From a bacterium (GTDB taxonomy: Bacteria > Actinomycetota > Acidimicrobiia > Spongiisociales > ZC4RG35): a stretch of 64,000 nucleotides of DNA. The DNA lies in the NCBI GenBank assembly GCA_028824015.1, contig JAPPFC010000036.1:186001-250000 (forward strand), written 5' to 3'. Positions 1-64,000 of this stretch are shown here, one piece after another; the first letter of the stretch is position 1; the number at the start of each line of letters is the position of its first letter. Both the position numbers and the translations under genes were made by a program. Below the pieces are notes generated by a model. It saw only the letters and a program-made list of their open reading frames with translations, was not told the DNA's origin and ran no database searches.

Positions 1-1010
1 CGGGCGTCCAAAGCCCCCGAATATTGCTCGGCGGACGTATTCGGTCCATCGGCGAGCAACTGGCGTGAAGGAGCGGACAGCACTGTCCTTGCTTCTTCGG
101 TGAGATGCAACTCCAGGGCGCGTGAGTACTCGTAGGCGAAAATCTTCCAGATCGCATCCCGGACGCGGCTCCCCAGACCCGGCAGGTGCACACTCACCGT
201 GGTGAACCCACAACTTTCAGCCCAGGTTCGTACCTCATCCAGGATGAGAGCGTGATCGTCGTCCACTTCTTCACCATCGAGATCCAGGACCCCGACGCAG
301 AGGGTTTCCCGCCCGGGGTCCGAGGGTGCACGGGTACCGTGGCTGTCGTCTCCTTCGCCGCCGCTTTGGAACGGGATGGCCTGGGCCAGGAGGTCCAGGT
401 CACGCGTCATTACTCCGATGGCGTCAAGCGTGGAAGGACCGGGCCAGATGCCATCTTTGTGCCAGGCCTGTTTCCCGGATGGTTTGTAGGAAAGGACCCC
501 GCAAAACTCGGCGGGAATCCGGACGGACCCGGCTGCATCCGTGCCCAGAGCCACCCTGCACAGTCCTGCCGCGACGGCCACCGCGGAACCGCTCGAGCTA
601 CCACCGGGAATCAGGGAGTGGTCCCACGGGTTCACCGCCGGGGGCAACCCGCAGCCCGGCGCTCCGTACCCGAGTTCGTACATGTTGGCTTTGCCCTTGA
701 CCACAAACCCCTGGCGGACCAGCCACTTGACCCATTTCCCGGAGACCGTTTCGTCCCCCTCCAGCACCGGAACTCCGAGACCCGCCGCCAATGGGAATCC
801 CTCCACGGCGATGTTGTCCTTGACAGCCAACGTTTTCGTCCTCTCGCCTCCCCACCGGCGGCGGGCCGCCGGATCGTCCGCTGAGGTGGGTCCTGTCGGG
901 TCCTGTGGGTCTTCGGGGGTGTGACGGACGGCCACGAAGGCGTTCAGGTCGCGATTGGCGGCGTCGAACTCCTGAGGACTCATCGGATGACCTGGGTTAA
1001 TGTCACTCAT
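1..1010 (-). CDS. Amidase signature family amidase, partial (C-terminus outside window)
   Basis: The reverse strand is open from an ATG at 1010 to the window edge, giving 336 residues of an amidase signature enzyme that hydrolyses a carboxamide to an acid and ammonia. The Ser-cisSer-Lys set is visible: Lys in LAVKDNIA, the glycine/serine loop GGSSSGSAVAVAAG, and the nucleophile region DAAGSVRIPA. Family members are usually 450-500 residues, so the missing part is probably the C-terminal third. The start overlaps the stop of the upstream GntR gene by 4 bp (ATGA), which implies translational coupling and makes this ATG convincing. It is the last visible gene of the left operon. The substrate cannot be read from the sequence. 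GatA of the tRNA amidotransferase is less likely because gatC and gatB are not beside it. Confidence 0.88.
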   Translation of the reverse strand, partial: MSDINPGHPMSPQEFDAANRDLNAFVAVRHTPEDPQDPTGPTSADDPAARRRWGGERTKTLAVKDNIAVEGFPLAAGLGVPVLEGDETVSGKWVKWLVRQGFVVKGKANMYELGYGAPGCGLPPAVNPWDHSLIPGGSSSGSAVAVAAGLCRVALGTDAAGSVRIPAEFCGVLSYKPSGKQAWHKDGIWPGPSTLDAIGVMTRDLDLLAQAIPFQSGGEGDDSHGTRAPSDPGRETLCVGVLDLDGEEVDDDHALILDEVRTWAESCGFTTVSVHLPGLGSRVRDAIWKIFAYEYSRALELHLTEEARTVLSAPSRQLLADGPNTSAEQYSGALDA

Positions 1011-1708
1011 GGCGCCGGGGATCCTCGAGAATTGAGGTGTGTCAGGACTGCCTCGCGAGCCTGCTCCAGGTGGATTCGAATCAGGCTGATGGCCCTCTCC
1101 TCGTCCCTTCGGCGATAGGCGTCCATTATCTCTTCGTGATGCCGGCGGTCCCCCCTGAGTTCGGTGACGGGCGCGTTCGCCTGGGTCCACTGATACCGTT
1201 CGCAAATACCGACCAACCTGTCATAGGTGGACAGCAGATGAGGCATTCCGGAGGGCTCATACATCGATCGGTGGAACTTTGTGTTGAGCCCGATGAGAGT
1301 CACGCGATCCTCCCTTTCCGTCGCAGCATGCATTTCCCCAAGAAGGGCATCCAAGAGCGCCATATCGGAGTCATCGGCTCCTTGCATGCCCTCCGCCATC
1401 GCTACCGGCTCGATCGCCCGGCGTAAGGCATAGAGCTCGTTCAGTTCCTCCGGACTCAAGGGCCGGACTCGCATGGAGGAATGCGGCTGCAGAGTGACGT
1501 ATCCACGTTCGGACAGTCGCCTCAGAGCTTGTCGGATCGGAGTGCGGCTGATCCGGTACGTGGCCTCCAGGTCCTTGAGCAGGATCCGCTCTCCGGGTTT
1601 CAGTTCTCCATACAGGATCGCCTCGCGGATGGTGGTGTAGGCGAAGTCCTCCAGCGTCCGGTACATGGGATCGTTGGATTGGGAAATCTGTGTCGAAGGG
1701 CGATTCAT
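1007..1708 (-). CDS. GntR-family transcriptional regulator, FadR/FCD subfamily
   Basis: This 233-residue protein has a winged-helix GntR domain at about residues 17-82 (core ISRTPIRQALRRLSERGYV) and a helical FCD effector domain at about 90-220. Histidines that often bind metal or carboxylate ligand are present in FCD segments NTKFHRSM, RRHHEEI and RIHLEQA. Most such proteins are repressors released by an organic-acid ligand. Its ATG overlaps the stop of the ABC ATPase gene by 4 bp and its stop overlaps the amidase start by 4 bp, so it is embedded in the operon. The inverted repeat at 9024-9045, on the promoter of the operon's receptor gene, is a plausible operator for it, which is an inference. 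Confidence 0.92.
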   Translation of the reverse strand: MNRPSTQISQSNDPMYRTLEDFAYTTIREAILYGELKPGERILLKDLEATYRISRTPIRQALRRLSERGYVTLQPHSSMRVRPLSPEELNELYALRRAIEPVAMAEGMQGADDSDMALLDALLGEMHAATEREDRVTLIGLNTKFHRSMYEPSGMPHLLSTYDRLVGICERYQWTQANAPVTELRGDRRHHEEIMDAYRRRDEERAISLIRIHLEQAREAVLTHLNSRGSPAP

Positions 1709-3648
1709 ATCGCAACCAGACTGGCTTGTATGAGTTCTCTCGTGTACCGGGTGTTTGGCCGGGCAAGTACCTCCTCGACCATGCCGGTCTCAACGGTCTT
1801 ACCTTCTCTCATCACTATGACTCTGTCGGCAAGCATGTTCATCACCCCCAAATCATGAGTTATGAAGACAAAGGCCAGTCCCTCCTCCTCGGCCAGGGAA
1901 GCCAAGAGTTCCAGTATCTGTGCCTGGATGCTGACGTCCAATGCCGAAACCGGTTCGTCGCATATCAGGACCTGAGGTTCCAGGGAAAGTGCCCGGGCGA
2001 TCGCCACCCTCTGGCGCTGACCGCCCGACATCTGGTGTGGATACCGATCGGCGAAGGACCGATCCAAACCGACACGTTCCAGCAGGTCTCGGGCCCGATC
2101 CAGGGGCGGCTCGGATGATTCGAGGTCGTGCGCTCGCGGGCCTTCCATCAAGAGGTCGACAACCTTGCGCCGCGGGTTGAGGCTTCCGTAGGGGTCCTGA
2201 AAGATTATCTGTGCCCTCCGGCGCATACCCCGCAGGGCGCCCCTACCCAGTTCATCCAGGTCGGCGCCGAGGATTTGGCGTCGCCCCTCCACCACCGCGT
2301 TGTTTGGCTCCAGCCGTATCAGGGCGCGGGCGACGGTTGATTTACCGCTTCCCGACTCTCCCACCACCGCCACGGTCTCAGCCTTCCTCAATTCAAGGTC
2401 GAACTCCTGAACGGCCGGGACAGCCTTCCTGCTGTAAGAGAATGTGCGCCCTTCCCGGTAGGAGACGGAAAGTCCGGTCGCTTGCACGATGACATCGTTC
2501 GCACCTTCGGCTCCCTCTCCATTCTGCGGCGGCGACCCCGGTCCGCGTGCCGCCGTGGCGAAAAGGACCGGTCCGGACGGCGTGAGGGGGCTTGTGTCAC
2601 CTTTACCCGACGTCCCGGGTAAGTCGTCTCCTGGTACATCCCCCAAGGGATAGAAGCATGCGGCGCTGTGCAGGTCTCCAAACTCTTCCAACGGTGGAGA
2701 GTGACTCCGACACTTATTCTCGGCTCGAGAACAACGGGGCGCATAGACGCATTCGTCCCAGATCAACTCCGCATCGATTGGCGCCGTCCCCATAATGGGC
2801 TTTACCTCGGCTCGAAACCCGCCCTTTAGGTCCAGCGGGCAGCTTTCGATGAGGCCACTCGTGTAAGGATGGCGAGGATTGGACAGGACGTCGGGAGTCC
2901 TGCCCCTCTCGACGACACGTCCCGAGTAGAGCACCGCCAACCGGTCCGCAACGCCGGCGATCACGCCCATATCGTGGGTAACCAGGAGCATGCTCAGTCC
3001 CATGTCATCCACGAGGGACCTGAGCAGCTTCAGGATCTGGGCCTGGGTGCGGACATCCAGGGCGGTGGTCGCCTCATCGGCAATCAACAGCAACGGATCG
3101 CAGGCAATGGCCATGGCGATGGCCACCCTCTGTTGCTGGCCGCCCGACAACTCATGGGGATAGCGGGACAAAAAGCCCTTGTGACCGGGAAGGTCCACAG
3201 CCTCCATCAACTCGACCACTCGCCGGTCCCGCTCATGCCTGCTCAAGGTCAAATGCGCCTTGATCACCTCCTCCACCTGGGTCCGGATCCTCATAACCGG
3301 GTTGAGGCTGGATATGGGGTCCTGGAAAATGGTCCCGACCAGGACGCCCCGGATATCCCGCCAGTTGACCGGGGAGGACGTCAGAGGCTGGCCGCCGACG
3401 GTGATCGAACCGCTCGTCACGCTGATTCCCCTGGGCAGCAGTCCCACAATGGCTTTGGCTGTCAGGCTCTTTCCCGCCCCGGACTCTCCGACCAGCCCGA
3501 GACACTGGCCCTGGGAGATGTCCAGACTGACTCCCTTGACCAGGTCCACGGGATCGGCGCCGGCTCCCTCGAGAGACAACGTCAGATCGCTGATCTCAAG
3601 CGTCGGCGGGCGGCCGCCGTCTTGGGAACCTTGCTCTTGGCCGGTCAT
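1705..3648 (-). CDS. Peptide/opine-type ABC transporter ATPase, two nucleotide-binding domains fused (DppD-DppF type)
   Basis: This 647-residue cytoplasmic protein contains two complete ABC ATPase units, as if DppD and DppF were joined. Unit 1 has Walker A GESGAGKS at 54-61, signature LSGGQQQR near 168 and Walker B ending in DEATTALD. Unit 2 has Walker A GESGSGKS at 430-437 and signature MSGGQRQR followed by DEPVSALD. Between them are the C-terminal cysteines typical of OppD/DppD proteins (C300, C306, C313, C331) and a low-complexity linker at about 340-385. It would power an ABC importer with the receptor at 7370-8989. No permease genes lie in the window, so they may lie beyond the left edge. 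The gene overlaps gntR by 4 bp and follows a phosphotriesterase-like gene by 3 bp. Confidence 0.93.
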   Translation of the reverse strand: MTGQEQGSQDGGRPPTLEISDLTLSLEGAGADPVDLVKGVSLDISQGQCLGLVGESGAGKSLTAKAIVGLLPRGISVTSGSITVGGQPLTSSPVNWRDIRGVLVGTIFQDPISSLNPVMRIRTQVEEVIKAHLTLSRHERDRRVVELMEAVDLPGHKGFLSRYPHELSGGQQQRVAIAMAIACDPLLLIADEATTALDVRTQAQILKLLRSLVDDMGLSMLLVTHDMGVIAGVADRLAVLYSGRVVERGRTPDVLSNPRHPYTSGLIESCPLDLKGGFRAEVKPIMGTAPIDAELIWDECVYAPRCSRAENKCRSHSPPLEEFGDLHSAACFYPLGDVPGDDLPGTSGKGDTSPLTPSGPVLFATAARGPGSPPQNGEGAEGANDVIVQATGLSVSYREGRTFSYSRKAVPAVQEFDLELRKAETVAVVGESGSGKSTVARALIRLEPNNAVVEGRRQILGADLDELGRGALRGMRRRAQIIFQDPYGSLNPRRKVVDLLMEGPRAHDLESSEPPLDRARDLLERVGLDRSFADRYPHQMSGGQRQRVAIARALSLEPQVLICDEPVSALDVSIQAQILELLASLAEEEGLAFVFITHDLGVMNMLADRVIVMREGKTVETGMVEEVLARPNTRYTRELIQASLVAI

Positions 3649-3651
3649 TGC

Positions 3652-4566
3652 TTAAGGATTGGCAAGAAGCCGGGCTGGGTTCTCATGAAAGATCATGCGG
3701 AATTCCTCGTCACCGAAGCCGACCCTTCGCAGAGAATCGTAGAAGTCCGTGGCGCAGTACGGGTAACCGCCGCCGTCGTAGGCGCGGAGATGGGAACGAA
3801 TGCAGACGTCGTTGGAGACCACGACACGATCCAGAGAGCCTTGCTCCGCCAGCCATACCAAGCCGGCGATGCGAACTTCGACATCATGGGGAAAGTGAGG
3901 CCTTACAGTGTCGAATCCGAGGGTGACACCCATGCCGAGCAACTCCGACCAGTACTCCTTCCGCGGGAACGTGTCAGAGTGGCCGATGACTATCCGCTCG
4001 GGCGGAACGCCCATTCCGAGCAGGATGCTGGCCTGCTCGATCCCAACCGCGCTGCGGGCCGCGTGCGTATACAAGGCGACCCCCGTCTCCACTTGTGCAA
4101 ACGCGCCTGCACGTAGGACTCGCTCCTCCGCAGGAGACATCGGATCCGTGTACGCCCCTATTTCTCCAATGATCCCCGGTCGAATCCACCCGTCGCCAGA
4201 CCCTCCGTTTATCTCCGAGACCAGGATGTCGGCCAGTTCGTCGGAAGTCTTATCGAAGACGTCCTGTGGCAGGTAAGGATCGCGGTACCAACCACATCCG
4301 GCAACGATGTTCAGTCCCGTGGCCATAGCGATTTGTCGCAGAGTCTGGAGATCTCTGCCCAGTCCGACACTCGTCACATCGACCACCGTCCGCACCGGAG
4401 TCTCATCCAGGTGACCAAGCTCACGGACAGCTAGATCGACATCGTTGAGTTGATGGTCCGGAATACCGGAGATCCGGTAGAGATCGCACAGGATGTGCTC
4501 GTGCATCAGGACTGCGCCGATGTCCCCACTCGGCACCTCACCTGTCACGGTAACGATCGAGCCCAT
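3652..4566 (-). CDS. Phosphotriesterase-family metallohydrolase (copy 1)
   Basis: A 304-residue member of the PTE/PHP branch of the amidohydrolase superfamily, a TIM barrel with two metals. Expected ligands are present: H22 and H24 (MHEH), E135 in GIIGEIGA, H168 in YTHAAR, H196 in VIGHSD and D253 in VVSND. The bridging residue is Glu, as in PHP proteins, instead of the carboxylated Lys of classical phosphotriesterases, so lactone or ester hydrolysis is as likely as phosphotriester hydrolysis. It is closely similar along its whole length to 9143-10063, from the same operon. The gene lies 10 bp after the aldolase-like lyase and 3 bp before the ABC ATPase. The true substrate is unknown. Confidence 0.88.
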   Translation of the reverse strand: MGSIVTVTGEVPSGDIGAVLMHEHILCDLYRISGIPDHQLNDVDLAVRELGHLDETPVRTVVDVTSVGLGRDLQTLRQIAMATGLNIVAGCGWYRDPYLPQDVFDKTSDELADILVSEINGGSGDGWIRPGIIGEIGAYTDPMSPAEERVLRAGAFAQVETGVALYTHAARSAVGIEQASILLGMGVPPERIVIGHSDTFPRKEYWSELLGMGVTLGFDTVRPHFPHDVEVRIAGLVWLAEQGSLDRVVVSNDVCIRSHLRAYDGGGYPYCATDFYDSLRRVGFGDEEFRMIFHENPARLLANP

Positions 4567-4576
4567 GAGCCTCCCT

Positions 4577-5647
4577 TTAGCGGCCTAGCACACCGGCGAA
4601 GGCTTCTGTCACGCGTGCCAGATCGTGTTGTCGCGACCCGCGATTGAGAACCAGCCGAACCGACCGGGTGACAGACCGGGGTTTTGCCAGTACTCCCCTG
4701 GTCTCCAGTTCCCTGCTGAACTCGGCGGCGGTCAGGTCCGCCAAGACGTCAAAGAGAATGATGTTGGTCTGGGGAGTTTGCACCGCCAACTCGGACGCGA
4801 AGTGCCGGGTGAGAGATCGCGCCAACTTTTCCGCCTCGTGGTTGTCGAGGCGTGGATCCTCCATGTTGGTTTCAAGAGCCTCCAGCGCCATCGTTGCGAA
4901 TAGGCCCTCCTGGTGTATGGACGCGATGCCCAGTTGACCCCGGAGGTTCCTAGCTTTGGCAATGACGTCTCCAGGACCCGCCAGAACGGCGCCGTACGGT
5001 GCTCCCAGACTCTTGTTGAGGCTCAACGCCACCGTGGTGGCCGGGGCACACAGTTCGCTGACCTCAGCGTCGAGGCGAGCGGCAGCGTTGAAGATGCGGG
5101 CCCCATCGATATGAACGCGGGCGCCGTATTTGCGCGCCATGCTGGAGACCCGTTTCATGTCCGACCGGGTCGCCACCGTTCCCCCGGCGTTGTTGTGAGA
5201 GTTCTCAACACAGATCAAACCCAGGGGCGGAAGCCCGAAGTGGGACGATCGTTCCGCGAAATCGACCAAGGCGACCGGGTCGACGACGCTGCCGGCTCTT
5301 GGCACGGGGACCAACTGGACCCCTCCTGTGACCGAGGCGCTGTTCGCCTCCAGCCACCGTATGTGCGAGTCGGCGTCAACAACAACGTTCTCGGCCGGGT
5401 TGGCCAGCGCCATCAGCGCCAGGAGATTGGCGGCGCTGCAGGTGGGAAGGAACAAAGCGGCTTCCTTGGAGGTCAGGGCGGATACTGCCCGTTCCAGTTC
5501 TAGCGTGTGCTCTTCCGCGCCTCCAATACGTGAACCTTCGACGGCGGATCCCAGGCGCGCCAACATCGCTTGCGTGGGTAGGTTGTAGGTGTCGCTCCGC
5601 AAGTCGATAAACCGGTCGGACCGTCCCCTTGACTGCCCGGAAGACAT
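4577..5647 (-). CDS. Threonine aldolase-family PLP-dependent lyase (beta-eliminating lyase)
   Basis: This is a fold-type I PLP enzyme of the GLY1/LtaE family, which normally cleaves beta-hydroxy amino acids to glycine and an aldehyde. It begins with the family pattern IDLRSDTYNLPTQAML. The PLP-binding lysine lies in LSLNKSLGAPYGAVLAG, and HIDGARIFNAA supplies the conserved Asp and Arg. An upstream start at 5686 is open, but the ATG at 5647 is preferred. It shares one base with the stop of the preceding hydrolase (TAATG), has GGTGA just upstream, and gives 356 residues, the usual family length. The loop after EGSRIGGAEEHT differs from the standard GDDVYGED pattern, so the substrate may not be threonine. 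Confidence 0.85.
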   Translation of the reverse strand: MSSGQSRGRSDRFIDLRSDTYNLPTQAMLARLGSAVEGSRIGGAEEHTLELERAVSALTSKEAALFLPTCSAANLLALMALANPAENVVVDADSHIRWLEANSASVTGGVQLVPVPRAGSVVDPVALVDFAERSSHFGLPPLGLICVENSHNNAGGTVATRSDMKRVSSMARKYGARVHIDGARIFNAAARLDAEVSELCAPATTVALSLNKSLGAPYGAVLAGPGDVIAKARNLRGQLGIASIHQEGLFATMALEALETNMEDPRLDNHEAEKLARSLTRHFASELAVQTPQTNIILFDVLADLTAAEFSRELETRGVLAKPRSVTRSVRLVLNRGSRQHDLARVTEAFAGVLGR

Positions 5648-7350
5648 TATTTCACCGGCCCCGATACCGGCAGGTACACGCTGCACGGCTCCTGCGGTCC
5701 ACTTGTCAATGTCTGCACTGCCGATACGAGTCGGGCATCCGAGTAGGGATCGGTCCCGAGATTGTGACTCCGGTCATAGTCCGGGAAGTCACTGCTGGAA
5801 ATCTTCACCACCAGGCGAGACCCTGCGGCCAGGCGGTAGACGGTCGGGCGACACCGGATCCGGATCGTCTCGGGCCTTCCCGGTTCTAAGAATGTCTCCT
5901 GATCGATCCCGTTCCGGTACCTGGCTCGGACAAACCCGCTGGCAATAAGAATCGACGCGCCGTCCGGGCGTTCTTCGGCGACCCAGGCACAGAAGTCGGT
6001 GTCGACGGCGCTGCTGGCCACCACGAGGTCAACATCCACCGATCCGCGGATGTCGAGCGGTTGGTCAATCGGCGCGGTGGCAAAGGACAGGACATCCGGT
6101 CGCATGTCCATGTAGCCGATGTCGAAGGGGCCATAGTACGCGTCCTCGTCCACGGCCGAGGGAACCGGGTCTCGCGGGTCGTACACATAGCGCCAAGTTG
6201 CGGTCTTCGTGGACGGAGATTCCGAGAGGGCGCCGCCATTCTCACCCGACGCGGCAGTGGATGTGAGATAGAGGCGCTGGGAAGGTGCGACGACATCAGA
6301 CCAGCGGTCGGCCTCCTGCCACCGGTTGGATCCATCTCCCATCGCGAAATACCGGATCGGTGGTCCGGGAAACAGAGGTCCGGGCTTGCCCTTCAGAACG
6401 AAGTCGGACCATTGAACCAGAACATCCGGATAGGACCATTGAGCAGCTTCGCCGAAGTCGATCTCTCCCCGGTGTCGGCTCAGATCGTATTTGGGGTCCA
6501 TGTGCTTCCAAGGGCCGATGATCAGATACGCAGGGCCGGACTCGCCCGGTCGGTTGCTCAGCCTTCCATGGAGTTCGATCACGCTGCCCACATCTATGTC
6601 GAACCAACCGGTCAGAAGCAACACAGGTCCCTCAAACTCCTCACAACGTCTGATCCACGACAGATAGTCGCTTGGCCTGCTTCGAAGCAGGCTTTGGTAG
6701 TGGGGTGAGAGGCCGCCAAGCAGATAATCGGGCATTTCGTTCCAGGGGAGAAACCACAGCCAACGGCTTCTCTCCACCGTTCGCCAGTTACGGTAAGCGG
6801 ACTCCGCGTCGAGGGAGTGTTCGCTCCGGTCCGAGCGCCGGCGTGAGTCGGGCCCCATGCGGCCGACATACCAGAGGATTCGCCTGGCAGGCCTCAGGAC
6901 GGGCGAATCGAGGGCGCTCATCGGAAGGCCGGAGGGAAAGATGGCGTCGGGTTTGACGTCCCCGTCAATAGCTACCTTCCACTGTGTCCAAGCCCCGTAG
7001 GAGTCACCCCACATCGCAACGGAGCCGTCGCACCAGTCCTGAGCTCTGATCCAAGACACGGTGGCTGCACCGTCCCTTGCGTCGCTGACGGGGTTTTCGT
7101 GAAACGGCACGAATTCCCCCTCGGATTCAAAACGCCCACGGAGATCCTGAATGGCCACGGCATAGCCGGCCTTGACCGCCTCTCCAACGATCTCGGTATA
7201 GATCATCCGTCCATCCTCCACCCGAGCCTTGTCGTAGGGTGTCCGCATCAGCAACGCGGGGTGGGGACCCCCGCTTCCGGATGGAAGGAAGATATCGGTT
7301 GCTAGCCGGATACCGTCTTCCATCGGAAGCGGGGTCGTGAACGATTCCAC
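5647..7350 (-). CDS. CocE/NonD family hydrolase (X-Pro dipeptidyl-peptidase S15 type)
   Basis: This 567-residue serine hydrolase has an alpha/beta core and a C-terminal jelly-roll domain. The nucleophile elbow GDSYGA puts serine at 117. The probable triad partners are D251 in LTGWFDID and H283 in IIGPWKHMD. The C-terminal half carries the jelly-roll motif SDFPDYDRSHNLGTDP seen in CocE-like esterases. The family includes cocaine esterase, glutaryl-7-ACA acylase and X-Pro peptidases, so it hydrolyses an ester or amide that cannot be specified. No signal peptide is evident, so it is probably cytoplasmic. It follows the ABC receptor gene by 19 bp and overlaps the lyase start by one base. Confidence 0.9.
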   Translation of the reverse strand: MESFTTPLPMEDGIRLATDIFLPSGSGGPHPALLMRTPYDKARVEDGRMIYTEIVGEAVKAGYAVAIQDLRGRFESEGEFVPFHENPVSDARDGAATVSWIRAQDWCDGSVAMWGDSYGAWTQWKVAIDGDVKPDAIFPSGLPMSALDSPVLRPARRILWYVGRMGPDSRRRSDRSEHSLDAESAYRNWRTVERSRWLWFLPWNEMPDYLLGGLSPHYQSLLRSRPSDYLSWIRRCEEFEGPVLLLTGWFDIDVGSVIELHGRLSNRPGESGPAYLIIGPWKHMDPKYDLSRHRGEIDFGEAAQWSYPDVLVQWSDFVLKGKPGPLFPGPPIRYFAMGDGSNRWQEADRWSDVVAPSQRLYLTSTAASGENGGALSESPSTKTATWRYVYDPRDPVPSAVDEDAYYGPFDIGYMDMRPDVLSFATAPIDQPLDIRGSVDVDLVVASSAVDTDFCAWVAEERPDGASILIASGFVRARYRNGIDQETFLEPGRPETIRIRCRPTVYRLAAGSRLVVKISSSDFPDYDRSHNLGTDPYSDARLVSAVQTLTSGPQEPCSVYLPVSGPVK

Positions 7351-7369
7351 GGATTGGACAGACTACCGC

Positions 7370-8989
7370 TTACTTATCGGTGAGCCATGTCTCCCTGTAA
7401 TCGAGGTCACCACTGTTGAGGTGCTTCAAGTCCTGGACCCGGTCTCGCACACCATGGAACCAGCGGTCAAAGTACAGGATCGGAGTTGGAACTTCCGCGT
7501 TCCAGACCTTCTGCACCTCGCCGTAGGCTGCTATGCGCTTGTCCAGATCCAACTCGGCCGCAGCATCCGCAAGAAGCTGTGAGAACGCCTCATCCCCGAA
7601 TCCCCACGGGTTGACGTCGGGATGGGCGAGGTTCCACAGGAAGGCCGGATCGTAGTCGGGCAACGCGGCGTTGGCCACGATGGCGCCGGGAGCCGGGTGC
7701 GGCGTGAAGGCTTCGGCCCACCCACCGAGTTCCGGCATCGAGACGTTCAACTTGATACCGATCTTTCCGAGGGACTGTTCCATCACCTCTCCGATGATCC
7801 GGGTCCACGGCACGATGTTCAGTCCGACATAGCTGAGTTCGGTGACGCCTACCTCATCGAACAGCGCCTTGGCGCGGTCGAGATCGTACGGGTACTCGGT
7901 CAGGCCGGGGGCCTCGGCCCAGTGCCCCGGGGGAAGCAGGTTGTTGGTCGGCACCGCTATTCCAGTGTCGAAGAAGGCAAGCGTGTTAATGGTGGCGAGA
8001 TCCATGGCGTGTAGAAGCGCCTGGCGGGCGCGCACATCGTCAAACGGCGGAGCGCCGTTGTAGATGCTCATATACGTGACCACCGAGGAACTGGGGGCGA
8101 ACAGCGTCCGCAACTCACCCTCCTTGGCGATCTGCTGGACGAAACGCGGCTCCAACTGCCAGTAGATGTCAACGTCGCCGGCACTCAAAGCTGTGAAAAG
8201 GCTGGTGGTGTCGGGATTCACCGTTACGTCGACTCCATCGAGGTAGGGCAAACCCTCCTCCCAGTAGTTCTCGTTGCGGGTCATGATCAAGCGCTCGTCG
8301 GCCACATAGTCGACCATCACGAAGGGACCTGTTCCGATGCCCTCTTGGGCAATCGTCTCACCCGATCCGTCGGGAATGATCATGGCTCTGGCCAGACCTG
8401 CCAACAGGATCGCGGAAGGCGCCGACAGGTGCAGGATCACGGTGTGATCGTCGACCACCTCGACCTCTTCGATCGTCGAGATGGCTTCGGCGTAGACGCC
8501 TGCATTGGTGTCGGGATGGAGCAGTCTGTCGAGGGAGTACTTGACGTCGGCAGCCGTGAAAGGCTCACCATTATGGAACTCCACACCCTGTCGCAGGTTG
8601 AACGTCCAAGCGGTCCCGGAATCGTCCACATCCCATGACACGGCCAGATCGGGGACCGGTTCGAGCTCTTCGGTGTAACGCGTCAGCCCGCTGAAAAGAC
8701 CCGGCCAAGCGTTGCGGTTGTTGTAAATGCCGAACTGATGCGGATCAAGTGTTTGTATCGGCTGAGGCGTACCCAGCTGTAGTGTCCCGCCTCTCTTTTC
8801 TGCATCCGGGTCGACCGGGGCCGGCGCGGCTGTAGTGGTCGGCGCGGCTGTGGTGGCCGGGGCCTCCGGCTCATCTTCGGCGCACCCGGCAAGCAGAGAT
8901 GCCGCCAAACAGAACACGATCGCAACCTGCAGACCTAGCCGCCACCCGCCTGGGGCTCTGCGGCTATGAGGTTTCAAAACTCTCCTCAT
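7370..8989 (-). CDS. Peptide/nickel/opine-type ABC transporter substrate-binding lipoprotein (SBP family 5)
   Basis: A 539-residue DppA/OppA-type receptor. The N-terminus has arginines, a hydrophobic segment and a lipobox LLAGC, so it should be a membrane-anchored lipoprotein. A Thr/Ala/Pro-rich linker follows the cysteine, then the receptor fold begins at GGTLQLGTPQPIQTLDP. A TTG at 9013 is in frame, but the ATG at 8989 is chosen because AAAGGAG stands 7 bases before it. The gene has its own sigma70-like promoter at 9048-9076 with an inverted repeat over the start point, so it probably begins a transcript running through the hydrolases to the amidase. The ATPase partner is at 1705-3648, and permeases were not seen. 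Confidence 0.94.
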   Translation of the reverse strand: MRRVLKPHSRRAPGGWRLGLQVAIVFCLAASLLAGCAEDEPEAPATTAAPTTTAAPAPVDPDAEKRGGTLQLGTPQPIQTLDPHQFGIYNNRNAWPGLFSGLTRYTEELEPVPDLAVSWDVDDSGTAWTFNLRQGVEFHNGEPFTAADVKYSLDRLLHPDTNAGVYAEAISTIEEVEVVDDHTVILHLSAPSAILLAGLARAMIIPDGSGETIAQEGIGTGPFVMVDYVADERLIMTRNENYWEEGLPYLDGVDVTVNPDTTSLFTALSAGDVDIYWQLEPRFVQQIAKEGELRTLFAPSSSVVTYMSIYNGAPPFDDVRARQALLHAMDLATINTLAFFDTGIAVPTNNLLPPGHWAEAPGLTEYPYDLDRAKALFDEVGVTELSYVGLNIVPWTRIIGEVMEQSLGKIGIKLNVSMPELGGWAEAFTPHPAPGAIVANAALPDYDPAFLWNLAHPDVNPWGFGDEAFSQLLADAAAELDLDKRIAAYGEVQKVWNAEVPTPILYFDRWFHGVRDRVQDLKHLNSGDLDYRETWLTDK

Positions 8990-9023
8990 ACCAAACTCCT
9001 TTAATCGGTCCAAACCCTGTGTT

Positions 9024-9045
9024 GTGATATGTGATCACAGATCAC
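9024..9045. promoter_or_regulatory. Candidate repressor operator (22-bp inverted repeat)
   Basis: The two 11-base arms, GTGATATGTGA and TCACAGATCAC, are reverse complements at 20 of 22 positions, with a perfect core TGTGATCACA. The repeat begins 2 bp after the -10 box of the receptor-gene promoter and covers the expected start point, the classic place for a repressor. GntR/FCD proteins often bind short palindromes of this kind, and one is encoded in this operon. The link to that regulator is an inference. Confidence 0.7.
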
Positions 9046-9047
9046 TG

Positions 9048-9076
9048 ACCATAGCCCTGGGAGAGCCGCGTGTCAA
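9048..9076 (-). promoter_or_regulatory. Sigma70-type promoter of the ABC receptor gene
   Basis: On the minus strand a perfect -35 box TTGACA (9076-9071) is separated by exactly 17 bp from TATGGT (9053-9048). Transcription should start near 9041, giving a leader of about 50 nt before the ATG at 8989. Confidence 0.7.
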
Positions 9077-9142
9077 GCGATACGGCGCATCTTGATTCGC
9101 GACATGCACACGCCTACCAGGGTTGAGGGCGCGATGGGGCCT

Positions 9143-10063
9143 CTAGGACCGTTGGAGAACCCTCGTCGGCGTGTCCCGGAAGATCGTCTGGAACTCCCGG
9201 TCGCCGAAGCCGGCCTGTCGCAGCAAATCGAGAAAGCCGGTGACGCAGTACGCGTAACCGCCGCCGCCGAATGAGCGAAGCTGTGACCGGTAGCAGATGT
9301 CGTTGGAGACCACCACCTGGTCGAGCGATCCTCGTTCGGCCAGCCAGGTCAGGGCCTTGATGCGAACTCCCAGCTCATACGGGAAGTCAGGCTTGAGCGT
9401 GTCGAAGCCGAGGGTGACGCCCATTCCCAGCAACTCCGACCAGTATTCCTTCCGGTTCTGGGGCACAGTGTCGGCATGTCCGATCACGATCCGTTCGGGC
9501 GGGACGCCGATGCCGATCAGAATCCTGGCCTGCTCGATCCCGACCGTGCTCCGGGAGGCGTGGGTGTAGATCGAGACTCCCGTTTCAAGCTGCGCAAACC
9601 CACCGGAGCGCAGCACGCGCTCCTCGGCCGGCGACATGGGTACCATCTTGGCGCCGATCTCTCCGATAATTCCCGGGCGTACTCGGCCGTCCCCGGCCCC
9701 TTCATTGATCTCTGAGATCAGGATCTCCGCCAGACCATCGGAGGTTGTCTCAAAGACCTCCTGGGGGAGGAAGGGCTCGCGGTACCACCCACAGCCGGCA
9801 ACGATGTTGAGACCGGTCCGCACGGCGATCTCCCGCAGGCCCTTAAGGTCTCTGCCCAATCCGACGCTGGTCATCTCCACCACGGTTCGCACCGGCGTGG
9901 CCTCCAGGTGGCCCAACTCGGTGGTCATGAGGTCGGGGTCATCGAGCAACTGGTTCAGGTCGTTGGTGATCCTGTGGAAGTCACAGAAGATGTGCTCATG
10001 CATCAGGACTGCGCCGATTTCTTCGGTCGGCACATCACCGGTCACCGTCGTGATGAAGCCCAT
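9143..10063 (-). CDS. Phosphotriesterase-family metallohydrolase (copy 2)
   Basis: A 306-residue paralog of 3652-4566, nearly collinear with it and sharing long identical blocks such as VGLGRDL, GLNIVAGCGWYR and PPERIVIGH. All metal ligands are kept: H22, H24, E135, H168, H196 and D255. A GTG one codon upstream (10066) is possible. The ATG is preferred because it aligns with the start of the paralog. The gene is the first of the left minus-strand cluster and is separated from the next gene by a promoter and operator. It is divergent from the CitE-like gene at 10123 across 59 bp. The most visible differences between the copies are in the loop after the conserved Glu and near the C-terminus, so they may act on related but different substrates. 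Confidence 0.88.
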   Translation of the reverse strand: MGFITTVTGDVPTEEIGAVLMHEHIFCDFHRITNDLNQLLDDPDLMTTELGHLEATPVRTVVEMTSVGLGRDLKGLREIAVRTGLNIVAGCGWYREPFLPQEVFETTSDGLAEILISEINEGAGDGRVRPGIIGEIGAKMVPMSPAEERVLRSGGFAQLETGVSIYTHASRSTVGIEQARILIGIGVPPERIVIGHADTVPQNRKEYWSELLGMGVTLGFDTLKPDFPYELGVRIKALTWLAERGSLDQVVVSNDICYRSQLRSFGGGGYAYCVTGFLDLLRQAGFGDREFQTIFRDTPTRVLQRS

Positions 10064-10122
10064 CACGGGTACTATATGCTCCCTAGCTGGTTGACCCAGA
10101 GAACAAGAGAAGGGAACCTTCG

Positions 10123-10995
10123 ATGGATGCGGTCCGCTCGATGCTCTTCACGCCGGGCCACCGTCCCGACCTGATCGCCAAGGCGGTCCGGTCGGCCGCG
10201 GACGCCGTGATCGTTGACCTCGAAGACGCGGTGGCTGCCAACGTCAAGGAGGAGGCGCGGGCCAATCTCGCTTCCCTTCCCGACAGTCCCATCCCCTACT
10301 TCGTGCGTCTCAACGGTTTCCAGACCGGACTCATGTGGGAAGACCTGGTGGCGGCTGCCCATGCCGGAGCGGCCGGGGTGATCCTCCCCAAGGCCGAACA
10401 GCGAGAGGTGATGCTGGAGGTGTGCGGGGCCCTGAGCGCCCTGGAGACGGCGACGGGACAATCGGCCGGTTCCATCACTCTCGTCCCGATGATCGAGAGC
10501 GCGGTGGCAGTGGAGAACTCCTTCGAGATACTCGATCGACTCCCGAGGGTGCAGGCCGTCATGTTCGGGAGCGCCGAGCAGGGGGACCTGGTGGCCGACC
10601 TCGGCGTTGAGTGGGAACCCACGGGCACCGGGTTGAATTACTCCCGTTCCCGGGTTCTCCTGGCAGCCCGGGCAGCAGGCATAGCGAATCCCATCGACGG
10701 CGTGTTCATGAACTACCGGGACTCCGAGGCGCTCCGTGTCGAAAGCAAGATGGGTCGTCGCATGGGATACGTCGCCAAACTCGCCATCCATCCAGCCCAG
10801 GTGACCGTCATCAACGAAGTCTTCACCCCCACTCCCGAGGAGGTGGCTCACCACCGCGCCATCCTGGACCTGTTCGAGAGGGCCGAAGCGGAGGGAACGG
10901 CTTCGATCGGCGCCGATGGGCAGATGATCGACTACGCGGTGGCACGAACCGCCCGGTCCGTCCTGGCCCGCGCCGAAATTGCAAGGCGCACGTAG
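10123..10995 (+). CDS. CitE/HpcH-HpaI family aldolase/lyase (acyl-CoA lyase-like)
   Basis: A 290-residue TIM-barrel protein of the CitE-like branch. It starts with VRSMLFTPGHRPDLIAKA, the usual opening of citrate-lyase beta-like enzymes. It has VIVDLEDAV near residue 30, the metal-binding Glu in VPMIESAVAVEN, and an FGSAEQGDLVADLG segment whose Asp matches the second metal ligand. Family members cleave malyl-CoA, citramalyl-CoA or hydroxy-acids, and the exact substrate is not evident. The start has AGAAGGGA just upstream. It is transcribed away from the minus-strand catabolic operon and may belong to the same regulon. Confidence 0.88.
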   Translation: MDAVRSMLFTPGHRPDLIAKAVRSAADAVIVDLEDAVAANVKEEARANLASLPDSPIPYFVRLNGFQTGLMWEDLVAAAHAGAAGVILPKAEQREVMLEVCGALSALETATGQSAGSITLVPMIESAVAVENSFEILDRLPRVQAVMFGSAEQGDLVADLGVEWEPTGTGLNYSRSRVLLAARAAGIANPIDGVFMNYRDSEALRVESKMGRRMGYVAKLAIHPAQVTVINEVFTPTPEEVAHHRAILDLFERAEAEGTASIGADGQMIDYAVARTARSVLARAEIARRT

Positions 10996-11049
10996 ACCCA
11001 CCCGCGACGAGGGTGCCGATTGGTATTTGACCCTCCTAGGCTGTGGGAA

Positions 11050-11277
11050 GTGACCAGTCCTGAACGACCCGAATCGGACCCTTCGTGTCCCGAGGCGTTT
11101 CGAGCGAACCAACTGACCGAGATCACGGAGACACCCTTCGTCTTTGACGGGGATGCCGAAGCGGAGCCCGTGTACGGTAAGGAAGTTCCCTTGAGGGGAG
11201 CGTTCCGTGGACAGGAACTGTTGAAAGCCTTGGCAGAAGATCGAGCTCTTGAGCGCCATGGAGAGTCAGCGCTCTAA
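11050..11277 (+). CDS. Possible small hypothetical protein (weak)
   Basis: An open frame of 75 codons from a GTG, with in-frame extension to a TTG at 11020, fills most of the 305-bp space between the CitE-like gene and the PIN toxin. The product is acidic with no recognised domain. Only about 60 percent of its codons end in G or C, lower than in the confident genes nearby, and no good ribosome-binding site is present. It could be a remnant or chance frame. Nothing else was seen in 10996-11300 apart from a weak CACCC/GGGTG hairpin just after 10995. Confidence 0.25.
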   Translation: MTSPERPESDPSCPEAFRANQLTEITETPFVFDGDAEAEPVYGKEVPLRGAFRGQELLKALAEDRALERHGESAL

Positions 11278-11300
11278 CTCTCAAGAACGGTCCGTCGTCT

Positions 11301-11723
11301 TCAGATGCGAGCGTCTATACAGTCGATTTCTCTCCTACCCGACGCCCAACTCAAAGTCTTCCGATCAGATGTGACCATCCTCCGTCGAGTAACGATCGCA
11401 GTGGCGGTAATCATTTGGTTAGCAGGATCCGCGTGGAACCCGTGGAGAGCCTCCAAGGATCCTGCCAGCATTGCGATCTCGGAGGTGATCGGAATCTCAT
11501 GAACGCCTCCGCCCAACAAATCTCGAAACCACATCGCCGGCGCTCTAGCGAGATCGATTCTGCCGGCCCAATGAAGACGAGTCGCTTCCAGCATCGACAC
11601 AGCCGAGAACCGCACGGAACCTCCATCAGAAGCCTGGTCAATCACAATCCTGGCCTCGGCGCCGAGTCGAGGGCTGCCCTGCGACAACCACAGTAACGCA
11701 TCCGTATCCAATAGGAGATCCAC
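11301..11723 (-). CDS. PIN-domain toxin (VapC-like ribonuclease)
   Basis: A 140-residue PIN-domain protein with the four expected acidic residues: D6 in LLLDTDALLW, E46 in AVSMLEAT, D99 in HADPANQM and D120 in VTSDRKTL. Such toxins cut RNA with Mg2+ and are held inactive by the cognate antitoxin. It starts with GTG 9 bp after the antitoxin stop. Its ribosome-binding site AAGGAG lies in the last codons of the antitoxin gene, so the pair is coupled. The variant with a Phd-type antitoxin is common for PIN toxins of the LLWLSQGSPRL type. Confidence 0.88.
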   Translation of the reverse strand: MDLLLDTDALLWLSQGSPRLGAEARIVIDQASDGGSVRFSAVSMLEATRLHWAGRIDLARAPAMWFRDLLGGGVHEIPITSEIAMLAGSLEALHGFHADPANQMITATAIVTRRRMVTSDRKTLSWASGRREIDCIDARI

Positions 11724-11732
11724 CTGGTTCCC

Positions 11733-12014
11733 CTACTCCTTGGGGATTCCAGTCAGGACTCTGTCAGGATCGGAGACGATATGCCAGTCCTCGGTAGGAA
11801 TGGCTGGTTTTGTGAAGTCTTCGTCAATACGGATTTCTTTGCTCCAACCAAAGAGGCTCTTCCCGGGCTGTTCCACAACCGGCATCACAGCGGCAACGGG
11901 CCTCCCGTGTTTGGTTACGATCAGCCCCTCGCCAGTAGCGTTTACCTCATCAATAAGCCTTAAACACTGATTGCGGAACTGCGTGGCAGGAATGGTCTTG
12001 GTCGTGACAGTCAA
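11733..12014 (-). CDS. Type II antitoxin, Phd/YefM family
   Basis: A 93-residue antitoxin upstream of the PIN toxin. The N-terminal half, about residues 5-55, has the Phd/YefM DNA-binding pattern: IPATQFRNQCLRLIDEV, then EGLIVTKHGRPVAAVMPV. The C-terminal part is acidic and would wrap the toxin. The start is TTG with GGGGAG 7 bases upstream. An AT-rich TATAAT box at 12042-12047 lies 28 bp before the start, so the operon has its own promoter and is likely autorepressed. Confidence 0.88.
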   Translation of the reverse strand: MTVTTKTIPATQFRNQCLRLIDEVNATGEGLIVTKHGRPVAAVMPVVEQPGKSLFGWSKEIRIDEDFTKPAIPTEDWHIVSDPDRVLTGIPKE

Positions 12015-12041
12015 TAGCGAGCTCCCCGTTGTTATGTACAG

Positions 12042-12047
12042 ATTATA
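12042..12047 (-). promoter_or_regulatory. -10 box of the toxin-antitoxin promoter
   Basis: Perfect TATAAT on the minus strand in an unusually AT-rich patch upstream of the antitoxin TTG. No convincing -35 box is present at 16-18 bp, which fits a promoter needing an extended contact or one tuned by autorepression. Confidence 0.5.
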
Positions 12048-12171
12048 ATAGCCACTTTAGGTCCGTTTGTTGGGGTTATCCGTCTCCATGCACGAAAAAC
12101 CTCTTTCGGTCCCCTGGTGTCCAACCACGCTAAAGGATGGCGGAACCGGATGGGAGTGGACTGACTAGGTC

Positions 12172-13443
12172 TTAGAAGTCAATCACCGTTATCTCATCCG
12201 CCGGCCAGCGGGTTAGGACCTCGGCGCCATTTTCCCGGACCACGATCATCTCCTCGACCCGCATGCCGGAATCTCCGTCCGGTTCCTGGGTCTCGACCGC
12301 CATGACCATGCCTTCCTGGATCTCGATCGGGTGGTCGACGGAGATTCCCCGCCATATCAACGGGCGCTCGTATAGCTGGAGCCCCAGCCCGTGCGCCCAT
12401 TGGTTGGTGGTCATCTCCCAGTAGTCCTTGGCGCCGTACCAGTCCATGCGCTCGCCCTCCCGGTCGGGAAAGTGCATCGCCACCTCGCCGGTGGTGACAC
12501 CGGGCCGGATGGCCTCGATCACGTCGTACATCCAGTCCCGGGCGCGCTTGTAGGCGTCAACGGAGCGCTGCTCGGGCTTTCCTATCGAAAAGGTCCGGTA
12601 GACACATGACCGGTAACCCTGGAAGGTGGCGCTGTAGAAGTCGGCGTACATTATGTCGCCGGGGCGCAGCATCCGGTCGGTGGTGTTGGCCTGGTGCTTG
12701 GGCCAGGTATTCGGGCCGCTGGTGAGATACCCTCCCTCAACCGTCCCTCCCCTGCGCAGCACGGCCTCGACCGCCGCTCCCCAGACTTCCTGCTCGAGCA
12801 TGCCCGGCTCGGCGGCCTTCTTGATCGCCATGAACCCCGCCTCACAGATCGCCGAGAGGACCCGGAAACACTCGATCTCGTCCTTGGTCTTGGTCTGGCG
12901 GGCGGTGTGAAGCGCGTCAGCCGCCCCCTCGCGTACATCCAGGCCTCGCTCCGAGAGCTTCCGGGCCAGGGCCGGTTGCGTGGAGTCGATGCCGACGGGG
13001 TCGCGATGAACGTCGTAGTCATGGGCGGCCGCCACGATCAGGTCCGCCATGGTGTCGAGGAGGAATTCCCGGGCCGAAGGGGACCCGCTGGCGCGGGGCA
13101 CGTTCCCCAGTCCCGGCGCCGCGTAGCGGATGTCGGGCAGCCAGGGGCAGTTGGCGCGCTCGTTGCTGGCGTGATCGGCCGTGTCCCAATGCACGACGTC
13201 GCCTCCGGCGGTCAGGAAGCTGTAGTGGTCCGCGCCGGACCCGCCCAGCATGGCCAGCCCGGTGACGTAACGGATGTTGGGATCGTCCAGAAGGAGCACC
13301 GACCCCAGGCCCGCCTCGGCGATGTGGTGCTGAGCCCGAGCCTTGCGCTCGTCGCGCATCCGGGCCATGTTGATCCGCTCCTCCCAATCCACGGCCATGG
13401 TTCCGAGGGTGCCTTCCATGTATGTCGGCTCGTAAAGGCTCAT
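12172..13443 (-). CDS. M24-family (creatinase/prolidase-like) protein with altered metal site
   Basis: A 423-residue pita-bread fold protein: an N-terminal creatinase-like domain at about 25-180 and a C-terminal M24 domain at about 185-420. In this fold five residues bind two metals. D268 (MYADF), H351 (QWAHGLG), E384 (MAVETQEPD) and E397/E398 (MRVEEM) are present. The position normally held by the second aspartate, in GYRSCVYRT, is C280. The enzyme may therefore use one metal, another metal, or act without metal like creatinase. The stretch around this site loosely resembles the DMSP lyase DddP, which is also M24. It is the last gene of the 24-kb operon, with GGGAG before the start. Candidates are a C-N hydrolase such as creatinase or a lyase. 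Confidence 0.8.
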   Translation of the reverse strand: MSLYEPTYMEGTLGTMAVDWEERINMARMRDERKARAQHHIAEAGLGSVLLLDDPNIRYVTGLAMLGGSGADHYSFLTAGGDVVHWDTADHASNERANCPWLPDIRYAAPGLGNVPRASGSPSAREFLLDTMADLIVAAAHDYDVHRDPVGIDSTQPALARKLSERGLDVREGAADALHTARQTKTKDEIECFRVLSAICEAGFMAIKKAAEPGMLEQEVWGAAVEAVLRRGGTVEGGYLTSGPNTWPKHQANTTDRMLRPGDIMYADFYSATFQGYRSCVYRTFSIGKPEQRSVDAYKRARDWMYDVIEAIRPGVTTGEVAMHFPDREGERMDWYGAKDYWEMTTNQWAHGLGLQLYERPLIWRGISVDHPIEIQEGMVMAVETQEPDGDSGMRVEEMIVVRENGAEVLTRWPADEITVIDF

Positions 13444-13480
13444 CGTGCTCCCTTCGTCGCAGATGCTAGAGATGTCATGT

Positions 13481-14626
13481 TCATGTCCGGGGTTGCAGTC
13501 GGTCGGCGATGGCCTGGAGGAATCTCGCTCCTTCCATGCCGTCGAAGACCCGGTGGTCCCCGGTGAGGGTAAGCCTCACCGTGGGCGCTGCCACCAGGGC
13601 GCCGTCCACCACCACCGGCCTGGGCTTCACCGCACCCACCGCCAGTATGCCCGCCTCCGGCGGGTTCAGTAAAGCGATGAACTCGTCCACCCCGGCCCCG
13701 CCGAGGTTCGAGACGGTGAAGGTCCCGCCGGACAGGTCTCCGGGACGCAGGCGCCCGCCGCGCGCCGCCCTCTCCAACCGGCGTCGTTCGGCGGAGATCC
13801 GCTCCGGGGACATAGATGCGGCGTCTCGGATGACGGGCACGATCAGGCCGTCTGCGACCGCCACTGCAAACCCCAGATTGACGTTGGGGTGGGTCCGGAC
13901 CGTGGGTGGATTGCCCTCCACCCAACTGGAATTGACCGCCGGCCTCTCGGCCAACGCCCCCGCCGCGGCCCATAGCAACAGATCCGTGTAGGTCACCTTC
14001 GGCCCATCCCCGGGAGGCTCGGGCTTTTCAAGGATGATCTCTCGTACCAGTTGGAACTGGGGCACCGCCGCCGACTTGGACATCCGGGCGGCGATGGCCA
14101 AACGCATTCGAGACAACTCATCGGAGTCTTCGGAGGAAGCCTGCGCGGCCTGGTGGGCCTTCATCACGTCACCCTCGGTGACCCTTCCCCCCGGACCCGT
14201 GCCCGCCACGCCGGCCAGGTCGACTCCCAGTTCCCTGGCCCGGCGCCGGGCCAGGGGCGAAACCGGCTTCCGTCCTCCCGGCCTCGGCGGAGTCCTCCGG
14301 ACGGGGGCCTCGGCGGTGGGTGTTCCTGTGCGCCGCGGGGCCTTCTCACTCGAAGCGGGGGCTGAGTCCGAAGATGGCGGCTTCGCCGCGGGGTCATCTG
14401 CAATCCATGCGATCGGCTCTCCGGTGGCCAGGGTCGAGCCGGCATCCGCCAGGACCGCCACCAGGTAGCCGCCGGCGGGTGACTCGAAGGCCACCTCCGC
14501 CTTGTCGGTCTCGATCACCGCCAGGATTTCGCCCTCCTCGACCTCGTCGCCCACCGACTTTGCCCACTCCACTACCGTCCCCTCCTCCATGTCCTGCCCC
14601 AGCCGGGGCATCCTCACCAGTCGCAT
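13481..14626 (-). CDS. Dihydrolipoamide acyltransferase (E2) of a 2-oxoacid dehydrogenase complex
   Basis: A 381-residue E2 with three domains in order: a lipoyl domain at 1-78 with lipoyl lysine K42 in ETDKAEVAF, a peripheral-subunit-binding domain at about 118-157 (PVSPLARRRARELGVDL), and the catalytic domain at about 170-381 with H358 and D362 in GDHRVFDG. It moves the acyl group made by E1 onto CoA. The matching E1 alpha and beta genes are in the same operon but seven kilobases upstream, separated by hyuA, hyuB, an aminotransferase and two dehydrogenases. No E3 gene is nearby, so the complex must borrow lipoamide dehydrogenase. Confidence 0.92.
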   Translation of the reverse strand: MRLVRMPRLGQDMEEGTVVEWAKSVGDEVEEGEILAVIETDKAEVAFESPAGGYLVAVLADAGSTLATGEPIAWIADDPAAKPPSSDSAPASSEKAPRRTGTPTAEAPVRRTPPRPGGRKPVSPLARRRARELGVDLAGVAGTGPGGRVTEGDVMKAHQAAQASSEDSDELSRMRLAIAARMSKSAAVPQFQLVREIILEKPEPPGDGPKVTYTDLLLWAAAGALAERPAVNSSWVEGNPPTVRTHPNVNLGFAVAVADGLIVPVIRDAASMSPERISAERRRLERAARGGRLRPGDLSGGTFTVSNLGGAGVDEFIALLNPPEAGILAVGAVKPRPVVVDGALVAAPTVRLTLTGDHRVFDGMEGARFLQAIADRLQPRT

Positions 14627-14659
14627 GTCCTGCCTTCTCTCGCTACCGTATCGCCGCGT

Positions 14660-15412
14660 TCAATGTAGCGTCCAGCCGCCGTCGGAGGTGACTATCGCCC
14701 CCGTTGTGAAGCCGGGATCATCGGAGGCCAGGAAGGCTATGACCGCAGCTATCTCCTCGGGCTCGCCATGGCGGCCCATGGGGGTGCCGGCCAGCATCTC
14801 CCTCCAGCTCTCGGGGTCCTCCCGCAGGTCGGCGTTCATGCCGGTTGCGATCACCCCCGGAGAGACCGCATTGACGCGGATCCCGTAGGGCGCGGTCTCG
14901 AATCCAACCGAGCGGGTGAGCATGGTGATCGCCCCCTTGGAGGCGGTGTAGGCCACATGCCCGCGGCCGGGAAGCACCGCTTCGACGGAGGCAACGTTCA
15001 CAATGGCGCCGCGGATTCCAGCCTCGATCATGGACGCCACCACATCTCTGGAAAGGAGAAACGGCGCTTTCAGGTTCACGTCGAAGGTCAGATCCCAGGC
15101 TTCTCTGGAATGGGACAGGGTCGGTTCGCGGATCAGGATCGCCGCCGCGTTGACCAGTATGTGGACCCGGTTGTCCCAGTGCTCCAAGGCAGACGCCACC
15201 ACTCTCTGGCACTCCGAGCCCAGGCTCAGATCGGCGGCGAACCCGACATGGCCTTCGCCCAGGGCGCCGACCACTTCCGCCAAGCCTGCCTCATCCCGGT
15301 CCACGCAGAAGAGATTGGCGCCGTCCGCCGCCAGCCTGACGGCGGTGGCTCTCCCGATACCCGAGGCCACTCCGGTGACGACCGCGTTCTTGCCCGAAAG
15401 CTTCCCGCTCAT
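14660..15412 (-). CDS. Short-chain dehydrogenase/reductase (SDR), copy A
   Basis: A 250-residue classical SDR that oxidises or reduces an alcohol/ketone with NAD(P). The cofactor loop is TGVASGIG at 13-20, with catalytic N113, S142, Y155 and K159 (S-x12-Y-x3-K). D38 after the second strand (FCVDRD) favours NAD. The frame is open much further upstream, but the ATG at 15412 is right: it overlaps the stop of the preceding SDR by 4 bp and gives the standard length. The pair of SDRs after an aminotransferase suggests oxidation or reduction of transamination products. Confidence 0.9.
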   Translation of the reverse strand: MSGKLSGKNAVVTGVASGIGRATAVRLAADGANLFCVDRDEAGLAEVVGALGEGHVGFAADLSLGSECQRVVASALEHWDNRVHILVNAAAILIREPTLSHSREAWDLTFDVNLKAPFLLSRDVVASMIEAGIRGAIVNVASVEAVLPGRGHVAYTASKGAITMLTRSVGFETAPYGIRVNAVSPGVIATGMNADLREDPESWREMLAGTPMGRHGEPEEIAAVIAFLASDDPGFTTGAIVTSDGGWTLH

Positions 15413-16161
15413 TGCAGCATGTACCCCCCGTCGGCATACAGGGCGGTGCCGGTCACGAAAGCCGCGTCGTCGCTCAACAGGAAGAAAACACACGCGCCGA
15501 TGTCCTCGGGTCTCCCTAGGCGGCCGATGGGCATCAGCTTCGGGGCCTCCTGCCGGTAGACGTCGGGGGTCATCTCGGTGTCGACCGAACCGGGACTGAC
15601 CGCGTTCACCCGGATCCCCAACGGCCCCCACTCCAGGGCCAGGACCTTGGTCAGGGAGAGAAGTCCTCCCTTCGAGCAGGCATAAGGAACCTGCTCGGGA
15701 TAGGCGATGGTGTCCTCGGCCGAACTGATGTTGACTATCGCCCCTCCCAGGCCGTTTTCCACCCAGTGGTTCGCCGCGGCCTGGCACAGGAAGTAGGGGG
15801 CGGTGAGATTGGTGGCGATCGTCTCATCGAGGGTGGTCTCGGACTGGGTCCAGAAGGGAGCAAAGACATTGACAGCCGCGTTGTTCACCAGCCCATCCAG
15901 GCGACCGTACCGATCCAGGGCGGTGCCCACCAGCAGAGACGGTGTGTCCGGATCCTTGAGATCCGCCACCACGATCGCCGCCGCGCCTCCCACCTCTTCC
16001 ACCAGTCGTCCCGTCACCTCCAGGTCCCCCCGGGTGCGGGAGGTGATGACCAGGTCGTATCCCCGCTCGGCCAGGGTGGTGGCGATCCCCTTGCCGATGC
16101 CCCTTCCCGCTCCGGTGAGGATGGCGGACTTCCGTCCCCCTGACTGTCCGGCGCCGGTCAT
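15409..16161 (-). CDS. Short-chain dehydrogenase/reductase (SDR), copy B
   Basis: A second 250-residue classical SDR with TGAGRGIG at 16-23 and catalytic N118, S147, Y160 and K164. After the second strand it reads ITSRTRGD; Ser and Arg here favour NADP, unlike its neighbour. The ATG at 16161 overlaps the aminotransferase stop by 4 bp, which selects it over an open upstream extension. The C-terminus YADGGYMLQ is typical of the 3-oxoacyl reductase-like group, but the location points to catabolism and not fatty-acid synthesis. Confidence 0.9.
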   Translation of the reverse strand: MTGAGQSGGRKSAILTGAGRGIGKGIATTLAERGYDLVITSRTRGDLEVTGRLVEEVGGAAAIVVADLKDPDTPSLLVGTALDRYGRLDGLVNNAAVNVFAPFWTQSETTLDETIATNLTAPYFLCQAAANHWVENGLGGAIVNISSAEDTIAYPEQVPYACSKGGLLSLTKVLALEWGPLGIRVNAVSPGSVDTEMTPDVYRQEAPKLMPIGRLGRPEDIGACVFFLLSDDAAFVTGTALYADGGYMLQ

Positions 16162-17513
16162 GACACCATCTCCAGCACGGTCTCCAAGCCCGAGGCGGCC
16201 CGGTCGACGTCCGACTCGGTGTGGCCGTATGCCAGCACCCCGGGGTGGACGGGCGGCCACAAGATCCCGTGTGCACACAGGCCGAGCAACACCGAGCCCA
16301 GCAAGGCCAGGTCTCCGGCCAGGATCTCCCGTCGGTTGCGGGGAGGGGCTTCGGTGAAGTGCAACTGGAAGATGGAACCGATTCCGGTCATGTGGCCCCG
16401 CCCATGGGTGTCGAGGACCTCCTGGAGAGTGTTGCGCAGCCTGCCGCCCAGCCAATCGATGTGCTCGAGCACCGGTTCGCGTTCCAGGACGTCAAGCACG
16501 GCCATCCCCGCCGCCAGGGAGACAGGGTTTCCCGTGAAGGTCCCGGAGTGGAAGATGTGGCTGCCCCGCGCCTGGGCCGAGGCGCCCAGAACGGCTTCCA
16601 TGATGTCGGCTCGCCCACCTACCGCCGAAAGCGGCAGACCCCCTCCGATGGCTTTCCCGATGCAGGACAGGTCTGGCGTCACCCCCAGGTATCCAGGAGC
16701 GCCGGCGGTGCCCAGGCGCAAGCCGGTCACCACCTCGTCGAAGATCAAAACGATCCCATGCTGGGCGGTGATGTCCCGGACCGCCCGGGCGAAGTGGCGA
16801 TCGGCGGCCACTGCCCCACCGCTGGAGAAAGCCACCGGCTCCATCACCACCGCGGCCAGGTCGGAGGCGTTCTCTGAGATGAGAGCCACCGCACCCTCGA
16901 CATCGTTGTAGGGGAGCAACAGGGTCTCCTCCCGGATACGGTCGGGAATCCCGGCCGAGTCGGGGACCGGCCGGGGGCGATGGGGAGGTCCCGCCACCTC
17001 CCTTGAGACTGAGGACACTAGAAAGTAATCGTCGGAACCGTGATAGTTGCCCTCGAACTTCCCATAGCGCATCCGGCCGGTTGCCGCCCGGGCGGCGCGC
17101 AAAGCGGTGCGTACCGCCTCGGAACCGGTGTTTGCAAAACGGAGACGTTCCAGATACGGCATCAGCCCTCGAAGTCGCTCGGCAAACTCCCTTTCCAGCG
17201 CAGCAGGCGCCAGGACCGTGGCCATCCGTCCGATCTGGTCCCGAACCGCCGCCACCACGGAGGGATGGGAATGTCCCAACAGAGAGGAGCCGGCGCCCAT
17301 CAGCAGGTCGACATAGTCGTTTCCGTCCACATCCGTCACATGCCCCCCTGACCCGGCGGCAAGCACCACTGGGTACGGCTCGTAGAACTTGGCGGCTCCC
17401 GAGACTCCCATGGGCAGGATCCCTTTGCTCTCCTCCCACACCGCCCGGGAACCCGGAGTGCGATCTCGGTAGAGGGCTTCGACCCTCCGAGTCAGGGGTC
17501 CGGCGTCTCTCAC
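16158..17513 (-). CDS. Class III aminotransferase, glutamate-1-semialdehyde aminomutase-like (module 1)
   Basis: A 451-residue PLP enzyme of the class III family, closest in style to HemL-like proteins. The PLP lysine is K287 in CIGKAIGGGLPL and the pyridine-binding Asp is D259 in IFDEVVTGLRL. GNYHGSDD and NTGSEAVRTALRAAR are further family marks. A role in tetrapyrrole synthesis is unlikely because it sits behind hyuA and hyuB in a catabolic operon. Removal of an amino group from an omega- or beta-amino acid fits better. The GTG start overlaps the hyuB stop by 4 bp. It is a diverged paralog of 24613-25968. Confidence 0.88.
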   Translation of the reverse strand: MRDAGPLTRRVEALYRDRTPGSRAVWEESKGILPMGVSGAAKFYEPYPVVLAAGSGGHVTDVDGNDYVDLLMGAGSSLLGHSHPSVVAAVRDQIGRMATVLAPAALEREFAERLRGLMPYLERLRFANTGSEAVRTALRAARAATGRMRYGKFEGNYHGSDDYFLVSSVSREVAGPPHRPRPVPDSAGIPDRIREETLLLPYNDVEGAVALISENASDLAAVVMEPVAFSSGGAVAADRHFARAVRDITAQHGIVLIFDEVVTGLRLGTAGAPGYLGVTPDLSCIGKAIGGGLPLSAVGGRADIMEAVLGASAQARGSHIFHSGTFTGNPVSLAAGMAVLDVLEREPVLEHIDWLGGRLRNTLQEVLDTHGRGHMTGIGSIFQLHFTEAPPRNRREILAGDLALLGSVLLGLCAHGILWPPVHPGVLAYGHTESDVDRAASGLETVLEMVS

Positions 17514-19279
17514 CTTCGGTTCTCCCTCAGAGTCTCCCGGCGGGCGTCAGTTCCCTCCTGGTCCGGGGCGCCCTCGGAGTCCAGCACGACCCCGTAGTCC
17601 TTGAAGGCGCTCCGGCGGGAGATGTACTCGTACTCGACATCGCGGGCCACCGCCGCCGGATCCCGATCCAGCGGATCGCCATATCCACCACCCCCGGCCG
17701 TCTCTTGGTTAACTACCTGGTCGCGCACCAGGGGGACCATCGACTTCTTGGCGCCGAACTCGGGAGCGGCCGGCCGCTCATCCGGCGTTCCCGCGTCGAT
17801 CCGGTAACGGGCAGGGGCCCCGTGGTGGCCTCCGAACAGACCGTAGGGGGGGACCCGCACCCGGTTTCCCAGTATCGATAATTCCCCCGTCGGGGCAAGC
17901 AACCGGTAGTCGCGTCGCACCGACAGCCCGCCCCTCCACTCTCCGGGACCTCCCGAGTCCTGACGAAGCTCGTACCGGTCGATGCGGAGGGGGTACCTCA
18001 TCTCGATCGCCTCCACGGGGAGGTTCCAGGTGTTGCCGACTATCGAGTAGATGGCGCTCTGGCCGTCCCGGCCCTCGGCCCCGCCCCATCCGCCCTCGGG
18101 GTATTCGTAGAGAACGAAACGCTCCCCGTCCTCACCGAAGCCGCTCAGGAACAGATTGTTGGACGATCCCTGGTCGGCGGCCATCAGCCGGACCGGGTTG
18201 GGGATGTCCCGGGGGATCTCCGCCAGCGCCCGGTACACGGCGTTGTGGATCACCGAGACGATCTCGTTGCCACCGGTGCAGGCGGCGGGAAAGACGGGAT
18301 TGACGATCGTGCCCTTCGGAGCGATGATCTCCACCGGGCGGTAGCACCCTCCGTTGGGGGGGATGGTGGGATCGGTGGCGGCCTGTATGGTCATGTACAC
18401 GCCCGAGGCGGTGTAGCCCAGGACACTGTTCAGGGGTCCCTCCACCTGCGGATCGGTGCCGGTGAAGTCCACCACCACCCCGTCACCCCTCACCTTCACC
18501 GTCACCCGGACCGTGCGGGGAACGTCGGTTATACCGTCGTTGTCCATGGAGTCCTCGGCGTAGTAGTCGCCGTCCGGCCATCCCGCGATCGCCGCCCGGA
18601 CCCGGCGCTCGGAGTTGTTCATCTCGATCGCCATGCATTGCTCCACGGTCTCCAATCCATACCGCTCCACCAACTCGATCAGACGGCGGCGGGCGGTGAG
18701 GTTGGCCGACACCTGGCTCAAGAGGTCCGATCGCATGTTCTCGGGAAGCCGCACGTTGGCCAGGATCATCTGCATGATCTCCTCGTCGATCTCCCCCTCC
18801 TTGATCAGCCTCACCGGAGGGATCCGCAGACCCTCCTGATAGTTCTCCCGGGCCTGGGCGTAGAAACTGCCGGGCACCGTTCCTCCCACATCCAGGTGGT
18901 GGGCCCGATTGGCCCCCCAGCCGATCAACTGGCCCTCGTAGAAGATGGGCGTCACCATGGTCACGTCCGGCAGATGTGACCCGCCGCGGAACGGATCGTT
19001 GAGAATGATGGAGTCTCCCGGTCGGAACTGGCCGGCGCCCACCTCGTCGATGGAGTAATTCACCGAATATGGGAGCGAGCCCAGATGGATGGGCAGGAAC
19101 TCCCCGTGGCTGACCAGTTCGGTCTGGGCATTGAACATCCCGCAGGAGTAGTCGTTCCCCTCGTTGAAGATGGTGGAACTCGAGGTCTGTCGCATGGTGA
19201 TGCCCATCTCCCTGGCGCCGGCGGCCAAGCCGCTCGTCACCACCTCGACGGTGACCGGATCAACCTGGTAACCGCTCAT
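17510..19279 (-). CDS. hyuB: Hydantoinase B/oxoprolinase family protein (HyuB, module 1)
   Basis: A 589-residue HyuB-type subunit. The N-terminal third carries the family blocks EMGITMRQTSSSTIFNEGNDY, NDPFRGGSHLPD and GWGANRAHHLDVGG. The C-terminal region has GGWGGAEGRDGQ and GGGGYGDPLDRDP. HyuA and HyuB together couple ATP hydrolysis to opening of a cyclic amide (N-methylhydantoin, 5-oxoproline, caprolactam) or to carboxylation of ketones (acetone, acetophenone). No third carboxylase subunit like AcxC is beside it, which favours the hydrolase role. The start overlaps hyuA by 4 bp. Confidence 0.9.
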   Translation of the reverse strand: MSGYQVDPVTVEVVTSGLAAGAREMGITMRQTSSSTIFNEGNDYSCGMFNAQTELVSHGEFLPIHLGSLPYSVNYSIDEVGAGQFRPGDSIILNDPFRGGSHLPDVTMVTPIFYEGQLIGWGANRAHHLDVGGTVPGSFYAQARENYQEGLRIPPVRLIKEGEIDEEIMQMILANVRLPENMRSDLLSQVSANLTARRRLIELVERYGLETVEQCMAIEMNNSERRVRAAIAGWPDGDYYAEDSMDNDGITDVPRTVRVTVKVRGDGVVVDFTGTDPQVEGPLNSVLGYTASGVYMTIQAATDPTIPPNGGCYRPVEIIAPKGTIVNPVFPAACTGGNEIVSVIHNAVYRALAEIPRDIPNPVRLMAADQGSSNNLFLSGFGEDGERFVLYEYPEGGWGGAEGRDGQSAIYSIVGNTWNLPVEAIEMRYPLRIDRYELRQDSGGPGEWRGGLSVRRDYRLLAPTGELSILGNRVRVPPYGLFGGHHGAPARYRIDAGTPDERPAAPEFGAKKSMVPLVRDQVVNQETAGGGGYGDPLDRDPAAVARDVEYEYISRRSAFKDYGVVLDSEGAPDQEGTDARRETLRENRR

Positions 19280-21306
19280 GGCAGGTCCACCACTATGGCG
19301 CCGGTGTCATGCACCCGGACCTCGCCGAAGGGCAGGTAGGTGGTGGAATCCAACTGCTGGATCACCGAAGGCGTGGCCACCCTTTGTCCCGGCTCCAAGT
19401 CCTCCCGGTGGTAGATGGGCACCATCTCCGCCTCACCCCGGACCGAGACCACCCGGCGATGTGAACGGGGCTCGGCCTCACCCGACGCCGCCCCGTCACC
19501 TCCCAACAGCGGTTTGGGAGTGGCGCCGAGGCCGGTGAGCCTCACGTTCACCAGATCGACCAGGTCGTCTCCCAGCGAGTGGCCGTACCGGGTCCGGTGG
19601 GAGAGATGAAAGTCGGCGATCGCCCGGCTCAGGGTGGAAGCATCGGGGCGAAGCGAAGCGAGGGGCACGTTCAGTTCGTAGGCCTGGCCGGCATAGCGCA
19701 TGTCGAGGCTGGCCCGGAGCGTCCGGTCCTCGGGCGCGATGCTGTCCTCTTCCAGTTCCCGACGCGCTTCGGCGGCCAGGGCCGAGAGGGTCTCTGCCAG
19801 ATCCGAGGGATCCAGGCGGGCCACCCGGGCTCGGAGGGTGGCCACCAGGTCATGCCGGACATCGGAGGCGAGGATCCCGAGCGCCGAGTTGCACCCCGGG
19901 ATGGGAGGGATCACAACCCGGCGCAGGGCCAGTTCCTCGGCGATGTGCACCCCGTGGGTGGGTCCCGCACCGCCGAAGGGCACCAGCGCGAAGTCCCGGG
20001 GGTCCCGGCCCCGCTCGATGGAGACGGTCCGCAGGGCGTGCATCATGTTGGCATTGACCAGCCGGACGATCCCCACCGCCGCGTCGACCACCGGGATCCC
20101 CAAGGGCCTCCCCACGTGTTTTTCGATGGCGCGGGCGGCCAGGTCGACGTCGGGGTAAATCTCTCCTCCCATTTGAAAATCCGGATCGTAGACGCCCAGC
20201 ACCAGGTTGGCGTCGGTGACGGTGGGAAACTCCCCTCCCCGGCCGTAGCAGGCGGGTCCGGGGTCGGATCCCGCCGAATCCGGTCCCACCGACACCCTCC
20301 CGAAGTCATCGACCTTGGCGATGCTCCCCCCACCGGCGCCCACGGTGTGGATGTCCAGGGTGGGGTACGACACCGAATAGCCGCCGATCTCGAAGTCGAG
20401 TCGGGTATCGGGCTCGCCGTCGGTGATGCCGGCCACGTCACAACTCGTCCCGCCCATGTCCAGGGTGAGCAGGTGGGTCTCCCCCAGCAGCCTTCCCAGG
20501 TAGGCGGAGGCCATCACTCCTCCGGCCGGCCCCGAGAGCAGGGTCAGGATGGGAAAGGAGGCGGCCCGGTCGGGGCGCACCAAGCCGCCGTTGGACTGCA
20601 TCATCTGCAGCCACACATACAGCTTGCTCTCGGCCAACTCGGCGCGGAGTCGGCTGAAATAACTCCTCACCAGGGGAGTCAGATAGGCGTTCATCACGGT
20701 GGTGCTGGTGCGCTCGTACTCGCGGTGGAGAGGGAGCGCCTCCGAGGAGATGGTTATGTCATCTGAGAGTCCCGGTAGTTCCTCGGCCAGGATCTGTCGG
20801 GTCCGAAGCTCATGGGCGGGATTCATGAAGGAGAAGAGGTAGGAGACCGCGATCGACTCCACCCCGGCTTGACCGATCTTCCGGGCCACGGCCCGGACCG
20901 CCTGCTCGTCGAGGGGCGTCACCTCGCTTCCGTCTGCAGCCGTCCTCTCGGGGATCTCGAACCGGAGCGGGCGGGGCACGACCGGAGCGGGGATCTTCTC
21001 GTAGATGTCGAAGAGAGTGGAGCGGTGGGTTCGACGTATCTCCAGCACGTCGCGGAACCCCTGGGTGGTCAGCAGCGCGGTCTTGGCGCCGGACCTGGTG
21101 AGGACCGCGTTGGTGGCCAGAGTGGTGCCGTACCCGACGGTCTCCAGCCGGTCGCGGTCGGTGGCTTTGGCCAGCGCCGCCAGGAACCCGGGAGTCGGAT
21201 CGGGATAGGTGGTCAGCGCCTTGGCCTGGACCAGTTCGCCGGTGGACTCGTCGATGGTGACCACGTCGGTGAAGGTCCCGCCGATGTCGACTGCCGCCCT
21301 GGTCAT
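19276..21306 (-). CDS. hyuA: Hydantoinase A/oxoprolinase family ATPase subunit (HyuA, module 1)
   Basis: A 676-residue HyuA-type subunit of the ASKHA ATPase fold. It starts with the phosphate loop VDIGGTFTDVV and contains LLTLDMGGTSCDVA, the VGAGGGSIAKVD motif and GRDPRDFALVPFGGAGPTH. It would phosphorylate a carbonyl oxygen of the substrate, with HyuB completing hydrolysis or carboxylation. The gene overlaps the stop of the E1 beta gene by 4 bp and hyuB by 4 bp. It is clearly diverged from the second HyuA at 27809, so the two modules probably handle different compounds or different steps. Confidence 0.92.
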   Translation of the reverse strand: MTRAAVDIGGTFTDVVTIDESTGELVQAKALTTYPDPTPGFLAALAKATDRDRLETVGYGTTLATNAVLTRSGAKTALLTTQGFRDVLEIRRTHRSTLFDIYEKIPAPVVPRPLRFEIPERTAADGSEVTPLDEQAVRAVARKIGQAGVESIAVSYLFSFMNPAHELRTRQILAEELPGLSDDITISSEALPLHREYERTSTTVMNAYLTPLVRSYFSRLRAELAESKLYVWLQMMQSNGGLVRPDRAASFPILTLLSGPAGGVMASAYLGRLLGETHLLTLDMGGTSCDVAGITDGEPDTRLDFEIGGYSVSYPTLDIHTVGAGGGSIAKVDDFGRVSVGPDSAGSDPGPACYGRGGEFPTVTDANLVLGVYDPDFQMGGEIYPDVDLAARAIEKHVGRPLGIPVVDAAVGIVRLVNANMMHALRTVSIERGRDPRDFALVPFGGAGPTHGVHIAEELALRRVVIPPIPGCNSALGILASDVRHDLVATLRARVARLDPSDLAETLSALAAEARRELEEDSIAPEDRTLRASLDMRYAGQAYELNVPLASLRPDASTLSRAIADFHLSHRTRYGHSLGDDLVDLVNVRLTGLGATPKPLLGGDGAASGEAEPRSHRRVVSVRGEAEMVPIYHREDLEPGQRVATPSVIQQLDSTTYLPFGEVRVHDTGAIVVDLP

Positions 21307-22295
21307 GCCGAGTGCTCCGCGAGGTCGAGACTCTCCCGGACCCGGCGGGCGATCAGGCGCTCGTCAGAGATCATGGCCGCTTCCAGTTCGCGGGCGAAGG
21401 GAATGGGAGTCGCCTTGCTGCCGGCCCGGAGGGGTGGCGCGTCCAGTTCGTCGAACCCTTCGGCCACCACCCTGGAAACCAACTCGCCCGCCCAGCCGCC
21501 TCTCTCCACGGCCTCGTGGGCAACGACCAGTCGATGGGTGTGGGAGAGGGACTCCAGGACCAACTCGACGTCCATGGGCACCAGGGTCCTCAGATCGATC
21601 ACCTCCACCGAGATCCCCTCCTCCTCCATCTCCAGAGCCGCCGCCAGGGCCTGGTGGACGGACTTGCCCACCGCCGCCACCGTGACGTCATCCCCCCGGC
21701 GCCTGACCACTCCCTGTCCGAGCGGGATGGGCGCCACCGGGTCGGTGACCGGACCCGTGGTCCGGTAAAGAGCCCGGTGCTCGACGAACAGCACCGGGTG
21801 CTCGAGTTCCACCGAGGTCTTGAAGAGGCCCTTGACGTCCTGGGGAACGGACGGCACCACCACCGCCAGCCCGGGGACGTGCAGGAACCAACTCTCCAGG
21901 GTCTGGGAGTGCTGGGAGCCGTGATGGGTGCCCGAGCCCCCCTGGGTCCGGATCACCATCGGCGCTCGCAGTTGGTCGCCGGACATGTAGCGCATCTTGG
22001 CGGCGTGATTCACGATGGCGTCCATGCCGCAGGCAACGAAGTCCATGAACATCACCTCCACGATGGGCCGCATCCCCATCACCGCCGCTCCCACCCCGGC
22101 GCCCAGCATTGACTGCTCGGCGATCGGCATGTCGCGCACCCGGTGCTCCCCGAACCGGCGAACGAAGTCCTGGGTGGCGCGGAAGACCCCTCCGTAAGAT
22201 CCGATCTCCTGTCCCATGATGAACACCCGGTCGTCCGAGATCAGGGCCTCGGCCTGGGCCTCCCGGACCGCCTCGATGAAGCTGATCTCCCGCAT
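21303..22295 (-). CDS. 2-oxoacid dehydrogenase E1 component, beta subunit
   Basis: A 330-residue beta subunit of a thiamine-diphosphate-dependent E1 (pyruvate, acetoin or branched-chain type). Family blocks are RVFIMGQEIGSYGGVFRAT, FMDFVACGMDAIVNHAAKMRYMS and RTQGGSGTHHGSQHSQ. The alternating GGSGTHHGSQHSQ resembles acetoin/pyruvate enzymes of AcoB type. Its start overlaps the alpha subunit stop by one base (TGATG) and its stop overlaps hyuA by 4 bp. The E2 is at 13481-14626. Confidence 0.92.
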   Translation of the reverse strand: MREISFIEAVREAQAEALISDDRVFIMGQEIGSYGGVFRATQDFVRRFGEHRVRDMPIAEQSMLGAGVGAAVMGMRPIVEVMFMDFVACGMDAIVNHAAKMRYMSGDQLRAPMVIRTQGGSGTHHGSQHSQTLESWFLHVPGLAVVVPSVPQDVKGLFKTSVELEHPVLFVEHRALYRTTGPVTDPVAPIPLGQGVVRRRGDDVTVAAVGKSVHQALAAALEMEEEGISVEVIDLRTLVPMDVELVLESLSHTHRLVVAHEAVERGGWAGELVSRVVAEGFDELDAPPLRAGSKATPIPFARELEAAMISDERLIARRVRESLDLAEHSA

Positions 22296-23338
22296 CAGAA
22301 GCTCCCCTCCAGCGCGGTCTGCGGATCGGCAAACGGAGACTCGGCGGCGAATCGGGCCGCATCATCGATCTCTCTGTCCACGGCGGCCTCGATCTCAGCC
22401 AGGGCGGCGGGCTCCAGCCGACCGGACACGGCCTGGCGGAAGCGGTGGAGAGGATCGCTCCGGCGGGCCTCCTCGACCTCGCTGCGTTCCCGGTAGAGAT
22501 GCTCCGCGTCACCGAGGTTGTGCCCGCGCCACCGGTAGCACTTGGCCTCGATCAGGGTGGGACCATCCCCGGCCCGCGCTCGCTCCACCGCGGCCGCGGC
22601 GGCCCCATACACCGAGAAGACGTCGATCCCGTCCACCACCACACCAGGTATTCCGTAGCCGTCGGCCCGGGACGCAATGTCGGGGTTCAACTGCATCTGG
22701 TCGGCTCGGAAGGAATGAGCGTATCCGTTGTTCTCCACCACGAACACCGCCGGCAGGCGCCAGATTGCCGCCAGGTTGAGCGTCTCGTGAAAGACCCCCT
22801 GACCAACCGCCCCGTCGCCCAGGAAGGCCACCGCAACCCGTGAGTCCCCCTTAAGGTCGAAACTCAGGGCGGCTCCGGTGGCGAGCAGGCCGCTCCCCCC
22901 GATGATGGGACTCTGACCGATGAACCCGTGCTCGGTGCTGACGATGTGCATCGACCCGCCCTTGCCTCCGCAGTACCCCGTGGCCTTGCCCCACAGCTCA
23001 GCGCAGACCGGCCCGAGTTCGGCGCCCTTGGCTATCGCGTGCCCGTGGCCGCGGTGGGTGGAGGCGACCACGTCGTCGGCCCGGAGAGCCGCGCACACCC
23101 CCGCCGGGATGGCCTCCTGTCCCATCGAGGAATGGAAGGGCCCGTACAGGTCTCCGGCCTGATGGGAGCGTTCCATCGTCACCTCGAACCGCCGGATGGT
23201 GTACATGGTCTTGAAGATGTCGAGCAGTTGGGCGTCGTTCAAGCCGTGAAGCTCGCCACCTCTTTCGGGGGAGCCGCCACCCCGGTCGTGAACGGGAGGG
23301 GAGGTGACCGGGGAGATCAAGCCGGCGCCTTCGGTCAT
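22295..23338 (-). CDS. 2-oxoacid dehydrogenase E1 component, alpha subunit
   Basis: A 347-residue E1 alpha. The thiamine diphosphate motif runs from GDGAVGQG at 174-181 to VENN at 201-204. Residues 65-80 hold YGPFHSSMGQEAIPAG, and THRGHGHAIAKG is near 94. It decarboxylates a 2-oxoacid (or cleaves acetoin) and passes the acyl unit to lipoyl-E2. Position after a CoA-transferase gene (4-bp overlap) and before E1 beta (1-bp overlap) indicates cotranslation. The N-terminal 30 residues are glycine/proline rich, so the true start may be internal. Confidence 0.92.
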   Translation of the reverse strand: MTEGAGLISPVTSPPVHDRGGGSPERGGELHGLNDAQLLDIFKTMYTIRRFEVTMERSHQAGDLYGPFHSSMGQEAIPAGVCAALRADDVVASTHRGHGHAIAKGAELGPVCAELWGKATGYCGGKGGSMHIVSTEHGFIGQSPIIGGSGLLATGAALSFDLKGDSRVAVAFLGDGAVGQGVFHETLNLAAIWRLPAVFVVENNGYAHSFRADQMQLNPDIASRADGYGIPGVVVDGIDVFSVYGAAAAAVERARAGDGPTLIEAKCYRWRGHNLGDAEHLYRERSEVEEARRSDPLHRFRQAVSGRLEPAALAEIEAAVDREIDDAARFAAESPFADPQTALEGSF

Positions 23339-24567
23339 GATCCCACGCCTCCGCCAACTCCCCCGTCATGACCCCTGTCAGTGCGAACAACGCCCCGGTC
23401 GACCAGTTCCTCAATGGCTTCGGGCGAGTAGTTCATCTTCTTCATCAGGACCTCGGCGGTGTGTTCCCCCAGCATGGGAGCGGACTGGTTGGGATGGCGC
23501 CAGCGGCTGAGCTTCACCGGGCTGGTCAGGTAGGAGAGATCGCCCAGCACCGGGTGCCGGTACCGGCGCACCATGTCCCTGGCCAGGACCTGCGGGTCGG
23601 TGAATACCTCGGCGATGTTGTTGACCGGAGCCACCGGGAGGTCGTACTTCTCCGTCATCTCCATCCACTCGGCCTTGGTCCGGCGGGCGAACTCGGTGGT
23701 CAAGACCTCCTCCACGAAGGAGCGGTTCTCCAGGCGGGCGGCGTTGTCCACGGTGCGGGGGTCGTCCTTGAGGCCGGGGCGCCCGATGGCGTCACACAGG
23801 TTCCTCCAGAACTTCTCGCCGCGGACGGCCACCACCACGAATCCATCCTTCACCGCCAGGGCCTGCCAGGGCACAATGTGAGCGTGGGCGGTTCCCCGCC
23901 TCTCGATCACCGCTCCGTTGTTCAGGTGGTCGAAGGCGTCATAGGACAGCATCGATACCAACGTGTCGAGCATCGAGATGTCGGCGTGCCGGCCCTCTCC
24001 GTGAAGCTCCCGGCCCACCAAGGCGCCCAGCACCGCCAGAGCGGTGAAGATCCCTCCGCAGATGTCGGCGATGGGGATCCCCACCCTCGCCGGGGGACCG
24101 TCTCCGGGGCCGGTCATGTCCAGCAGACCGCTGTAGGCCTGAACCACCAGGTCGAATGCCGGACGATCGCGGGCCGGCCCCGTGGCGCCGAACCCGGTGA
24201 TCGAGACGGTGATGATCCGGGGGTTGTACTCAGAGAGACTCTCGGGGTCGATCTGAAGACGTTCCATGACCCCGGGACGGAAGTTGTCGATCACCACGTC
24301 CGAGCCGGCCACGAGGTCACCGAAGACCTCTCGCCCCGCCTGGCTCTTGAGATCCAACACCATGCTCTTCTTCCCCCGGTTCATCTGCAGGTGTATGGCG
24401 CTCTCGGAGCCCACCGGGGTGATCTTCGGGTTCCGGGCCGCATCGCCCCAGGGTGGCTCGATCTTGATCACCTCGGCGCCCAGGTCGGCGAGGATCATCC
24501 CGCCGTAGGTGCCGGCGATCACCTGGCCCAACTCCAGGACCGTCACCCCCGAGAGCATTCCCTTCAT
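23335..24567 (-). CDS. Family III CoA-transferase (CaiB/BaiF type)
   Basis: A 410-residue family III CoA-transferase that activates a carboxylic acid by moving CoA from a donor thioester. The opening LSGVTVLELGQVIAGTYGGMILADLGAEVIKIEPP is diagnostic. D168 in VGIPIADICGG corresponds to the Asp that forms the acyl-anhydride intermediate. The interleaved dimer fold places it in the cytoplasm. It lies 45 bp after the second aminotransferase and overlaps E1 alpha by 4 bp, so it could activate an acid formed after transamination and oxidation. Confidence 0.92.
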   Translation of the reverse strand: MKGMLSGVTVLELGQVIAGTYGGMILADLGAEVIKIEPPWGDAARNPKITPVGSESAIHLQMNRGKKSMVLDLKSQAGREVFGDLVAGSDVVIDNFRPGVMERLQIDPESLSEYNPRIITVSITGFGATGPARDRPAFDLVVQAYSGLLDMTGPGDGPPARVGIPIADICGGIFTALAVLGALVGRELHGEGRHADISMLDTLVSMLSYDAFDHLNNGAVIERRGTAHAHIVPWQALAVKDGFVVVAVRGEKFWRNLCDAIGRPGLKDDPRTVDNAARLENRSFVEEVLTTEFARRTKAEWMEMTEKYDLPVAPVNNIAEVFTDPQVLARDMVRRYRHPVLGDLSYLTSPVKLSRWRHPNQSAPMLGEHTAEVLMKKMNYSPEAIEELVDRGVVRTDRGHDGGVGGGVGS

Positions 24568-24612
24568 GGAGGTCCCGGCCTTCCAGTTCGCATACCCGTA
24601 CGGATCAAGCTG

Positions 24613-25968
24613 TCAACCTTCCTTGATGGTCTCCATCACCGTCTCGCAGACTTCCAGCACCCGATCGATCTCGGTCTGGCTCTGGGCCGCGTTGGTGAAT
24701 CCCAGGTGGTAGGGAGTGATGTAGATCCCGTGGGCCACCAGACCCAGGTAGAAGGTCCCCGCCATCTCCCGGTCGCTGGCCAGCACGTCGCGGATGGTGC
24801 GCACCGGTTCGTCGGCGAAGTACACCCCGAAGATGGGGCCCTGTCCCGTGGCCTGGACCGGCAGTCCCAGGTTGGCGCCGATCTTCTCTATGCCCTTTCG
24901 CACCTGCTCGCCGGTCTCCTCGAGGTTCTCGTACACGCCGGGTTTCTCCAACTCCGACAGCATGGCGATCCCGGCCGCCAGCGACGCCAGGTTGGTCTGG
25001 AAGGTCCCCGACTGGAAGATGGTGACCCGCTTGTCGTCGGCGTCCCTGGGGGGAGTGACGACCTGTTCCATGACGTCGCGGCGGCCTCCGAAGGCGCCCA
25101 TCGGAAGTCCTCCCCCGATGGTCTTGGCCAGCGCCACCAGGTCGGGGGTGACTCCCGTCACCGCCGTGCTTCCTCCCAGGGCAACCCTGAACCCCGTGAT
25201 CACCTCGTCGAAGATCAGGAGGATGCCGTGGCGAGCGGTAACCTCCCGAAGCGCCTCCAGGAACCGCTGGTCGGCCACGATCCCCGCCATCCAGGTCCCA
25301 CCCACCGCTTCCACCACCACCCCGGCCAACTCCGAGGCGTGCTCCTCGATCAGGGCCACAGTGGCGTCGGTGTTGTTGAACGGCAGGACGACCGTGTCGT
25401 CCAGGACGCTCTGGGGAATCCCGGCTCCCTCGGGAAGGGAGACCGGACGCTCCTCGGGTCCGGCGAAGGAGGTCCCGCTGACCAGCAGGTTGTCGTAGCC
25501 GCCGTGGAAATTGCCCTCGAATTTGCCGATCTTCTGGCGGCCGGTGAAGGCGCGGGCCACCCGCATCGACATGTGGACCGCCTCCGAACCGGTGTGGACG
25601 AAGCGGACCATCTCCATGTGAGGCATGTGCTTTCGAATCTTCTCCGCCAGGACCAGGTTGTTGGGAGAGGGCGCAATGGTGCTGGTGCCCGACGAGAGTT
25701 GCTTGGCCACCGCATCCATAACCGCGGGCGGCGAATGTCCCAGGATGTGAGGGCCTCCCCCGATCAAAGAGTCGATGTATTTGTTCCCGTCCACATCCCA
25801 CAGGAAGGGGCCGCGCGCCGCATCCACATACAACGGGTATGGGGGACGGAATCCGGCGTTGCCGGGGACGCCGCCCGGCAGGTGTCTCCTGGCTTCCTCG
25901 TAGAGTCTCAGGGACCCGGGCGTGCGCTTGGTGTACAGGTCTATGAATTTCGATCGGGCGTCTGTCAT
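24613..25968 (-). CDS. Class III aminotransferase, glutamate-1-semialdehyde aminomutase-like (module 2)
   Basis: A 451-residue class III PLP enzyme with K282 in ALAKTIGGGLPMG and D254 in IFDEVITGFRV. The family blocks LGHSPPAVMDAV, HTGSEAVHMSMRVARAFTG and GKFEGNFHGGYD are clear. The frame is open far upstream, but the ATG at 25968 overlaps the hyuB stop by 4 bp and gives the same length as its paralog at 16158-17513. As with that copy, an amino-acid catabolic role is more likely than haem synthesis. Clear divergence between the copies suggests different amino donors. Confidence 0.88.
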   Translation of the reverse strand: MTDARSKFIDLYTKRTPGSLRLYEEARRHLPGGVPGNAGFRPPYPLYVDAARGPFLWDVDGNKYIDSLIGGGPHILGHSPPAVMDAVAKQLSSGTSTIAPSPNNLVLAEKIRKHMPHMEMVRFVHTGSEAVHMSMRVARAFTGRQKIGKFEGNFHGGYDNLLVSGTSFAGPEERPVSLPEGAGIPQSVLDDTVVLPFNNTDATVALIEEHASELAGVVVEAVGGTWMAGIVADQRFLEALREVTARHGILLIFDEVITGFRVALGGSTAVTGVTPDLVALAKTIGGGLPMGAFGGRRDVMEQVVTPPRDADDKRVTIFQSGTFQTNLASLAAGIAMLSELEKPGVYENLEETGEQVRKGIEKIGANLGLPVQATGQGPIFGVYFADEPVRTIRDVLASDREMAGTFYLGLVAHGIYITPYHLGFTNAAQSQTEIDRVLEVCETVMETIKEG

Positions 25969-27812
25969 GGCAGTTTCTCTCCTGTGTTCAATCGGGCGGC
26001 GCGCATTTCGGCGCGCAAGTCTTGGGTTGCTTTGACGTCTATCCGGTAATCGAGAAGATCGGCGTCCCGCGCCTCGATCACGACTCCGTAGTCGGAGAGT
26101 GCCGATTCGATCGAGACGTACCTGTCCAGCACGTCTTCCAGCACCGCCTCCGGTTCCCGGTCCAGCGGATCGCCGTACCCGCCGCCTCCCGACGAGACAT
26201 GATAGAAGTTGCCGTGTTGGCCCACGAACTCGTCGGCGAAGTAGATGGGAAGGTCCTCCTCCCGGTCGGTGCCCACGTTCTTGGCCACCCGGATGGGGAT
26301 CCCGTCCCTGCCTCCGAACAGCCCTCGGGGTCCCCCCGGACCCTCCTCTCCCCGGTCGGCGATGTAGGAGAGTCGCACTCCTCCGGCGTTCTCGGCTCGG
26401 AGCACCGACTCCAGCCCCGCTCCTCCTCGCCAGCGTCCGGCGCCCATGGAGTCGGTGACCGGCGCCAAGCGGTCGAAGGTGACCGGCCACATCCGCTCGA
26501 TCACCTCGCTCGACTGGTTCAGGATGCCCAGTCCGAAGATGGCGGCGCCGCAGTCCCGCCCGTCCGCTCCATACTTTCCTCCCCAGCCGCCGGTGTGCCA
26601 GTGGTAGTAGACGAAGTAATTGTTGTGCCGGCCGGGACGGTCGTCCACCCCGCCGGCCACCACGTACTCGAGGTTGAAATTCCCGGCGAAGGAGCGCTGG
26701 GGCGCCACCTGCGCCCACACCCGCTGGACGCAGGCGGTGGTCTTCTCGTAGGCGCCCGACACCTCCCCGCACACTGCGTAGGGCCTGATCGCGTTGACCA
26801 CGCTTGTCTCGGGAAATATCGCCTTGATGATGCGCAGCCACCCTGCATTCATCAGAGGCTTGGGGAAGATGTACTTGGTGCCGGCCACCAGCGCCCCGGT
26901 GGTCGAACCGCGGGTGCCATTCATGCCCGACTGCACCGGCGGTCCGGACCCGGTCATGTCATAGATGACCCGCGGGGGGTCGTGCTGGATGGTCATCTTC
27001 AGGGAGACCCTCACCGGACCGTCCTCGGGCGCCTGCGGATCGTAGTCGATGAAGTCATCGGTCTCCCAGGTGCCCTCGGGGCACCGAAGGATCTCGGCTG
27101 CCAGTTCGCGCTCGGAATGGTCGAGTGTCCCCTCCATGGAGCCCACCACAGTCTCCAGCCCGTACTTCTCTATGAGGGTGTGGAGACGGTTCTCCCCCAC
27201 CCTGGCCGCCTCGATGTGAGCGATCAGGTCACCGGTCGAATTGACCGGCAGGCGGATGTTGGCCATTATCAGGTTCTTCACGTCATGGCGGATCACACGC
27301 CGGGAAACCACCTTGAGCGGGGGAATAACCAACCCCTCGGCATAGATGTCCAAAGCCAGCGCATTCATGGAGCCCGGAGTGGGGCCGCCCACATCCGACC
27401 AGTGTCCCTTGGTGGCGGTGAAGGCGATGAGTTGGCCCTCCCAGAAGATCGGGCTGATGAAGGTCATGTCGGGAAGGTGCGTCCCTCCCCGGTAGGGTTC
27501 GTTGAAGGCAAAGACGTCCCCCTCCTCGATCCCTCCCTCCACCTCGGCGAAGTCCTCGATCACCGACTGCGTGCTGGGTTGGAGCGCCCCGACATGGACC
27601 GCCACATCCCGGGTGCCCTGGGCGACCAGTTCACCCCTGGCGTTGAGCATCCCTCCGCTGACGTCTCCGCAGTAGATCACGAACGACAGGCAGGCGTCCC
27701 GCAGCGCCTCCACCATCTCGTCCACCAGGCTGACGAAGGCGCTGGAGAGAATCGAGAATGTGACCGGATCGACCCCGTGCGTCAGCTCCGGCCCTCGGCG
27801 GTCACTGTTCAT
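25965..27812 (-). CDS. hyuB: Hydantoinase B/oxoprolinase family protein (HyuB, module 2)
   Basis: A 615-residue HyuB-type subunit, 26 residues longer than the module 1 copy. Family blocks: FVIYCGDVSGGMLNARGELVAQG, NEPYRGGTHLPDMTFISP, ATKGHWSDVGGPTPGSMN, and near the end GGGGYGDPLDREPEAVLEDV. The ATG at 27812 is chosen because it overlaps the hyuA stop by 4 bp, although the frame remains open upstream. Together with HyuA it forms an ATP-dependent cyclic-amide hydrolase or carboxylase of unknown substrate. Confidence 0.9.
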   Translation of the reverse strand: MNSDRRGPELTHGVDPVTFSILSSAFVSLVDEMVEALRDACLSFVIYCGDVSGGMLNARGELVAQGTRDVAVHVGALQPSTQSVIEDFAEVEGGIEEGDVFAFNEPYRGGTHLPDMTFISPIFWEGQLIAFTATKGHWSDVGGPTPGSMNALALDIYAEGLVIPPLKVVSRRVIRHDVKNLIMANIRLPVNSTGDLIAHIEAARVGENRLHTLIEKYGLETVVGSMEGTLDHSERELAAEILRCPEGTWETDDFIDYDPQAPEDGPVRVSLKMTIQHDPPRVIYDMTGSGPPVQSGMNGTRGSTTGALVAGTKYIFPKPLMNAGWLRIIKAIFPETSVVNAIRPYAVCGEVSGAYEKTTACVQRVWAQVAPQRSFAGNFNLEYVVAGGVDDRPGRHNNYFVYYHWHTGGWGGKYGADGRDCGAAIFGLGILNQSSEVIERMWPVTFDRLAPVTDSMGAGRWRGGAGLESVLRAENAGGVRLSYIADRGEEGPGGPRGLFGGRDGIPIRVAKNVGTDREEDLPIYFADEFVGQHGNFYHVSSGGGGYGDPLDREPEAVLEDVLDRYVSIESALSDYGVVIEARDADLLDYRIDVKATQDLRAEMRAARLNTGEKLP

Positions 27813-29869
27813 GCCCCACCTCCCTCTCCGGTGGTGTCGAGCACCAGGTTGAGATGACGGTCCACAAAAAGACTCATTCCGGGTGGCGCCAGGGTGGTGG
27901 AGTCCATCTGCTCCACCACGGCCGGCCCCACGGTCCGGAACCCAACCGGCAGGGAAGGCCGGGACCACACCGGCGTATCCACCCAACCTCCCGCCTCTCG
28001 CCAGTAGACCTGACGTGACGCAGAGGCGGTGGCCGCGGCGGAACCCTGCTCGGCCGCCTGCGGCCGGTACTTGTCGGAGATCCCCGTTCCGGTGACGTTT
28101 ATTCCGTGGATCTCCACTTCCCGCTCCCCCAGGTCGAAGGTGAACCTCTGCAGGTACAACTTCCTGAAGAGTTCCACGCTCTCCGAAAGACTCTCCCTGG
28201 TCATCTTTCCGGAGACCGGGATGGCGAACACCCTCCATTGTCCCGCGTAGCACATGTCGATGGTCTTCTCCACGAACTGGCTCTCCGGCGCAATGCCCTC
28301 CCGGTCCAGGGCCGCCCGTACCTGGGCGTCGAACTCGTCAAAACGCTCGTTCATCTCGTCGATGTCGACCGCCGCCGCCTCCCCATAGAACATGCTGGCG
28401 CCCAGGTCATGGCGGATGTCGGCCATGAGACAACCCAGAGCCGAAGTGAGTCCGGGCCGGGGAGGCACCAGCACGGTGGGTATTGACAACTCGGCCGCCA
28501 CCCGCGCCCCATGGAACGGCCCGGCGCCGCCGAATGCCACCAGGGCGAAGTCGCGGGGGTCCAGCCCCCGCCTCATGGTGGCCAGCCTGATGGCGTTGGC
28601 CATGTTCGCCTCGGCCACCGCGATCACCGCCGCCGCGGCGGAGACGGTGTCGCCGCCCAGCCTTCGACCGATCCCGTCATGGATCACCTTGTGGGCAAGC
28701 TCCGGTGAGATCTCCATCGCCCCGCCCAACATGGCGCCCGGCCGGAGGTTCCCCATCACCACGTGGGCGTCGGTGTTGGTGGGCTGGTCCCCTCCCTTGC
28801 CGTAACAGGCCGGCCCGGGCACGGCGCCCATGCTGTGAGGTCCCGATCGAAGCTTTCCCCCCGGGTCGAACCATGCCACCGACCCTCCCCCCGCTCCCAC
28901 GGTGATTATGTCCACCGCCGGGAACATGATCGGATGGCCCCACTCCACCTCCCAGGTCTCGGTGGTTCTCAACTGGCCGTCGAGGGTCACGGAGACATCG
29001 GTGCTGGTCCCGCCGATGTCGAGGCCGATGATGTTCTCGAAGCCGGCCAGGGCCCCTATCTCCCGGGCCGCGATCGCGCCCGCCGAGGGGCCCGAGTTGG
29101 CGGTCCGGACCGGGATGTTGGAGGTGGCCTCCACCCCCATCAGGCCTCCCGCCGACTGCACGATCAGCACGTCGCCGGGGTAGTCCCGGTTCCGCAGACC
29201 CTGCTCCAAAGCCTGCAGGTAGTCGATCATCACCGGGATCAGGGCAACGTTGAGGATGGTGGTGGTGAAACGTTCGTACTCCAGGATGCGAGGGATGGTC
29301 TCATGGGAGGTGCGGACCAGCGCCTCCGGAAACTCCTCCAGGATGATCTCTTTCATTCTCCGCTCGTTGCGGCCGTTGGTGTAGGAATGCAGGAAGCAGA
29401 CCGCGATGGTCCGGATGCCGCGTCCCCGAAGGATGCGGGCCACCGCGCGGGCCTCCTCCTCGTCGAGAGGGGTCCTCACCTCCCCGGAACTGAGCGTTCG
29501 CTCGGTGACTTCCAGCCGGTCCCGGGGCCTGACGATCGAGGGCCGGGGAGACTCGTGGTAAATGTCCCAGATGTCCTCCTTGGACCCTCGCGCAGCCTGA
29601 GTCAGGACGGCGGTGACGCCCCTGGTGGTCACCATGGCCACCCTGGGGAGGCGTCTCTCTATCAAGGCGTTGGTGCCCAGGGTGGTCCCATGGGCGAAGG
29701 AGCGGAACCTCTCCCCGGTCACCCCCGCTTCATTCATGGCATTGAACACTCCGGCGTACCCATCGGGAGTGGTGGGGGTCTTGACGACCTGCACCTCACC
29801 CTCGGGATCGGCCATCACCCAGTCGGTGAAGGTTCCGCCGATGTCGACCCCGATCCTGAACTCAGCCAT
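27809..29869 (-). CDS. hyuA: Hydantoinase A/oxoprolinase family ATPase subunit (HyuA, module 2)
   Basis: A 686-residue HyuA subunit. It has the N-terminal phosphate loop VDIGGTFTDWV, IGLDIGGTSTDVSV near 280, the VGAGGGSVAWFDPGG motif near 320 and DPRDFALVAFGGAGPFHG. It is the first enzyme gene after the Liv transporter, and its start shares one base with the livF stop (TGATG). That tight coupling implies the imported solute, or a close product of it, is the HyuAB substrate. Confidence 0.92.
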   Translation of the reverse strand: MAEFRIGVDIGGTFTDWVMADPEGEVQVVKTPTTPDGYAGVFNAMNEAGVTGERFRSFAHGTTLGTNALIERRLPRVAMVTTRGVTAVLTQAARGSKEDIWDIYHESPRPSIVRPRDRLEVTERTLSSGEVRTPLDEEEARAVARILRGRGIRTIAVCFLHSYTNGRNERRMKEIILEEFPEALVRTSHETIPRILEYERFTTTILNVALIPVMIDYLQALEQGLRNRDYPGDVLIVQSAGGLMGVEATSNIPVRTANSGPSAGAIAAREIGALAGFENIIGLDIGGTSTDVSVTLDGQLRTTETWEVEWGHPIMFPAVDIITVGAGGGSVAWFDPGGKLRSGPHSMGAVPGPACYGKGGDQPTNTDAHVVMGNLRPGAMLGGAMEISPELAHKVIHDGIGRRLGGDTVSAAAAVIAVAEANMANAIRLATMRRGLDPRDFALVAFGGAGPFHGARVAAELSIPTVLVPPRPGLTSALGCLMADIRHDLGASMFYGEAAAVDIDEMNERFDEFDAQVRAALDREGIAPESQFVEKTIDMCYAGQWRVFAIPVSGKMTRESLSESVELFRKLYLQRFTFDLGEREVEIHGINVTGTGISDKYRPQAAEQGSAAATASASRQVYWREAGGWVDTPVWSRPSLPVGFRTVGPAVVEQMDSTTLAPPGMSLFVDRHLNLVLDTTGEGGGA

Positions 29870-30573
29870 CAGATCCCCAGATAGGCCCGGCGGACCAGAT
29901 CGCTCTCGAGGACGTCCTGGGTCTCGCCTGACTCGACCACCAGACCCGACTCCATCACATACGCCTTCCGGGCGATCTCCAACGCCAGGTAGGCGTTCTG
30001 CTCCACCAGCAGCACCGTCAAACCCTGTTGGTTGAGGTCGAGGATGATCTCGGCCAGATGATCCACGATGATGGGGGCCAGGCCCGCCGACGGCTCGTCC
30101 AGCAGCAACAGCCGAGGCTCGGCCATCAGAGCCCTGGCGATGGCAAGCATCTGCTGCTCCCCGCCGCTCAGGGTCCCGGCCCGCTGGCGGGCTCGCTCGG
30201 AGAGGCGCGGGAAGAACTCAAAGGCCCGTTCCAGCCGACTGCGGTACTCGTCCTCCTCCTTCACCATGTGCGCGCCCATCTCCAGGTTCTCCAGGACCGT
30301 CATGGCGGGGAAGAGTTCCTTTCCCTGCGGCACGTGACCCAGGCCCATGCCGACTATCTCGTGAGGTCTGAGGCTGTCGATTCTCTCACCCTCGAAGGAG
30401 ATCTCGCCGCTCTGGGGTCTGAGCACTCCGGAGACGGTGAGCAGCAGAGTGGTCTTTCCCGCGCCGTTGGCTCCGATCACCGTCACCAACTCCCCCTCCG
30501 GCACGCTGATCGAGACATCGAAGAGCACCTGCACCCGCCCGTAGGCCACGTTGAGAGCGTTGATCTCAAGCAC
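29869..30573 (-). CDS. livF: Branched-chain amino-acid-type ABC transporter ATPase LivF
   Basis: A 234-residue ATPase with Walker A GANGAGKTTL near 35, signature LSGGEQQMLAIARAL and Walker B LLLDEPSAGLAP. The short length and this signature identify the LivF rather than LivG subunit. It acts at the cytoplasmic face with LivG, LivH and LivM. Its start lies 8 bp inside the end of livG. In this operon the transporter probably serves the HyuAB substrate instead of leucine. Confidence 0.92.
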   Translation of the reverse strand: MLEINALNVAYGRVQVLFDVSISVPEGELVTVIGANGAGKTTLLLTVSGVLRPQSGEISFEGERIDSLRPHEIVGMGLGHVPQGKELFPAMTVLENLEMGAHMVKEEDEYRSRLERAFEFFPRLSERARQRAGTLSGGEQQMLAIARALMAEPRLLLLDEPSAGLAPIIVDHLAEIILDLNQQGLTVLLVEQNAYLALEIARKAYVMESGLVVESGETQDVLESDLVRRAYLGI

Positions 30574-31333
30574 CGCGGCGTTTCCCCAGGTAGGCGGTGA
30601 TCACATCGGGGTTGCCCACTATCTCCTCCGGCGTCCCCTCGGCGATCTTGGCGCCGAAGTTGAGCACGGTGATCCGCGTGCAGATATTGGTTATGAGACG
30701 CATGTTGTGCTCGACCAGGAGGACCGTGACGCCCTGGCGCCGCAGCGTCCGGATCAGGTTCATCAGGTAGGCCGCCTCCTCGGGATTGAGGCCGGTGGCC
30801 GGTTCGTCCAGGAGCAGCATCTTGGGCTCAGCCGCCAGGGCGATGGCGATCTCCAGGTACCGGTGCTCTCCCGCCGAGAGGTCCCGGGCCACCGCGTCGA
30901 TCCGTTCGCCGAGGCCCACAAAGGCCAGCAACTCCCGAACCCGGTCCTCGATCTCCGCACTCTGCCGCCGGTATCTTCTGGATCTGGTCAGAGCCCCCAT
31001 CAACGATGTGGGGTTGTTGAGATGGCTTCCGTGGAGGACGTTGTCCCGCACGGTGAGGTTCTCGAACAGGGTGGTTATCTGGAAGGTGCGGACCAATCCC
31101 AGGCGCGCCAGGTCGTGGGGTTGCTCGCCCGAAACGTCCGAGCCCTGGTACCTCACCACTCCCCGAGTGGGTTTGATGTAACCGGTTATCAGGTTCAGGG
31201 CGGTGGTTTTCCCGGAGCCGTTCGGACCGATCAGACCCCGGATCTCCCCCTCTTCCACCGACAGGTCCAACTCGTCCACGGCGGACAGGCCGCCGAACAT
31301 CCTGGTCAGCCCACTGGTCTCGAGGATTGGCAT
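30566..31333 (-). CDS. livG: Branched-chain amino-acid-type ABC transporter ATPase LivG
   Basis: A 255-residue ATPase with Walker A GPNGSGKTTALNLI, signature region LSAGEHRYLEIAIALA and Walker B LLLDEPATGLNPEE. The ALNLITGYIKPTRG segment is typical of LivG. The signature second Gly is Ala, as often seen in LivG proteins. It follows livM by 2 bp and overlaps livF by 8 bp. Confidence 0.92.
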   Translation of the reverse strand: MPILETSGLTRMFGGLSAVDELDLSVEEGEIRGLIGPNGSGKTTALNLITGYIKPTRGVVRYQGSDVSGEQPHDLARLGLVRTFQITTLFENLTVRDNVLHGSHLNNPTSLMGALTRSRRYRRQSAEIEDRVRELLAFVGLGERIDAVARDLSAGEHRYLEIAIALAAEPKMLLLDEPATGLNPEEAAYLMNLIRTLRRQGVTVLLVEHNMRLITNICTRITVLNFGAKIAEGTPEEIVGNPDVITAYLGKRRGA

Positions 31334-31335
31334 CC

Positions 31336-32355
31336 CTATCCCGCCTTGTCTGCTTCCAGGGCATGCTCGCCCATGGGGGCGCCGCTCTCTTTGTCATCGT
31401 TCCTTCCCCTGATGCGCCGCGCGATCTTCTGCAGGGCGGGAAAGACACCGATCGGCATGAACAGCACCACCAGCAGCAACACCACGCCGAATATCACGAA
31501 GCGGTATTCCTGCAGGGCCCGCAGCCACTCGCTCACCAGGACGAAGATCGCCGCACCCATAACCGGCCCCCACAGGGTCCCCGTCCCTCCTACCAGGACG
31601 ACTATCAAGAAGATGAACATGTAGTCGAGACCCAGCAGGTTCGGGTTTACGAACCGGAAGTGATGGGCGTACAGGGCCCCGGAGAATCCCACCAGCGCAC
31701 AGGCGAACGAAAAGGCCAGCACATAGTATTTGGTGGCCGCCACACCTATGGACTTGGCGAGGTCCTCGTTCTCATGAATGCTGCGTACGCCTCTGCCGAA
31801 GCGGGAGGTCCGCAACCTCGACAGGAGGAACACAATGCCCAGCAGGAGCAGCAGGGCGAAGTAGAAGTAGGCCAACTCCGAGCGTATCTCCCAGCCGAAC
31901 AGACTGGGCGGGGGGACCTGGCGCAGTCCTGACGGGCCGCCGGTGACCGGCCGCCACCGCAGAGCGACCGTCCAGGCCAATACCCCGAAGCCCAGGGTGA
32001 CGATCGCCAGTTCCAGGTTCCGGGTGCGGCGCAGGGCGATGTAGCCGATCAGGAGGCCAACCAGGCCGGCGGCCGCCGGCGCCGCCAGGAAACCGATCCA
32101 CGGGGAAATACCCAGATCGAGTGCCAGTTTGGCCGAGACATAGGCGCCGAACCCCCAGAAAGCGGCGTGTCCGAAGGAGAATTGCCCCATCTCGCCCATG
32201 ATGTAATCGAGACTGAGCCCGGCGATCGCATATATCACGATCAGGACCAACAGCCCGCGGTTGTAGGTGTTGGTGAACAGGAACAGCGGTACCAACACGA
32301 CCACCAGGAGCACCAGACCGCCCAGCCACCACCCCGGAGGGATTCTCAACCGCAC
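31336..32355 (-). CDS. livM: Branched-chain amino-acid-type ABC permease LivM
   Basis: A 339-residue membrane protein with about nine or ten hydrophobic segments. It shows the LivM pattern GLSLDYIMGEMGQFSFGHAAFWGFGAY and, near residue 190-220, RGVRSIHENEDLAKSIGV, the loop that contacts the ATPase. A basic 25-residue tail is cytoplasmic. It ends 2 bp before livG and begins 1 bp after the livH stop. Confidence 0.92.
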   Translation of the reverse strand: MRLRIPPGWWLGGLVLLVVVLVPLFLFTNTYNRGLLVLIVIYAIAGLSLDYIMGEMGQFSFGHAAFWGFGAYVSAKLALDLGISPWIGFLAAPAAAGLVGLLIGYIALRRTRNLELAIVTLGFGVLAWTVALRWRPVTGGPSGLRQVPPPSLFGWEIRSELAYFYFALLLLLGIVFLLSRLRTSRFGRGVRSIHENEDLAKSIGVAATKYYVLAFSFACALVGFSGALYAHHFRFVNPNLLGLDYMFIFLIVVLVGGTGTLWGPVMGAAIFVLVSEWLRALQEYRFVIFGVVLLLVVLFMPIGVFPALQKIARRIRGRNDDKESGAPMGEHALEADKAG

Positions 32356-32356
32356 C

Positions 32357-33220
32357 TCATTTCCTCCCGAACAGGCCCTGTGGGCGAAGCAGCAGGACGA
32401 TGATCATCACCACGTACAGGTATCCCTGGCGGTAATAGGTGGAGACGAACTGTCCGAACAAGGCCTCGGTCACGCCCATGAACAACCCCACCGCCACCGC
32501 TCCCGCCACATTCCCCATCCCCGCCACGATCACCACCGCAAAGCCGGTGATGAGCAGAGGCTGTCCCAGGTTGGGAGACGCAGACGAGACCAGGACTATC
32601 AACACCCCGGCCAGGGCCGCCAATCCGGACGCGACTATCAGCGTGGTGTCGTAGACGGCGGTGGTATTGATCCCTATCAGACGGGCGCCCAGCAGGTTCT
32701 GGCCGGTGGCCCGGGTCTTCTTGCCCAGCTTGGTGAAAGTGAGCATGAGATACAACCCCAGGACCGCCGCAAAGCACACCCCTACCAGGAGGACGCCGGC
32801 GGTGGTTACATACACCCCTCCCACCTGGACAATCTCATTGAAGGGCTTGTCAACTCCCTTGGGCCCGGACCCCCACACCACCAGACTGCCGTTCAGCAAC
32901 ACGAAGCTCAGCGCCACGGTCGAGAGGATCACCACCAACTCCGAATGCCCCAGGAACGGGCGGACCGTCACCCGATTGACCAGGAATCCGGCCAGGGCCA
33001 TAACCACCACCACCAGCGCGGCGCCCGCGAAGTAACCCAGTCCCACCAGGTCGGTGACCGTGAACAACAGCATGGCCCCCAACATGGTCAACTCGCCATG
33101 CGCCATGTTGATCACCCTCATGACTCCGAACACCAGGCTCAACCCGGCGGCGAATATCACGTAGATCGAGCCGTTGAGAAGACCGTTCCAGAGTTGCTGG
33201 CCGATAACGTCCCAACTCAT
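32357..33220 (-). CDS. livH: Branched-chain amino-acid-type ABC permease LivH
   Basis: A 287-residue permease with about eight membrane segments. It opens with the family pattern WNGLLNGSIYVIFAAGLSLVFGVMRVINMAHGEL and has the loop TGQNLLGARLIGINT near residue 180. It is cotranscribed after the IclR gene with a 55-bp gap that holds a perfect 12-bp palindrome. Confidence 0.92.
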   Translation of the reverse strand: MSWDVIGQQLWNGLLNGSIYVIFAAGLSLVFGVMRVINMAHGELTMLGAMLLFTVTDLVGLGYFAGAALVVVVMALAGFLVNRVTVRPFLGHSELVVILSTVALSFVLLNGSLVVWGSGPKGVDKPFNEIVQVGGVYVTTAGVLLVGVCFAAVLGLYLMLTFTKLGKKTRATGQNLLGARLIGINTTAVYDTTLIVASGLAALAGVLIVLVSSASPNLGQPLLITGFAVVIVAGMGNVAGAVAVGLFMGVTEALFGQFVSTYYRQGYLYVVMIIVLLLRPQGLFGRK

Positions 33221-33246
33221 CCGCCGGACCTCACCTGGTTACCGAC

Positions 33247-33258
33247 CAACCCGGGTTG
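33247..33258. promoter_or_regulatory. Perfect 12-bp palindrome between iclR-type gene and livH
   Basis: CAACCCGGGTTG lies in the 55-bp space before livH. It could be an internal operator, for instance for the IclR protein encoded just upstream. Several palindromes of this length are expected by chance in 64 kb, so this is a weak call. Confidence 0.25.
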
Positions 33259-33275
33259 AGACAACCGATTCATGG

Positions 33276-34076
33276 CTAGCCGTAGATCGGGACCCGGTTG
33301 TCGAATCGTATTGCCGATATCTCCCCGCTGATCCTCTCCACGAAAGATCTGAGGATCGGACCGTAGTGGTTTTCCAAGGTCTCGATGTCGGCCCGCGTTG
33401 CCAGGGTGGCCACCCCCACCGCTCCGATCACATCGGTGCCGTGAAACACCGGCGCCGAGACCGACCGCAAACCCACGGTCAACTCCTGGTCGTTCAGGGC
33501 GATCCCCTTGATCCGGGCCTCCTCCAGTTGCGCCCGGTAGTCATCGGCGCCGGTAACGGTGGTGGTGGTCCGGCGCTGAAAGTCCATCTCCCTCAAGACC
33601 GCCTCCGCCTCCTGGGGTGGCATGGCCGAGAGGATGGCCTTGCCCAAAGAACTCAGATGGGCCGGGAGCCGGCTGCCCACCTGAAGATTGATGGTGATGA
33701 TGTCGTCGCGGTGACGTCTCGCCAGATAGATGACCTCGGCGCCCTCCAGGACGCCGTAGTTGACGGCCGTCGCCTCCGGCAACGCCACGCTGATCTCATC
33801 CAGGTAGGGGCGGATGTGCTCCACGAATTCCCGAGATTCAACGGCCGCCACCCCCAGATTCAGGACCTTCTTGGAAGGCCGGTAGAGACGCTCGGTCCTC
33901 CTGATGTATCCCAGGTCTTCCAAAACGCCGGTGAGTCGATAGACACTGGCCCGGCTGATCTGGGTGCGGCGCGCGATGTCGGCCACCGAGAGCGCCGGGG
34001 ACTTCTCGTCGAACGCGGCCAGTATCTGCAGACCCTTCGAGAGAGACCCCGGTGGATGGCTGGGAACGGCAGTCAT
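33276..34076 (-). CDS. IclR-family transcriptional regulator
   Basis: A 266-residue regulator: winged helix at about 10-70 (LSKGLQILAAFDEKSPALSVADIARRTQISRASVYRLTGVLEDLGYI) and an effector-binding domain at about 85-255 with LGKAILSAMPP and GAVGVATLATRADIETLENHYGPIL. IclR proteins sense small organic acids. It is encoded between the EthD-like gene (15-bp gap) and livH, inside the operon it probably controls. Confidence 0.92.
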   Translation of the reverse strand: MTAVPSHPPGSLSKGLQILAAFDEKSPALSVADIARRTQISRASVYRLTGVLEDLGYIRRTERLYRPSKKVLNLGVAAVESREFVEHIRPYLDEISVALPEATAVNYGVLEGAEVIYLARRHRDDIITINLQVGSRLPAHLSSLGKAILSAMPPQEAEAVLREMDFQRRTTTTVTGADDYRAQLEEARIKGIALNDQELTVGLRSVSAPVFHGTDVIGAVGVATLATRADIETLENHYGPILRSFVERISGEISAIRFDNRVPIYG

Positions 34077-34091
34077 CTGTGACCGGCGGGC

Positions 34092-34421
34092 CTATTCGAC
34101 AACGAACTCGTCCTCCTCGACGATCACGAACACCGAGTCCTGGGTCTTGGCCCCCATGAAATTCTTCTCGTCGGCCAGTAGGGCGGCGTACTCGGCAGAG
34201 TCGGCCGTGGCCAGAAAGTCCTCCACGGTGTCATACCACACCTCGGCCACCCCGTCGCAGGGCGCGACCCGCCCTGGGACCTCCAGGGGTCGACATTGAA
34301 CGTACCGGCGCACCCTGGGCATGGCAAGCACCAGTGGCGCATGCACATTCTTCCAGTGTTCATGAAACTGCCGGCTGGTCATGTCGGATCTTCTGGTCAG
34401 CAGGGTCACCGTCTTGATCAT
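34092..34421 (-). CDS. EthD-like ferredoxin-fold (dimeric alpha-beta barrel) protein
   Basis: A 109-residue protein with the EthD pattern at the N-terminus: VTLLTRRSDMTSRQFHEHWKNVHAPLVLAMPRVRRYVQ, then DGVAEVWYDTVEDF. EthD-fold proteins form dimeric alpha-beta barrels and include small decarboxylases, cyclases and poorly understood helpers of oxidation pathways. The role here is unknown. Its presence with RidA suggests handling of a reactive intermediate. Confidence 0.8.
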   Translation of the reverse strand: MIKTVTLLTRRSDMTSRQFHEHWKNVHAPLVLAMPRVRRYVQCRPLEVPGRVAPCDGVAEVWYDTVEDFLATADSAEYAALLADEKNFMGAKTQDSVFVIVEEDEFVVE

Positions 34422-34479
34422 CTTCCACTCCCCGTACGGGCGCGGCGATCATCGGGCGGATGGTGTGGGCCCCAAGTCA

Positions 34480-34878
34480 TCAGTCGTCGTCCACTACTGC
34501 CACAGCCTCTATGTCGATCAGGGCGTGGTGAATCAACTCCGCCACCACCACCGAGACCCGGGCAGGCTGGCGGTCGGGGAAATACCGGGCATAAATCGGT
34601 TCGTAACGGTGGTAATGGTCGTGATCGACCAGGTACACCCGGGTCAGTACCACATCGCTCATCTTGGCGCCGGCCCGTTCCAGGGCCACCTTGAGGTTCT
34701 CAAGGGCCAGTTCCGCCTGTTCCTCCAGGGTCTCCCCAAGCACTCCGGTGGTCTTGTCCCAGCCCAGTTGGCCGGTTACCCAGAGAGTGTTGCCCGCCCG
34801 CACCACATCATTCCACCGGCTCTTCGACCCGATGGCCCGGAAGAGTTCCTCCTCAACCGGTACGAATACTCTCTCCAC
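34480..34878 (-). CDS. RidA/YjgF/UK114 family protein (imine deaminase-like)
   Basis: A 132-residue RidA-family protein. The conserved blocks are NTLWVTGQLGWDK, QAELALENLKVALERAGAKMSDVV, PARVSVVVAEL with the substrate-binding arginine, and IDIEAVAV with the conserved Glu. RidA proteins hydrolyse reactive enamines and imines released by PLP enzymes, which fits an operon with two aminotransferases. It lies after the LivK-type receptor, separated by 98 bp containing a strong hairpin. Confidence 0.88.
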   Translation of the reverse strand: MERVFVPVEEELFRAIGSKSRWNDVVRAGNTLWVTGQLGWDKTTGVLGETLEEQAELALENLKVALERAGAKMSDVVLTRVYLVDHDHYHRYEPIYARYFPDRQPARVSVVVAELIHHALIDIEAVAVVDDD

Positions 34879-34910
34879 TCTCTTCGGCGCCTCCTTTCTC
34901 GGTCAATAAG

Positions 34911-34955
34911 GATGTATCGGCCTGGCCCCGGATAAAGGGCGCAGGCCGATACATC
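34911..34955 (-). other. Intergenic RNA hairpin between the receptor and RidA genes
   Basis: GATGTATCGGCCTG at 34911-34924 pairs perfectly with CAGGCCGATACATC at 34942-34955, giving a 14-bp stem with a 17-nt loop that can add an inner GCCC/GGGC pairing. No U-tract follows on the minus strand, so it is probably not a simple terminator. Stem-loops after receptor genes commonly protect the receptor mRNA or thin out downstream transcription. Confidence 0.75.
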
Positions 34956-34976
34956 AGAGTTATGGGAGAGTTACGT

Positions 34977-36224
34977 CTACCCGGCCAACGGAACGGCGTC
35001 GACGGGATGCAGTTCACCACCGGTTGACTGGATGATGATCCAGTCGTCAACCAGTCGGAGTCCCTTCTCGTTGAAGCGCAAAGGCTTACCGCGAGGAGTG
35101 ACGAACCCATGCTCGTCGTTCATCAGGGGAGCAACGGCCGAATGGTCGGTCGTTCCTGCCGCCTCGATCGCCGCGATCAACTGCAAGGCCGCCGTGTAGC
35201 CCAGTTCGGACCACCAGTCCGGTGCATGGCCGAACTCGGCTTCATACGCCTCGGAGAAGGCGGCCGCCTCGGGAATCGACTCGTCCAGAATCCACCCGGT
35301 GGAACTGTAAATGCCTTCGGAGAGGTCACCCAGGGCTTCCACTTCCGGCGGGGTGTACACGACCTCGTTGACCATGATGTCACCCTCATAGCCGATCTCG
35401 CGGGCGGCTTGGACGGCATTCACGACCACGTCCTTACCCCACAGACCGAGATACAGCAGGTCCGGATCGTTGCCGACTCCCTTGGTCACTTCGACCCGAG
35501 CTTCAGCGGTGCCGTAGGGGAAGTACACCATGCCGGTGTACTCGAAGTCCGCCGCGGCCTCTTCCTCGAAGATGCGAGTGAACTCATCATGGGTGAGACG
35601 CACCCAGTCGGAGTCGACGCCCACACCCTGGACCCGCTTGTAACCCTGGGAGATCATCCAGCGGGCCAGCACCGACAAGGCGTTGCTGTCGGATTGGCTC
35701 TGCTTCACGGGGGCGCGGATGTGCACCGCTCCCTCGTATCCCTCTTCGGTGATCAACTCGGACCCGCAGGCGGTCACGACCAATGGCATGCTGACCTCGG
35801 CCGTGACGTCCTTCATCGCCACACAGGTGGTGGCGTCATTGCCGCCGGCGACTCCGGCCACGCCGTCTGCGATGGCCTTTCTCGCCGATGCAACCGACTC
35901 GTCGGCCGAGTAGCCCTCGTCGTAGTGGATCACTTCGATCTGGCTTCCCAGCAGTCCTCCGGCCTCGTTCTTCTGCATCACGGCCAACTCGAATCCGTTG
36001 CGCATGATGTCGCCTAGGCCGCTTGCCACGCCGGAGTTGAACCAGATGGTGCCCAACTTGATGGGCTCTGCCGGTTCGGGAGCGGCGGTGGTGGTTGGGG
36101 CCGCGGTAGTGGTGGGAGCCGCCGTGGTCTCGGCCGCTTCTTCTCCGTCACCACAGGCAGTGGCGACCAGGGCCAGCACGGACAGCACAACCAACACTCG
36201 TACCCAAGATCTACGTTTACTCAT
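34977..36224 (-). CDS. ABC transporter substrate-binding lipoprotein, LivK/type I periplasmic-binding fold
   Basis: A 415-residue receptor. The signal peptide ends in a lipobox VATAC with C24, followed by a Thr/Ala/Pro linker and the mature fold starting at PIKLGTIWFNSG. It resembles LivK/amide-urea receptors (SQIEVIHYDEGYSADESVASARKAIADGV). As first gene of the 24-kb operon it would deliver the solute to LivHMGF. A purine-rich AAGGAGAAGGCAGG stretch precedes the ATG. The ligand is unknown. The downstream enzymes suggest an amino-acid-like, lactam or hydantoin compound. Confidence 0.92.
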   Translation of the reverse strand: MSKRRSWVRVLVVLSVLALVATACGDGEEAAETTAAPTTTAAPTTTAAPEPAEPIKLGTIWFNSGVASGLGDIMRNGFELAVMQKNEAGGLLGSQIEVIHYDEGYSADESVASARKAIADGVAGVAGGNDATTCVAMKDVTAEVSMPLVVTACGSELITEEGYEGAVHIRAPVKQSQSDSNALSVLARWMISQGYKRVQGVGVDSDWVRLTHDEFTRIFEEEAAADFEYTGMVYFPYGTAEARVEVTKGVGNDPDLLYLGLWGKDVVVNAVQAAREIGYEGDIMVNEVVYTPPEVEALGDLSEGIYSSTGWILDESIPEAAAFSEAYEAEFGHAPDWWSELGYTAALQLIAAIEAAGTTDHSAVAPLMNDEHGFVTPRGKPLRFNEKGLRLVDDWIIIQSTGGELHPVDAVPLAG

Positions 36225-36556
36225 TTACCTGCCTTCTCCTTCCGGACCCATGCCCCCAAAATGAGGACGGGCATAAGGTCACGCTGCTCTTGTCGTTCTC
36301 AGTCCATCTCGAATGGAATGCTCCGCCCGGCGCCGCCAAGCGGGCCACTCCGATCGAAATGCCCATTTACCGGAATCTCTATCCGATATACGGACGCTAG
36401 TAACCGCAGCCCGAACGCGTCCAGAAAACGGAGAATTAATTATTCAGGGAACCCTTCCCCAACCGGAGGAGCCCGCGTCACCACTACGGGGTGGCCGCTT
36501 CGCCCGCGGGGACCTGATCGGTCGTGGAAGCCCCTATTCGCCGCCGGTTGTGAGAC
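36225..36556. other. 332-bp gene-free region, probable promoter region of the 24-kb operon
   Basis: No gene was found here. The minus strand must carry the promoter for the receptor gene at 36224. An AT-rich 13-bp imperfect inverted repeat (GAATTAATTATTC, 36433-36445) stands out from the GC-rich surroundings about 210 bp upstream and could be an operator or UP-like element. No -35/-10 pair could be chosen with confidence. Confidence 0.4.
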
Positions 36557-36949
36557 TCAGCGAACCTGATCCAGGTTCTGGAGACGCAAACGACCCTGGG
36601 CAACCATCTTCCCATCCGAGCCGCGGGTTATCGTCACCTGCCAGATCTGCTGGCTGCGACCCTGGTGAACGGGGACCGCCTGTCCATCCAGCCTTCCGAG
36701 ACGATGCGAGCGGAAGAAGTCGGTCGCATTGTGCACACCCACCGCCGCCGCCATCCCCTGCTCTTGGGCCCAGATGAAGGCGCCGACCGAGGCCAGGGTC
36801 TCCACCATGGTGGTGTGTAGTCCGGCGTTCACCATGCCGAACGGTTGATGGTGCTCCTCTCCCACTTCCACATGTCCGCGTACCCTCGAGGAGGACGACT
36901 CGTCGAGAACGATGCCCACCATCTCGGCAAATCCCCCGCCAACACCCAT
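36557..36949 (-). CDS. PaaI-type hotdog-fold thioesterase
   Basis: A protein of about 130 residues with the hotdog thioesterase pattern EEHHQPFGMVNAGLHTTMVETLASVGAFIW. In this family the N-x-G-x-H-x3-x-E/D arrangement positions the acyl-CoA carbonyl. It likely hydrolyses an aryl- or acyl-CoA. The frame is open well upstream, but conserved features begin near residue MGVGGGFAEMVGIVL. GTG codons at 36952 and 36967 are alternative starts, and none has a clear ribosome-binding site. It lies 43 bp after the class I aminotransferase. Confidence 0.8.
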   Translation of the reverse strand: MGVGGGFAEMVGIVLDESSSSRVRGHVEVGEEHHQPFGMVNAGLHTTMVETLASVGAFIWAQEQGMAAAVGVHNATDFFRSHRLGRLDGQAVPVHQGRSQQIWQVTITRGSDGKMVAQGRLRLQNLDQVR

Positions 36950-36992
36950 CACGGAACCGTCGGTCACGAACGCCAACCCTACCGAGGTCCCG

Positions 36993-38138
36993 CTAGCGCC
37001 GATCCGCCCACTTCTTGAGGCGGCGGACCGCCTCTGCGATGTCGTCGGTGGACTCCGAGTACGAGAAACGGACCCAGCGATCTCCCCGCTCAGGGTCGAA
37101 ATCGATTCCGGGAGTGACCGCCACGCCAATCTCCTTCAGCCAGCGTGCGCACAGCGTGGGAGAGTCCATGCCGAGATGGGAGATGTCGGCGTACACATAG
37201 AACGCCCCGTCGGGAGGAGCGATCCGGCTCAAACCGGCTTCCGCCAACCCGGCCACCAAAACCTGCCTGCTCTCGGCGTACGCGGCGACGATCGCATCCA
37301 GTTCCGCGGTGCAGTCGAAGGCCTCCAGGGCGCCCAACTGGGAGACGGTGGGCGGTGCGATGAACAGATTCTGGGAGAGTCGTTCCACCGGTCGGAACAT
37401 CTCGGGAGGAACCACCAGCCATCCCAGGCGCCAGCCGGTCATCGAGAAGTACTTGGAGAAGCTCTGCACCACAACCGGCCCATCGCTGAACTCCAGTGCG
37501 CTGTCGGCCGGTCTCCCGTAGTGGATCCCGTGATAGATCTCATCGCTGATCAGGACAGTCCCGGCGCTCTCGCAGAATTCGACCACCGAGTTCAACTCCT
37601 CGGGCGTGAAGGTGACCCCGGTCGGGTTGGAGGGGCTCGCCACCACCAGCCCGTCCAGCGGACCGGCCATCTCCAGACGTTCGATGGAGGGAACGAAGCG
37701 GGTCCCGGCGTCCACCCGCACCTCCACCAACTCCAGGCCCAAGGCGGTGAGCACGTTGCGGTAGGCCGAGTAACCGGGCACGGTCATGGCCACCCGGTGG
37801 CCGGGGTCGAAGAGCGCCAGGCAGGCCAGGACGAAGCCGGCGGAGGCCCCGATGGTCATCACCACCCGATCCGGGGACACATCCAGGCCGTACCGATCCC
37901 GATAGAAACACCCGATTCTCTCCCGGAGGGCGCCCAGGCCGGTTGCGGCCGTGTAACCCAGCCGGTCCTCGACCAGGCCCCTCCGGGCAGCCTCCAACAC
38001 CCGGGAGGGAGCCGGCGTCATGGGTTGACCAACCTCCAGGTGGAGGACGTCTCCACCGCCCGCCTCCCGCAGGGCGGCTTCTTTCATCACCTCCATCACA
38101 TAGAACGGAGGAACCTGGGAGCGAAGAGACTCCTTCAC
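36993..38138 (-). CDS. Class I/II PLP-dependent aminotransferase (aspartate aminotransferase family)
   Basis: A protein of about 381 residues of fold type I. The PLP lysine lies in [25 protein letters not shown] holds the conserved Asn, [11 protein letters not shown] the conserved Asp and Tyr, and RFSYSES the substrate-carboxylate arginine. The open frame extends about 250 nt upstream, overlapping msrA in another phase, but family similarity begins at [21 protein letters not shown]. The GTG at 38138, 14 bp after the msrA stop, is therefore chosen. Substrate range is not readable. Confidence 0.88.
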
Positions 38139-38151
38139 CGCGCTCGGCGGC

Positions 38152-38814
38152 TCAGCCGGTGGCGGGCTGTGCCTGGGCGGGAGTGCAGTAGGAGACCCCG
38201 GTGCCCCCGATGCCGCAGTACCCCCACGGGTTCTTGGCCAGATACTGCTGGTGGTAGTCCTCCGCGTAGTAGAAGGACTTCCCCTCACCGATCTCGGTGG
38301 TGACCAGGTCGTAACCGTTCCTGTGCAACTCCTGCTGGTAGGCCTCGAGACTTGCCCGGACCGCCGGCAACTGCTCCGGGCGGGAGACATACACCGCGGA
38401 GCGATACTGGGTCCCGTAGTCGTTCCCCTGTCTCATTCCCTGGGTGGGATCATGGCCCTCCCAGAAAACGGCCATGAGTGCGTCGAGGTCGATCTGTCCC
38501 GGCTGGTACACAACCTGCACCAACTCGGTGTGACCGGTCATTCCCGAGCACACCTCTTCATAAGTGGGGTTGGGGGTGATCCCGCCGCCGTACCCCACTG
38601 CCGTGGAGTACACCCCTTCGGTCTGCCAGAACATCCGCTCGGCGCCCCAGAAGCACCCCATACCGAACCAGATCAACTCGGAGCCCTCCGGGAAGGGGGG
38701 CACGATCCGGGCGCCGGTCACAAAGTGGAATTCAGGCACCGAAACGGGGTTGTCCCGGCCGGGGAGCGCTCTATTCCTATCGGGCAGACTGTTGGGTTTG
38801 CGACGCCATGACAT
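38152..38814 (-). CDS. msrA: Peptide methionine sulfoxide reductase MsrA
   Basis: A 220-residue MsrA that reduces methionine-S-sulfoxide in proteins or free. The catalytic motif GCFWG places C54, with [13 protein letters not shown] and [10 protein letters not shown] following. Resolving cysteines lie in the tail [13 protein letters not shown]. The N-terminal 40 residues are an extension with no signal-peptide character. It follows the channel-fusion gene by 62 bp on the same strand. Confidence 0.94.
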
Positions 38815-38876
38815 AGGCCGGAGGCTACCAGTTACCGGTGATTAAGGGCAACAGATTCTGGCCGGGGACCCTCCGC

Positions 38877-40961
38877 TCAACCCAACGGCCCGAACCACCG
38901 GTCGTGGAGCTGGCGGTAGACCCCGCTCTCGATGAGTTCCAGCAGGGCCAGATTGACCTGCTCCCGGAAAGCGGCATCCTCCTGGCTCACCACGAAACCG
39001 TACTGGACCTGTTCGAAGTCGGGCCCCACCGTCGCCACCTCGCCGCCTCCCTCCCGGGAAGCGTGGAAGTGAAGGACGGGAGCATCGAACACGATCGCAT
39101 CGACTTCGCCTGCCTCCAGCAGCGAATACGCCTCAACGACGTCATCCACCAGCACGGGCCCCACCCCGATCGAGGACAGGTAGGCAGCCCCCGCCGTTTG
39201 GTAGACCGTGGCAACCCGGTGACCGGGCAAGTCGGAGGGCCCGGCGATTTCCCCACGCAGTTCGCTCACCGCCAGCGAAGAGGCGATGGAAGCGGTGAAA
39301 CTGGCGAACACCAGAGTTCCCAGGGCTATCCAGATCAAAGCGAACACTCTCCCCTTGTCGCCCCTGGCCACCTTGTCGCCATAACCCACGGTGCTCATGG
39401 TCACCACCGACCAGTAGAACGAATCCCAGATTCCCTGGCGGTAGGGCACTGCGAAATCGGCATTGTGATGTCGTTCCAACCACCAGATCACATGGGCGGA
39501 GATCAGCACCGCCACGCCGAACACCACCAGCAACCAGGGCAGGTCCGAGGAGATGATGGCCCTCAGGAACAGCAGGATGCGGTCGCCGACGTGCCGGTCC
39601 GCTTCGCTGGGCGCCATGATGGTCAGCCCGGTGTTGAGCACCGGCAGCGAGAAGTCGACCAGCCTCTCCCTGGACTCGGTGATCGCCACACCCCCCAGGG
39701 CCACCCGGGCAACGCCCCGGTCGATGTCGTCGATCTGCTTGGCCACCGTGTCCACCGCGTAGATGTCGACCTCCATCCCCAGGCGGGCGGCCAGAAGCTG
39801 CGCCAACTCCACCTCGAAACCGCTGTAGGAGCGGTCGTCATAAATTACGAACGGCGGAAGAATGCGTGCTGCCACCGACAGCCTGCCCCCGGCCGCCGAG
39901 GCAGCGTCGCCGGTGTCTTCCAGTCCCACCGCCTGCGGGTCCGCGGCTTGTATCCAGCCCTCTACGGTGACCTGATTGGCGTTCACCCATTCCTTGGCAT
40001 GGCGGCGGATGTCTTCGGGATCCCCTTCGTCGGCCACCATCAGGGCGTTCTGAGCGGAGATGTCCTCCAGTGGTATCACCACCTGCTCCAAAAGTCGCCG
40101 GATGGAGGGATTGGCTTCCAGGAACCGGGCGTTGGCGACCACCCGTATGTCATTGGGAGGCCAACCGACCTGGCAGGGATCGTTGGCGCATCCCGGTATT
40201 CCGGGGATAATGGTCCGGTCCAGGTAGGCAGCCTGCTCCACCGGCAAGGATGGGAAGGGCGTCTCGAGCCAGACCACGTCCCGGCCGGGCTGCAACTCGC
40301 CCACCGTCCAGTTGGGCGTCCAGGTGTAGTAGAGGACCGGTTGTCCGGATCGATACCGATCAAAGGTCGCCCTGATCAGAGGTGAGTAGGCGCCCTGGAC
40401 TTGTTCGACCGTCTCACCCAACCCATAGACGTCCAGGTGGTGATCTATGATGGCGGCGCACCCCCACGAAGGCTCGCAACCGATCAGGTCGGCCAGTCCG
40501 TTCCCATCCCCATCGAACAGCGCGGCGATCTCCGGGGCGGCCAAGTCACCGAGATTGGTGATCCCGTGTGCTTCGGCGGTCGCCTTATCCACGAAGTATC
40601 CCTGTAGCGCGCCATCGTCTACCTGGGTCCCCACCATTTCGACGTATTCCTCCTGAAGAAAGGCGTCCTGTGTCGGGAACCAGCCGTTTGCCCACAGGTC
40701 CACCTCACCGGCCGCCACGGCTTCGTAGAACTCGTCGTTGTCCATGGTGACAGGTCCCTCAACCCGATATCCGAGCCGCTGGATCAAGAGACGGTAGACC
40801 TCGGCCTGGAACCAGCCGGTATCCCAGGTGGCGCGAGCCATCCGCACCGGCTTTGCTTCAGCGCCGCCGTCCTCCGACTCGGCCTGTGCCATCACCGCGG
40901 CCATTGGAAAAACGAGCAGTACTGACAGTATTCCCAAGACAACTATGGAGATTCTGCGCAT
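38877..40961 (-). CDS. Fusion: ProX/OpuAC compatible-solute-binding domain plus ionotropic-glutamate-receptor-like K+ channel
   Basis: A membrane protein of 694 residues from the ATG, or 703 from a TTG at 40988; numbering below uses the longer form. A signal peptide (about 10-35) leads to a ProX/OpuAC domain at about 46-345 with VDLWANGWFP, LIGCEPSWGC and YTWTPNW. A second receptor fold follows (369-460 and 580-700), split by a pore: TM1 at about 483-503, pore loop with TVGYGD at 533-538, and TM2 at about 548-570 ending in SFTASIASSLA, like the SYTANLAAF motif of glutamate receptors. This is GluR0-type architecture with an extra osmolyte receptor in front. It should be a ligand-gated K+ channel with both receptors outside. 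It is divergent from a BCCT transporter. No clear ribosome-binding site was seen for either start. Confidence 0.88.
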   Translation of the reverse strand: MRRISIVVLGILSVLLVFPMAAVMAQAESEDGGAEAKPVRMARATWDTGWFQAEVYRLLIQRLGYRVEGPVTMDNDEFYEAVAAGEVDLWANGWFPTQDAFLQEEYVEMVGTQVDDGALQGYFVDKATAEAHGITNLGDLAAPEIAALFDGDGNGLADLIGCEPSWGCAAIIDHHLDVYGLGETVEQVQGAYSPLIRATFDRYRSGQPVLYYTWTPNWTVGELQPGRDVVWLETPFPSLPVEQAAYLDRTIIPGIPGCANDPCQVGWPPNDIRVVANARFLEANPSIRRLLEQVVIPLEDISAQNALMVADEGDPEDIRRHAKEWVNANQVTVEGWIQAADPQAVGLEDTGDAASAAGGRLSVAARILPPFVIYDDRSYSGFEVELAQLLAARLGMEVDIYAVDTVAKQIDDIDRGVARVALGGVAITESRERLVDFSLPVLNTGLTIMAPSEADRHVGDRILLFLRAIISSDLPWLLVVFGVAVLISAHVIWWLERHHNADFAVPYRQGIWDSFYWSVVTMSTVGYGDKVARGDKGRVFALIWIALGTLVFASFTASIASSLAVSELRGEIAGPSDLPGHRVATVYQTAGAAYLSSIGVGPVLVDDVVEAYSLLEAGEVDAIVFDAPVLHFHASREGGGEVATVGPDFEQVQYGFVVSQEDAAFREQVNLALLELIESGVYRQLHDRWFGPLG

Positions 40962-40988
40962 GAAAGGTGTCCGGGTGGGCTGGGCCAA

Positions 40989-41215
40989 AGGCTAGCAAAA
41001 GGCGACGTTTGCATGCCTTTTTCCGTCCTGAAATTCGGATGTCATTCCACTAGACGAAACAAGAGAAAAGAGTCACCGTTTTTTACGACGCGCCCGCAGG
41101 TTCGTAAGTAGGGTGTTTGGGAAATGCTAACCCCCGCCGGTGCGGCAGAGGTTCAACTGGAGATCGTTCTCGGCGGTTGGTAGTGAAGAAGAGAAGACGA
41201 CGGAAGGAGGCGAAA
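40989..41215. promoter_or_regulatory. Divergent control region between the channel fusion and the BCCT transporter
   Basis: The space between the two divergent genes holds no protein gene apart from a possible leader peptide. It includes AT-richer tracts (TTTTTCC near 41017 and a T-run near 41075) suited to promoters, but no clear -35/-10 pair was identified. Shared control of both genes by osmotic stress is an inference from layout. Confidence 0.4.
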
Positions 41216-41254
41216 ATGGTTGATCGACGAGTAGAAAGGAGTTCGTATGTCTGA
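41216..41254 (+). CDS. Possible 12-codon leader peptide overlapping the BCCT start
   Basis: ATG at 41216 is preceded by a near-perfect ribosome-binding site GGAAGGAGG at a spacing of about 5. It encodes MVDRRVERSSYV and stops at 41254, 8 bases inside the BCCT gene in another frame. The BCCT ribosome-binding site AAAGGAG lies within this small frame, so its translation could control access to the transporter start. Confidence 0.4.
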   Translation: MVDRRVERSSYV

Positions 41255-43016
41255 GAAAGAAGATCTCGATCTCACTCAGATCGCCGAGGCCTACGAGGAC
41301 TGGGAAGAGGAAGAGGAACGCCGCCGCGCGGCGGCCATCCAGAATCGACCCCAGTTCGAAGGCCTCCAGGTCGATCCTGATATCGATTTCTATCCTGAGG
41401 TGGCCGACCGGGAGCCCGGTGACAAGAACATTGTCAAGTGGGGATTCGACATCCACCCACAGGTGACGTTCTACGCCGCAGGTTTCCTGTTGCTGTTCAT
41501 CGCCTGGACTCTGTTGTTTCCGGAATCGGCCTCGGAAGTGTTCGGCGCCATTCTCACCTTTATCAACGAGAAGGTTGGTTGGCTGTACATCATTGCATTC
41601 AACATCTTCATCGGCGCCGCTCTCTACTTTGCGTTAGGCAGGTACGGCAAGATTCGACTAGGCGGTCCAGGAGCCCTTCCGGAGTTTTCCACCGGCGCCT
41701 GGTACGCAATGTTGATCTCCGCCGGTCTCGGCATCGGGTTGATGTTCTGGGGCGTCGCAGAGCCGATCTATCACCTGACGGCGCCGCCTCCCCTCTTCGA
41801 CGTCGAGCCCCTTTCAGCGGGCGCGGCGAGAGGAGCGTTGGCGACTTCCTACCTCCACTGGGGGATCCATGGATGGGCGCTGTACGGCTTGGTGGCCTTG
41901 GCCTTGGGGTTCTTCGCCTACAACCGGGGCCTGCCACTGACCTTCCGCTCGGTCTTCTATCCGATTCTCGGTCCGAGGATCTACGGCGGATGGGGCAACG
42001 CCATCGACATCCTGACGGTGGTGGCCACCCTCTTCGGGCTCGCCACCTCATTGGGATTCGGCGCCGGCCAGGCTGCTGCGGGACTGCACAAGCTCTTCGG
42101 CCTTCCGGAGGGCACCGGGTTCCAGATCCTCCTGATCGCCTTCATTACCGGACTGGCGACCATCTCGGTGGTTGCGGGTCTGGACGCCGGGGTCAAGAGG
42201 CTCAGCCAGCTCAACGTCTATCTGGCCGCAGCGTTCCTGCTGTTCGTGATGTTGGTGGGACCGACCCTGTTGGTCCTCTCGCTGTACGTTGAGAGCATCG
42301 GCGTCTACATCCAGATATTGCCCGAGTTCTCGTTCTGGAACGCGGCATTGATCGAGACCCAATGGCAGCAGTGGTGGACCATCTTCTACTGGGGATGGTG
42401 GATTTCCTGGTCTCCCTTCGTCGGAATGTTTATCGCCCGAATCTCCAAGGGGCGCTCGGTGCGGGAAATGATCATCGGTGTGATCGTGCTCCCCTGCCTC
42501 CTGTGCTTCCTGTGGTTCGCGGTGTTCGGCGGAGCGGCCATGAATCTGCAGATGACCGGTGAACTGGACGTCGCCACCGCGGTCAACGAAAACGTTGCCA
42601 CTGCCCTGTTCGTGATGTTGGAGGCCTTCCCATGGACCTTCTTCGTCTCGATAGTCGGCATCTTGCTATTGGTTTCGTTCTTCGTCACCTCGTCTGACTC
42701 CGGATCTCTGGTCGTTGACCACCTCACCTCCGGAGGGAAGCTCGACTCGCCCAAGCCCCAGCGGGTGTTCTGGGCGTGCATGGAAGGCCTGGTCGCGTGC
42801 GTGTTGCTGTTGGGAGGTGGCCTTTCGGCGCTCCAAACGGCCGCCGTGGCCACCGGGCTGCCATTCCTGTTCGTGCTTCTCATCATGCTGTGGAGCCTCA
42901 AGAAGGCCTTCGACGAAGAACTCGACCTCTTGGAGAGTCACTACGACGAAGCCATCTTCAAGGCCCAGCACAGCGGCTTGCTTGAGAGGCTGGGAAGAGG
43001 AGGCGACCCGTCATGA
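41247..43016 (+). CDS. BCCT-family transporter (betaine/carnitine/choline type)
   Basis: A 589-residue secondary transporter with about 12 membrane helices from residue 70 on. The glycine-rich helix GLGIGLMFWGVAEPIYH and the helix 8 signature FYWGWWISWSPFVGMFIARISKGRSVREM are diagnostic and hold the aromatic box for quaternary ammonium groups. The first 65 residues are a charged cytoplasmic extension with EDWEEEEERRRAAA, which could sense ionic strength as the terminal domains of BetP do. AAAGGAG precedes the ATG. The stop overlaps the start of a ProX-like lipoprotein by 4 bp, an unusual pairing for a transporter that needs no receptor. Confidence 0.95.
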   Translation: MSEKEDLDLTQIAEAYEDWEEEEERRRAAAIQNRPQFEGLQVDPDIDFYPEVADREPGDKNIVKWGFDIHPQVTFYAAGFLLLFIAWTLLFPESASEVFGAILTFINEKVGWLYIIAFNIFIGAALYFALGRYGKIRLGGPGALPEFSTGAWYAMLISAGLGIGLMFWGVAEPIYHLTAPPPLFDVEPLSAGAARGALATSYLHWGIHGWALYGLVALALGFFAYNRGLPLTFRSVFYPILGPRIYGGWGNAIDILTVVATLFGLATSLGFGAGQAAAGLHKLFGLPEGTGFQILLIAFITGLATISVVAGLDAGVKRLSQLNVYLAAAFLLFVMLVGPTLLVLSLYVESIGVYIQILPEFSFWNAALIETQWQQWWTIFYWGWWISWSPFVGMFIARISKGRSVREMIIGVIVLPCLLCFLWFAVFGGAAMNLQMTGELDVATAVNENVATALFVMLEAFPWTFFVSIVGILLLVSFFVTSSDSGSLVVDHLTSGGKLDSPKPQRVFWACMEGLVACVLLLGGGLSALQTAAVATGLPFLFVLLIMLWSLKKAFDEELDLLESHYDEAIFKAQHSGLLERLGRGGDPS

Positions 43017-43951
43017 CCAAGAGATCGAATGTATTGATCGCCGCTCTCGCGGCGTTCGTGCTGGTGCTCTCCGCCTGCGCCACCGACGGCCAGGACCGGC
43101 CGGTGACGATGGCCCGGGCCGATTGGTCCTCCGGTCACATGCAGGCCGCCATCTACGCTCAGTTGCTCGAGGAACTCGGACACGAGGTCACCGATCCCGC
43201 GTTGGCAGAGCTGCAGCCCTTCTCCTTCTATCCGGCCCTGGCCGCCGGACAGTACGACCTGTGGGTCAACGGCTGGTTCCCGAACCACGACATCTTCCTT
43301 GAGGGGGAGAACGTGACGGGCCAAGCGGTGGACCTGCCAATCGAACCCATCGGCTATGAAGTAGCCAAGGGGGGAGTTGAGGGCTGGATGGTCGACAAGG
43401 CCACGGCCGACCGGCTGGGAATCAGGTCCATGAATGACGTAGCCGCCAATGCCGGCGCCTTCGACAGCAACGGCAACGGCAAGGCCGACCTGATCGGATG
43501 CAACGCCGGTTGGGGATGCAACACCTGGATCAACGATCTGATCGCCGACGAGAGTTGGGGCGGCAGCGTTGAGCAGATCTCCGGTGACTACGACGCCCTG
43601 GTTCGGGGCGTCATCGACCGGGTGAACGCCGGTGAGTCGGTGCTGTTCTACGCCTATACGCCCAACTGGACCGCCGACTCCCTGGTCGACGGGGACAATG
43701 CGGTGTGGGTGTACCAGCACGGCGTCAACGACATCCGGGCGGTGGCCAACACCGACTTCTTGGATGACAACCCGGATATCCGTCGCCTGCTCGAGGTAGT
43801 GGCGATTCCGCTGAGCGACATCGCCGCTCAGAATGCCAGGATGGCCGCAGCGGACGAGTACTCCGACGCCGATGTCCAAGCTGACGCCGAGGCCTGGATC
43901 GCCGCCAACCGCGACCGTGTCGACAGTTGGCTGGCAATCGCCCGCGGCTGA
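43013..43951 (+). CDS. ProX/OpuAC-type glycine betaine-binding lipoprotein
   Basis: A 312-residue receptor with a signal peptide and lipobox LSAC, so it is anchored outside. The OpuAC-type fold shows YDLWVNGWFPNHDIF, LIGCNAGWGCNTWIND and FYAYTPNWTADSL, whose Trp/Tyr residues would cage a quaternary ammonium group. It matches the N-terminal domain of the channel fusion at 38877-40961 block for block. No betaine ABC permease or ATPase is in the window. Translation is coupled to the BCCT gene through an ATGA overlap, so it probably works with that carrier or as a sensor. Confidence 0.92.
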   Translation: MTKRSNVLIAALAAFVLVLSACATDGQDRPVTMARADWSSGHMQAAIYAQLLEELGHEVTDPALAELQPFSFYPALAAGQYDLWVNGWFPNHDIFLEGENVTGQAVDLPIEPIGYEVAKGGVEGWMVDKATADRLGIRSMNDVAANAGAFDSNGNGKADLIGCNAGWGCNTWINDLIADESWGGSVEQISGDYDALVRGVIDRVNAGESVLFYAYTPNWTADSLVDGDNAVWVYQHGVNDIRAVANTDFLDDNPDIRRLLEVVAIPLSDIAAQNARMAAADEYSDADVQADAEAWIAANRDRVDSWLAIARG

Positions 43952-43974
43952 TCCAAAACCGTAAGTAATCGACT

Positions 43975-44008
43975 GTTTCGGCTGGTGGGTCCCCCCGCCA
44001 GCCGAAAC
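43975..44008. terminator. Strong bidirectional hairpin between convergent genes
   Basis: Arms GTTTCGGCTGGTGGG (43975-43989) and CCCGCCAGCCGAAAC (43994-44008) pair over 15 positions, one as G-U, around a 4-base loop. A short T-run (CCCTTTAAGG) follows on the plus strand. It lies between the ends of the ProX-like gene and purB, which converge. Confidence 0.8.
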
Positions 44009-44052
44009 CCTTTAAGGAGCCGGGCCGGGGTAGCCCGTCAACCGACGGTCAA

Positions 44053-45360
44053 TCAGAGGGGCGGCAGGGTCAGAGCGCGGAGCCGCTCGAAGACCGCCGG
44101 CGTCTCGGCCAGGAACCTCACCGGGTCGGAGACCTCTTCCAGCCGGTCCTCCGGCACCGTCACGTCGGGATCGGCGGCCAACTCCTTCCACAGGACCCCG
44201 CCGCCGTCAAGCACCGCCGCCGCGTTTCGCTGCACGATCCGGTAGGCCTGATCCCGGCTGAGGCCCGAATGTTGGATCAACTCCGACAGAAGCGCTCCAC
44301 TGACCACCAGTCCTCCGGTTGAATCGAGGTTGGCCCTCATCCGCTCCGCGTTCACCTCGAGACGCTCCATCAACCCGATGAAGGTCACCAGCATGTAGTG
44401 GAGGACGGTGCAGGCGTCGGGAAGGATAACCCGCTCCGCCGAGGAGTGGCTGATGTCCCGCTCGTGCCACAGCGCCACATTCTCCAGGGCTGCGGTGGAG
44501 TAACCCCGCAGCAGCCGGGCCATTCCGGCCATTCTCTCCGAGACGATCGGGTTCCTCTTGTGGGGCATGGCCGAAGATCCCTTCTGGCCGGGCCGGAATC
44601 CCTCAGCCACTTCTCCCACCTCGTTGCGCTGCAGCAGGCGGATCTCGGTGGCGAAGCGTTCCAGGGAGGCTCCGGCCAAAGCGACGGCCCCCAGCAACTG
44701 GGCGTGGCGATCCCGGGCGGTCACCTGGGTCGATGCCGGCTCCGATCCGATCCCGAGCCCCCGGCACACCCATTCCTCCACCGCCGGGGGACACTGCGCA
44801 TAGGTCCCCACCGCCCCGCTCACCTTGCCTACCGCCACAGCCTGGCGGGCGGCGCTGAGCCGTTCATGGTCCCTGGCCACCTGGAAGGACCAGTTCGCCA
44901 GTTTCAGGCCCCAGGAGGTCGGCTCGGCCCACATTCCGTGGGTGCGGCCCAGCATCAGGGTGTCCCGATGCTCCAGCGCCGCCTCCCTCAGCACCGAGAA
45001 CAGCTTCTCGACTTCACCGACCAACAACCGGGCGGCCTCGTCCATGATGGCGCCGGAAGCCGTGTCGACCACATCGGAGGACGTGAGTCCGTAGTGGACC
45101 CACTCCCCTCCCTCCACCATCCCCGCCGCCAGGACGTCGACGAAGGCGGCGAGATCATGATTGATGATCGCCTCCCGCTCCGCAACCTGTTCCGGGGTGG
45201 GAACCGGCGCCTTCCGGATTGCCGTCACGGCTTCGGGGGGCGCCACTCCCAGTTCGGCCCAAGCCTCCAGCGCCAGTTCCTCCACTCTTTTCCAGGTGGC
45301 CAGGCGCCGTTCGGCCGACCACAACTCGGCCATCTCCGGAAGTGTGTAGCGATCAATCAT
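44053..45360 (-). CDS. purB: Adenylosuccinate lyase
   Basis: A 435-residue fumarase/aspartase-superfamily enzyme acting twice in purine synthesis (SAICAR and adenylosuccinate cleavage). The signature GSSAMPHKRNPIVSERM carries the catalytic serine loop. The catalytic His regions are LTSSDVVDTA and MLGRTHGMWAEPTSW. Length is normal for the family. It converges with the ProX-like gene, and purA is a kilobase away on the same strand, separated by a plus-strand gene. Confidence 0.95.
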   Translation of the reverse strand: MIDRYTLPEMAELWSAERRLATWKRVEELALEAWAELGVAPPEAVTAIRKAPVPTPEQVAEREAIINHDLAAFVDVLAAGMVEGGEWVHYGLTSSDVVDTASGAIMDEAARLLVGEVEKLFSVLREAALEHRDTLMLGRTHGMWAEPTSWGLKLANWSFQVARDHERLSAARQAVAVGKVSGAVGTYAQCPPAVEEWVCRGLGIGSEPASTQVTARDRHAQLLGAVALAGASLERFATEIRLLQRNEVGEVAEGFRPGQKGSSAMPHKRNPIVSERMAGMARLLRGYSTAALENVALWHERDISHSSAERVILPDACTVLHYMLVTFIGLMERLEVNAERMRANLDSTGGLVVSGALLSELIQHSGLSRDQAYRIVQRNAAAVLDGGGVLWKELAADPDVTVPEDRLEEVSDPVRFLAETPAVFERLRALTLPPL

Positions 45361-45528
45361 CTCATCGGCCGGGGGAAACTGGCTTCCACCGCCTATGGGA
45401 GACTACCTGCCGATGCCCGGCGGCCCAGCCACAAATAGGCTGATGGAGGAGGAGAAGACCATAGGCTCCTATCGGATGTGCCCCGAGACCCTCGACGCCG
45501 GACGCCCGGGATCCCTCCGACTGCGCAC

Positions 45529-46707
45529 ATGAGGCGACTGACCCTGGCCCAGGCCCGCCGGTTGGCGATCGCCGCCACGGGGCTCGGGCGGGCGCGCCCC
45601 GCAAAGCAGGTGGGCGCCGACCACTACCGGCGTGTCCTCGGACATATGGGCGTCGTGCAACTGGACTCTGTCAACGTGCTGGCCAGAGCGCATTATCTCC
45701 CCTTCTTCTCCCGGCTGGGCGCATATCCCCGTGATCTTCTCGACCAATGGCTCTGGACATCGCAGGAACTCTTCGAGTACTGGGGGCACGAGCGATCCCT
45801 GATGCCGATAAGCCATCGCCCCCTCCTCGACCACCGGATGCGCGGAACGCCCCGGGGATGGATCGAGTCCGTCAATTACGACAACCCCGAATACGTCCGG
45901 CAGGTGTGCCGGGAGGTGGCCGAAAAGGGACCACTTCGCGTTTCCGACCTGAGCGAGCCGGGACAGTCCGGCGGGTCCTGGTGGGGGCACAACATGGGAA
46001 AACGCGCCTTGGAGTGGCTGTTCTGGAAGGGCGCGGTCACGGTGGCCGACCGGCCGAACTTCATCCGATGGTTCGACCTTCCCGAGCGGGTTCATCCAGC
46101 CTGGGTCCTGGCAGAGCCAGGGATCGAGGAACGGGAGGCCCTCCGTCGCCTGCTCCACCTGGCTGTGGAGCGATGCGGCGTGGGGACCGCCGCCGATCTC
46201 GCCGACTACTACCGCATGGGTATCTGGCCGGCACGGCAGGGACTCTCCGACCTGGTCGCCTCAGGCGACATCCTGGAGGTGGAGGTGGAGGGCTGGTCGG
46301 AGCCCGCCTATCTGGACCCCGACGCCGGTCTTCCCCGCCAGGTCGGGGGACGAGCCCTTCTTTCGCCCTTCGATCCCCTGGTCTGGTTCCGACCCCGGAT
46401 CGAGAGGCTATTCGACTTCCGGTATCGGATCGAGATCTACATCCCTCGCCCCAAGCGGATCCACGGCTACTACGTTCTGCCCTTCCTGCTGGGAGACAGG
46501 ATGGTCGCTCGCGTGGACCTCAAGCTGGACAGGCGGGCCAAACGCCTGATGGTGCTGGGCAGCTACGGCGAGCCCGATATCGACAACCGAAGGGTCTGCG
46601 GAGAACTTGCCGCGGAACTCGTGGACATGGCCGAGTGGTTGGGCGCCGGGGACGTGTCGGTAACGCCCAACGGCGATCTTGCTTCCCCGCTCGCCCGGTC
46701 TCTCTGA
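45529..46707 (+). CDS. YcaQ/AlkZ-like DNA glycosylase (winged-helix, interstrand crosslink repair family)
   Basis: A 392-residue protein of the HTH_42 family, three tandem winged-helix units with a catalytic Q-x-D motif, here Q44 and D46 in GVVQLDSVNVLARAHY. The QLD form matches YcaQ-like enzymes that unhook interstrand crosslinks rather than the QxQ AlkZ form. HERSLMPISHRPLL and LLSPFDPLVWFRPRIERLFDF are typical. An upstream GTG at 45478 is in frame, but the family begins at LTLAQARRLAI, so the ATG is used. Confidence 0.85.
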   Translation: MRRLTLAQARRLAIAATGLGRARPAKQVGADHYRRVLGHMGVVQLDSVNVLARAHYLPFFSRLGAYPRDLLDQWLWTSQELFEYWGHERSLMPISHRPLLDHRMRGTPRGWIESVNYDNPEYVRQVCREVAEKGPLRVSDLSEPGQSGGSWWGHNMGKRALEWLFWKGAVTVADRPNFIRWFDLPERVHPAWVLAEPGIEEREALRRLLHLAVERCGVGTAADLADYYRMGIWPARQGLSDLVASGDILEVEVEGWSEPAYLDPDAGLPRQVGGRALLSPFDPLVWFRPRIERLFDFRYRIEIYIPRPKRIHGYYVLPFLLGDRMVARVDLKLDRRAKRLMVLGSYGEPDIDNRRVCGELAAELVDMAEWLGAGDVSVTPNGDLASPLARSL

Positions 46708-46723
46708 TCCTTCTGCGGGCGAG

Positions 46724-47995
46724 CTATCTCACCACCAGTTGGCTCCGCTCGGGGCCGACCGAGACCCAGCCCACCGGCACTCCCACCGCCTCCTCGATGA
46801 AACGTATGTACCGACGGGCCGCCGCCGGGAGGTCCTCGAATCTCCTGGCCCCGGTGATGTCCTCGGACCATCCCTCCAGTTCTTCGTAGACCGGGGTGCA
46901 CTTGTACAACACCCGCTGCTGGCGGGGGAATTCCCGGTAGCTGTCCCCGTCGCCGTCGTAGCCAACCGCCACCCGCAGGGTGTCGAGCCCCGAAAGGATG
47001 TCCAGCTTGGTGATGAACAGGTGCGTCAACCCGTTGACCCTCGCCGCGTAGCGAAGGGCCACCAGGTCGAGCCACCCGCAGCGCCGCCGTCGACCGGTCA
47101 CCGTGCCGAACTCCCGGCCCTGTTCCACCATCCAATCCCCAACCTCGTCGAACAACTCCGTGGGGAAGGGGCCGCTGCCCACCCGGGAGATGTAGGCCTT
47201 GGCCACGCCGACCACGGCGTCGATGGCCGTCGGCCCCAACCCCGCCCCGATCAAGGCGCCGCCGGCGGTGGGATTGGAAGAGGTGACGAAGGGGTAGGTG
47301 CCGTGATCGATGTCGAGGAGCGTTCCTTGCGCGCCTTCGAACAGCACGGAGCGCCCATCGGTAATTGCGTTCCAGAGAAGAAGAGAGGTGTCGGTCACGT
47401 AGGGAAGGAGACGATCCGCCATCTCCAGGTACCGGGAGGCCACCTCCTCGGGATCCATGGGGAGGCGGTTGTAGACCCTGGTGATTATCTTGTTCTTGTC
47501 CTCTAGGGCCGCCGCCACCTTCTCCCGGAAGATCCGGGGGTCGAACAGGTCCTGGACCCTTATGCCAACCCGCTGGTACTTGTCGGTGTAGGCAGGCCCG
47601 ATCCCCCGTTTGGTGGTTCCGATCCGGTTGCGGCCCAGATACAGTTCCATCACCCCGTCCAGCACCCGGTGGTACGGCATGATCAGGTGAGCGTTGGAGG
47701 AGATCCGAAGGCGTGCGGGGCTGATTCCCTCCCGGGTAAGCATCTCGATCTCTTCGAGGAGCACCGCCGGATCAAGGACACAACCCGAGGCGATCACCGG
47801 CACGCATTCTTCGTACATCACCCCCGACGGGACCACGGAAAGCGCAAAGACCCGTTCGCCGATGATGATGGTATGCCCGGCGTTGTTTCCCCCCTGGTAG
47901 CGGACGACAAAGTCGGCGGACTCCGCGAAGAAATCGGTGACCCGGCCCTTCCCCTCGTCGCCCCATTGTGCGCCTAACACGATGGTGGCTGTCAC
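46724..47995 (-). CDS. purA: Adenylosuccinate synthetase
   Basis: A 423-residue GTP-dependent enzyme making adenylosuccinate from IMP and aspartate. Diagnostic segments: GAQWGDEGKGRVTD near the N-terminus with the catalytic Asp and phosphate loop, GGNNAGHT, GTTKRGIGPAYTDKYQR and GRRRRCGWLDLVAL. Length is normal. It converges with the YcaQ-like gene (16-bp gap), and its start faces an alpha/beta hydrolase across 52 bp. Confidence 0.96.
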   Translation of the reverse strand: MTATIVLGAQWGDEGKGRVTDFFAESADFVVRYQGGNNAGHTIIIGERVFALSVVPSGVMYEECVPVIASGCVLDPAVLLEEIEMLTREGISPARLRISSNAHLIMPYHRVLDGVMELYLGRNRIGTTKRGIGPAYTDKYQRVGIRVQDLFDPRIFREKVAAALEDKNKIITRVYNRLPMDPEEVASRYLEMADRLLPYVTDTSLLLWNAITDGRSVLFEGAQGTLLDIDHGTYPFVTSSNPTAGGALIGAGLGPTAIDAVVGVAKAYISRVGSGPFPTELFDEVGDWMVEQGREFGTVTGRRRRCGWLDLVALRYAARVNGLTHLFITKLDILSGLDTLRVAVGYDGDGDSYREFPRQQRVLYKCTPVYEELEGWSEDITGARRFEDLPAAARRYIRFIEEAVGVPVGWVSVGPERSQLVVR

Positions 47996-48047
47996 AGCAC
48001 TGCATGTTAGCCCGCCTCCCGGTTAAGGTAAATCTCATGTTCCTCTC

Positions 48048-48962
48048 ATGTTCGTGGTCCATGCTCAATGGGCCATTCGCAACGGAGCAATGCGGAAGGC
48101 GGCAGTGAGAGAACCCCGACGGCTACGGATCGTCACCGGCCATGGGGTGGGGATCAGCGCAGTGAGCCGGACCGGGTCCCGGCCCGTCGCCTTCCTGTTC
48201 GTGCATGGGCTGGCCTCCAATGCCCGGCTCTGGGACGGCTGTGCCGACCATTTGGCGGCAAGAGGCTATTCCTCGGTGGCGGTGGACCAGCGCTCCCACG
48301 GGCAGTCGGACAAGGTGGACGGGCCCTTCGACTTCCCCACGCTCGCCGACGATCTGGTCTCAGTGATGGACGATGTCCTCGGCCCCGAAACCGCGGTCAT
48401 CGCCGCGGGACAATCCCTGGGAGGCAATGTCGTACTGGAGTTGGCCCGCAGCCAGCCCTACCGGATCGCCGCCGTGGCCTGCATTGACGGGGGATTCATC
48501 ACCCTGAGCAGGGCATTCCCGGATTGGGAGACGGCGGCCCGGGAGCTAGCCCCTCCGACCTTTGACAAGGTGCTCTACACCGATCTGGAGGAAAGGCTCC
48601 GAAAGCACTACTCCGACTGGCCGGAGAGCGGCATTCTGGGCCAGTTGGCCAACTTCGAAGTGGCGCCGGACGGAACCGTACGGCCCCACCTGAAGAGGGA
48701 ATACCACTTCCGGCTCCTGCGGCAGATGTGGAAGCATCAGCCTTGCGACATCGCTCCCTCCCTTGAACAACCGGTCCTGGTGGTCGCCACTACACAGACC
48801 GCGGCCGGAAGAGCCGCCAAGCGAGAAAGCGTGTCCCGCTTCGCCGACCTTCTTCCCAGGGGCCGGGTGATCTGGCTGGATGCCCACCACGACCTGCATG
48901 CTCAATACCCTCGCCTGACCGCCGGATGGCTCGAGGAAATGGCGCGGAAGGTGTCCCCATGA
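48048..48962 (+). CDS. Alpha/beta-fold hydrolase
   Basis: A hydrolase of up to 304 residues with the nucleophile S123 in AAGQSLGG, oxyanion segment FVHGLASNARLW, DQRSHGQSD and a probable catalytic His in LDAHHDLHAQYP. The substrate is unknown. An internal ATG at 48090 is a good alternative start since the first 14 residues are unlike the family. The gene is coupled to the next one by a 4-bp overlap. Confidence 0.85.
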   Translation: MFVVHAQWAIRNGAMRKAAVREPRRLRIVTGHGVGISAVSRTGSRPVAFLFVHGLASNARLWDGCADHLAARGYSSVAVDQRSHGQSDKVDGPFDFPTLADDLVSVMDDVLGPETAVIAAGQSLGGNVVLELARSQPYRIAAVACIDGGFITLSRAFPDWETAARELAPPTFDKVLYTDLEERLRKHYSDWPESGILGQLANFEVAPDGTVRPHLKREYHFRLLRQMWKHQPCDIAPSLEQPVLVVATTQTAAGRAAKRESVSRFADLLPRGRVIWLDAHHDLHAQYPRLTAGWLEEMARKVSP

Positions 48963-50119
48963 GTGCCGGCCGGCTCATCCTGATGGGGTCGGGGGAGGTT
49001 TCCAATCGCCTGGTCGCCGCCCACCGCCTGGGAATCGAGCGAGCCGGCGCCCGGGAGGCGGTGGTCCTGGACACCCCTTACGGATTCCAGGAGAACGCCC
49101 CACTCCTCTCCGAACGGCTCACCGGGTTTTTCCGGACCAGCCTGTCGATCGACGCCGCGGTTGCCTCCTATCGCTCCACGTCGGAGGGAGAAGCCGCCTG
49201 CGAGAGGATGCTGGCCGCCGTCCGCGGCGCCCGCTACGTCTTCGCCGGGCCCGGTTCGCCCGGCTATGCCCTGGCAGCCTGGCGGGAGACAGGGCTGGCG
49301 GCGGCGCTTCGAAAGCGCCTCACCGAAGGCGCAACCGTCACCCTGGCCTCGGCCGCCGCCCTCACGGGCGGACCCAAAACCCTCCCGGTCTATGAGATAT
49401 TCAAGGTCGGCGCCGGGCTGGAGTGGCTGGAAGGGCTGAACCTCACCGCTCACCTGGGCCTGGAGGCAGTGGTCATCCCCCACTGGAACAACACCGAAGG
49501 CCAGGGATTCGACACCAGCCGGTGCTACATGGGCCGGAGTCGCTTCCGGCGGCTTCGAGCGATGCTGCCGGAGGGAATGGGAGTGATCGGAGTGGATGAG
49601 CACACCGCCGCCACCATCGACTTCGGGAGAGGAGAGATGAGCGTGCTGGGAGCCGGAGGCGTCACCCTGAGCGGAGCGGACGACACCTTCGTGGCCGATG
49701 GAGAAGCGATAGCCCTGGACGCGATGTTCAAGCTCTTGGAGAGCAGCCCTCCGGCGCCTCCCCGCGAGCACCCCGAGACTCTGCCCGATCTCGCCGAGGC
49801 CAAGGCCGGACGGTCGGCCGGGAAGATTGCCGAGACACTGCTCCGGCTGGAGACAATGGCCGCCGACGGCTCTCCCCGGGCGCGGGAGACCTTGAGGTCC
49901 GCTCTCCTGGAGATATCGGAGTTGGCGGCGTCCGGCCTGGTGGAGCCGGCCGAATGGGTGGGAGGCTACGTGGAGTTGCTAGTTGATGCGCGGTCCCGCC
50001 TCCGCGCCCTGAAGCGCTGGGACGAGGCGGACCGGATCCGTTCCGGTCTGGAGGGGCTGGGAGTAAACCTCCGGGACAGTCCTTCAGGGACCACCTGGAT
50101 CCTGGAGGGACCCCGATAG
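48959..50119 (+). CDS. S51 peptidase/cyanophycinase-like domain fused to a CysRS-like C-terminal domain
   Basis: A 386-residue two-part protein. Residues 1 to about 240 resemble the peptidase E/cyanophycinase class I amidotransferase-like fold: RLILMGSGEVS, FAGPGSPGYALAAWRETGL and TLASAAALTGG, where Ser would be the nucleophile. Residues about 310-386 match the C-terminal helical region of cysteinyl-tRNA synthetase: ARSRLRALKRWDEADRIRSGLEGLGV then LRDSPSGTTW. The ATG at 48959 overlaps the upstream stop by 4 bp and is preferred over an earlier in-frame start. The role is unknown. Possibilities are a peptide or cyanophycin-like hydrolase guided by an RNA-binding tail. Confidence 0.75.
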   Translation: MSAGRLILMGSGEVSNRLVAAHRLGIERAGAREAVVLDTPYGFQENAPLLSERLTGFFRTSLSIDAAVASYRSTSEGEAACERMLAAVRGARYVFAGPGSPGYALAAWRETGLAAALRKRLTEGATVTLASAAALTGGPKTLPVYEIFKVGAGLEWLEGLNLTAHLGLEAVVIPHWNNTEGQGFDTSRCYMGRSRFRRLRAMLPEGMGVIGVDEHTAATIDFGRGEMSVLGAGGVTLSGADDTFVADGEAIALDAMFKLLESSPPAPPREHPETLPDLAEAKAGRSAGKIAETLLRLETMAADGSPRARETLRSALLEISELAASGLVEPAEWVGGYVELLVDARSRLRALKRWDEADRIRSGLEGLGVNLRDSPSGTTWILEGPR

Positions 50120-50230
50120 CCGGGAAGCGATCATGCCGGTCGCAGGTGGCTCGGAAGATTGCTACGACCGGATCCTTCACCAACGACGGTCGAGCAGCGA
50201 AGATCGGCAAGTTGATGGTGGAGCGGGCCC

Positions 50231-51793
50231 CTAGAAGCTCCCCAACTCTCCCAACCTGGTCCGGTCGACAGCCATGATCAATAACGTCACCGTCGCCGCC
50301 AGCACCACGGCCATGGCCATGGCGCCGGTGTAGCTGACCGCTCCCGGGCGGCCCAGCAGCCGGAAGATGAGAGCGGGAACGGTGATGGTGTCGGGCCGGG
50401 CTATGAAAGCGGTGGCCCCGAACTCGCCCAGGGATACGGCCGCCGCGAACCCCGCCCCCACCGCCACGGCCCGGGACGCAATCGGCAGGTCGACCTCCCT
50501 GAAGACTTGCCAAGGTGAGGCCCCCAGAACGGAAGCCGTCTCCCGCAAGTCGGCTTGGATCGAGCGGAGCATGGGGGTGACCGTTCGGACCACGAACGGC
50601 ATGGCCACCAGGGCGTGAGCCAGGGGCACCAGCACCACGGTGGCCCTCAGGTCGACCGGCCAGTCCAGGGCCACCAGCATGCCGAAGCCCACGGTCACCG
50701 CCGAGGCGCCCAGCGGCAGCATCAACACCACGTCGAACCACCTGGCTGCTCGACCCTTGCCGGAAACTATCACGGTGGAGGCGCACAGTCCCACCGTCAC
50801 CGCCACCACCGCGGTGGCGGCGGCGTACAGGAGCGAGTTGATCATCGCCCGACCGGGGGTGACCGCCAGCGGTCCCGGGTCAGCCAGGAAACGCCACCCG
50901 GCCCCGCCGGAGCGGAGCGAGCGGGCCACCAGCATCACCAGGGGAACCGCCAGCGCCGAAAGGGTCCCCCAGACCGCCACTACCAACCCCAGTCGCTCCC
51001 CGAGACTGCCGGGACGCTGCAGGTTGCGGCCCTCCGCCTCCAACTGCAGTCCCACCGCGGTGCGCTCCTGGTAGCGGGAGTACCAGGCCAGCACCGCGGT
51101 CAACCCCACCAGTTGCAGGATGGCCAGGGCCGCGGCGGCGGGAAGATTCAGGAACACGACCGTCTGCTGCCAGATCTCCACCTCCAGGGTCCGGTAGCGA
51201 AGCCCTCCCAGGATCAGCACCACCCCGAAGGAGGTGAAGGTGAACAAAAAGACGATCGCCGACGAGGCGGCCAGGGCAGGGCGGAGGAGGGGAAGGGTCA
51301 GCCGCCAGAACACCTGGCGGGGGTTTGCCCCCAGCGTCCGGGCAACGTCGAACAGTGACCGGTCGATCCTGGACCACACGCCCCCCACGGTGCGCACCAC
51401 GACCGCCACGTTGTAGAAGACATGGGCGGCCAGAATGGCCCACACGCTTCCACCGATTCCCAACGAGAGAAAGGCCGACGCCACCACCACCGTGGGCAAC
51501 ACGAAGGGGGCGGTCACCAATGCCTTCGCCAGGGCCCGGCCCGGAAACCTGAACCTCGACACGGCCCAGGTGATCGGGGCGGCGGCCACCAGGGTCAGGG
51601 CCACCGAAGCCGTCGACTGCCACAGCGAGAACCACAGGGCGCTCCGCAACCCCGAGTCGGTCAAGACCTCCCCGAAGGCCCCGAACGCCCCCTCCTCCCC
51701 GAGGGACAGACCCAGGATGCGGGTAAGAGGGTAGACGAACAGGTAGCCCAGGAAGGCCACCGCCACCCCCGCGGCCACCCACCGGTAATTCAC
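50231..51793 (-). CDS. thiP: Thiamine-type ABC transporter permease (ThiP-like, two permease domains)
   Basis: A 520-residue membrane protein with about 12 hydrophobic segments arranged as two BPD permease units. Each has a loop for the ATPase: LGANPRQVFWRLTLPLLRPAL in the first half and LGASPWQVFREVDLPIASRAV in the second. This fused layout is typical of ThiP/FbpB. The upstream receptor gene and TPP riboswitch point to thiamine. No ATPase gene (thiQ) follows: the next minus-strand gene is purA, behind plus-strand genes. Confidence 0.88.
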   Translation of the reverse strand: MNYRWVAAGVAVAFLGYLFVYPLTRILGLSLGEEGAFGAFGEVLTDSGLRSALWFSLWQSTASVALTLVAAAPITWAVSRFRFPGRALAKALVTAPFVLPTVVVASAFLSLGIGGSVWAILAAHVFYNVAVVVRTVGGVWSRIDRSLFDVARTLGANPRQVFWRLTLPLLRPALAASSAIVFLFTFTSFGVVLILGGLRYRTLEVEIWQQTVVFLNLPAAAALAILQLVGLTAVLAWYSRYQERTAVGLQLEAEGRNLQRPGSLGERLGLVVAVWGTLSALAVPLVMLVARSLRSGGAGWRFLADPGPLAVTPGRAMINSLLYAAATAVVAVTVGLCASTVIVSGKGRAARWFDVVLMLPLGASAVTVGFGMLVALDWPVDLRATVVLVPLAHALVAMPFVVRTVTPMLRSIQADLRETASVLGASPWQVFREVDLPIASRAVAVGAGFAAAVSLGEFGATAFIARPDTITVPALIFRLLGRPGAVSYTGAMAMAVVLAATVTLLIMAVDRTRLGELGSF

Positions 51794-51848
51794 CGTCGCC
51801 CCGCCGACCCGGCCCGCATCCGTTCGGCGTTCGGTATGAACAGGCCTG

Positions 51849-52877
51849 CTATCCCAGCACCAACTCGGTCCACTCCTCTATCCATCGTTCGCGGTTGGCG
51901 TCTATCAAGGCCGGATCGACCGACGCCGGGGCATCGGGCAGAGCGGTGTGCTCCACGAATTCGGGGGGCAGGGCGGCCTCGCCATTGGCCGGGAACACGA
52001 ACCACGTGAGAGGGATCTGCTCCTGGAACTCCACCGACAGCATGAAGTCGATCAGTTCCCCGGCCGCCTCGGGATACTCGGTCCCCTCCAGGATCCCGGC
52101 GAACTCGAACTGGCGATAACAGCCTTCCGTCACCACCCCGGTGGGGGCGACGTCGGTGGGCGGATCGGAGAAGATCACCTCGGCGGGCGGGGATGAGGCA
52201 TAGGAGACGACCACCGGCCGGTCTCCTCCCCATCGGGTGAATGAGGCGTAGTAGGCCGTGTCCCAGTCGGCCACCACCTCCACTTCGTTGTCCACCAGGG
52301 CCTGCCAGTAGTCCTTCCACCCGTCCTCTCCGAACACCGCGATGGTGGTTAGCAGGAAGGCCAACCCCGGCGAAGAGGTGGCCGGGCTCTCCACGACCAG
52401 CATGCCCCGGTAACGCTCGGTGGTCAGATCCTGAAGGTTGCGGGGAGCATCGGCATCGGCGATCACGGCGCGGTCATAGTTGAGGCACACGTCGCCGAAG
52501 TCGATGGGAGTCACCCGGTTCTCGGAGTCGAGACGGATGTTCTCGGGGGTCTTGTCCAACAGGTCGGACCGGTGGGGACGGAACAAGTCGGCGCCCAGGG
52601 CCCTCGACAGGAAGGTGTCGTCGACCCCGAAGAGCACGTCGGCCAGGGGATTGTCCCTGGTCAGGATGGCCTGGTTGACCAGGGAGCCGGTGTCACCCGC
52701 CGGCACGATCTCCACCGCCACGCCGGTCTCGGCGGTGAACGAGGAGAAGGTCTCCTCGTTCACCCCCCCTGCGAAGGAGTCGTGACTGATGATTGTCAGG
52801 GTCTCGGGATCGGCCTCCCCGCAGGCGCCCAGGGCCAGGGCCGCGATGATGATGCCTACCGCCAGTTTGCCACGCAT
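51849..52877 (-). CDS. thiB: Thiamine ABC transporter substrate-binding lipoprotein
   Basis: A 342-residue receptor with lipobox ALGAC (C19). LTIISHDSFAGG near 27 and ESPATSSPGLAFLLTTIAVFGEDGWKDYW near 165 are strongly ThiB-like. It binds thiamine or its phosphates outside the membrane. Expression is likely controlled by the TPP riboswitch just upstream. The ribosome-binding site AAGGAG is within a hairpin that can hide it. Confidence 0.93.
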   Translation of the reverse strand: MRGKLAVGIIIAALALGACGEADPETLTIISHDSFAGGVNEETFSSFTAETGVAVEIVPAGDTGSLVNQAILTRDNPLADVLFGVDDTFLSRALGADLFRPHRSDLLDKTPENIRLDSENRVTPIDFGDVCLNYDRAVIADADAPRNLQDLTTERYRGMLVVESPATSSPGLAFLLTTIAVFGEDGWKDYWQALVDNEVEVVADWDTAYYASFTRWGGDRPVVVSYASSPPAEVIFSDPPTDVAPTGVVTEGCYRQFEFAGILEGTEYPEAAGELIDFMLSVEFQEQIPLTWFVFPANGEAALPPEFVEHTALPDAPASVDPALIDANRERWIEEWTELVLG

Positions 52878-52880
52878 TGG

Positions 52881-52907
52881 GGGCTCCTTGTCTTATGGGG
52901 GGAGCCC
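52881..52907 (-). promoter_or_regulatory. Hairpin sequestering the thiB ribosome-binding site
   Basis: On the minus strand GGGCTCC (52907-52901) can pair with GGAGCCC (52887-52881), burying the AAGGAG (52889-52884) that serves the ATG at 52877. This is a likely expression platform acting on translation. Confidence 0.6.
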
Positions 52908-52928
52908 GAGAAACTGGACTTGTCAACG

Positions 52929-53020
52929 AAAGCTTCCTTCGCCGGCATTATCCGGATCAGGTGCTAACGGTCGGAGGAACTCATCCTCCCTCTCAGCCCG
53001 GTCTTACCGAGCTCCCGTGT
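52929..53020 (-). ncRNA. TPP (thiamine pyrophosphate) riboswitch
   Basis: The minus strand shows the conserved THI-element landmarks in order: ACGGGAGC, GGCTGAGAGGGAGG, then ACCTGATCCGGATAATGCC followed by GGCGAAGGAAGC. CTGAGA and the CTGATC..GGATAATGCC block are the pyrimidine- and pyrophosphate-binding parts. It precedes thiB by about 50 nt. Binding of TPP should switch off the transporter genes, probably by hiding the ribosome-binding site. Confidence 0.95.
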
Positions 53021-53031
53021 TTGCTCTGTCG

Positions 53032-53703
53032 TCAATGATAGTGATCGAACAGGCGAGGGTCCCCCGAATCCGGGTCTCTAAGCAACTGGTAATCCACCTC
53101 GCGGACGCCCAGGGACCTGGATTCGGCCAGCACCCTGGCCTGGGGAGCGATGGCGGTGGCAACCAACACCCCGCGGACCGGGGTGAGTCTCGGGTCGAGT
53201 TCCAACTGCGCCACATACCGGGTCAGTTGCTCTATTCCCGAAATCTCGCCGCGCCGCTTGACCTCCACCGCCACGGTCCCTCCGTCCGGGTCGGTGCAGA
53301 GCAGGTCGATGGGTCCGATGGCGGTCGGGTACTCCCGGCGGATAAGCTTCAAACCCGGGCCGATCACCTCCGGGTTATCAGCCAGCAACTCCTGTAGATG
53401 GGTCTCGACCCCGTCCTTGGAAAGACCGGGATCCACACCCAACTCGTGGGTGATGTCGGAGAGCACCTCATGGATGGTGATCTCCAACCGCTCCCCCTTG
53501 GGGTTGGTCACCAGCCAGAGTTCCTCCCCCTCGTCCAGCGTGTTGGGCGCCGACATCCAGTTGAGCGGCTTGTAGGCGCCCCCGTCGGCATGTACCGCCA
53601 CGCACCCGTCCGCCTTGACCATTATCAAGCGCCGGGACCGCGGAAGGTGGGCGTCCACCCGGCCCTGGTAGTTGACAGTGCACTCCGCGATCACCAGCCT
53701 CAT
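53032..53703 (-). CDS. nucS: Mismatch-specific endonuclease NucS (EndoMS)
   Basis: A 223-residue NucS. The N-terminal DNA-binding domain begins [21 protein letters not shown], and the RecB-like nuclease core has D133 (IGPIDLLC), E147 and K149 (VAVEVKRRG). This enzyme replaces MutS/MutL repair in many actinobacteria and archaea, and supports the actinobacterial assignment. The frame is open far upstream, but the ATG at 53703 overlaps the M20 peptidase stop by 4 bp. The riboswitch lies just downstream. Confidence 0.93.
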
Positions 53704-55064
53704 GGCCGGACGGCGCCCGCCCCCAGTATTCGCAGCGCCGCCGCCTCGGCGACGATCGCCTTCTCCAGTTCCCCCAGGTCCAGGCTCTCGTTGGGGGCGT
53801 GAATGCCCGAGCCGGGGTCTCCGATCCCGGCCAGCAGGAGGGGAGCATCCGGAAACACCCTCGCAAAGGACGCCAGGAAGGGAATGGTCCCCCCTTCTCC
53901 CTTGTCCACCGGAGTCACCCCCCACGACGCCTCCAGGCCCCGGCGCCAAGCGTCGATGGCGGGGTGGGAGGGGACCTGTTGGAATCCTTCCGCTTCCTCC
54001 ACGAAGTCCACCTTCAACTGCGCTCCCCATGGCAGGTTCTCCCTCAGGTGATCCGAGAGGGCCCGCCGGGCCGACTCGGGGTCCTGTCCGGGAGCGGTTC
54101 GCACGCTCACTTTTGCCCTGGCCACGGGCACCAGCAGGTTTATCGCCTCCGATATGGGAGGGGCGTCCACCGCCAGCACCGAGATCGCCGGCTTGGTCCA
54201 CAGCCGCGACGCCGCCGAACCGGTCCCGATGGTCTCCAAGCCGGCCACGGCCCCCAGGTTCTCGGCCAGATCGTCCACCGGCATCTCCAGATCGGTGACG
54301 TCTCTTCGAACCAGGCCCTTCACCGCCACGTCCCCCTGCTCGTCGTGAAGCGTGGAGAGGAGGCGGACCAGGGTGGTTATGGCATCGGGGAACAACCCGC
54401 CGAACACCCCGGAGTGCCCTCCGAGTTGGGCGGTCCGGACTTCCACATTGCACCCCACCAGTCCCCGGAGGGAGGTGGTGATGGCCGGGACCCCCACCGC
54501 CCAGTTGCTGGCGTCGGCTATGACCACCGCATCGCAGGCCAGCACGTCCTCATAGCGTTCCAGAAATGCCTCCAGGTTGGGCGAGCCGATCTCCTCCTCC
54601 CCCTCGAGGAACACTTTCATCCCCACGGGCGGCGACCCGGCAAACGCCCTGGCGGCGCCCAGATGTGCGATAACCCCGCACTTGTCGTCGGCCGTCCCCC
54701 GACCGTACATGCGACCCTCCTTCACCACCGCATCGAAGGGTTCGGTCTCCCACACCTCGAGATCGCCGACCGGCTGGACGTCGTAGTGGGCGTAGAGAAG
54801 CACGGTGGGGGCGCCCTCGGGGCCGGGCAGGTGGCCGTACACGGCCGGATGCGCCCCTTCGACTTCCAGCAACCGGACGTCCCGGTACCCCGCATCCGCC
54901 AGGAGCCGGGCACACTCCTCACCCGTCCGCCTCACCTCCCCGGAATGGGACCCCGACGCGCTGATCGAGGGAATGGCCACCAGTCCGGCCAGGTTCTCGA
55001 CCAGTTCGGGAAAGAAAGCGGAGACCGCCTCCCGCAAGTCCTGGAGCGAAGAACCCTGGCTCAT
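53700..55064 (-). CDS. M20-family metallopeptidase (dipeptidase/deacylase)
   Basis: A 454-residue di-zinc hydrolase. Metal and catalytic residues are in [35 protein letters not shown] and [10 protein letters not shown]. The lid domain contains GGHSGVFGG. It resembles carnosinase-like dipeptidases more than ArgE or DapE. The start at 55064 is chosen because the preceding 30 codons of open frame do not resemble the family and a GGGTGGGGG stretch lies upstream. It is coupled to nucS by overlap. Confidence 0.88.
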
Positions 55065-55193
55065 CGCCACCCCCACCCGGTCTTGATCACGCCCTCGGTT
55101 GCATTGCCCCGCATACCGGAAAAGATTACCCGGTCCGGGCGGGGGGTTGGCCAAAGGAACGGCGACCCGCCATCATCTAGGGGTACGGTGAAC

Positions 55194-55943
55194 ATGAGAC
55201 TGGCAGGCATCCCGCTCCGGGTGAAGCCCTCGTTTCTGGTGGTTGTTTGCCTGCTGGGGATGCCGATCGTCCGGTACCCGACGGTCGAGCCTCCCGAACT
55301 CGTCGGGCGACTGGCAGTGTGGCTCGGGGTGGTGCTGGTGTCGGTGGTCATCCACGAGTTGGGACACGCCCTCCTGGCCCGGCGTTTCGGGGCCGACGTC
55401 ACCATGGAACTGTGGGCCCTGGGCGGGCTCACCACCTGGCAACCCGTCTCCCGCCCGATCCCCCCTGTCAGGCGAGCGGCGATAGCCGCCGCCGGGTCGG
55501 CGCTTGGATTGGTGGTGGGCGCAGCGGTGTACCCGCTCTGGAAGATGGCGGGGCCGCCGGTCGGTCTGGTCTCCCTGGCCCTGGGCTGGATCGTGTGGGT
55601 AAACCTGGGCTGGGGCCTGATCAACTGGCTGCCCATCCGCCTCCTCGACGGCGGCCACATCTTCCGCGGAGTCATCGACGCCCTGTGGCCCGAGCGCGCC
55701 GACCGGATCGCCAACCTGTTCTTTCTCTTCACCTCGGCCGCGGCCGCGCTGGTGGCCTTCCGCCTGAGCCTCCCGATTGCCGGCCTGTTCGCCGCCTTCA
55801 TGCTCATCATGGAGATCCGGCGCCTGCTGGGGGCGGCGCACAGGACCGGACGGCCCCCACCGCCGCCCCTTCCCGATCGCTTCCTGCTCGAACCCCCCTC
55901 TACCTCCGATCCGGCCAGCCCGGAGGGCGGACCGCCCCGATAA
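55194..55943 (+). CDS. M50-family membrane zinc metalloprotease (site-2 protease-like)
   Basis: A 249-residue membrane protein with about six hydrophobic segments. Zinc ligands H54 and H58 with E55 lie in VVIHELGHALLARRFGADV, and the third ligand Asp in IRLLDGGHIFRGV. No PDZ or CBS domain is evident, so it belongs to the small Rip/SpoIVFB-like group that cuts membrane-embedded substrates. GTG at 55188 is an alternative start. A proline-rich tail follows the last helix. Confidence 0.88.
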   Translation: MRLAGIPLRVKPSFLVVVCLLGMPIVRYPTVEPPELVGRLAVWLGVVLVSVVIHELGHALLARRFGADVTMELWALGGLTTWQPVSRPIPPVRRAAIAAAGSALGLVVGAAVYPLWKMAGPPVGLVSLALGWIVWVNLGWGLINWLPIRLLDGGHIFRGVIDALWPERADRIANLFFLFTSAAAALVAFRLSLPIAGLFAAFMLIMEIRRLLGAAHRTGRPPPPPLPDRFLLEPPSTSDPASPEGGPPR

Positions 55944-55956
55944 GGTATGTAGCGAC

Positions 55957-57195
55957 ATGGACTTCTCATATACCCCCAAGGTCGAGGCTCTCCGGGAAAA
56001 GCTTTGGAAGTTCGTCGAGGAACGGGTCATCCCGTCCGAGCCGATCTACGAACGCCAGATCAGGGACTCCGGCGATCCCCATCACCATCCCCCGATAATC
56101 GAGGACCTCAAGGCTGAGGCCCGCGCGCAAGGGTTGTGGAACCTCTTTTTGCCCGATGCCGAACACGGAGGAGGCCTTTCGGTCACCGAGTACGCCCCTC
56201 TGGCGGAGATCACCGGGCACAGCCCCGAGATCGCGCCCGAAGCGATCAACTGCTCGGCGCCCGACACCGGCAACATGGAGATTCTCCACATGTTCGGAAC
56301 GCCCTACCAGAAGGAACGCTGGCTCCATCCCCTGCTGGAAGGCGAGATTCGCTCCGTCATCTCGATGACCGAGCCTGACGTGGCCTCCAGCGACCCTCGC
56401 AACATCCGAACCCGCATCGAGCGGGACGGGGATCACTACGTGATCAGGGGTCGCAAGTGGTTCTCATCGGGAGGAGCCTCCTCCCGCGCCAAGGTGGCCA
56501 TCGTGATGGGGGTGACCAATCCCGACGCCGACTCCTACCGGCGCCAGAGCATGATCCTGGTTCCCCTCGACATCCCGGGGGTGATCGTAGAGGAAACCCC
56601 CACCGTTTTCGGGTACCAGCACCGGGGAGGACACGCCACCATTCACTTCGACCGCGTGCGGGTGCCGGCCGAGAACCTCCTGGGCACCGAGGGATCCGGT
56701 TTCGCAATCGCCCAGGCGCGGTTGGGACCGGGAAGGATCCACCACTGCATGCGGGCCATCGGAGCAGCCGAGCGGGCCTTTGCCATGATGGTGAGCCGAG
56801 CCAAGGCCCGGACCGCCTTCCGCAAGACCGTGGCGGAGCAGGGCGTGGTCCGCGAATGGATCGCCGAGGCGCGAATGAAGATCGAGCAGGCCAGGCTGCT
56901 GGTGCTGAAGACCGCCTGGATGATCGACCGGGTCGGAGTCAGGTCCGCCCGGGTGGAGATCTCGGCAATCAAGGTGGTGGTGCCCGAGATGCTCTGCTAC
57001 GTCGCCGACCGGGCGATCCAGGTGTTCGGCGGGGCGGGGTTCACCGACCACTTTCCCCTGGCGTCCTTTTACACCATGGGTCGCTGGCTGCAGATGGCCG
57101 ACGGCCCCGACGAGGTTCACAGGCGTGCGGTGGCCCGAGCAGAGGTAGCCCGTTTCGAACCGGGGTTCGTACCCGATCTGTACGTTTGGGATTGA
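55957..57195 (+). CDS. Acyl-CoA dehydrogenase
   Basis: A 412-residue flavoprotein that makes an alpha,beta double bond in an acyl-CoA. FAD-binding segments ISMTEPDVASSD and GRKWFSSGGA, and the C-terminal VFGGAGFTDHFPLASFYTMGRWLQMADGPDEVHR, match the ACAD10/11-like bacterial group. The ATG at 55957 follows the M50 gene by 13 bp and is chosen over upstream open frame. The likely partner is an electron-transfer flavoprotein encoded elsewhere. Confidence 0.92.
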   Translation: MDFSYTPKVEALREKLWKFVEERVIPSEPIYERQIRDSGDPHHHPPIIEDLKAEARAQGLWNLFLPDAEHGGGLSVTEYAPLAEITGHSPEIAPEAINCSAPDTGNMEILHMFGTPYQKERWLHPLLEGEIRSVISMTEPDVASSDPRNIRTRIERDGDHYVIRGRKWFSSGGASSRAKVAIVMGVTNPDADSYRRQSMILVPLDIPGVIVEETPTVFGYQHRGGHATIHFDRVRVPAENLLGTEGSGFAIAQARLGPGRIHHCMRAIGAAERAFAMMVSRAKARTAFRKTVAEQGVVREWIAEARMKIEQARLLVLKTAWMIDRVGVRSARVEISAIKVVVPEMLCYVADRAIQVFGGAGFTDHFPLASFYTMGRWLQMADGPDEVHRRAVARAEVARFEPGFVPDLYVWD

Positions 57196-57212
57196 CCGAG
57201 AAAGGAATGCCG

Positions 57213-57791
57213 ATGCTGGAGTACGACACCACTTTCGACTATCTGTGCCCCTTTGCGCGCAATGCCCACGAGGCGGTGGTCAGGGGCCTGGAGGAGGGAC
57301 GACCCTGGAAAGTGTATTTCCGGGCGTTCTCGCTGGCCCAAGCCCACACCGCCGAGGGAGACCCCCCGGTTTGGGAGAACCCCGAGGGACAGTCGGGTCT
57401 CGACGCCCTTCAGTGGGGAGTGGCTATCCGTGACACCTGGCCGGATTTGTTCGGCAGGGCGCACCTCTCCATCTACGCCGCCCGGCACGACCGAGGTCTC
57501 GACATCGGCGACACCAGCGTGCTGGCTGAAGCGGTGGCCGCCGCCGGATGCGATCCGGATGCCGTGGCCGACGTGGTGGCCACGGGAGAGCCCCTGTGCA
57601 AGATCGCAGGGGACCACATGAAGGCGGTCAACGAGTGGATGGCTTTCGGGGTGCCGACTTTCATCACCGCCGATCAGGCGGTCTTCATCCGTTTCATGGA
57701 ACGGGACCGCCTCGACGACCTCGACCGGGCCCTCGAACTGCTGTCCTGGAACCGTCTCAACGAGTACAAGCACACCACCGTCCCGCGTTAA
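57213..57791 (+). CDS. DsbA-fold thioredoxin-like protein (FrnE/HCCA isomerase-like), one active-site Cys
   Basis: A 192-residue DsbA-family protein. The N-terminal active site is CPFA at residues 12-15, so the second cysteine of CxxC is missing. That fits a glutathione-S-transferase-kappa/HCCA-isomerase or mycothiol-type role more than disulfide formation. FGVPTFITADQAVFIRFMERDRLDDLD has the cis-proline loop VPTF. AAAGGA sits 7 bases before the ATG at 57213, which is therefore preferred over the ATG at 57207. It follows the acyl-CoA dehydrogenase by 17 bp. Confidence 0.82.
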   Translation: MLEYDTTFDYLCPFARNAHEAVVRGLEEGRPWKVYFRAFSLAQAHTAEGDPPVWENPEGQSGLDALQWGVAIRDTWPDLFGRAHLSIYAARHDRGLDIGDTSVLAEAVAAAGCDPDAVADVVATGEPLCKIAGDHMKAVNEWMAFGVPTFITADQAVFIRFMERDRLDDLDRALELLSWNRLNEYKHTTVPR

Positions 57792-57860
57792 CTCGGCTTG
57801 GGAACAGCGCTCACCTGATCGACGGCCGAAGCCGGTCGGGTCGACCTCCGAACAACCGGC

Positions 57861-58637
57861 CTACGTGGCCGCGTCGTTAGCGTCCACTCCCACTATCAGA
57901 GTGACCAACCGGTCCATGGAGATGTCCTCGGTGAGTTCAGCCACCTTCTGACCGTGTCGGAGGACGACCACCCGGTCGGCCAACTCCATCACGTGGGGCA
58001 GGATGTGACTGATCAGTACCACCGCCACCCCGCTCCCGGCGATCTGGCGGGCCAGTTGGAGCACTCTCGAAGATTCCCGCACCCCCAGAGCTGCAGTGGG
58101 TTCGTCCATGAACATTCCCGTCTTCGCCCAGAACGCTCCGCGGGCCACGGCCACCGACTGCTGCTGTCCACCTGACATCTCTCCGATGGACACGCCCGTG
58201 GAACGGGGAATGTTGACGCCCAGGGCATCTATCTGGGTGAGCGCCTGGGCTTCCATCGCCCTCCTGTCGAGCATGCCGATCTTGCCACCCAATCCCTTTC
58301 TCAGAACTTCCCTTCCCAGGAACAGGTTGGTGACCACGTCCCGGTCCGGAGCGAGCGCCAAGTCTTGGAAAATGGTCTCGATGCCCAGGTCCCGGGCGTC
58401 GGCAGGGGTCCTGAGCACCACGGTTTCGCCGTTGATTCGGATCTCCCCGGCATCCGGGGTCACCGCGCCGGCCAGGATCTTGATCAATGTGGACTTCCCG
58501 GCCCCGTTGTCACCGACCAACGCTGTGATCTCCCCGGCGCGGATTTCGATGTCCACGTTGTCAAGGGCGGTGATCGGCCCGTAGGACTTGCTGAGGCCTA
58601 TCCCCTCAATTACCACTTGACCGCGGTCAACCGACAT
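57861..58637 (-). CDS. Sugar ABC transporter ATPase (single-domain, FrcA/RbsA type)
   Basis: A 258-residue ATPase with Walker A GDNGAGKSTLIKIL, signature MSGGQQQSVAVARG and Walker B MFMDEPTAALG. It is a single unit, unlike RbsA or XylG with two, as in FrcA-like systems. Its start shares one base with the permease stop (TGATG). The set ATPase, RbsC-like permease and RbsB-like receptor indicates a sugar or polyol importer. Confidence 0.92.
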   Translation of the reverse strand: MSVDRGQVVIEGIGLSKSYGPITALDNVDIEIRAGEITALVGDNGAGKSTLIKILAGAVTPDAGEIRINGETVVLRTPADARDLGIETIFQDLALAPDRDVVTNLFLGREVLRKGLGGKIGMLDRRAMEAQALTQIDALGVNIPRSTGVSIGEMSGGQQQSVAVARGAFWAKTGMFMDEPTAALGVRESSRVLQLARQIAGSGVAVVLISHILPHVMELADRVVVLRHGQKVAELTEDISMDRLVTLIVGVDANDAAT

Positions 58638-59665
58638 CAGGCTTCCTCCGTTCCGGCGCGGAGTCCCCGGAAGACCCCCCTTCCTCCGAGCGTCCTTCCA
58701 GATATTTGATCGGTGGCAACCGCCGCCACCAGCAACAATCCCCTCGAGATGTCCTGGTAGGGCGCCGGCAGTCCCATCAGGTTGAGGGAATTGGCGATGA
58801 TGCCCAGTAGCACCACCCCTAGGATCGTACCGGTTATCGAACCGCGGCCTCCGGTCAGGGCCGTTCCGCCCACGATCACCGCCGCGATGATCTCCAGTTC
58901 CCTGCCCTGGCCCCCGTAGGGAAACGCTGATCCGGCCTGGCTGGTGAGAACCACCCCGGCCAGCGCCGAGAAGAACCCCGACGCCAGGAAAACCCCCCAG
59001 GTGATCTTGGGGACGCTGATCCCGGCCCGGCGCGCCGCTTCGGGACTGCTGCCCACCGCGTAGATGTGGGCGCCCACCTTGGTGTATCGCATCACGAAAC
59101 CGATCACGGCAAAGGCCACCACAGTGTAGAAGACCGGTTTCGGAATCCCGAGGGCCGATCCCTGCCCCAGGTTGACATAGGACTCGGCAGGGATGAATAC
59201 GGATCTTCCACTGTTTATCACAAACGCCACCCCCCTGGCGATGAAGGCCGTGCCGATGGTGGCGATCAGCGAGTTGACCCGGAATTTCACGACGATCACC
59301 CCGTTCACGAATCCCATCAGCAGGCCCACAACCAGGGCCCCGAGAATCGCCACCGGCACCGGGAGTTCCTGGACCAGGAGGGCCCCGGCGGTCATCCCCG
59401 ACAGGCCCATCGTGGCCGCCACCGACAGATCGACGTTGCCGGAGATCAGCATTGGCGTGGACACCGCCGCCACGATCCCGGTGATGGCCACCGCCCGGGC
59501 CACGTTCAGGAAGTTGCCCGCCTGGAAGAAGAACGGGCTAACCATGGTCATGGCAATGCCGATCGCCACGATCGCCATGGCCAGCCCGAGCGAACGCCGA
59601 CTCCCGCCGACGTTCGCTCGGGTCCTACGGCTGGGGCCACCCGAGTGTGGCTTCGGGCCAATCAC
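58637..59665 (-). CDS. Sugar ABC transporter permease (RbsC family)
   Basis: A 342-residue permease with about ten hydrophobic helices. Family blocks are NVARAVAITGIVAAVSTPMLISGNVDLSVAAT, GFVNGVIVVKFRVNSLIATIGT, YAVGSSPEAARRAGISV and IAAVIVGGTALTGGRGS. It transports a monosaccharide or polyol with the ATPase at 57861 and receptor at 59692. Confidence 0.92.
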   Translation of the reverse strand: MIGPKPHSGGPSRRTRANVGGSRRSLGLAMAIVAIGIAMTMVSPFFFQAGNFLNVARAVAITGIVAAVSTPMLISGNVDLSVAATMGLSGMTAGALLVQELPVPVAILGALVVGLLMGFVNGVIVVKFRVNSLIATIGTAFIARGVAFVINSGRSVFIPAESYVNLGQGSALGIPKPVFYTVVAFAVIGFVMRYTKVGAHIYAVGSSPEAARRAGISVPKITWGVFLASGFFSALAGVVLTSQAGSAFPYGGQGRELEIIAAVIVGGTALTGGRGSITGTILGVVLLGIIANSLNLMGLPAPYQDISRGLLLVAAVATDQISGRTLGGRGVFRGLRAGTEEA

Positions 59666-59691
59666 AGTTCGATAAGACCCCTAATTGGTTA

Positions 59692-60921
59692 TCAGCACTT
59701 CGCCTGATCGATGCTTGCCGCGTCCACCACAGTGGCCTGCGGATAGATCTCCGACGGGATCGGATTACCTTCCGCTATGTCCTGGGCGATCGCAATGCCG
59801 TACTCACCCCACAGTTGGGGGACGAAGTCCACCGAGGTGAGGAACGTCGGATCGTTGGCGCACAACGGACCAACCGACTCCTGGGAGAGACCTACGCCAC
59901 CGGCGATCGAGGTCTCGGCGCGACCCGACTCGCGGAGGGCGTTCACCATCCCCAGAGTCCGCAGGTCGTTGATGCCGAAGCCCATGATGTTCTGGGTGTC
60001 GGGGTGGGCGGTCAACCAGTCGGCCACGTTGGCCTGGTCGGTCACGATGTCCGAGGGGCACTCGAGTTCGTGGATGTTGTCATCACCGACGTCGAAGGAC
60101 TCCTTGACCACCTCACGGAATCCGATGATGGATGCGTAGGGACTGGTCCGGTCCTGCACGAAGGCGGAGTGGGAGCAGAGAAGGACGTCGACGTCGCCGG
60201 TCGTCCAACCCCTATCTTCGGCCACCGCGATCAGGTAATCAGCCGAGGCGCGACCGACCGCGTACCACTCCCCGCCACCGAAGAAGGGCTGGCCCTCATG
60301 CGGCACGGAGTGGGCGAGGGCCGGGATACAGGCCTCTTTGTACTTGCTCATGATCGCCGGGTTCAGATTGGCGAGGACGTTCATCGAGAGGACCACATCC
60401 GGGTCGTGCTGGACGACCAGGTCGGCAACGACCAGAGGCTGCTCCTCGCTCGGGTACAGGTTGTCGAACTCGGTGACGTCGGTCTCCGACGCGGCTGCCG
60501 CCACCCGGAAACTCTCGTTGGCCACGATTAGGGTGTCGAAAACGTTGTCCTCCGGGGTCCAGGCAAACCGGTAATTGGCATCGCCGTCCTTGCGGAGCAC
60601 CGCCTGATAGACATCGGGGTGATCATCGGTCTCGACGAATGAGCAACTGGCCTCGTCCCACAGCATCCAGGTTGCGGCGGCCGCCTGCTCGGCATTGGCA
60701 ATGGTGGTCGGCAACTCCATTACCACTTCGCCCAAGAGGCTGGCGGGCTCCGCCGGTGTCTCGGGGGCTGCAGTGGTCTCGGGAGCGGCGGTGGTCTCAG
60801 GGGCCGCTGTGGTCGCGGGCGCCGCGGTCGTAGCAGCCGTATCGTCTCCGTCGCCGCAGGCTGAGACGAGCAGCGCCAGAGCCAATAATGTGGCGATTAT
60901 CACACGTGGGAACCTCTGCAT
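59692..60921 (-). CDS. Sugar ABC transporter substrate-binding lipoprotein (RbsB-like fold)
   Basis: A 409-residue type I receptor with lipobox LVSAC (C22) and a long linker of repeated ETTAAP units before the mature domain. The later part has VADWLTAHPDTQNIMGFGINDLRTLGMVNAL, typical of the ribose/inositol receptor class. AAAGGAG lies 8 bases before the ATG. It starts the operon and is divergent from a sugar isomerase-type gene across 123 bp, hinting at a shared inducer. Confidence 0.9.
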   Translation of the reverse strand: MQRFPRVIIATLLALALLVSACGDGDDTAATTAAPATTAAPETTAAPETTAAPETPAEPASLLGEVVMELPTTIANAEQAAAATWMLWDEASCSFVETDDHPDVYQAVLRKDGDANYRFAWTPEDNVFDTLIVANESFRVAAAASETDVTEFDNLYPSEEQPLVVADLVVQHDPDVVLSMNVLANLNPAIMSKYKEACIPALAHSVPHEGQPFFGGGEWYAVGRASADYLIAVAEDRGWTTGDVDVLLCSHSAFVQDRTSPYASIIGFREVVKESFDVGDDNIHELECPSDIVTDQANVADWLTAHPDTQNIMGFGINDLRTLGMVNALRESGRAETSIAGGVGLSQESVGPLCANDPTFLTSVDFVPQLWGEYGIAIAQDIAEGNPIPSEIYPQATVVDAASIDQAKC

Positions 60922-61044
60922 GATTCTTCTCCTTTATGGGGCTTCGTTTTCATTATTGCCAGCCAACATGCCCCCAGTAGCTCTGAGTAGGATTATTTTT
61001 CTCAAAACCCCTCTTGAACCATCGGTAGCGTCTCTTTTGGTCAT

Positions 61045-61890
61045 ATGACGAAGCGATACTCGTGTGCCGACTACGGCTGGCCTTCGCTCAAGCATCCCAC
61101 CGTGATGGCGGTTGCGCAGGACTTGGGATATCAGGGTGTCGATGTCGGCATCTTCGGAGAGGTGACCCACGTCAAGATCTCGGATCTGCAGCACTGGCGG
61201 CAGACATCCGCCCACATCAACAGAAGTCTCAGCACTTACGGTCTCCAGTGCTCAGATGTGTTTCTGATACCAAGCGTCGACCTGTCCTGTTTGACCCCGT
61301 CTCATCCGGACCCGGCCCAACAAGCCGAAGCAATCCGGATCTTTGAGCGGGCGGTTCTCCTGACCCGGGACCTGCAAGCATCGGGTTTGACAATCTGTCC
61401 CGGAGTGATGCACGAGGGGGACACCTACCGACAGGCACTGGCAAGGACCGCCAAGTCGCTTCGAGCCCGGGTCGAGATGGCCTCTTTCCATGGACTCGAG
61501 TTGTCGGTTGAACCCCATTGGGGTTCACTGATCGACACGGCGGAGAAGGTGTGGGACATGTTGGAGGCGGTGGAGGGACTGACCCTCACCCTCGATGTCT
61601 CGATGATGTTCTTCTGCGGGATGACCGTCGAAGAGATCGCTCAGTTCTCGCCCAAAACCCGGCACGTCCAGTTCCGGCCCGGCACCCGTGACAAGGTCCA
61701 GGTGCGGCTGAAGCACAACGAGATAGATTTCGATCCGATACTCCAAGCGCTGGAAGCCTCCTATCAGGGTTGGGTAAGCACCGAGTACGTCTGGATGGAG
61801 AGGTGGGGGTGCGACCAGGTCGATGTCACCGAAGAATCGAGACAACTCCTGGCATTCCTCAAGGGCGAGGTACAACCCGCCGCCCTCTAG
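61045..61890 (+). CDS. Sugar phosphate isomerase/epimerase family TIM barrel (IolE/XylA-like)
   Basis: A 281-residue AP-endonuclease-2-type TIM barrel. Probable metal ligands are the Glu in LSVEPHWG, Asp in TLDVSMM, His in RHVQFRPG and Glu in VSTEYVWM. Members isomerise or dehydrate sugars and inositols. It is divergent from the sugar transporter and convergent with a Gfo/Idh/MocA dehydrogenase, a typical polyol-catabolism grouping. No clear ribosome-binding site precedes the ATG. Confidence 0.85.
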   Translation: MTKRYSCADYGWPSLKHPTVMAVAQDLGYQGVDVGIFGEVTHVKISDLQHWRQTSAHINRSLSTYGLQCSDVFLIPSVDLSCLTPSHPDPAQQAEAIRIFERAVLLTRDLQASGLTICPGVMHEGDTYRQALARTAKSLRARVEMASFHGLELSVEPHWGSLIDTAEKVWDMLEAVEGLTLTLDVSMMFFCGMTVEEIAQFSPKTRHVQFRPGTRDKVQVRLKHNEIDFDPILQALEASYQGWVSTEYVWMERWGCDQVDVTEESRQLLAFLKGEVQPAAL

Positions 61891-61915
61891 ATGGCGCCGT
61901 CAACCGCCGGATGGG

Positions 61916-62938
61916 TCAGGACGGAATCGGTACGGGTCTCCCGTGGCGTTCGGCCGAGTGATAGCAGGCTTCGACCAAACTGAGCGTCTTGAGGTTGTCG
62001 CGCCCCGATATGCAAGGCTGCCTGCCACTCAGAATGGCTTCCGCCACATGACGTAGAGACTTGGCGAAAGCGTCAGGCACCCAGGAGGCCGCGCTCAGGG
62101 AATATGACGGGTCCGAGCCTGCGGTTGCCTGCGTGATGTGATCAGGACTCGGATCCGGGTAGGCATCCCAAATTCCGAGATGACCGAAGAAGAGGCCGTC
62201 GGAGGTCGCGGCCCGCAGCGAAGCGGTATGCCTTCCCTCCGGTCGCCGTGTGTCCCGGATTGTCACCGACAACCCCTCAAAGCGGATGATCGCATAGAGG
62301 GCCGACTCCCCGACGATCCCCGGAATGTCGGCCGGGCCCAGCCAGGCCCGGACTTCCCGCGGCTCCCCGAACAGCCAGCGGGAGGTGTCGAGAAAGTGGA
62401 TGGAATTGAAAAGCCCCACGAATCGAGGGGCGTCCGCCAGCCATGACGGCAAGCCGTCGCCCCGCTCGATCGGCCACACCAGGTCAAAGGATGCCGACTC
62501 CACCGATCGCCCATCGGCGAACCGTCGGAAATCCAGGATCGCCGGCGCCCACCTCATCTGCTGGTTGACAGCCAGGACTCTTCCATACAACTCGGCCGCC
62601 GCAACCAGTTCGGCGGCCGAGTCGAGGTCCACCGCCAGTGGCTTCTGGGCCAGGACATGCTTCCCGGCTTCCAACGCAGCCATCACAATCTCAGGTTGGG
62701 CCCCGGGTGGCACCGCTATGTCCACCAGGTCGACCGCAGGGTCCTCCAGCAGACGCTCGATTCCCTCGACTGCAGGGACACCCGCCGCTTCGGCAAATAA
62801 TTCCCGCCGGGAGGGATCGACATCGAAGATTCCCCGGAGCTCAACGGTCTGCGGGTTGGCGCCATAGGCCGGCAGGTGACCGGCTCGGGCGATCTCGCCG
62901 GCGCCAACCAGGCCGACGCCCAGCCGGGAGGAACTCAC
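61916..62938 (-). CDS. Gfo/Idh/MocA-family NAD(P)-dependent oxidoreductase
   Basis: A 340-residue dehydrogenase with an N-terminal Rossmann domain (GVGLVGAGEIARAGHLPAY) and a C-terminal alpha/beta domain. The catalytic Lys is in HVLAQKPLAVD, with Gln in place of the usual Glu of EKP. FNSIHFLDTSRWLFGEP supplies the conserved His/Asp region. It probably oxidises a sugar or inositol derivative. It overlaps the upstream partial gene by 4 bp. Confidence 0.9.
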   Translation of the reverse strand: MSSSRLGVGLVGAGEIARAGHLPAYGANPQTVELRGIFDVDPSRRELFAEAAGVPAVEGIERLLEDPAVDLVDIAVPPGAQPEIVMAALEAGKHVLAQKPLAVDLDSAAELVAAAELYGRVLAVNQQMRWAPAILDFRRFADGRSVESASFDLVWPIERGDGLPSWLADAPRFVGLFNSIHFLDTSRWLFGEPREVRAWLGPADIPGIVGESALYAIIRFEGLSVTIRDTRRPEGRHTASLRAATSDGLFFGHLGIWDAYPDPSPDHITQATAGSDPSYSLSAASWVPDAFAKSLRHVAEAILSGRQPCISGRDNLKTLSLVEACYHSAERHGRPVPIPS

Positions 62939-64000
62939 GAAGGCAACCGGACCTCGTGCACGAGCTCATCACCCTCCACCGACAGCCGTCCGAGGTCTTC
63001 ACCGTTCCCTCCGATTCCCTCGCCTATCAGACCGACCAGGGTTCCGGCATCCTCTCCTGCTTCGATCAAGGAAGGATCAACCATAGCCTCGATGGCGTTG
63101 CGGTACGTGCCGATCCCCCCGGCTATGTCATAGTCGTTGAGGCGCAGGTGACAGCGCCAGTACTCCTTCCAAGCCGCTCCGGGGTCGGTCGCCCCGCTGG
63201 GATCCATCACCGCGAACAGTTCATACCCCGAGTTCCTGACAACGTCCTCCATGACCTCATTACCCAGCGTGTTCCTCACCTCCAGCCAGAGCAGGGCGAG
63301 CCAGAAGCGGTAAACGTCGTGGATGGCGTCGCGCCATCCGAACAGGCACTCTTCGACAAGCTCGATCGCCTCTTCCCGGTTTCCGCCTTCCACTCGTTGA
63401 ATCAACCGGTCGAGGGGATGTGTGGCAATCCACACCAGTTGCTCGTCGGTCAGCCATCGGCCCGGATCGGCTGCCTTTACTTCCAGACTCGCCCGATCCG
63501 GCAAGGGGAGTTCGGCCCGCTCGTAGAACTCGTCGGGGGGGAGATGACCGTCCTTGTAGGTGTGCTGCAGGCAGATCCCCTGCTCCCGCAGCGGAGTCCA
63601 GCCTTCGACGATGAACACCGCCTTGTTGTAGCGAAGGGCGGCGTGGCCCATCTCCGAGCAGTGGTTGCAATAGCTCGGATAGTCGGTGGACATGAAAGTA
63701 GAGAGAGTCGGGCGCACCGAGAGAGGCAGCGCCCGTTTGCCCTGGTATTTCCCCTCCTGGATCAAACGCATGCCGCTTCCGCACGGACCCAGGATGAAAG
63801 TGAACCTTTCAGGATCCTCCACCAGTTCGAACTCGGTGGCGTGCCAATGCCACCCGGCCGCGATGTTGTTGAGCCGCTGCATTATCGGACCCTGCGAATA
63901 CTGGGGTATCTCCCCGTCACCCATCAGATCCAGTACCACCCGCCGACCGATGGCCTCACCTTCCTCGGGCCCCGCAATCCGGATCCCTTCAGCCAGCGTC
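62935..64000 (-). CDS. Unrecognised protein with CNHC motif, partial (N-terminus outside window)
   Basis: The frame stays open to the right edge (residues reading TLAEGIRIAGPEEGEAIGRR precede a GTG at 63939), so at least 354 residues are seen and the true start lies outside. Notable features are FILGPCGSGMRLIQ and YCNHCSEMGHAALRYNK, a possible metal or redox site. The C-terminal half is rich in Trp and Glu. It is coupled to the Gfo-type dehydrogenase by 4 bp, so it likely belongs to the same sugar or polyol pathway. No family could be named. Confidence 0.75.
   Translation of the reverse strand, partial: TLAEGIRIAGPEEGEAIGRRVVLDLMGDGEIPQYSQGPIMQRLNNIAAGWHWHATEFELVEDPERFTFILGPCGSGMRLIQEGKYQGKRALPLSVRPTLSTFMSTDYPSYCNHCSEMGHAALRYNKAVFIVEGWTPLREQGICLQHTYKDGHLPPDEFYERAELPLPDRASLEVKAADPGRWLTDEQLVWIATHPLDRLIQRVEGGNREEAIELVEECLFGWRDAIHDVYRFWLALLWLEVRNTLGNEVMEDVVRNSGYELFAVMDPSGATDPGAAWKEYWRCHLRLNDYDIAGGIGTYRNAIEAMVDPSLIEAGEDAGTLVGLIGEGIGGNGEDLGRLSVEGDELVHEVRLPS

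Follow-up and report, generated by a model that had tools for sequence, protein, structure and literature searches.

A ProX-type binding domain fused to a GluR0-like potassium channel in Acidimicrobiia and other bacteria, and its linkage to BCCT transporter genes

Introduction

Bacteria exposed to high osmolarity accumulate K+ at first and later replace it with betaine-type solutes. The closest described relatives of the channel reported here are GluR0 of Synechocystis sp. PCC 6803 (slr1257) and the group 1 prokaryotic glutamate receptors (Ger et al. 2010), which have the order S1-M1-P-M2-S2 and the filter TVGYGD in common with it. Both soluble parts of Synechocystis GluR0 face outward; K+ is carried in E. 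coli (the K+-uptake-deficient strain LB2003), the soluble domains being required, the protein affects cell volume after KCl shock, and its authors propose that it is activated while the cell exchanges K-glutamate for compatible solutes (PMC13099474). In the ligand core, the S1 Arg contacts the alpha-carboxyl and the S2 Asp the alpha-amino group of glutamate (PMC2950845). GluR0 has no N-terminal domain, and reviews describe prokaryotic ionotropic glutamate receptors (iGluRs) as lacking one (PMC12551409; PMC6385376). When the domains of 100 prokaryotic sequences were surveyed in 2010, OpuAC did not figure in the resulting network (PMC2950845).

The eukaryotic iGluRs (AMPA, NMDA) carry two extracellular clamshells per chain over a re-entrant-loop pore, the N-terminal one being of the LIVBP/ANF type. 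The ligand residues of E. coli ProX are W65, H69, W140, G141, C142 and W188 (PMC10087775 Table 2). Betaine-gated ion channels have been described in nematodes (PMC9860315), but these are pentameric Cys-loop receptors of an unrelated fold. Here we describe a bacterial gene that joins a ProX/OpuAC receptor to a GluR0-like K+ channel in one frame. It lies in a window of 64,000 nucleotides, by which we mean the whole stretch of DNA analysed (positions 186,001 to 250,000 of contig JAPPFC010000036.1, assembly GCA_028824015.1, Acidimicrobiia).

Results

Gene organization and predicted structure

The fused gene occupies positions 38877-40961 of the minus strand, from an ATG at 40961 to a stop at 38877, and encodes 694 residues with no internal stop; it is delimited by the open reading frame, by profile matches and by its orthologs. 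A long antisense ORF (38838-40385, plus strand) was discounted as a by-product of coding on the opposite strand, since domains and conservation alike belong to the minus frame. The protein begins with a hydrophobic helix (aa 1-26, 40884-40961; helix predicted at 2-26), from which we infer a probable signal peptide. The ProX/OpuAC clamshell follows at aa 37-343 (39933-40853), as delimited by Pfam, by structural alignment to 1r9l and by conservation; it contains W94, W166, W214, the pair C162/C168, and Q98 replacing a His. Pfam assigns aa 37-327 to OpuAC (E 1.5e-49), and NCBIfam identifies the N-terminal half as ProX (345 bits; cut-off 215). After a weakly conserved linker (aa 344-357, 39891-39932), the S1 lobe of a glutamate-receptor-type ligand-binding domain (aa 358-457, including R431; 39591-39890) and the S2 lobe (aa 576-691, including D626; 38889-39236) were placed by Pfam, alignment to 2pyy and conservation. 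Together they match SBP_bac_3 over aa 368-691 (E 1.2e-25), a match split by those to Ion_trans_2 (aa 483-563, 2.8e-15) and Lig_chan (aa 476-579, 2.4e-11). Among solved structures, the sequence comes closest to E. coli ProX (1r9l, 4e-63) and to the ligand core of Nostoc GluR0 (2pyy, 1e-36).

An AlphaFold2 model of the full-length protein, built from an alignment of 88 sequences, replaced a weaker run on 18 sequences (pLDDT 67.8) and reached a pLDDT of 85.8. It predicts a ProX clamshell, a linker of low confidence at 347-357 and a second clamshell. Within the latter are M1 at aa 474-496 (39474-39542), also covered by Ion_trans_2, a pore helix at 507-523 which together with the selectivity filter TVGYGD spans 39375-39443 (filter aa 524-529, 39375-39392), and M2 at 535-568 (39258-39359), a conserved helix that carries the gating-type motif SFTASIASSLA at aa 554-564. 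The S1 and S2 halves thus flank M1, pore loop and M2 in both the Pfam matches and the model, as is required of a GluR0-type protein. VIA-align gave a Z of 34.6 to ProX 1r9l over aa 35-343 (298 residues, 37% identity), and of 29.7 to 2pyy and 28.0 to 1ii5, both of them GluR0 cores; Foldseek ranked ProX at the top, followed by AMPA-receptor LBD-TMD chains. The pTM of 0.52 means that the mutual placement of the two clamshells is not fixed by the model. A preliminary description of this DNA had given the same coordinates, strand, length of 694 residues and motifs TVGYGD and SFTASIASSLA, all of which proved exact when the ORF was checked, and had held that the lack of a membrane pore in a structural model would refute it; M1-P-M2 is present in the 88-sequence AlphaFold2 model.

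The protein resembles GluR0 in its ligand core and pore, but has a complete ProX clamshell ahead of S1. With the eukaryotic iGluRs it shares the plan of two clamshells per chain over a re-entrant-loop pore. It differs from them in having a K+ filter where theirs is non-selective, and in lacking M4: the chain ends at S2, with no membrane-spanning stretch past residue 690. No ANF_receptor (LIVBP-like) domain was matched by Pfam in the fused protein, where the N-terminal domain is OpuAC, and the resemblance in this part would be convergent. Compared with the ProX/OpuAC proteins, the fold and the aromatic cage are common to both, whereas only here is the receptor covalently joined to an ion channel.

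Distribution and origin

A search with the channel half as query recovered fused frames of about 690-790 aa across the class and phylum, the longer ones being frames read open upstream of the true start. All six genomes of the genus carry the fused ORF, as do two more genera of the same family and about 26 of the 395 genomes of the class, and additional classes of the phylum were also positive. Eighteen full-length fused proteins are 55-90% identical to the query, and the conservation of the ORF is far above chance. For the ProX and channel parts alike, dN/dS among members of the genus is about 0.09-0.15, and the signal peptide is under relaxed constraint.

A scan of genome contigs extended the fusion to Nitriliruptorales (L082), an actinobacterial-labelled bin (L094), Cyanobacteria (L084, L087, L093), Deltaproteobacteria (L086, L097), Bacteroidetes (L091) and Kiritimatiellae (L109). 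L093 is the isolate Baaleninema simplex PCC 7105, whose fused frame lies on a 4-Mb contig. Both halves were confirmed by Pfam in the frames found outside the home group, and searches centred on cyanobacterial and deltaproteobacterial genomes yielded more fused relatives. Matches in the plasmid collection were either stand-alone ProX proteins or partial, and in no case was 80% of the query covered. Its occurrence in several phyla implies that the fusion was either transferred horizontally or inherited from an old ancestor, and the two were not separated.

One deltaproteobacterial genome (G940, C9:26476-28577, L174) has ProX and channel in two frames with a 16-nt overlap, due to either a frameshift or a natural split version. 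A cyanobacterial channel (L096:5221-8701) has a degenerate OpuAC part, and the next gene, with an NMT1-like binding domain, overlaps its end. Outside the window, the genome under study itself contains an ORF with two tandem ProX copies at a contig end (L002, C39:284256-285948), 94% identical over 719 nt, representing either an assembly artefact or a fresh duplication.

In the channel-half tree, 28 fused rows cluster together with three unfused cyanobacterial ones (SH-aLRT 96), a grouping for which one gain and two losses suffice. In the tree of the ProX half, one branch (support 91) separates all fused domains from the other ProX rows, namely E. coli ProX, plasmid-borne ProX and the neighbouring stand-alone proteins. 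Both trees fit a single old fusion, with the qualification that support is moderate and that they were built from quick searches.

Ligand-binding sites

Five of the six ligand residues of E. coli ProX are kept in the window protein, in which W65, H69, W140, G141, C142 and W188 correspond to W94, Q98, W166, G167, C168 and W214, the exception being Q98 for H69. We counted conservation over 46 rows (the query and 45 fused proteins, one of which, L096, is degenerate). W65 and W140 are each kept in 45 rows, as is C142 with the Cys pair, while W188 is kept in 39, with Phe in six. By these alignments the three-Trp betaine cage predicted from ProX is almost invariant in the fused family. The carboxylate-binding His69 is kept in 40 of the 46 rows, and Gln takes its place in the window copy and in some members of its genus.

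In the channel half, TVGYGD is invariant (45/45 fused proteins), R431, the S1 Arg, is likewise present in all 45, and D626, the S2 Asp, in 43; both residues are common to GluR0-type channels. Position 426, the counterpart of Thr70 of E. coli GlnH, which is a ligand contact there, is Thr or Ser in 56 of 60 unfused relatives but mostly Ala (32/45) or Gly (4/45) in the fused clade, suggesting that the amino-acid site may be altered. From the residues alone, this site appears to be retained in outline, yet it may be altered in a manner that remains unexplained.

Genomic context

Upstream and divergent from the fused gene lies a BCCT betaine/choline-family transporter gene (41247-43016, plus strand; Pfam 3.3e-185, NCBIfam bcct), syntenic across fused loci. 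It overlaps by 4 nt with a gene for a stand-alone ProX-like binding protein (43013-43951, plus strand; Pfam, NCBIfam ProX, synteny) that bears a lipobox-like LSAC. This pair (41247-43951) is conserved across loci; to our knowledge, BCCT transporters do not need binding proteins. A leader ORF of 12 codons (MVDRRVERSSYV; 41216-41254, plus strand), seen in the sequence and in the genus alignment, has its own GGAGG, ends with its stop across the BCCT start codon and is recognisable in most genus members. Its arrangement suggests translational coupling or a regulatory leader, although coding has not been shown. The fused protein does not qualify as a subunit of an ABC importer: it is joined to a channel, the neighbours encode MsrA, the BCCT protein and the ProX-like lipoprotein, and no ABC ATPase or permease is found among the immediate neighbours.

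Using the window BCCT and ProX-like genes as probes and counting only fused loci with full flanks, we found that 15 of the 19 fused loci have a BCCT gene no more than about 6 kb away, and that the 36 unfused GluR0-like loci have none (Fisher 3e-10). As the rows are related, this p-value makes the association look stronger than it is. The linkage is concentrated in one fused clade, and a phylogeny-aware pair test had only two independent pairs and hence no power. The Bacteroidetes locus and three cyanobacterial fused loci lack a BCCT gene over a distance of about 6 kb. Channel and BCCT genes are divergent in most Acidimicrobiia loci, co-directional in the order BCCT-SBP-channel in L073, L081, L086 and L097, abutting in L109, and in the order channel then BCCT in L094; in L082, BCCT and SBP are convergent, downstream of the channel. 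That the link is kept despite rearranged gene order argues for a common function in betaine handling. Directly 3' of the fused channel, an EamA-family transporter gene is present in a deltaproteobacterial (L086:7136-8116) and the Bacteroidetes (L091:7150-8040) locus.

Discussion

The central claim of the preliminary description, a single chain comprising a ProX-type receptor and a GluR0-like K+ channel, is borne out by the agreement of profiles, predicted structure, cross-phylum orthologs and domain trees. It further suggested that this was not a described class, and we found no description of a ProX-GluR0 fusion class in the open-access literature, most subscription papers lying outside the scope of the search. 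Many known orthologs with a characterised function had been named as something that would remove the novelty; orthologs are indeed many, and a described function was found for none. Taken singly, the channel half is an ordinary GluR0 type and the receptor half an ordinary ProX, while their union, its spread and the tie to BCCT appear undescribed. Domain-architecture databases may already carry the combination without comment.

We consider it somewhat probable that the protein is a K+ channel in which the N-terminal clamshell responds to betaine outside the cell by modulating gating, so that K+ release is coordinated with betaine uptake; ligand and gating are both inferred. Four identical chains would make up a ligand-gated K+ channel of the GluR0 type, each with an additional receptor outside the cell at its N-terminus, the tetramer, the topology and the ligand-gated current being inferred without current data. 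On the outer side of the membrane, the ProX domain would bind glycine betaine or another quaternary-ammonium solute like it, an identity for which there are no binding data, and its closure would be relayed via the short linker to the S1/S2 clamshell, which would pull on M1/M2 and open or tune the K+-selective pore. The direction of this coupling is also an inference. The adjacent BCCT transporter and ProX-like lipoprotein would import betaine. Once betaine is available, the channel would release the K+ built up early in osmotic stress, an inferred efflux by which betaine replaces K+ as osmolyte; alternatively, the exit of K+ may balance the charge of Na+-coupled betaine import. Least certain is the step that would make the protein a two-input device, in which S1/S2 has probably retained the binding of a small ligand resembling an alpha-amino acid. 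By analogy with Synechocystis GluR0, the presence of a ProX clamshell and a BCCT importer leads us to propose that the shift from K-glutamate to compatible solutes could be read directly from the betaine supply.

The conserved Trp cage and the BCCT linkage, neither of which was part of the preliminary description, lend support to an osmolyte receptor, ligand binding and gating remaining inferences from sequence, while Gln98 in place of the carboxylate-binding His69 in the window copy weakens the case for a betaine sensor. The same substitution would suit a ProX domain that serves as an assembly or allosteric scaffold, as in the N-terminal domain of AMPA receptors, with only an amino acid at S1/S2 opening the channel. 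Assembly is a frequent role of eukaryotic N-terminal domains, and the conserved R431 and D626 also speak for this reading. A scaffold, however, has no need of the three-Trp cage and disulfide pair that are near-invariant across phyla, and the amino-acid site is itself changed at position 426 in the fused clade, so we find such a role unlikely. BCCT transporters are usually Na+-coupled, and the ProX domain might be a tethered scavenger or docking module for BCCT, the channel compensating charge without being gated by betaine. This would account for the tight linkage and for the co-directional BCCT-SBP-channel order in L073, L081, L086 and L097, but the operon already has a separate ProX-like lipoprotein, fused genes occur without a nearby BCCT gene in Cyanobacteria and Bacteroidetes, and binding proteins are not normally used by BCCT proteins; we regard it as quite improbable.

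There remains the question of whether the fusion is real and maintained. An assembly or annotation artefact merging two genes, or a decaying, non-functional fusion, could be suspected from the split version in one deltaproteobacterial genome and the degenerate ProX part in one cyanobacterial copy. The preliminary description had likewise named a sequencing error as its possible undoing. Yet the same fused frame is open in dozens of independent genomes, which rules out a sequencing or assembly fusion, and dN/dS is about 0.1 for the ProX and channel parts alike; artefact or decay can hardly be entertained.

Returning to a betaine-sensing channel, such a protein probably lets cells set potassium by the osmoprotectants available outside. 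Whether it also represents an undescribed class of bacterial glutamate receptor with a functional N-terminal ligand-sensing clamshell, in which two inputs, external betaine and an amino acid, open a K+ pore, we consider an even call. If true, the protein would be without precedent both as a prokaryotic iGluR bearing an N-terminal domain and as a betaine-gated channel in bacteria, and the two-clamshell plan of neuronal receptors would have been reached independently. For the evolution of iGluRs, the fusion means that a bacterial lineage gained its N-terminal domain from a different family of binding proteins. Because the ProX ligand is predictable, the fused proteins are good test objects for the control of a GluR pore by an N-terminal clamshell and for a natural wiring of receptor to channel. 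Between the K+ and betaine arms of osmoadaptation, a channel responding directly to the betaine level would supply a missing physical link.
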